Below are positions 1 to 24,615 of a stretch of 24,615 bases of DNA, piece by piece (position 1 is the first letter of the stretch; the number at the start of each line of letters is the position of its first letter). The notes under the pieces are model-generated. The model saw nothing but the letters and a program-made list of their open reading frames with translations. It did not search any database and had not been told where the DNA came from. This DNA is from a virus. Both the position numbers and the translations under genes were made by a program. Where the stretch lies: positions 1 to 24,615 of the IMG/VR virus record IMGVR_UViG_3300030117_000763; one strand, written 5' to 3'.

Positions 1-540
1 GAGGATGGATTCAGCCTCAGTACAGAGTTGTAAAAGTTTTTCACGCATTAGCTCCGTCATGGAGTTTCCAGGCACCTCTATGTCGTCCAAGATCATCAAA
101 TCGGCGCGACTTCCTGTTAGCTGTCCAGTTATTCCCACGCTTTTTACGCTTGGGGCTTGGTGAGGAGAACAGGCTACGTCGAAGCTGATGCGACTCCAAC
201 GTGAATCGTCTTGTTTCGGTCTGAGATGACTGAGCCATGGGGTTTCAATAATTAGTTTTTGTAAGAAGATTGACATGTTATCTGCTCTCTCTTTGGAGGC
301 AGATATGATCATAATTTTTCTTTCTGGATCATTAAAGAGTGTCCATAACACAAAAGCACCAGTAATCCAAGATTTACCAACACCTCGAAAGGCTTGGATC
401 TGTAATCTTTTTGGTCCATGTTGTAAGTAGTCTGCAATAGAGTACTGTGCTCTTGTAGGTGATGGTAGACCAAGCTGATCCCACAGAGCTTGTAGGAACA
501 GCTTAAAGTCGTCTTGTAAGGCTAATAAGGTATTATTCAT
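1..540 (-). CDS. terL: Terminase large subunit, N-terminal 180 residues (partial)
   Basis: This is the ATPase motor that pumps phage DNA into the prohead, equivalent to T7 gp19. Reading down from the ATG at 538-540 gives 180 codons with no stop before the window edge, so the C-terminal nuclease part is missing. Visible motifs are a Walker A, AFRGVGKS (residues 50-57), the T7-type variant with Arg before the P-loop, and a Walker B, DLMILDDIE (residues 147-155), with the catalytic acidic pair. The start ATG overlaps the TAA of the upstream 496-aa gene (TAATG), which suggests coupled translation. Base composition shifts inside the gene: about 52% GC at 61-240 against about 33% at 241-360. Identity is very sure from the motifs and the neighbours. 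Confidence 0.95.
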   Translation of the reverse strand, partial: MNNTLLALQDDFKLFLQALWDQLGLPSPTRAQYSIADYLQHGPKRLQIQAFRGVGKSWITGAFVLWTLFNDPERKIMIISASKERADNMSIFLQKLIIETPWLSHLRPKQDDSRWSRISFDVACSPHQAPSVKSVGITGQLTGSRADLMILDDIEVPGNSMTELMREKLLQLCTEAESIL

Positions 541-2030
541 TAATCACTTCTTCCACTCCAGAATCTACCCCATTTAGAAGCTTCATTAGCTCCATAACCT
601 CTTTCTGTAGTAACTTTAGGAGGCTGAGATAATGCTCTGAATTCTGCTTCAAGTTCTTTTGCAAGTCTTTCATACTTATGCTTTAATTTACTCGTAAGAC
701 TATCATATATACCCATACTTCGTATTTGTTGTAAATATTCTATTGCATTTAAGTTAGTTTGTGCATCCAATTCACGTTGTACTTTTGTAGGTACATAATC
801 CTCTATTTCTACTAATAGATTAGAATATTTATCCCAAAAACTTAGCTCTCTTTCTACAATATCTTTAATTGTTTCTCCAGGTTTCATATTTTGCACAGCA
901 TCCATCATTCCCGTTTTAGCTGATTCTTTAAATCGTTGAGGAACTCTTTCACCTGCAAGCATAAAAGATTCATCTAAACGTCTTCGTACAAAATTCTCTA
1001 AAGTAGTACTCTGACCGATAGCTTCTAATATATCATCAGGTATAGCTGGATTACCAATATCATTTTTTCTTCGATTAAATTCAGAATAAAGTATTTCTAA
1101 ATTCTCATGCATATCAGCTCCTTCTAAACCTAAATCATACATTAGTTCTTTAGCTTTATGATGATCTACTTCAAATGCATGATCAATAGTTTTCTCTGTA
1201 CGACCATCAACTAATGTAGGTTTACCGTCTACTGCTTTTACTTTAGCATTCTTTAATCCATCTGGACCTAAACCTGCAGTAAGCTTTTTAAAATATTTGT
1301 TAAGCCAAGTTCTAGCACTTCTTTGGCTCATATAGTTTTGAAACTTTACTACTTGTTCTTGGAAAATTTCATCTACATCAGCATCGGTTCCTCCAAATTT
1401 ATCTACATATTTTTTAATTTTAGGCTTAGTTACTCTAGCAAAAATATCTTTGTCTGATCCTACAAGCTCAAAATCTGTAGCTCTTTTTTTCTTAGGTATC
1501 TTATCTATATTTTCTTTAAATCCAGTAGCCATACGTTCAGTCTGTTCAGACTTTAAAATAGTACCATCTGGAAGTATTTGATCTCCTTTAATTGATGCTA
1601 AAAGGTTTTTTCTTAAGTTAATTGTAGCTTCATCAAGTTTACCTAAACCTTTTTTAACTATAGGTATTTCTTTTGCTAATTTTAAAGCAGGATATGCAGC
1701 TCCTGCTGCTTTAAGTTCTACTAACTCAGCTTGTAATTCTTGTGGAGTTTTAGGTATAGCTGCATCAATAGCTCTAAGACCTAATGCTCCAATATTACTA
1801 CCCCAATTTAATGGGTTACGCATATCTTCAAATTTCTTAGAATATTCTATAGAACTAATAATTACATTCTTTAGATTCTCTATATGCTCTCTATCTGTTA
1901 TGTTACCAGCTTTGTGAGCTTTACCTGAAGCTTTAATAGCTTTATCTTTAGGAGCATTTTCTATTTTATCTCTTTGTTGCCTTTGTTTAACCCCTAATTC
2001 TTCTATATCTGCTAAATCTAATGGACCCAT
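540..2030 (-). CDS. Packaging-region protein with an HNH-nuclease-like motif (496 aa)
   Basis: I do not recognise this protein as a whole. It is Lys-rich and mostly helical in appearance, with no signal peptide or clear membrane span. Residues 286-324 look like an HNH endonuclease core: VDHH (D289, H290), then ENLEIL with N310 twenty residues later, then FNRRKND with N319 nine residues after N310. The spacing and the N-L-x-x-L...N-R-R-K pattern match the usual HNH fold, without the zinc cysteines. It starts at an ATG five bases from a strong GGGGAGGT site (2035-2042), and its stop overlaps the terL start. HNH proteins next to terminases assist packaging in some phages (HK97 gp74), so a packaging-linked nuclease is a fair inference. 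A structural or ejected protein is the alternative. Confidence 0.6.
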   Translation of the reverse strand: MGPLDLADIEELGVKQRQQRDKIENAPKDKAIKASGKAHKAGNITDREHIENLKNVIISSIEYSKKFEDMRNPLNWGSNIGALGLRAIDAAIPKTPQELQAELVELKAAGAAYPALKLAKEIPIVKKGLGKLDEATINLRKNLLASIKGDQILPDGTILKSEQTERMATGFKENIDKIPKKKRATDFELVGSDKDIFARVTKPKIKKYVDKFGGTDADVDEIFQEQVVKFQNYMSQRSARTWLNKYFKKLTAGLGPDGLKNAKVKAVDGKPTLVDGRTEKTIDHAFEVDHHKAKELMYDLGLEGADMHENLEILYSEFNRRKNDIGNPAIPDDILEAIGQSTTLENFVRRRLDESFMLAGERVPQRFKESAKTGMMDAVQNMKPGETIKDIVERELSFWDKYSNLLVEIEDYVPTKVQRELDAQTNLNAIEYLQQIRSMGIYDSLTSKLKHKYERLAKELEAEFRALSQPPKVTTERGYGANEASKWGRFWSGRSD

Positions 2031-2032
2031 AT

Positions 2033-2296
2033 CTACCTCCCCATGCTAAGTGTTTGAATACCTAACGTATCTCTATTTGGCTTCTCTATCTTGGTATCAA
2101 CAATGTACCTACTACGTGGTTCATCTGGAGCTAATTGTTGATTAGGAGGTGGTGCTGGATTAGGATCCTTACCTTCTTCAGTTAATTCAACTTGTGTCTT
2201 TTCAGGTTGGATTAATAAGTCTTTAAACCAATCAGATTGTTGTATAATACTTAATAATGCTAACCTATTCTTTAAACTAGTTTCTATGTTATCCAT
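2033..2296 (-). CDS. Hypothetical protein, 87 aa, Pro-rich centre
   Basis: I do not recognise this gene. The protein is acidic to neutral, with a predicted helical N-terminus (about residues 1-35, containing NRLALLSIIQQ) and a Pro/Asn-rich linker, NPAPPPNQQ, near residues 46-54. No signal peptide or membrane span is evident. Its ATG at 2294-2296 overlaps the TAA of the upstream basic-protein gene (TAATG). Its TAG stop lies inside the ribosome binding site of the downstream HNH-like gene, so the three are probably translated as a coupled set. Its place between the two terminase subunits hints at a head-assembly or packaging role, but no motif supports this. Confidence 0.7.
   Translation of the reverse strand: MDNIETSLKNRLALLSIIQQSDWFKDLLIQPEKTQVELTEEGKDPNPAPPPNQQLAPDEPRSRYIVDTKIEKPNRDTLGIQTLSMGR
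2035..2042 (-). promoter_or_regulatory. Strong ribosome binding site of the 496-aa gene
   Basis: The minus strand reads GGGGAGGTAGATATG. The GGAGG is five bases from the ATG at 2028-2030. The TAG stop of the preceding 87-aa gene shares the last base of the site, so terminating ribosomes meet it directly. Confidence 0.7.
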
Positions 2297-2565
2297 TATC
2301 TTCTTTTAGCACCTCCTCTTGCACGGTTTTTCTTTACAGACTCTAATGTTAATTTACCTCTTTTATGAGATAAATCCTTTCCACCTTTACCCATAATACC
2401 CCGTCTTCTACGTGCAGCTGCTAATAATCTACGATACTGCCTTTTAGCTGCAGTACTATTAATCTTCTTTTGCTTACGTTTCTGTTTAGCATAAGACTTC
2501 CTACCTTTCTTCGATTGATAATATCTAGAAGTCTTACCTGGGTTCTTAGCCCGTCTTGGAGCCAT
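2296..2565 (-). CDS. Very basic small protein with GKGGKD-x-SH signature (89 aa)
   Basis: About a third of the residues are Lys or Arg, spread along the whole chain, so it almost certainly binds nucleic acid. The C-terminal third has the pattern GKGGKDLSH (residues 59-67), then ES, then KKNRARGG. To me this resembles a small basic phage protein family whose D-x-[SD]-H and N-R-A/S elements look like a shrunken HNH core. The first histidine element is present, and the later Asn elements are reduced. The ATG is four bases from GGAGG (2569-2574). It overlaps the 3' end of terS by 20 nt and the next gene by TAATG. Function is unproven. A packaged DNA-binding protein is the other obvious possibility. 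Confidence 0.75.
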   Translation of the reverse strand: MAPRRAKNPGKTSRYYQSKKGRKSYAKQKRKQKKINSTAAKRQYRRLLAAARRRRGIMGKGGKDLSHKRGKLTLESVKKNRARGGAKRR

Positions 2566-2791
2566 ATAACCTCCGTTGTACTAGTTCAGGATCTACTTTA
2601 GGGAGGATTCTATTGAGTTTATCCATTGGACTGCCTTCATAAGCAACACCTGTGATATCATTAGTTTTTAGCCAATCACATGCTGCTTTTAAGTCTTGGG
2701 TAGAAGCCTCACCACTCTTTACTCTTTTTAGGAATTCATTAGTAACGAGATTATGTAACTCATCAAACTTTTCTTCTTTTGCTTTTGACAT
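2546..2791 (-). CDS. terS: Terminase small subunit (DNA packaging protein A-like, 81 aa)
   Basis: Small terminases of T7-like phages recognise the concatemer DNA and regulate the large subunit. The 81 residues fit the size of T7 gp18 (89 aa). The N-terminal half carries the usual pattern of this family: ELHNLVTNEFLKRVKSGEA (residues 11-29), followed by DLKAACDWLKTND (residues 33-45), two helices joined by a SGEA turn. A short acidic and hydrophobic tail follows. It overlaps the upstream 64-aa gene by 29 nt and the downstream basic-protein gene by 20 nt. Three genes separate it from terL. Assignment rests on the motif pattern and position, without a search. Confidence 0.77.
   Translation of the reverse strand: MSKAKEEKFDELHNLVTNEFLKRVKSGEASTQDLKAACDWLKTNDITGVAYEGSPMDKLNRILPKVDPELVQRRLYGSKTG
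2569..2574 (-). promoter_or_regulatory. Ribosome binding site GGAGGT of the basic-protein gene
   Basis: The minus strand reads GGAGGTTATATG. It lies within the 3' end of terS coding sequence and supports the ATG at 2563-2565 as start of the 89-aa gene. Confidence 0.65.
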
Positions 2792-2957
2792 TCTTTTTAG
2801 CTTTTAGTCGTTTTAAACGTAGTTTGATAAAATCAGGATCATTTTTAATTCCTGATGGTATATCTTTCCAATCTGAAAGAGGAATATTAAATCCAAAACC
2901 TGATTCAGTTAAACTTCTAATATTATTAGCTGCTGCTAATTTAGTTCTGTTTTTCAT
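2763..2957 (-). CDS. Hypothetical basic protein, 64 aa
   Basis: I do not recognise this gene. The protein starts with a Lys/Asn-rich helix (MKNRTKLAAANNIRSL), has a central segment with DWKDIPSGIKNDPDFIKLRL, and ends in a strongly basic tail (KAKKNVKSKRRKV). No membrane span is visible. It overlaps the start of terS by 29 nt and lies directly upstream of it in the same transcript, so it may be a head or packaging accessory protein. The basic tail could bind DNA. Same-strand packing and the lack of any other gene here support it as real. Confidence 0.65.
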   Translation of the reverse strand: MKNRTKLAAANNIRSLTESGFGFNIPLSDWKDIPSGIKNDPDFIKLRLKRLKAKKNVKSKRRKV

Positions 2958-2976
2958 TATAAGTTGTTAAACATAT

Positions 2977-3174
2977 TTATGTTGTATAAGTTTGCTTACC
3001 AATATCAATAACTTCTAAATTACCTAATCCTACTCTAGTAACAGCATCAGGATCTATACCTATAGTAGGTTCTCCTATCTTTACCTGAGGTTGATATTTA
3101 GTAACTTTAGCTGTTTCTGTTGGTTCAGGTTTAACTAATTGTTTAACTGATGTTGTATTCTTTTTTCTAGGCAT
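2977..3174 (-). CDS. Hypothetical protein, 65 aa
   Basis: Function unknown. A GTG at 3181-3183 would add three residues, but I chose the ATG at 3172-3174 because AGGTGG (3180-3185) lies five bases in front of it. The resulting protein begins MPRKKNTTSVKQL and has a Pro/Lys-rich N-terminal half. The C-terminal half looks like short beta strands (VKIGEPTIGIDPDAV, then NLEVIDIG). No signal peptide is present. The start overlaps the last 8 bases of the upstream small gene, which points to coupled translation. It could be a small virion or head-joining component. Nothing decisive is visible. Confidence 0.68.
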   Translation of the reverse strand: MPRKKNTTSVKQLVKPEPTETAKVTKYQPQVKIGEPTIGIDPDAVTRVGLGNLEVIDIGKQTYTT

Positions 3175-3337
3175 CTTTTCCACCTGGGAATAAGTTCTTT
3201 TTAATTAATGCTACTGCCTTATCATCAATGGTATTATCAGTAGACTCAGCATATGCCTCTAGTAGTTGTATAACTAATTCTTTAACTGCAGATGAGCTAA
3301 GAAATGCCATGAGGATGGGTTTAATAAGTACAATCAT
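3167..3337 (-). CDS. Small hypothetical protein, 56 aa
   Basis: A short gene fills the space between the 65-aa gene and the exported-protein gene. From the ATG at 3335-3337 it encodes a hydrophobic N-terminus (MIVLIKPILMAFLSSSAV), an amphipathic helix (KELVIQLLEAYAES), TDNTIDDKAVALIKKNL and a short basic end. The ATG directly follows the TAA of the upstream gene (TAAATG), which fits the coupled style of this operon. A second in-frame ATG at 3308-3310 would give 47 residues. From memory, cyanophages carry similar small proteins with a TDN-x-x-DD-x-AV core, but I know no function. The N-terminus is not a clean membrane span. Confidence 0.7.
   Translation of the reverse strand: MIVLIKPILMAFLSSSAVKELVIQLLEAYAESTDNTIDDKAVALIKKNLFPGGKDA
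3180..3185 (-). promoter_or_regulatory. Ribosome binding site AGGTGG that sets the start at 3174
   Basis: On the minus strand the sequence reads AGGTGGAAAAGATG. The AGGTGG is five bases from the ATG at 3174, while the alternative GTG start overlaps the AGGTGG itself. The site lies inside the 3' end of the upstream small gene. Confidence 0.6.
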
Positions 3338-4219
3338 TTAAAATAATCCGAATTTCTTTTTAGGTGTTTTTGGTGGTTGTGTTTCTTTTAGATATGCAGA
3401 TATTGGTATTACATCAACACACATGTTTGCTACACGGCTACCAGGTCTTAACATAAAACCTTTAGATTGTAGCTCTGCACATTTAAGAGTACGAACAAGC
3501 TCATAGTCAAGTCGCATCTTTTCTTCTTGCCTTGCAGCAATGGAGAGACAACGCTTTAATCCTCTACGATCCAATGGAACCATAAAGTTTATCTGTGCTC
3601 CCCAGTTTTCTGCAACTGTATAATTCTTTTGCTCCATACCTAACTCTTCATCTATATCAAATGGAGTTGTATGATTTCCCATATAGAATGGTGAGAAAGT
3701 CATAGTACTTCCATTACATGAGATGTTAGGTCCGAAGTGCTGTCTAGACGGTGCTCCATTATTTTGGAATTGCACCGCCTGATTGGTCACATTTCCAGTC
3801 GCAGCAGCTACTGGATTACTTACGTTATTATTCTCTTCTTCTGCACGTACTGGTGCTATTGAGAGAAGACTGATAAGGAGACCGTAGTAGACGAGGTATC
3901 TATTTCTCTGTCTATTACTTCGACTGATAGCACCTGACTTGCTGCTCTTGATACCACTTCTAGTGAAAAGGGATCTCCAGCTGTGTGTAAGGTGAATACC
4001 GAATCTGAATCTACAATACCTCCTGATGAGGCTGAAGTATGGGTTATGTTTTCCCCACTCCACTTGTTTAGGGCTGACCCGTATGTAGTAGTCGTTATCT
4101 CTTCGACTATTTCTTGAGTTGTAGTTGTTGTACTGTTCATCGAACCCTGGGTGAAGTTTGGGGTTACTAATTCTGCTCTCGCTACCGTGGGTGATGCCAG
4201 TAAGAAGAGTAAAAGCCAT
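3338..4219 (-). CDS. Exported cyanophage-type protein; start uncertain, overlaps the upstream gene
   Basis: The C-terminal 167 residues look like a real exported protein. A basic stretch and a hydrophobic core (residues 97-126: SRSNRQRNR, then YLVYYGLLISLLSIAP, then VRA before E127) form a plausible signal peptide. The mature part contains NPVAAATGNVTNQAVQFQNN and four cysteines (168, 224, 247, 267), which would suit two disulfides outside the cytoplasm. I recognise the mature part as a conserved cyanophage type of unknown function. No ATG, GTG or TTG lies near the signal peptide. The only in-frame ATG is at 4217-4219, and a GTG is at 4061-4063. Residues 1-96 overprint the preceding gene and look like out-of-frame translation. 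Start site and N-terminus are therefore unresolved. Confidence 0.65.
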   Translation of the reverse strand: MAFTLLTGITHGSESRISNPKLHPGFDEQYNNYNSRNSRRDNDYYIRVSPKQVEWGKHNPYFSLIRRYCRFRFGIHLTHSWRSLFTRSGIKSSKSGAISRSNRQRNRYLVYYGLLISLLSIAPVRAEEENNNVSNPVAAATGNVTNQAVQFQNNGAPSRQHFGPNISCNGSTMTFSPFYMGNHTTPFDIDEELGMEQKNYTVAENWGAQINFMVPLDRRGLKRCLSIAARQEEKMRLDYELVRTLKCAELQSKGFMLRPGSRVANMCVDVIPISAYLKETQPPKTPKKKFGLF

Positions 4220-4227
4220 TTCTTCAT
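3856..4227 (-). CDS. Exported cyanophage-type protein with Thr-rich body (123 aa)
   Basis: A clear signal peptide opens the protein: MKK, the hydrophobic core WLLLFLLASP, then TVARA before the mature end at E19. The mature part begins LVTPNFTQGSMNS, continues with a Thr run and EIVEEITTTTYGS, and ends LSVFSQ. I recognise this as a small secreted protein type common in cyanophages, of unknown function. It may be virion-associated or act in the host periplasm. Its ATG overlaps the TAA of the holin-like gene (TAATG). Its last 364 nt are also open in the frame of the next gene. It has no lipobox, so it does not look like the lipoprotein half of a spanin. Confidence 0.78.
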   Translation of the reverse strand: MKKWLLLFLLASPTVARAELVTPNFTQGSMNSTTTTTQEIVEEITTTTYGSALNKWSGENITHTSASSGGIVDSDSVFTLHTAGDPFSLEVVSRAASQVLSVEVIDREIDTSSTTVSLSVFSQ

Positions 4228-4514
4228 TACTTTGTTGTTGGTTTGTCTTTTTTGTTACCGTTTCCGTTACCTGTAGTTAAACCGAATGTTGCAAGTGCTC
4301 CAGTAAAAATACTGGCAGGGAAAGTTATATCTCCACCTGGACTCTTTCTGATCATTGGTATTTCTACATAGTTTAACGTAATTATAAAGCCACTCCAGAT
4401 TACAACACCAAGACGTACAAACGTACCTAATATTTGTATTTGATGTTCTTGATCTTCAGCGGCATCTTTTAATTTGCCAAAGAATCCTTTTTCTTCTTTC
4501 GCTTTTGCTTCCAT
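4227..4514 (-). CDS. Holin-like small membrane protein (95 aa)
   Basis: The chain has a charged cytoplasmic N-terminus (MEAKAKEEKGFFGKLKDAAE), a hydrophobic segment at about residues 28-50 (LGTFVRLGVVIWSGFIITLN), a second weaker one at about 64-81 (TFPASIFTGALATFGLTTG) and a Gly/Asn/Lys tail. Size, two spans and polar ends fit a class II holin, which opens the inner membrane at lysis. I recall related cyanophage proteins being annotated as putative holins. The start overlaps the 3' end of the upstream membrane-protein gene by 46 nt, and the stop overlaps the next gene (TAATG). No endolysin lies nearby, so lysis remains an inference. A structural membrane protein is possible. Confidence 0.7.
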   Translation of the reverse strand: MEAKAKEEKGFFGKLKDAAEDQEHQIQILGTFVRLGVVIWSGFIITLNYVEIPMIRKSPGGDITFPASIFTGALATFGLTTGNGNGNKKDKPTTK

Positions 4515-4864
4515 TTATCTACTTTACCTTGTAGGAATTTCTGTACTTTTTTTTTAATTGGTTCAAATAAAGATGAAGTTATAGATGTTGTTGCCACAGC
4601 TACTACAGCAGTAGTAACGGCGGTCACTACTACTGCAGGTTCTGGTACTGGCATCTGTATATCTATAACAGGTATTTTTAAACTAGGTTGTGCTACTACT
4701 TCTTCAGAAGTTTCTTCTTCAACATCTTCTGGTGCTTCTAAATCGCTTGGTGGTATAACTATAGGTTTATAAGACGGAATACCTGCTGTTGGAGGTTTAA
4801 AATCTAAAGGTGGCAACTCTATACCCTTGGGCATTTTAGGAGTTATTAGTTTTAATCGTTCCAT
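4469..4864 (-). CDS. Pro-rich single-span membrane protein (131 aa)
   Basis: The N-terminal 75 residues are rich in Pro with repeated hydrophobic-Pro units (ITPKMPKGIELPPLDFKPP) and an acidic stretch (EAPEDVEEETSEEVV). A membrane segment follows at about residues 76-97 (PAVVVTAVTTAVVAVATTSI), then a strongly basic tail (KKKVQKFLQGKVDKWKQKRKKKK). The topology suggests an extended Pro-rich arm on one side and a basic end on the cytoplasmic side. I recognise the type from cyanophages, where its function is not known to me. It may be an internal virion protein that enters the host membrane, or part of the lysis set. It overlaps the holin-like gene by 46 nt and the upstream 100-aa gene by 13 nt. 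Confidence 0.75.
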   Translation of the reverse strand: MERLKLITPKMPKGIELPPLDFKPPTAGIPSYKPIVIPPSDLEAPEDVEEETSEEVVAQPSLKIPVIDIQMPVPEPAVVVTAVTTAVVAVATTSITSSLFEPIKKKVQKFLQGKVDKWKQKRKKKKDSLAN

Positions 4865-5154
4865 CCACTAGCTGTTTTTATATGAAATTTACTTACAGTT
4901 GTCCAAGTACTACCAGCTGTCTTTATTCTTACAGTTGAAACTTCTGTCCATGTAGAAGCACCTGTTTTAACCCATACTTTATTAGCTGTATCAGTTGGTG
5001 CAGCACCTGCGGATGCACAAATAACAGGTAGACTCCATTCAATAACATCTAACGAATAACTATTAACTGCCGCTTTTGTATCAATAAAAACTGAAGGTAG
5101 ACTCCATTCTACATAATCTAAACTTTGAATATTAGCCTTACTAGGCAGTGCCAT
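4852..5154 (-). CDS. Small putative virion protein with two internal repeat types (100 aa)
   Basis: Two internal duplications stand out. The N-terminal half repeats LDYVEWSLP (residues 12-20) as LDVIEWSLP (residues 35-43). The C-terminal half carries tandem units VWVKTGASTWTEVS (60-73) and VRIKTAGSTWTTVS (75-88) and a shortened third, FHIKTASGW (90-98). Short Trp/Thr/Ser strand repeats of this kind occur in phage tail and appendage proteins, so I infer a structural role. It lies downstream of the fibre genes and is coupled to the upstream 69-aa gene by TAATG. No signal peptide is present. Specific function unknown. Confidence 0.7.
   Translation of the reverse strand: MALPSKANIQSLDYVEWSLPSVFIDTKAAVNSYSLDVIEWSLPVICASAGAAPTDTANKVWVKTGASTWTEVSTVRIKTAGSTWTTVSKFHIKTASGWND
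4855..4977 (-). repeat. Tandem 15-residue coding repeats in the 100-aa gene
   Basis: Two full copies and one partial copy of a V-x-[IV]-K-T-x-x-S-T-W-T-x-V-S unit encode the C-terminal 41 residues. The spacing is 15 codons. Confidence 0.75.
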
Positions 5155-5363
5155 TATTCAACCTCCGCAAGTGCTTTTTCTAATCTCTCTTGGTTTTCTT
5201 TTTCTGTTTTTATCTGTTCTAGCTCAGCATCGATAATTGCATCTACCTCTGCTTGAGAGGTACCAGCTTTTATCTTAATTATTTGTTCTACTCCATTGAC
5301 ATCAACTTTTAGATATTTACAGCTATTTGGAGCGTCTGTTTCTTTAAGGATTGTATAAGTCAT
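5154..5363 (-). CDS. Hypothetical small protein, 69 aa
   Basis: I do not recognise this gene. The first 35 residues look like a small beta domain (MTYTILKETDA, YLKVDVNGVEQIIKIKAG). The rest is a charged helix (AEVDAIIDAELEQIKTEKEN and onward) that could form a coiled coil. It sits two bases downstream of the 891-aa fibre-like gene and overlaps the next start (TAATG). This beta-domain-plus-coiled-coil build close to fibre genes is compatible with a fibre-assembly chaperone or a small tail component, but that is inference only. Confidence 0.7.
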   Translation of the reverse strand: MTYTILKETDAPNSCKYLKVDVNGVEQIIKIKAGTSQAEVDAIIDAELEQIKTEKENQERLEKALAEVE

Positions 5364-5365
5364 AA

Positions 5366-8041
5366 TTAAGCTTGCGTTGCACTAAAGGTATCGTAAAAAG
5401 AATCACCACTACCAGCTCGATAAGCTCCAAGTGTGATTTCTACAATCCCCGCAGCCGTAGGAGTGAAATTTGCAGATATTTGTTGCCACGTATCAGCCGA
5501 AGCGGTTATATACGTTGATGAACCTGCAACACCTATTAATCCATTTGCTTTGATATGAAGCCCTGGGAAAACATTTGTACTTGACCTTCTTACATAAACT
5601 GAAACTGTTACTTGACTACCTCCATTAACAGCGATTTTACCGATTGGAAATTCTTCGGGTGTTGTGCTTAGTGTCCCTAAAGAAGAATTAAGTTCTTGTT
5701 TCCAAGCTGTTCCACTGCCAGATTGGGTAGTTGTTGTTTCTTTTATTACAGAGCTTTTTTCATATAAAGTTCTTATGTCACCAGCAGTTCCATCGTAATC
5801 AGAGACTTCAATACTTCCTGCATTACTGGTTGAATACATCGTTCCTGAATGAGTAAAAGTTAGATCATGTGTCCTTACTTTTCCTGAGTTTTGAAATGAC
5901 ATCTGACCGTAACATTCAGAATCGCCGTTTACTCCGATAACCGTATAGTCACCACTCGAACCACAACGAGCAAATGTTGTTCCTATATTTCCACAACTTT
6001 TGTTGGTGTTGATTGAACCATCTCCGTTCAACCAAACAGTATGTAATATTTTGTTAATAGTACTACCACCTGAATCATCAAAGGCATAACCACTGCCTGC
6101 ATGTTTGCCGTGGTAGCTAGTATTTATTGTGACTTTCCCTCCGCCAGTAGTAAAGAAGTCTGCTCCAGTGGATCCGCTACCTGTATCACCAACATAACCA
6201 CCATAGAAATTATGTATATATAATTTGGAATTGCTCAATACATTTAATCCCCTATTAGACGCACCCCTAACGTCTAATTCTTCAAAGGTTAAATCACAAT
6301 TACTTTGACATTGAATACTAGGGTATTGATGCGATCCTCCAGTAGATTTTATTATAAAATCTGCTCTAGTTGCAGAATTACTTGTTGTAGTAGTATTAAA
6401 GTATATACCAACCTCTTGAATACTACCAGCAGAATGTAATTTAGCTTTAAGCATATTTTTACAGCCAGTAAAGTAATAATTAGGACCACGATCTTCCGAG
6501 TTATAAGTATCTGTTATTGATAGATAATCTGCAGAATTAAAATAATGACCGTAATAAAATCTTATTGCTGATATTTTACTTATGCTTACATAATCAGTAG
6601 ATTGTACTTTAACAAGGGAATGCTTCCATACTTGACCATCTATAAATGTTTCACCCGTTTGAGATGACATTGCAGTTGTATCCCAACCACCTGAGACATT
6701 AATAGGATCACTACTTGTGCCATTAGTATTACTATTAAAGTAAATCAGTCCAGTACTAAGACCTTGCGTAGTATCTGCTTCTCTTCGACCAACTAAATAC
6801 ATAGGTTGTCTAACATATAGCGTAGCTGAACTACTTGCTGCACCTCTAAAAAATCCCCATCCTGAGTAATAACTTGCGTACCATCTTCTTTCTACATTAT
6901 TACAAATTTGAAGTAAAATATAATTCCCTCTTATTAAACCTACGGAATACCAATAAGGATCTGCTGTTGTTTGTAATCCAACAACTGAATTATAAGTTAA
7001 ACAATCAGCGACATCTTTGGATTTAGAAGCAATTACGCTTGTTAAATAATAAGTACAATCTTGGTTATTAGCATCTTGAGTATCAACATATAAGGCTACT
7101 GATTGAATAGCAGATCCTAAAGCTGAACCTTTGTTATATGTAATTGGGGTGTAACCAGTATTCCAACTATTTTGATTATTACTTGTAACATCGAAAGCAG
7201 TTGTTGTATCAACTGGCGTATCTCCAGAGGTATCACTACATAAACATAATTTTATATTCCCTCCTTTTTCTGGAGAACCTGAGTGCTGTCGCCATATAAC
7301 TGATATTTGTTGATAAGCAGAAAGATCAGTCGAAGAATCTAACTGAAAATGAGCAAGTTTTGTTCCAGCCGTTGCATCACCATCGACTACAAATTTATGA
7401 GCAACAGGAGGATATAAAACATCTAAATTACCACTCCAAGCACTCTGATTAGTTTGACTTTCTTGTGTATATGTGCAATTACTTCCGTTAACTGTCCAAG
7501 ATGGAACAACATTTCCTGAATAGTCAGAGTCATTACCACCAACTAATAATTTTGTAATGTTAGATGTATTTAATTCAAATACATTACTGGACATTATTTT
7601 ATATTTAGCTCCTGAAATACTTCCGCTACTTGGTCCTACGTATCCATCAAGTTTAAACTTACTACTATCAACTACCGTTACCTTCCACAACCCATTAATT
7701 CTGTGTGTAGATAAACTTGTCTCATTAGAAATAAAAACAAAATCACCTGTTACTAATCTGTGATTTGTTCTTAAAAATACACTTTCTCCTGCTGTTGTAC
7801 TAAATGTATCTAAACCTATTGTTGCTGGATAATAACTACTATCTTGGTTTTTATCACTAACAATACAAGTTCCTAATGATGTTGGATCTGAACTTTTCTT
7901 AACTCTTATCTCATCTCCTGCTGCGTAACTACTGCGGATAGTTGAGTTAGCACTATCCATTCCTGAAGCTCTATTAGCAAAGCTAGAGCCTGTTCCATCT
8001 CCTGCTTCCCCTTCGGGATCAACATAAAAAATATTTGGCAT
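5366..8041 (-). CDS. Fibre or appendage protein, probable beta-helix (891 aa)
   Basis: The protein is rich in Ser, Gly, Thr, Asn and Tyr, with few charged helices, which is typical of phage adhesins. The N-terminus (NIFYVDPEGEAGDGTGSSF, then a GDEIRVKKS strand) resembles the opening of right-handed beta-helix proteins. The middle has many short strand-turn units. The last 129 residues (about 763-891) look like a separate beta-sandwich, possibly carbohydrate-binding: GKIAVNGGSQVTVSVYVRR, then ADTWQQISANFTPTAAGIVE. The ATG is preceded by GGAGGT (8050-8055). I infer host-surface binding or decoration. No catalytic motif was seen, and the exact family is unknown to me. Confidence 0.78.
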   Translation of the reverse strand: MPNIFYVDPEGEAGDGTGSSFANRASGMDSANSTIRSSYAAGDEIRVKKSSDPTSLGTCIVSDKNQDSSYYPATIGLDTFSTTAGESVFLRTNHRLVTGDFVFISNETSLSTHRINGLWKVTVVDSSKFKLDGYVGPSSGSISGAKYKIMSSNVFELNTSNITKLLVGGNDSDYSGNVVPSWTVNGSNCTYTQESQTNQSAWSGNLDVLYPPVAHKFVVDGDATAGTKLAHFQLDSSTDLSAYQQISVIWRQHSGSPEKGGNIKLCLCSDTSGDTPVDTTTAFDVTSNNQNSWNTGYTPITYNKGSALGSAIQSVALYVDTQDANNQDCTYYLTSVIASKSKDVADCLTYNSVVGLQTTADPYWYSVGLIRGNYILLQICNNVERRWYASYYSGWGFFRGAASSSATLYVRQPMYLVGRREADTTQGLSTGLIYFNSNTNGTSSDPINVSGGWDTTAMSSQTGETFIDGQVWKHSLVKVQSTDYVSISKISAIRFYYGHYFNSADYLSITDTYNSEDRGPNYYFTGCKNMLKAKLHSAGSIQEVGIYFNTTTTSNSATRADFIIKSTGGSHQYPSIQCQSNCDLTFEELDVRGASNRGLNVLSNSKLYIHNFYGGYVGDTGSGSTGADFFTTGGGKVTINTSYHGKHAGSGYAFDDSGGSTINKILHTVWLNGDGSINTNKSCGNIGTTFARCGSSGDYTVIGVNGDSECYGQMSFQNSGKVRTHDLTFTHSGTMYSTSNAGSIEVSDYDGTAGDIRTLYEKSSVIKETTTTQSGSGTAWKQELNSSLGTLSTTPEEFPIGKIAVNGGSQVTVSVYVRRSSTNVFPGLHIKANGLIGVAGSSTYITASADTWQQISANFTPTAAGIVEITLGAYRAGSGDSFYDTFSATQA

Positions 8042-8049
8042 TTATAAAT

Positions 8050-8055
8050 ACCTCC
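8050..8055 (-). promoter_or_regulatory. Ribosome binding site GGAGGT for the 891-aa fibre gene
   Basis: The minus strand reads GGAGGTATTTATAAATG. This perfect site lies in the short gap after the 766-aa gene and contrasts with the site-less TAATG junctions nearby, so this gene can start translation independently. Confidence 0.65.
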
Positions 8056-8056
8056 G

Positions 8057-10357
8057 TTAATATTCTAACCATATATCACCTACCGCACCATCATCGGAAT
8101 CAGGTCCAGTATCTGCGTAAAATATCTTTCTAGCACTACCCCCACCATCTCCTGTAGTAGTTGAAGATGTTAATGTTGTAACTGTACCAAGTGTAGTAAC
8201 ATTAGATGATCCAGCCCATGAACTGATTGCTGTATTTTCTACATTATTTAAAGATAAATCAGTCTTAACTTCTGTTGCACTACGGCCTTCTAATCCATTT
8301 GCTGTGAACTTTGCATAATCATCATCTGCTGCATCAGCATCGTCCATTTGAACGAGTTTGTCATCACCTATTCCAACATCAGCATTGATTGTTAGATCTC
8401 CAGACGTACCACCACCAGTTAAACCTGTACCAGCTGTAACTGCTGTAACATCACCACTTCCTCCTGCAGATACGGTCTGCCATGAACAAGTACCATCACC
8501 ATCTTCTCTTAGGAATTTAGTACCACCTGTCTCTCCTGTTGAAAGTATTGCTGTACCTTCAGGAGTCTGAGCAGCTACTGCAAAATCTAAAGTACCATCA
8601 GCATCTTGATAGGTAACTGTAATTCCAGTTTCAGTATTACCAGTAACCATTCCTCCAACAAAGTCTTCAACTTGTTCTTCTGTTAGTTGAGTATTTGTAT
8701 CAGGAGGTATACCCCATGTTCCGTCATGTTTTAAGAATTGTCCTGAACTACCTACTGCAGGAACATGAGCACTATTTCCTGTTGCAGCGTTGTGATCATA
8801 AGCCCAGTTAGAACTGATAGCTTCATTAGTAACACCATTTACAGGTGTATCATCAATATTTATTTGTGTATTTGTATCTGGTGGTACTACCCATGTACCA
8901 TCTGCTTTAAGGAACTTACCTCCATGAGAACTAGGTAATGCAGGAGCTAAGCCAGCAGCACTAGTAGAAACTGCACTATAAGTAGTATCATTATCTGTTC
9001 CCCAGGCAGCTGTACCATCAGAAGAATATTTTAATACTTGACCTGAACTACCTCCAGCTGGTATATGATTAACTGCTGGATGAGTATAATTATTAGCTGA
9101 TGTAGCTATACCATCTAACTTTGTTTTGTCTGCTGACGACATCGAACCAGCAGCCGAAGTTGTCGCCGCACTTATTGAAATTGCTGGTGTCGTGCCTCCT
9201 GAAGAAGCGATTGGGCTTGTACCCGTAACGCTTGTAACTGTTCCAGTATTAGCTGTTGCACCATCAGCAACATTAAGCATCGTACGTAATGATGCTGGTG
9301 ATATTTCTTCTACATCCCCAGCTCCAGCTGTATCTCTACCTAGAACTCGATTAGTTGCTGAGACATGTTGCATCTTGGCATAAGTAACTGCTTCATCTGC
9401 AATAGTCAATGCTCCGCTACCTGTTACGTCTCCAGTATGTGTAGCGTTAGTTACTTTAGCTGTATTAGCATTTAAAGCGGTTAGTTGTTCATCTGTCATT
9501 ACACCCCAAGCCGAGGTTGTAACAGCTGGTAAATCTGTATTAGTACCTGACGAAGACTCAATAGTTAATTTTGTTCCGTCAGCTGTATTAGATAAATTGG
9601 TAGCTCCACCGCCACCACCACCAGTACTATCTGCTCCAGGTTCCCATCTACTTTGAGCGTTAACCCATTTTAATACTTGACCATCACTAGGAGTAGCATT
9701 ATGAACATCACTTAAATCAGATAAACTAGATGGTACAGTAGGTTTATTTAATATTTGACTATCACCAGAACTACTATTCCAATCTGATTGAACATTGACT
9801 TCAGCACCTGTAGCTATACCGTCTAACTTAGTTTTAAGAGTAGTAGTAAAGTCTTTTGTAGTTAAACCACCATCTCCGACAGAATAAGTAGTATTTGTAT
9901 CTGGAGGTGTATCCCATGTTCCATCATGTTTTAAAAACTGACCTGCACTTCCAGCTGCAGGGACATGAGCACTGTTGCCTGTTGCAGCATTATGGTCAAA
10001 TGCCCAGTTAGAGCTGATAGCTTCGTTAGTGACACCGTTTACTGGTGTATCGTCTATACTTACTTGAGTATTTGTATCAGGAGGTACTTGCCAAGAACAA
10101 GATCCATCTCCATCAACACGTAAGAACTTAGTTGTACCTGTTTCACCTGTGGAAAGGATTGATGTACCTTCTGGAGTCCCACCTCCACCACCAGATCCAG
10201 TTACATCAATTAAAGATGTACCTTCTTTAACATATAATTTATTTTGATCTTCAGCATAAATGATTTCACCTTCTTGTATATCATCTAGACTGCTGTTTAA
10301 ATTTGAGTATGAACCCCTAGCTAATTTAATAGGGGTTCTATTTGTTGGAGTAGCCAT
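8057..10357 (-). CDS. Repeat-rich tail fibre protein (766 aa)
   Basis: The N-terminus (RTPIKLARGSYSNL, then EGEIIYAEDQNKLYVKEG) matches the short attachment domain common on phage tail fibres. A Gly5 linker follows. The body is a chain of fibre modules: a 66-residue unit at 92-157 recurs at 492-557, exactly 400 residues later, and a 30-residue unit at 61-90 recurs at 598-627. KTKLDGIAT appears twice (175-183, 411-419). The central GTVTSVTGTSPIASSGGTTP is a widely shared fibre module. No S74-type chaperone ends it; the C-terminus is KIFYADTGPDSDDGAVGDIW. No ribosome binding site precedes the ATG, which lies three bases after the upstream stop. Receptor binding is inferred. Confidence 0.85.
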   Translation of the reverse strand: MATPTNRTPIKLARGSYSNLNSSLDDIQEGEIIYAEDQNKLYVKEGTSLIDVTGSGGGGGTPEGTSILSTGETGTTKFLRVDGDGSCSWQVPPDTNTQVSIDDTPVNGVTNEAISSNWAFDHNAATGNSAHVPAAGSAGQFLKHDGTWDTPPDTNTTYSVGDGGLTTKDFTTTLKTKLDGIATGAEVNVQSDWNSSSGDSQILNKPTVPSSLSDLSDVHNATPSDGQVLKWVNAQSRWEPGADSTGGGGGGATNLSNTADGTKLTIESSSGTNTDLPAVTTSAWGVMTDEQLTALNANTAKVTNATHTGDVTGSGALTIADEAVTYAKMQHVSATNRVLGRDTAGAGDVEEISPASLRTMLNVADGATANTGTVTSVTGTSPIASSGGTTPAISISAATTSAAGSMSSADKTKLDGIATSANNYTHPAVNHIPAGGSSGQVLKYSSDGTAAWGTDNDTTYSAVSTSAAGLAPALPSSHGGKFLKADGTWVVPPDTNTQINIDDTPVNGVTNEAISSNWAYDHNAATGNSAHVPAVGSSGQFLKHDGTWGIPPDTNTQLTEEQVEDFVGGMVTGNTETGITVTYQDADGTLDFAVAAQTPEGTAILSTGETGGTKFLREDGDGTCSWQTVSAGGSGDVTAVTAGTGLTGGGTSGDLTINADVGIGDDKLVQMDDADAADDDYAKFTANGLEGRSATEVKTDLSLNNVENTAISSWAGSSNVTTLGTVTTLTSSTTTGDGGGSARKIFYADTGPDSDDGAVGDIWLEY
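8477..8566 (-). repeat. Fibre module B, copy 2
   Basis: This encodes residues 598-627. It differs from copy 1 at four residues of 30. It follows module A copy 2, whereas copy 1 precedes module A copy 1. Confidence 0.85.
8687..8884 (-). repeat. Fibre module A, copy 2
   Basis: Second copy of the 198-nt module, offset by exactly 1200 nt from copy 1. Most base differences are silent. Confidence 0.9.
9887..10084 (-). repeat. Fibre module A, copy 1
   Basis: This encodes residues 92-157 of the 766-aa fibre, including IDDTPVNGVTNEAISSNW and AATGNSAHVPA. It matches 8687-8884 at about 84% of bases over the 120 I compared directly, with nearly identical protein. Confidence 0.9.
10088..10177 (-). repeat. 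Fibre module B, copy 1
   Basis: This encodes residues 61-90 of the fibre (TPEGTSILSTGETGTTKFLR and onward to CSWQ). A copy lies at 8477-8566. Confidence 0.85.
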
Positions 10358-10360
10358 AAT

Positions 10361-10576
10361 TTAAGATCCGAAATCGCCTCCATCGTATATATCTGTAATA
10401 GTAACTAAAGATGATCCATTATCAAAATTACCACCATCAATAAAAAAGTTTCTATAGTCAACATCAATTGTATAATGTGCTGCACCATATCTACCATATT
10501 CTATAGTTTCAACTAAACCTCCGTCAGAGGGCCATCCTATGTTGTTACCATTAGCATCATAGTTTCTATATGTCAT
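10361..10576 (-). CDS. Hypothetical small protein between fibre genes (71 aa)
   Basis: I do not recognise this gene. The protein is Gly, Asn, Asp and Tyr-rich (MTYRNYDANGNNIGW, then EYGRYGAAHYTIDVDYRNF), with no Lys and only three Arg, so it is acidic. The composition is typical of small beta-structured virion components. It lies between the two fibre genes, coupled to the upstream S74 fibre by TAATG and separated by three bases from the next start. I infer a fibre-associated protein, perhaps an adaptor or tip. Confidence 0.7.
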   Translation of the reverse strand: MTYRNYDANGNNIGWPSDGGLVETIEYGRYGAAHYTIDVDYRNFFIDGGNFDNGSSLVTITDIYDGGDFGS

Positions 10577-12372
10577 TATTTAGCCTCCAATGCAGCTACT
10601 TTGGTTTTTAAAGTTTCAACTTCTGTTGATAATTCTTTAATAGATTCAATTAGTAAAGGTACTAATTTTTCATAATTAACTGTTAAATAATCAGTATCGG
10701 GTATTTTACTAACTACTTCAGGTGAAATCTTTTCAACATCTTGTGCAGATAAACCTACATCAAGCTTATTACTAAATCCTAAACCTTGACCTACTGAATT
10801 AAAGTTATAGTTAAACCCTTGTAGTTGTTTTACTTTGCTTACTGCACCAGTGATATTAACTATATTTTCTTTTAAACGAATATCAGAACCACTTTGAGCA
10901 TGTGTTCCTGTTGTATAAGATCCAGTATTTGTGGTTTGGAATTTTAATGCATCAGAATAATAAAGTTTAACGTCTCCAGTATCTGTAGGTCTAATCTCTA
11001 AACTTCCTGAGCCTCTATGAAGAATTTGAGAAAGACCGTTTTCTCCACCATTTTTATATATCCTCAAGCCATAATCGGTTTGATCAGCATTGGCATTACT
11101 ACCAATCAGATCTATATGAGAACCATGATCACCACTTGGATCAGCACCTACCTCTAAAGCACAAACAGCTCCAGGGTTTTTAAATTTAGTTGTATTAGCA
11201 GCAATCTCTATAGTACCACCAGCTGGATCAATAGTCAAATCCCCACTACTTGTAGATATCGTCCTATTATCTATTGTAATATTATCTATATTAGTAGAAC
11301 CAGTAACAACAAGTGTAGTACCATCAAATGTTAGATTAGCTGAGTCTTCTATTTTTTTACCGTTACCTGCAAGTAGAACTCTGCTATCTGTTAAAGTAGA
11401 AGATGTCACTGAACCAGTAACATCCACACCAGCAGCTGTTGTAGCTAGTTTAGCAGCACTTCCAGTTCCATAATTTAATATAACTGGTCCGTCAGGATCA
11501 AAATGAGCAGCTACATCATGTGGAGTATTAATGCTAGTTATTAATATTAGTTCACCACTACCACACTGAATATATAATTCACCAGTTCCAGTATGTTTAA
11601 TTACAGAATTAGAATTATCATGTACTATCTGTAAATCGCCACCAGTACCCCACTTAATAGATCTACCATCAGTTATTGTTAGTGGATTAGCTACTTTAGA
11701 TCCAGTAATTGCATCGTTATCAATAGTCCATGTATTACCAGATACTGTAATATCTCCTTTATCTCCATCTACTAAAGATGTAGTTAATAAATCTGGAAGC
11801 TCTTCAACTCTATGTCTTATTTGATTAAAACTATCATTTAAGGCTGTTGCTGTAATAGAACTACCACTTTGAAAAGTATTAGCTGGAGATGCTACATTTG
11901 TTACTCTTTTAATTTTTACTATATCTCCATTCGTTAAAGGAGATGTAAAGGTAATAGTAGCATTACCACTAGTACCAGATATAGCATAATCTGTAACTAC
12001 TGTTTTCTTAGCAAATATCTCTGCCCTAGCAGCTGCCGCAGTACCACCTGATATATTACCAAATCCTACAATAGGAGCAGTTGTATATCCAGTACCTTTA
12101 TTAGTAGGTACACCAAGATTATCTAAAGATACTTGTCCATTAGCTACGTCTACTGTTAAAGCTGCATTACTACCACCTCCTCCTGAAAATTCAAGAGCAG
12201 CATTAGTTGCATCAGCGTAACCAGCTCCAGCATTATCTAGTATTACTGACTCTACTTTACCTTGACCTACATATACTTCTAATTCCGAAGCATCTGTTTC
12301 TATAAAAGGAACAGTGACACCAGTAACTACTGTCGGAGTTCCGCTAATTGTAATTGATTGTTCTGTTGCCAT
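10576..12372 (-). CDS. T7-type tail fibre with S74 self-cleaving chaperone (598 aa)
   Basis: The N-terminal domain resembles that of T7 gp17, which docks the fibre to the tail. VPFIETDASELEVYVG (21-36) aligns with T7's IPFEYL...VTLIG, and residues 125-192, with VVTDYAISG, KIKRVTN and GSSITATALNDSFNQIRHRVEE, align with the rest. Residues about 38-124 are an extra Gly-rich insert absent from T7. The shaft (200-490) is beta-rich. The C-terminus (about 494-598) is an S74 intramolecular chaperone: SDIRLKENI gives Ser496 and Lys501, the usual dyad for self-cleavage just before the Ser. GLSAQDVEKISPEVV and a final coiled coil (about 568-598) complete it. Position after the internal core genes matches gene 17. 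Confidence 0.9.
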   Translation of the reverse strand: MATEQSITISGTPTVVTGVTVPFIETDASELEVYVGQGKVESVILDNAGAGYADATNAALEFSGGGGSNAALTVDVANGQVSLDNLGVPTNKGTGYTTAPIVGFGNISGGTAAAARAEIFAKKTVVTDYAISGTSGNATITFTSPLTNGDIVKIKRVTNVASPANTFQSGSSITATALNDSFNQIRHRVEELPDLLTTSLVDGDKGDITVSGNTWTIDNDAITGSKVANPLTITDGRSIKWGTGGDLQIVHDNSNSVIKHTGTGELYIQCGSGELILITSINTPHDVAAHFDPDGPVILNYGTGSAAKLATTAAGVDVTGSVTSSTLTDSRVLLAGNGKKIEDSANLTFDGTTLVVTGSTNIDNITIDNRTISTSSGDLTIDPAGGTIEIAANTTKFKNPGAVCALEVGADPSGDHGSHIDLIGSNANADQTDYGLRIYKNGGENGLSQILHRGSGSLEIRPTDTGDVKLYYSDALKFQTTNTGSYTTGTHAQSGSDIRLKENIVNITGAVSKVKQLQGFNYNFNSVGQGLGFSNKLDVGLSAQDVEKISPEVVSKIPDTDYLTVNYEKLVPLLIESIKELSTEVETLKTKVAALEAK

Positions 12373-12374
12373 TG

Positions 12375-15300
12375 TTATTTATATATCGAAAGAATGTTTG
12401 CACTTTGTTTAGATTTTAATAATCTATCTCTTCTTTTATCTACTTGTTCAGTAATAAGAGCTTGTATTAATGGATCTTTCATGATTTGTTTCCAAGCTAA
12501 ACCTCTAGCTTTTTGCATGATTTGATCTATTTTTTGATTATGGAAATAATCTTTAGCTTCATAAACTCCTCTATCTCCATTTCTTATATCATTATGCATT
12601 TCTTCTAATGATGCAATAACTCTAGGATTTACAGCTAATTTATCTAATTGACGTTCTAAGTTTTGATCACCGATAGCTTTCTGGAACATAGATCTGATAC
12701 GAGGTGAATCAGTTAAATCAGTACGATCAGGAGCATAATAAGTAGATAATCTTAAATCATACCCACTATCAAATATCAATTGTCTACCAGGAGAAGTATC
12801 TAAGTTTAGAGATATAGGACTAATAGCATTAAACATTCTAGTCATTGGATCCCAATTTTTAATAGGTTTACCATTAAACATATCATATTTAATTGGTAGA
12901 TCCTGTCCAGGTAAATACTCACTAGTTAAGTTTCTATTCCTAATAGATTGGAAAATACCTGATCCTAATTCTCTAGTATAAGGTAAGAATAATTTACCTA
13001 ATTCATTTCTTAATCCAGCTAACGGTACTTGATTATTCATTATATTACCTACAATCCTTTCACCTTGACCTGGTCTACCTCCAAACAAATCAACAAACTG
13101 CTGCATACCAGCAAGATAAGATTTACTTGTTATACCTTGTGCTAATAAAAGAGATGTTTTAAGTAACTGTTTCTCAGTCCACTCTTCACCCATTAATTGA
13201 CTGTAATCGCCTACATCAGCGATCATAGACATTATTTGATTGAATGGTTCTATAGATTCATATCCTACCCATACATCACCTATCTTAATATGTCTTGGTT
13301 TGTAACCAGCATCTAGCCATACTTGTCTATTTTGTCTATCAATAGGACCATTACCAGTCATATTACCAGACATCCAAGACCAAACAGCCATGCTTACTAA
13401 ACCAGATCCCATAGCAAATCTACCTGTCTGCAGTGCCTTAGCATTTGCAAGTTCAGCAGCATTAGTTATACCATATTTAGCAACATTATCTAAGTTATTA
13501 GGAGTAGCAAAAGCTATATCATTAAATTCTTTAACTAAGAAATTAAATCCAGGTGTATGTTTAGCAGTTAATTTAAGACCATTAACTCCAGTTCTAGCAA
13601 ATAAGAAGAAAGGTTTAGCCCAAGGGTTAGCTTGGAATACAGCATTCAATCCTCCAGCAAAACCTTGTGGATCTAATTCTTCTGTAAGTGTTACTTCTTT
13701 TCTTGCAAATTTAGTAGCACTATCTACAATATCACCATTACCATCAAAGATTTGACGATAGAAATCATCTTCATAGAATCTTATTAATTCAGGAGTTATT
13801 TCTGAATAAGCAGTTAGTCTACCTTTAGCTTGAGCATCTAAAGCTGACCTCATAGCTTTTTCTCTCATCTTAGCTCTACCTAAAATATAAGCAAAAGCAT
13901 CATCAGTTGCTGCCATTAATTTAGTAGAGTAAGTTAAGAAATTACTATTGTTCCAACTTCTAGCCATATTAGCCATATTAAACCAAGCTCTATCTCCAGC
14001 TGTAGCTCTACCACTATCTTCAGCCCATCTTCTTAAAACTTCCCAGTTATCATCACCTTTAGTATATTCAGCAAATCTAGTTTTAACAGTTGATAGATCA
14101 CCACTCCAGTATGAATTTAATTTATTTCTAAATAGTGTAAAAGATTCAGGTATAGATTGCATCATAGCATTCATAGAAGCCATACCAGCTCTTAAGGTAG
14201 TAGCATCATTATTAAATGGATACCTAAATGCAGCTCCTAATGTAGTAGATATAGGTCTCAAGAATGTAGCTGTACTAGTACCCATAGCAGCCCTCATAGG
14301 GGTCTTAGGTCCACTTAGTATACTATGTATCATTGTACCTTCTAGCTCCCTTATAACGGCTCCTATCTGCCTCTTACCTTCAATCTCTCCACCTATAATC
14401 ATCTTCCTAGCCCACGCATCAAAGTCATCAAGACTATTAACTGTTTGCATAGAAGAGAAAGCTTCAAACAAAGCCATCAATAGACTGTTATCTTCATTAT
14501 CTCCAGCAATTTTCAATATTGATTGAATAGATTGTCTAGTATCAGACATCTCTTTAGATAGAGTTTCCTTTAAGTATCTACGTTTACCAGCACCTAATTC
14601 TCTAAAGTTCTGTGATTTAACTATTCTAGCTCTTTTTGTTTCAGTTAGAGCTGTCATTAATGTATCTACTATTTGATCTAAAGGTCCGTCTACACTTTCA
14701 AGATTAGCAAAATCTGCTATTTCTCTACCAGATATACCTCTATCTCGTATTTCTTGAAGTAATGTACCAACAACCATATCTGCTACTACTACGTTTTTAC
14801 TTGTAATAGTTTTAATAGCATCGTCAGTACCTGCATCAAACTCGTCAAATGATTCAAATAATTCTTTTAAGTATTCTTCAGCTGGCATATCAGCTGGATT
14901 TCTACCTAAAGTAATTCGTTGATGAGCTGCTATAGAATCACCAAATACTTCAACTAATCTTTTTCTACTGCCACCTACACTATCTAAGACTTTTTGATAC
15001 CTTTCGGTACTCATTAATCTCTTTAAAGTTTCTTCTGCTATATCAGGATCTACATTAGCTTCTCTAGCTACTCTTTCTTTTTGAACTGGTCTAACAACAG
15101 TACCAGCAGACCCTTCTTCAGAACCCCATTCTTTTCTAATTCTCTTTTGATTCTCCCATACAATAAAAGGATCATCTTGAGAATAGTGTGCAGCTTGTTC
15201 TGAATTAGCTATTGGTTTATTTTTACTACCTCTAAATTCAAACTCATTCTTTCTTAATTCTTGTAACCCTTTTCTTAGAGTTTCAACTTCAACACTTTTA

Positions 15301-16064
15301 CCTCTATCTTTTAATTTTGCTTGAACAATTCTATTACCTTTACCTAATACCATAGTAGCACTATCAAAGACTAGACCTATACCCATACCTTCGATAATGT
15401 TCTTCACTTTCATCCAAACAGGATGATCTGTATCTTTAGTACTTAATGGTGTATCTACCCATCCATAACGGTCTCGTAGCATACCTAGTGCGTTCTGTCC
15501 GTCTGATTCCTTAGATATCAAATCTGAGACAGCACCGACACCAGCAGCTCTAACTAAACTATTACTTAGAATACCACCAACTGTTATACCTAATCTAGCT
15601 GCAGTTACTTTAGCAGTAGGTATAATAGCTGCAGCCATGCTACCAAAGTGTACTGTACCTCTTAATAATTTACCCCACCATGTTTTAGTTATGATAGGGT
15701 TCCCATGATTTACGAAAGGATCCCATTCAGGTTTATAGAAACCATTCTCCTTTCTTTCTTTTTGTATTTCACCTGTAAGAGCATCTACTGTACGTTCAGG
15801 GAAAGTAGTTATAGAAGAAGCAGAATCCTGAAGACCACCAGTTAGTATTGATTGTCCTTCTTTAGCGTAAGCTTTTAAATCCCATTTCTCAGCATTCCTT
15901 GGATCTTGCTGAGTAGCTAAAGCTTCACCTTCTTTTTCCTGTTCTTTTTGAATGATAGCTTCTCTACCTGCTTTTTCTTTATTCATCTGATCTGCTTCAT
16001 CAGCAAAAGACTGTGCAGCTTCGACAGTATCATCTATAATTATTTCATTTGGATCTGGTTCCAT
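12375..16064 (-). CDS. Large internal virion protein, T7 gp16-like (1229 aa)
   Basis: Position (last and largest of the internal core set, just before the fibre gene) and size (T7 gp16 has 1318 aa) identify this as the ejected core protein that helps form the DNA conduit across the cell envelope. A Gly/Ala-rich hydrophobic stretch at about 136-182 ([30 protein letters not shown]) could contact membrane. A centre with [15 protein letters not shown] is followed by long helices ([15 protein letters not shown], then [10 protein letters not shown]). I see no lytic transglycosylase motif at the N-terminus, unlike T7. AAGGT (16071-16075) precedes the ATG. Confidence 0.82.
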
Positions 16065-16080
16065 TTATTTACCTTAGTAA

Positions 16081-18816
16081 TTAATTTTCTGGTGGTATTT
16101 TTCGTACAGGTTTAAAGTTCCCATCACTTTGTTTAATTAAATCCCATTCATTTGGGTTAATAATTATATCCATTAATTGCTCTGGATATTCAGGATTTAT
16201 GTCTAATAATTCTGCAAGTTCAACTAATGGTGCAGTTATAGGGGCTTCACGTAAGTAATCTGTAACTTCCTGTGCTCCTCTACCAGATATTATTCTATCT
16301 ATTAATTGATTACCAGTACTTAGTTTACCTTGAGTAACTGATTCAGTCATATCAATAAGTTGATTCAGTCCCTGACCTATTACAGTTCTATCCCATGTTT
16401 CTTTTAATGTTTCAGTAGGCTGTGTTCCTAAAGTAGCCATATCAAATCCAGATTCAGCTTCTTCTGTTACTAACTTAGTATTTACTAATTCAGTAGCTAC
16501 ACCTGGTAGTAAAGTATTGAATCCCAAATATGGAGGTAGTTCACCTACTACTTCATTCCATTGCATTTGAAGATCAGGATCTATTTGTGGTATATTTAAC
16601 CAAGAAGTATCCATTAATCCAATATTCTGATTATTCATCATCTGTCTATTGATTAATACTTGTTGTAGATCTTCTACAGAATCTAAGCTTAAATCAGGAT
16701 GAATAGCATTTAACATACCTACCATCCATTCTGGATCCTCGGATTCAAGTATGGTTCGATAAGTAGTACTATCACTAGGATTCTTCAGTAGTAATTCCTG
16801 TAATTGTGGTATAAGTTTTTCACGTTCTGTTATAGGTTTACCTTCTGAATCTAACATACCTGTAGCTTTTAATCTAGTCATCATCATTTCATGACTAGTC
16901 ATAGTTGTATCACCTATTTTCCATTTTGGTAAAGTTTTATATAATATAGGAATTTCACCTCTACCAGTAGATGCGAAGGTATACGCTTCTTCTAAAGCTG
17001 TTAATTCTCCTTCAACTGGAGTTTTACTATATATCGATTTCGGATTAGAAGTGAATGCAAGTCTAACTGATGCGAAATCAGTTGGTCTATTAGGATCATA
17101 TCCAGCACCAGCACCAGCAAACCCACCTTCATCCCAAGCTTTTAATCTTTTTTCATCGAATGTTAACTCTAAAGCTTCTTTTAAAGCATCAGCATGTGGT
17201 TGCTTTTTATTTATTCTCAAATCTTCATAGGTAGCATGGAAGAAAGGTAAAGCGTGTTGTTCGATAGCTATAAGTTTAGCACCTTTATTACCACTATTTA
17301 CATAAGTACTAGTTAAATAATCAGTATCTATAGTTTTTAAAATATATTCTTCAGTATCTTTTCTTAGATCACCTTTCAAAGAAATACTAGCTTTTTCTAA
17401 TAACTCTTTAAATTTAGTTTTATATTCAATGCTATGAAAAACATTACCTTGATCTTCTGTAACTTCACCTGTTTTATGAAATTGATACTCTAATACATTA
17501 TATGAATCTTCTTCATTTTGTTCTATTGAAGTTTCTAAATTATTTAGTTCTTGAGGATATGGAAGAGTTGGGAATAAAGCTTTAAACTCTTGTCTTTTCT
17601 TAGGGAAATATTCAATCTTTTCTTTTTCAGATAAGTTAGACCAAACTTCCTGAAAATCTGAAAGATTAGCAGTTACCCATGCTGCTACTTCTAATTCTTT
17701 TTTTTCTTCTTCTACTATATAATGTTCCTTTTTTCGATCATGTATAGCTTTTAATACTGGAGTAGAGAAACTAGGTAAATATTCTTGTATAGTTCTTTTC
17801 TTACCACCGTCATTAGGAGTTAATTTATGACTACGGATAGCATCTTCCAATGCTATTACAAAGTCAATATCTAAATCTTCTTTTATACCTGATATAAGAA
17901 AGTCTTGAAGTTCTTCTCTAGCTAAAAGATAACCAGATGTATTAGTCTCAGAAGAGTTCTTGAAATACCCAGCATAAGTTTTCATATAATCTTCTAAGAT
18001 TGGCCCAGCATTTTCGTTATTATTAGCAATACCTTTTAAATCAGAAAAAAGTTTATCTTTACGTTTTTCCTTTGCATCTGCTTTAATAGCTTCTGTATGA
18101 GCTAGTTGATCTTTTGCTAATACAGACTCATGTTGTTTCATCAGAGGCTCTATTAAGTATTTTCTTAATAATCTATCTGGTACCAACCCTTCAAATTCAC
18201 TAGCATACGTTGAATATATATCAGCAGAAATAATCCTACGATCTACTACTGTATTTCTAGGATCATTATAATTCCTTTTTTCTCCGTTAGGTAATTCTGT
18301 AAAAAGAGTATCAAGTGCATATTCTCTAAATGTAGGAGCATACGAAACAGCTTGGTTTAATACTGTTTTATCTTCAAGTAAACCATCCTGTATTGACATA
18401 AGCATTTTAGCTACATCAGGTAAATCTTTTATAGTATTACCTGCTTCTGTATAAGCTACTTTTGCATTTTCATTTGATTCATCTTCTAACTCATCTGTTT
18501 TTTGATTATTACGTATAAAAGTATCAGGGTTACTATAAAACTCACTGAATTTTTTATCAGATTCATTTTTCTGTTTAATGAAATTAGCAATCTTAACACC
18601 TGACTTAGTGAAATCAAGTAGTTGGTCTAGTTGAGATTGCTTATGTCTATCATTATGCATTTTAATGAGATCATCAAAATGCTTATTCATCTTTTTAGTA
18701 TTTTCGTCAATCTGTTTATTGACGGATTCAGCCATATCAGCTTCTGTTTTAAGGTAGTTAGTCTTACTTGTAGGGAAGCCAAGAGAACTACCTTGTGTAA
18801 AGAATGAATTAGTCAT
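16081..18816 (-). CDS. Internal virion protein, T7 gp15-like (911 aa)
   Basis: This is the second internal core protein, inferred from order between the gp14-like and gp16-like genes and from its helical, charged make-up. In T7, gp15 (747 aa) joins gp14 and gp16 in the core and is ejected to build the periplasmic tunnel. The chain has long Lys/Glu helices (ADMAESVNKQIDENTKKMNK near 27-46), no signal peptide and no cysteine-rich or catalytic motif. It is about 160 residues longer than T7 gp15. The ATG overlaps the TAA of the gp14-like gene (TAATG). Primary sequence similarity to T7 is not obvious by eye. Confidence 0.78.
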   Translation of the reverse strand: MTNSFFTQGSSLGFPTSKTNYLKTEADMAESVNKQIDENTKKMNKHFDDLIKMHNDRHKQSQLDQLLDFTKSGVKIANFIKQKNESDKKFSEFYSNPDTFIRNNQKTDELEDESNENAKVAYTEAGNTIKDLPDVAKMLMSIQDGLLEDKTVLNQAVSYAPTFREYALDTLFTELPNGEKRNYNDPRNTVVDRRIISADIYSTYASEFEGLVPDRLLRKYLIEPLMKQHESVLAKDQLAHTEAIKADAKEKRKDKLFSDLKGIANNNENAGPILEDYMKTYAGYFKNSSETNTSGYLLAREELQDFLISGIKEDLDIDFVIALEDAIRSHKLTPNDGGKKRTIQEYLPSFSTPVLKAIHDRKKEHYIVEEEKKELEVAAWVTANLSDFQEVWSNLSEKEKIEYFPKKRQEFKALFPTLPYPQELNNLETSIEQNEEDSYNVLEYQFHKTGEVTEDQGNVFHSIEYKTKFKELLEKASISLKGDLRKDTEEYILKTIDTDYLTSTYVNSGNKGAKLIAIEQHALPFFHATYEDLRINKKQPHADALKEALELTFDEKRLKAWDEGGFAGAGAGYDPNRPTDFASVRLAFTSNPKSIYSKTPVEGELTALEEAYTFASTGRGEIPILYKTLPKWKIGDTTMTSHEMMMTRLKATGMLDSEGKPITEREKLIPQLQELLLKNPSDSTTYRTILESEDPEWMVGMLNAIHPDLSLDSVEDLQQVLINRQMMNNQNIGLMDTSWLNIPQIDPDLQMQWNEVVGELPPYLGFNTLLPGVATELVNTKLVTEEAESGFDMATLGTQPTETLKETWDRTVIGQGLNQLIDMTESVTQGKLSTGNQLIDRIISGRGAQEVTDYLREAPITAPLVELAELLDINPEYPEQLMDIIINPNEWDLIKQSDGNFKPVRKIPPEN

Positions 18817-19388
18817 TATGCTTTAAATCCGAATATGTTATCCCCATCAGAATTAACAGTGGTACCAGTAGCAAATGCAATCATCTCTCTAACAGGTGCT
18901 GTTCTTTGCCATAGACTTTGTTTGAGATAACCAACTGCAGGACCATATGTAGGAGGTAATCCTAATCTTTCTCTATTCATTGCTAGTTTATTTTCGTATT
19001 GTCTTCCTACACCTTGTAGTGCAGTAGACATATCTCTACCAAATGTATTACTAATTTTACTTTCTATTTGTGATTGTTTAGCTAATAGTGCTAAGAAATC
19101 ACCTCTTCCAGCTGTTCTTGAAGCAGAACCACCACCAGCAAATCCAGCAAATTGTTTTTGTCTATATGCTGCTTCAGCCTGTTGAGCTAAAAGTCTTCCT
19201 TGAGATTGTACTTGTAAGGCTCTAGTATATAAATCAGATTTAGTTCTACTTAAACCAGTAGCTGCTGCTGCTTGTCCTCTGATATAACTTGTATAGCTAT
19301 TTAGATGCTTCAGTTCAGCTGATCTAAATGCATAGTCTCTTTTATGTTTTTCAAGCTTAGCTTGTTCTTTATTAGGATCGGCACACAC
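18816..19388 (-). CDS. Internal virion protein, T7 gp14-like (190 aa)
   Basis: Length (T7 gp14 has 196 aa), order and composition all fit the smallest ejected core protein, which forms the pore in the outer membrane. The N-terminal helix is charged (KEQAKLEKHKRDYAFRSAEL). An Ala/Gly/Gln-rich region follows (YIRGQAAAATGLSRTKSDLY, then FAGFAGGGSASR), a pattern usual for this protein. The C-terminal part is LPPTYGPAVGYLKQSLW. The start overlaps the end of the gp13-like gene by 17 nt. No signal peptide, as expected for a protein packed in the capsid. Confidence 0.78.
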   Translation of the reverse strand: MCADPNKEQAKLEKHKRDYAFRSAELKHLNSYTSYIRGQAAAATGLSRTKSDLYTRALQVQSQGRLLAQQAEAAYRQKQFAGFAGGGSASRTAGRGDFLALLAKQSQIESKISNTFGRDMSTALQGVGRQYENKLAMNRERLGLPPTYGPAVGYLKQSLWQRTAPVREMIAFATGTTVNSDGDNIFGFKA

Positions 19389-19812
19389 GGCAAAACTCTA
19401 TAAATGTTAATTGGTTAGGTCCATACTTAAGTTCTCTTAAGAATTTAAAACCTAGAAATTTGAGTAATTTTAAATGAACAACATTGCGTTTATCCACTAT
19501 ATTCCACAGTAAAGGTTCTGTTCTACTCTCAACATACCTCTTAGCTTCTCTAGCAAATGTTATAGGATACTCTAAGATTGCAGGTGTACATAACATCCAG
19601 ATAATACCATCTTTACCAACTCCAGCCATACCAGCAGTCTTACTGTTAGGCACTCTAAAGTATACAGTAGAGCCTTCCTGAGCGATTAATTTAGCATATT
19701 CTATAGGATCGTACCCGTGGCCTTCTTCAAGCTCTCTACGGTCTTCTAGACGTAAATTAGAGGCTACTTCAATAGCAGCCTCCATTGTAATTGGGTGAAT
19801 GTATTTAGACAC
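19372..19812 (-). CDS. GNAT-like protein, T7 gp13-like (146 aa)
   Basis: The C-terminal half matches the pattern of T7 gp13 and of GNAT acetyltransferase folds: EAKRYVESRTEPLLWNIVDK, then NVVHLKLLKFLGFKFLREL (compare T7 LWNYV, HIRFLKTIG). T7 gp13 (138 aa) is needed for assembly of the internal core or tail but is not abundant in virions. An acetyltransferase activity here is unproven. The gene lies between tail tubular B (8-nt overlap) and the gp14-like gene (17-nt overlap), exactly the T7 order. Cysteines cluster at the end (FCRVCRS). Confidence is fair from order plus motif. Confidence 0.77.
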   Translation of the reverse strand: MSKYIHPITMEAAIEVASNLRLEDRRELEEGHGYDPIEYAKLIAQEGSTVYFRVPNSKTAGMAGVGKDGIIWMLCTPAILEYPITFAREAKRYVESRTEPLLWNIVDKRNVVHLKLLKFLGFKFLRELKYGPNQLTFIEFCRVCRS

Positions 19813-22651
19813 GTTTATAATACTTTGATGTATAATCTCCTTCCCAACTCATTGAATGTAATGTAGTTGGTGATGGATTAGTAGATTTTATAGATATATC
19901 AACATTAGTATTCTTTTCGTAAACTGGTATAGTTACCATAGCTTCTTCTAAATAAGGTACACTATCAGGTTTGTATGAATCAAATTGTAATGATTCGTAT
20001 TTATCAGTATAAGGATCTTTACCTAATCTAGTTAGAACTGTATCACATGATCCTATCTTACCTAAGTTTAAATGTATTCTATGTATAACTAATGATGAAC
20101 TGGAATCAGCTTTTACTCTATTACCTTCAGTTCTATTAAGATATATATGAGGTAAATCTACTTGATAATCATATAAATAACCTTTATATGTAGTCATAGT
20201 AGACCAATCTCCAGCTACTGTAAAGGTGCTACCAACAACTGTACCAGTAGAAAATCTACCTGTAAGTCTATCAACAACTGCTAATGCTCCGTGGTCAGGC
20301 CAAAGCAAAGATGGGTTATCGTTTAACCATGGTAAACTGAATGTAGTTTCATTAGTATTAGTATTAAACGAACCATCCATAGCTAACCCAGTAGAATTAT
20401 CTAAATGATAATTAAATGTTCCAAATTGATTAGATGGATCAGTAGTTGATTTTATTATATTAATTTTTTGTAAGAAATTATTTTTATCTAGGAAATAGTA
20501 TTGGTCATCTATTATAAAATGATACTTAATAGGAATGTTGAAGTCCCATTTAAACCATGCAGTCTGTCTTTGTTGCGTTTCATCAGCAAAATACTTTAAA
20601 CCATATACAGTTGTATCAAAACCAGTCCTACCGAATAAAACAATTTGATTTTCTCTAGAATTTGTAATTAGATCTAAATCTTGTGGTAATAAAGAAGGTA
20701 CAAGTTTAGATACTTCTACTACAGTTGGTTCTCCTTCTCTAGTTACAGCAACCATCTGATTAAATCTACTATATCTATTAGAATTATCTATATAACCTAT
20801 ACTAGTACCTAATGATATAGGTGGTATATCTGTATTATAATTGAAAGTAGATATACTTCTTAGTTTAGCTGTATCAGGATTTAATACAGTATCATCTGAA
20901 CTTAATAGAAATTGCTGATTACTACTAAATACAAGTAAACCAGTATTAATTTCAATACCATCAAATAGATCAGAAGGAAATGTAGAACTACATGCTATAT
21001 CAATCGGATCTACAGTACTAGTTGTTAAAGCAGTTTCTACAAAGAAATCAGGTTTACCAAGTGTACCAGGTTTACATAAGATAACATTTTCACCAGATAA
21101 GAAAGCTATTCTATTACGAAAAAATAATACTTTATTTATTTTAGATTCGCCATCAGCAAAAGTAGGGAATGGATTCGTAGTATCATCACCAACTAATCTA
21201 TCAGCATATGTGAATTGTTTAACTGTAAAAGTATCTGTAGCAGTACGTTGTAATACATGTGGCATTGTAGAAGCGTTGAAACTAGTAGCTATACCAGGTG
21301 CTGCACACTCCTCCCAAGATCCTACACCATCTCCATTATCTCCAATAAATTTAAGATAGTAATCATCTTCATCAGATATTCTAGCATTAGATACTTTAAC
21401 TATATACCCATCTTTACATTGATTAGGTAATTCAGTAACATCATTAATAGAGTCTTGCATGACTCTCATTAAATCTGTTTCTACAACTTCTACGTTAAAA
21501 GGACTAGCACAGGATAAGTATATACCATTACCAATTATAGTAGCTGTTATATCTTCACCATTAGTAGATTGTAACTTAGTTTGACCACTCAGCTGTCCTA
21601 GTTCCTTTAATATACCACCAAGTATAATATCGCTACCTACAGCTGTATCAGCATCAAATGGAGTTGGAGTAGGTCGTACAGCTTTGATATTAGCTTTAAC
21701 TTTTACAGTTTCTGATTCGGTAACTGTAATAGTATATACAGCTGAATTAGTATCTCTTCGACCTTGACTGTCAATGTTATAAACCGCACCGCCACCATCA
21801 GTTTGAGTTAAGGTAACAGTTGAGGTATCACCAGTTGTCCAACCTTCTCCACCATGTAATAAATCTACACGTTTACTATATCTACACATGTAATGGCTTG
21901 GTCTAGTACTTCCATCATTAGTTGATGTTTCTGCCCACTGACCTTGTTGACCTAAGATTGTAAGACGGTATGTTAAATTTTCTTTTAGTGACTTATTTGT
22001 TTCAGCACCACTAAATACCTGAGTACCTATACCTGGGCAATGACCAGAACCTGATCCAACATATAAATTGTCAGCAGTAATTTTTAATCTAGTAGCTCTA
22101 TTAATTTCTGTAGTAGCTGTAGATCCAACTGTAGATAGATTCAAAGCATATTGTCTACCATTCTCTGCTCTTAATAATTCAATATAAGCTGCATAAGCAT
22201 CAGGTTTAGCAGTAGAGGTACCAGTAGTAGTGACAACTTTACTTCTATTATTTAAGAATGTTGTATCATTAATAGTTAATGCTTGTACATCTTCAGAACT
22301 TGCAGTAGCTAGATAACTTTTTATAGCCGATTCTCCTCCTGTACCATATTGTACAGTCATCTCGGCACCAGTTGAACAGCTCCATACTCTAACAGAACCA
22401 TCAGCTGCTACTTGACCTATATAAGATCCTTCTGTTTCATCTCTATAATAATGAAACCATGATCCTCCAGTTTGTACATCAGCTAAAGGGTAAGAACCTA
22501 TTCTTACACTACCAGGTCTTTTATATAATCCATATGTAACATCTGGAATACCATTAACTATATTCTTTACTTGACCTGGAAATTTTAATATGTCTGGTTG
22601 CTCGGACATACCACTAACATAATTTGGTATGTTTTGTGATACACTTGTCAT
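19805..22651 (-). CDS. Tail tubular protein B, T7 gp12-like (948 aa)
   Basis: This forms the nozzle of the short tail. The N-terminus (VSQNIPNYVSGMSEQPDILK, then NIVNGIPDVTYGLYKRPGS) closely follows T7 gp12 (ISQSI-x-NLKGGISQQPDILR, VNGWSS-x-x-x-GLQKRP). Further nozzle features are FHYYRDETEGSYIG, GSVRVWS and TAWFKWDF near the last third. It is about 150 residues longer than T7 gp12 (794 aa), so extra insertions are likely, perhaps in the central Thr/Ser-rich portion. Its ATG overlaps the TGA of tail tubular A (ATGA). This is one of the surest assignments in the window. Confidence 0.94.
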   Translation of the reverse strand: MTSVSQNIPNYVSGMSEQPDILKFPGQVKNIVNGIPDVTYGLYKRPGSVRIGSYPLADVQTGGSWFHYYRDETEGSYIGQVAADGSVRVWSCSTGAEMTVQYGTGGESAIKSYLATASSEDVQALTINDTTFLNNRSKVVTTTGTSTAKPDAYAAYIELLRAENGRQYALNLSTVGSTATTEINRATRLKITADNLYVGSGSGHCPGIGTQVFSGAETNKSLKENLTYRLTILGQQGQWAETSTNDGSTRPSHYMCRYSKRVDLLHGGEGWTTGDTSTVTLTQTDGGGAVYNIDSQGRRDTNSAVYTITVTESETVKVKANIKAVRPTPTPFDADTAVGSDIILGGILKELGQLSGQTKLQSTNGEDITATIIGNGIYLSCASPFNVEVVETDLMRVMQDSINDVTELPNQCKDGYIVKVSNARISDEDDYYLKFIGDNGDGVGSWEECAAPGIATSFNASTMPHVLQRTATDTFTVKQFTYADRLVGDDTTNPFPTFADGESKINKVLFFRNRIAFLSGENVILCKPGTLGKPDFFVETALTTSTVDPIDIACSSTFPSDLFDGIEINTGLLVFSSNQQFLLSSDDTVLNPDTAKLRSISTFNYNTDIPPISLGTSIGYIDNSNRYSRFNQMVAVTREGEPTVVEVSKLVPSLLPQDLDLITNSRENQIVLFGRTGFDTTVYGLKYFADETQQRQTAWFKWDFNIPIKYHFIIDDQYYFLDKNNFLQKINIIKSTTDPSNQFGTFNYHLDNSTGLAMDGSFNTNTNETTFSLPWLNDNPSLLWPDHGALAVVDRLTGRFSTGTVVGSTFTVAGDWSTMTTYKGYLYDYQVDLPHIYLNRTEGNRVKADSSSSLVIHRIHLNLGKIGSCDTVLTRLGKDPYTDKYESLQFDSYKPDSVPYLEEAMVTIPVYEKNTNVDISIKSTNPSPTTLHSMSWEGDYTSKYYKRV

Positions 22652-23271
22652 CTTCTAAGATTTTTATAAGGTTGATAAGTAGTTATACAGCTATCATCTG
22701 GCATACCAAACATACTGTGATTACCTTGGTTACATTCATACTCCATGCAAGCTGCCCTTGCAAGAGCTTCTTGTTGAGCTAATAGCCTAACTAGTTCAGG
22801 GTTAGCTACAAGCTGTGTAGCGGCCATTCTAGACGCTCTGTAGGTTATATACCGTTGGAATACTGATGGTATTTTTTCAAATGCATATAAGTATACATAA
22901 TCTAAATCTATTGATAAGTCTTCCCAATCAAATGTATGATCTAGTTTATCATATAAATATCCATCTCTTTTCACTACATCATATTCTTTAGATGCCCATC
23001 CATCTGTTATATCTACTCTTAATACATTATTAGTTATTGCTATTCTTTTCTCACTACCTACAGTAGTCTTACTTGCAGGTACATGATGTTCTGTGTTAAA
23101 GTGCCAACCTTCATTCTGTACATCGACATTAGAATCTCTAAGTAAGTTATATATAAATGCTACTTCTGGATTCTCAAAGGTTAAAGCGGAAATAGGAGAC
23201 TGTCCTATAGCTCCCAGTATTGAGTTTACTGCGGAGAGTTCTGTCTCGTTATCAATTGTTGTGGTAGCCAT
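22648..23271 (-). CDS. Tail tubular protein A, T7 gp11-like (207 aa)
   Basis: This is the adaptor ring between portal and nozzle. Characteristic features are ELSAVNSILGAIGQSPISAL (11-30), NEGWHFNTEHHV near 53-64, and the C-terminal helical block FQRYITYRASRMAATQLVAN followed by RLLAQQEALARAACMEYE. Length is close to T7 gp11 (196 aa). No ribosome binding site is visible before the ATG; the leader reads CAAUAAUCCUU and follows a stable hairpin. The TGA overlaps the next start (ATGA), so A and B are coupled. Assignment is very sure from motif and order. Confidence 0.94.
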   Translation of the reverse strand: MATTTIDNETELSAVNSILGAIGQSPISALTFENPEVAFIYNLLRDSNVDVQNEGWHFNTEHHVPASKTTVGSEKRIAITNNVLRVDITDGWASKEYDVVKRDGYLYDKLDHTFDWEDLSIDLDYVYLYAFEKIPSVFQRYITYRASRMAATQLVANPELVRLLAQQEALARAACMEYECNQGNHSMFGMPDDSCITTYQPYKNLRR

Positions 23272-23290
23272 AAGGATTATTGTTTAAGGA

Positions 23291-23308
23291 GGGAGACCGA
23301 AGCCTCCC
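23291..23308 (-). terminator. UUCG-tetraloop hairpin, possible late terminator or processing site
   Basis: The minus-strand RNA reads GGGAGGCUUCGGUCUCCC, a perfect 7-bp stem (one G-U pair) closed by C(UUCG)G. It lies between the small post-capsid gene and tail tubular A, where T7 has terminator Tphi. No run of U follows (UCCUUAAAC), so it could instead be a leaky terminator, an RNA-stability element or a processing site. Confidence 0.55.
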
Positions 23309-23315
23309 TATTTAT

Positions 23316-23492
23316 TTAAGTTACATCGCAGCTTATACCAGCATAAGCAATTCTGAGGTTTTGAGTTTCAGATTTGATAGCATTAGAACTACGAATACCA
23401 GATCCCCCACCATCTGTGCGGGATACGCTTTCGCGGACTGCAACAGCAGCACTGCATACAGCAGTGTTACCAGCAGCGACTGAGTTAGCCAT
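23316..23492 (-). CDS. Small Ala/Ser/Gly-rich protein after the capsid gene (58 aa)
   Basis: A short gene lies between the 48-aa gene and the hairpin. It encodes MANSVAAGNTAVCSAAVAVR, then SRTDGGGSGIRSS, and ends RIAYAGISCDVT. It has two cysteines and only three acidic residues in addition to the C-terminal Asp. The coding region is GC-rich for this genome (about 58% at 23401-23460), which may reflect codon selection for high expression. Starting nine bases after the upstream stop without a clear ribosome binding site, it is probably coupled. Its place next to the capsid gene and its small size suggest a minor head or decoration protein. No homology is claimed. Confidence 0.72.
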   Translation of the reverse strand: MANSVAAGNTAVCSAAVAVRESVSRTDGGGSGIRSSNAIKSETQNLRIAYAGISCDVT

Positions 23493-23501
23493 AATTATTT
23501 A

Positions 23502-23648
23502 TTAAGAAACTGCTCCTATATCAGTAGGTGACAAATGCTGTCTACCATACTCTTTAGGAGTTGGAGGGTTGATAATAACAACTTTAGAAACAGTACCTAT
23601 AGTATTACTTCTAGTTATAGTTGTCGATGTACCAGGTCTAAGAGACAT
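23502..23648 (-). CDS. Small protein directly after the capsid gene (48 aa)
   Basis: The gene encodes MSLRPGTSTTITRSNTIGTV, then SKVVIINPPTPKEYGRQHLS, ending DIGAVS. A clear AGAGGT (23656-23661) lies seven bases before the ATG and reaches into the capsid stop codon. The protein is Thr/Ser-rich with a Pro-Pro turn, without a membrane span or signal peptide. I do not recognise the family. Its position immediately after the major capsid gene makes a small head component (decoration or cement) plausible. Same-strand spacing of 12 bases from the capsid stop and 9 bases to the next start supports it as a real gene. Confidence 0.72.
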   Translation of the reverse strand: MSLRPGTSTTITRSNTIGTVSKVVIINPPTPKEYGRQHLSPTDIGAVS

Positions 23649-23660
23649 AATATATACCTC

Positions 23661-24615
23661 TTATGCGCTGTTAAGAAGTTCGATAGCAGCAGCAGGGTTT
23701 AGTGTACCAACTCCCATTGCAAGACGACCTACGATTACGTCACCTTGATAGAGTACTGATACATCACCTGAAGTTACTTGAACTTGAGGACCGATTGCTT
23801 CTACAACAGCAGCTGCATCTTTATAATAGATTAGACCGCAGTGATTAGAGAAGTCTGTACCAGAAGCATCACTAGGCTGACCTTGACCTGCATCACTATT
23901 AGAACCAGATTCTTCGTTTACAGTACCAGCTAAGAATGGTAGGTTATTAGAACGCTTGATTTGAATACCAGCGATTTCATATAGACCTTCACCAGAGTTT
24001 AAGTTACCCTGATTGTTTCCATAGTCTCTGTTGAGAATGTTAGAAGATACCTGAGATACTAGTGCATAGTACTGACGTGGGTTTAGCACAGCAGTTCTAC
24101 CTTGCTTAGGCATATTCTTTTCATCAAGAATAGAAGCTGCTTCAAAGAAAGCATCAACTAGTGCTTGAGCATCATACTCTTTGTTAGCTCCAAGTTTGAT
24201 CTGAGATCCACCAGGCTCAGGGCCAGGTGCTGCAGTGATTGGAGAAGCTTGTCTAGCTGACTTAGCAATAGCTCTGAAGACTTTCTTATCATAAGACTCA
24301 GCTAGAGCATGACCGATCTTCTTACTGATCTCACCACGTAATGAGTAATGAGCAAGTGTTTCATCTAGGTCATAGATAAATGCTGAACTGATAAGGAGGT
24401 CATCACAAGTGATGGTCTTCTCTGCTACTGGTGGGTCACCCGAACCAAGTATAGGTGTTCCTGGGGTATGATATGCAGCTTGCATACGACCCGTGAAGAT
24501 GAACTGTAAAGATTTACCGTTCTTTAGTGAACGTCTCTGTACTGTTTCTCTTGCAATTGTTGCTGACTCATAAGCTTTGAATAGCTCTCCTGAGAACAGC
24601 TTAAGGTAGGTTCCG
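23661..24615 (-). CDS. Major capsid protein, T7 gp10-like (5' end missing)
   Basis: This HK97-fold protein builds the icosahedral head. The frame is open to the window edge, giving 317 visible residues. The first visible ones, GTYLKLFSGELFKAYESATI, then QRRSLKNGKSLQFIFTGRMQ and AAYHTPG, follow T7 gp10 from about residue 28 (FLKVFGGEVLTAF, SGKSAQFPVLGRTQAAY). An in-frame ATG at 24483-24485 is internal and is not the start. Later features are LISSAFIYDLDETLAHYSLR, FFEAASILDEKNMPKQGR, LNPRQYYALVSQ and a C-terminal DVIVGRLAMGVGTLNPAAA. About 25-35 N-terminal residues are probably outside the window. GC content is higher than in the tail genes, as often seen for capsid genes. Confidence 0.95.
   Translation of the reverse strand, partial: GTYLKLFSGELFKAYESATIARETVQRRSLKNGKSLQFIFTGRMQAAYHTPGTPILGSGDPPVAEKTITCDDLLISSAFIYDLDETLAHYSLRGEISKKIGHALAESYDKKVFRAIAKSARQASPITAAPGPEPGGSQIKLGANKEYDAQALVDAFFEAASILDEKNMPKQGRTAVLNPRQYYALVSQVSSNILNRDYGNNQGNLNSGEGLYEIAGIQIKRSNNLPFLAGTVNEESGSNSDAGQGQPSDASGTDFSNHCGLIYYKDAAAVVEAIGPQVQVTSGDVSVLYQGDVIVGRLAMGVGTLNPAAAIELLNSA

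Follow-up and report, generated by a model that had tools for sequence, protein, structure and literature searches.

HK97 is a tailed phage of the cos type whose gp74 protein is small and conserved. This HNH protein has been described as acting together with the terminase (PMC9410871). In the podovirus P-SSP7, two proteins are annotated in the slot between the terminase genes terS and terL, namely PSSP7_050 (uncharacterised, 568 aa) and PSSP7_049 (a small HNH protein, 110 aa). Cyanopodoviruses, which are among the abundant phages of the ocean, are regarded as sharing a conserved core. The protein considered here is the large protein that occupies the same slot in an IMG/VR fragment of a marine cyanobacterial virus; it is referred to as X, and the name is also used for its counterparts in other loci, which are denoted by their locus ids (L001, L002 and so on).

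X of this fragment is comparable to the described systems in some respects and departs from each of them in others. Like PSSP7_050, in which an HNH-like "FDIGHFIP...N...NRSKG" stretch is found, it carries an HNH-like core, although no similarity between the two proteins was detectable. Unlike HK97 gp74, X is 496 aa in length, modular and hypervariable, and it is not conserved together with TerL. With its constant N-terminal module and its exchanged, nuclease-like modules, X resembles the polymorphic toxins of bacteria and the MuF-type polymorphic toxins of phages, and many X variants, again like polymorphic toxins, carry HH...GNxxxNL...H cores and Gly/Ala-rich hydrophobic segments. Unlike polymorphic toxins, X has neither a co-varying immunity gene nor a known trafficking domain, and its gene belongs to the terminase operon of lytic phages. 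The HNH core and the turnover between conserved flanks are shared with the free-standing HNH homing endonucleases of phages, from which X differs in that its slot is nearly always filled and in that the protein is large and composed of several modules.

Organization of the locus

The window, that is, the whole stretch of DNA analysed, is an IMG/VR virus fragment of 24.6 kb (24,615 nucleotides), and its genes, on the minus strand, follow the order of T7-like cyanophages. On the terS side, its DNA matches cultured podoviruses of Prochlorococcus and Synechococcus with 60-80% identity. The gene terS, for the terminase small subunit, was located at 2546-2791 (minus strand; PF11123, E 1.4e-16; phrog_891). 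Two ORFs separate it from X: one for an 89-aa basic, gp50-like protein (2296-2565, minus strand; phrog_6437), whose position after terS is usually conserved, and an 87-aa orphan ORF immediately upstream of X (2033-2296, minus strand), which was otherwise found only in L001. X was confirmed as an ORF at 540-2030 on the minus strand and encodes a 496-aa modular protein with an HNH-like core. It lies directly before terL, and the stop codon of X and the start codon of terL share one base (TAATG). The gene terL, for the large subunit, is cut off by the window edge and is represented by its N-terminal 180 aa (1-540, minus strand; phrog_38, E 2e-50). The window has no small HNH gene; of that gene and the large protein, only the latter was present in the terS-terL slot.

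Farther along the window, overlapping frames at 3338-4219 and 3856-4227 (both on the minus strand) are both open over about 370 bases. One encodes a 123-aa protein that looks secreted (phrog_650); the other is a 293-aa ORF (phrog_848/1755), whose signal-peptide-like stretch falls within the two-frame overlap. The same double-open arrangement was observed in L002, L003 and L004.

The HNH-like core of X in the window

An HNH-nuclease-like core had been assigned by the sequence-only reading to positions 1059-1166, a segment that codes on the minus strand and is meaningless when read on the plus strand. The core was delimited here as residues 286-324 (1059-1175, minus strand), containing F286, E287, D289, H290, N310, L311, N319 and K322. 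Its spacing was confirmed as that reading had given it: D289-H290 is followed by N310 (+20) and N319 (+9). K322 is present as well (+12), and the residues stand in the canonical HNH arrangement with N-L-x7-N-x2-K. The pattern [DEHG]H-x(12,30)-N-[LIVMFY]-x(7)-[HN]-x(2)-[KR], written from general knowledge of HNH proteins, was taken as canonical, and it occurred in 0.385% of 20,000 shuffles of X of the window; none of 159 control ORFs contained it.

The core alignment consisted of nine rows, the window and eight IMG/VR relatives. F286, E287, D289, H290, A293, N310, L311, N319 and K322 were invariant in all nine, and these include H290, N310 and N319, the three residues whose invariance had been in question. 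Identity of L114, L115, L116, L040 and L126 to the window was approximately 39-52% over the core and 30-40% over the module. In the more distant relatives L002 and L005, the His and the Asn were kept at equivalent places in a G-H...S-N-M context.

Neither X of the window nor the relatives of its core gave an HNH profile match in Pfam (PF01844, PF13392 and PF13395 included), PHROG or NCBIfam, and profile and sequence searches of the PDB with X of the window and the core alignments gave no match. Profile comparison was done by hhalign with a permutation test on three profile groups. The comparison of the window core with the canonical HNH group of X proteins was not significant (10 of 100 permuted profiles scored as high), and only a small DHFN group stood out (1 of 100). 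The pLDDT of the AlphaFold2 models was 56.7 for full-length X and 58.6 for the core only. The core was modelled as helices with no beta-beta-alpha hairpin, but its pLDDT was only about 34-64 and mostly below 50 in both models; a Foldseek search with this low-confidence core model gave no match. Judged by its residue pattern, the core of X in the window is probably a nuclease.

Modules of X and their relatives

The N-terminal module of X in the window (residues 1-175; 1506-2030, minus strand) is common to L001, L002, L003, L004, L005 and L009, and it is joined to other C-terminal halves in L002, L003, L004/L005 and L009. The nuclease-like C-terminal module (residues 190-496; 543-1463, minus strand) is common to L001, L112-L117/L040 and L126, and it stands behind unrelated N-termini in L112, L114, L115, L116, L040/L117 and L126. 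The homologues were found in uncultured IMG/VR contigs only. No relative of X of the window was detected by tblastn in 50,697 phage records, cultured phages included, and no relative of the nuclease-like module was detected by a pattern scan of 84,980 bacterial and archaeal genomes.

The DNA of the window and that of L001 are 100% identical at codons 74-118 and 344-388, and mostly 68-87% identical from codon 179 to codon 283, a drop that extends to third positions and silent sites. Since identity drops at silent sites as well, between identical flanks, the core region appears to have been swapped between the two by recombination. In the TerL tree, L005 and L033 are the nearest neighbours of the window, yet they carry different X proteins.

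No match for a recognised delivery or trafficking domain was obtained for the N-terminal module in Pfam, PHROG or NCBIfam. Transmembrane delivery of X in the window was considered and is not claimed, as its best 19-residue hydropathy was only 0.75, under the 0.90 of TerL.

HNH-like signatures in other X proteins

The X set contained 130 distinct proteins from the fetched terL loci, from which identical X proteins had been removed. The canonical HNH spacing was found in 16 of these, against 0.33 expected from shuffles (maximum 3 in 200), the loci behind this and the other X counts not being phylogenetically independent. A looser HNH motif was derived from the first 94 X proteins and then tried out of sample on 32 unseen ones, of which 13 carried it, against 0.9 expected. 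Proteins of the canonical DHxxPxxxGG...NLxxL...N...K type were S-RIP2 (L016), L020, L070, L074, L098 and L182. An HH...G[ND]xxxNL...H type was represented, for example, by L046, L101, L135, L138 and L171, and a GH type by L158, L181 and L183.

Matches to PHROG endonuclease VII/HNH profiles, in register, were obtained for X of S-RIP2 (AGG91344; 3.4e-5) and of L070 (2.7e-5), both scanned singly. The profile phrog_1035 (HNH/endonuclease VII) matched six members of the X set (best 1.7e-7), and a match to an IscB-type profile (1.2e-6) was also found among the X proteins other than that of the window. The comparison of the canonical X group with the small HNH family by hhalign gave 84%. On these motifs and matches, several unrelated X cores bear independent HNH-like signatures. 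A recognisable HNH motif was absent from many members of the X set in the motif scan.

Gly/Ala-rich hydrophobic stretches were present in many X proteins; X of the window shows them only weakly, and many others are clearly more hydrophobic. The hydrophobic C-terminal part of X in P-SSP7 (L008, residues 444-542) is similar to a segment of phrog_38472 (E 9.8e-10), a 1175-aa PHROG annotated as endolysin, which hints at a module common with virion-type proteins. A short motif, G-E-[IM]-[FL]-x-P-D-[ST]-[IL]-D, was found in the otherwise differing N-termini of X in L033, L039 and L046; it may be a docking or membrane element that they have in common.

The same observations bear on a reading in which structural reasons account for the conservation of D-H/N/N/K, the core of X in the window is no nuclease and X is a variable virion or assembly protein. 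This would agree with the missing profile and fold support for the window core and with the many X proteins that have no HNH signature. The exact HNH spacing, the invariance of all key residues at about 30% module identity and the repeated occurrence of HNH signatures in unrelated cores of the same slot make it unlikely.

The terS-terL slot across cyanopodoviruses

In P-SSP7 and most cyanopodoviruses, the genes are arranged as terS, a basic protein of about 90 aa, a small HNH protein (about 109 aa), a large unannotated protein and terL. Neither an HNH gene nor a large protein is new in the terS-terL slot; both are ordinary for T7-like cyanophages. The sequence-only reading had regarded a large HNH protein at this place as undescribed. 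As to the place, this is contradicted by the annotated small HNH protein and large protein of P-SSP7; what appears to hold is the novelty of a hypervariable, modular, nuclease-like locus between terS and terL, of which no description was found in the open-access papers searched.

A slot ORF of at least 150 aa was present in 117 of the 121 loci having both terS and terL, a count that includes some contigs fetched under two locus ids, and empty alleles were rare. For pairs with 90-95% identical TerL, X was homologous in 18% and the 90-aa protein in 66%; the figure was 68% for the gene upstream of terS, and 100% for terS and for the small HNH. Even at 95-99% TerL identity, X was homologous in only 48% of the pairs. 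Of the 289 homologous X pairs, 34 were related over the full length and 255 only in part, through the N-terminal part in 123 cases and the C-terminal part in 112, and 89 of the 130 X proteins form one network via their shared parts. A psbA gene (photosystem II D1) was observed within the slot of L088, between X and terL.

These data were weighed against the possibility that X assists TerL as an accessory nuclease in packaging or maturation, in the manner of HK97 gp74; it would cut concatemers or trim termini, and its large size would reflect fused docking domains. In HK97, the HNH protein gp74 was reported to promote TerL cutting at cos (PMC9410871), and X is fixed directly beside terL, the stop and start codons sometimes overlapping. 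Loci that lack the small HNH also have an HNH-like X more often (Fisher p 0.0007), an association that is clade-clustered. Replacement of the small HNH by X is not claimed, since the labels are clustered in the TerL tree and both proteins occur together in many phages. The conserved small HNH is in fact already present in most loci, and in 17 loci of the TerL tree it stands alongside an HNH-like X. TerL and TerS are well conserved, whereas X is mostly non-homologous between close relatives, which makes a conserved docking partner unlikely; phages with 95% identical TerL would be expected to keep the same TerL partner, and the packaging role is counted less probable on this ground. In P-SSP10 (L025), a transaldolase gene occupies the slot before terL (2858-3523 of that locus), and a 573-aa X-like protein with 39% identity to X of L045 lies on the far side, just past terL (5450-7171). 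The X-like protein of P-SSP10 stays near terL, and its exact position is not kept. The HK97-like stimulation of the terminase, as proposed earlier for the protein of the window, fits the small conserved HNH better than the hypervariable X, for which a packaging function has a low probability.

X as a candidate conflict nuclease

X is tentatively read here as a polymorphic, modular nuclease of the HNH/His-Me-finger type that is used in conflict, and not as a conserved packaging cofactor. Provided that X is a nuclease, a role in conflict rather than in packaging is probable. In X, the terminase operon of T7-like cyanophages would encode a modular nuclease that diversifies fast. The core of X would cut DNA, with H290 as the base, D289 and N319 at the metal and N310 in a structural role. 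The protein would be made late together with TerL, or be packaged and injected, and it would cut either host DNA or that of rival phages sharing the host. The diversity of X would come from this conflict; diversification of this kind is what one expects of a weapon aimed at changing rivals or hosts.

No co-varying immunity gene was found at the locus; the 89-aa neighbour is mostly conserved and the 87-aa neighbour is not tied to the module. A toxin-immunity pair of X with the 87-aa ORF was rejected because the ORF does not follow the module, being absent before X of L112. An immunity gene may not be needed, as a lytic phage may have to protect only DNA that is already packaged when the late proteins appear. 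The stronger proposal, that the slot as a whole is a polymorphic nuclease weapon system with mix-and-match delivery modules, varied HNH-type cores and no immunity genes, is doubtful.

A real but improbable alternative is a free-standing homing or exclusion endonuclease, which would cut the slot of coinfecting phages and be copied in by repair, leaving a slot that is always filled with a content that turns over and with mosaics from partial gene conversion: the turnover between conserved flanks, the mosaic core swap bounded by identical DNA (window and L001) and the general use of HNH as a common homing-endonuclease family speak for it, but empty alleles are rare (117 of 121 filled) when homing elements are usually patchy, and X is large, with a conserved N-terminal module and Gly/Ala-rich hydrophobic modules that homing does not need.

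Under the conflict-nuclease reading, the turnover of mix-and-match HNH-bearing proteins in the slot looks like an arms race, and to our knowledge an arms-race-like nuclease slot beside terL has been described by nobody. If this reading is true, dozens of "hypothetical proteins" encoded beside terL would become candidate nucleases, and the exchange of a nuclease-like slot in the terminase operon, even among near-identical phages, would be a sign of strong conflict of cyanopodoviruses with other phages or with their hosts, a conflict about which little is known in these phages.
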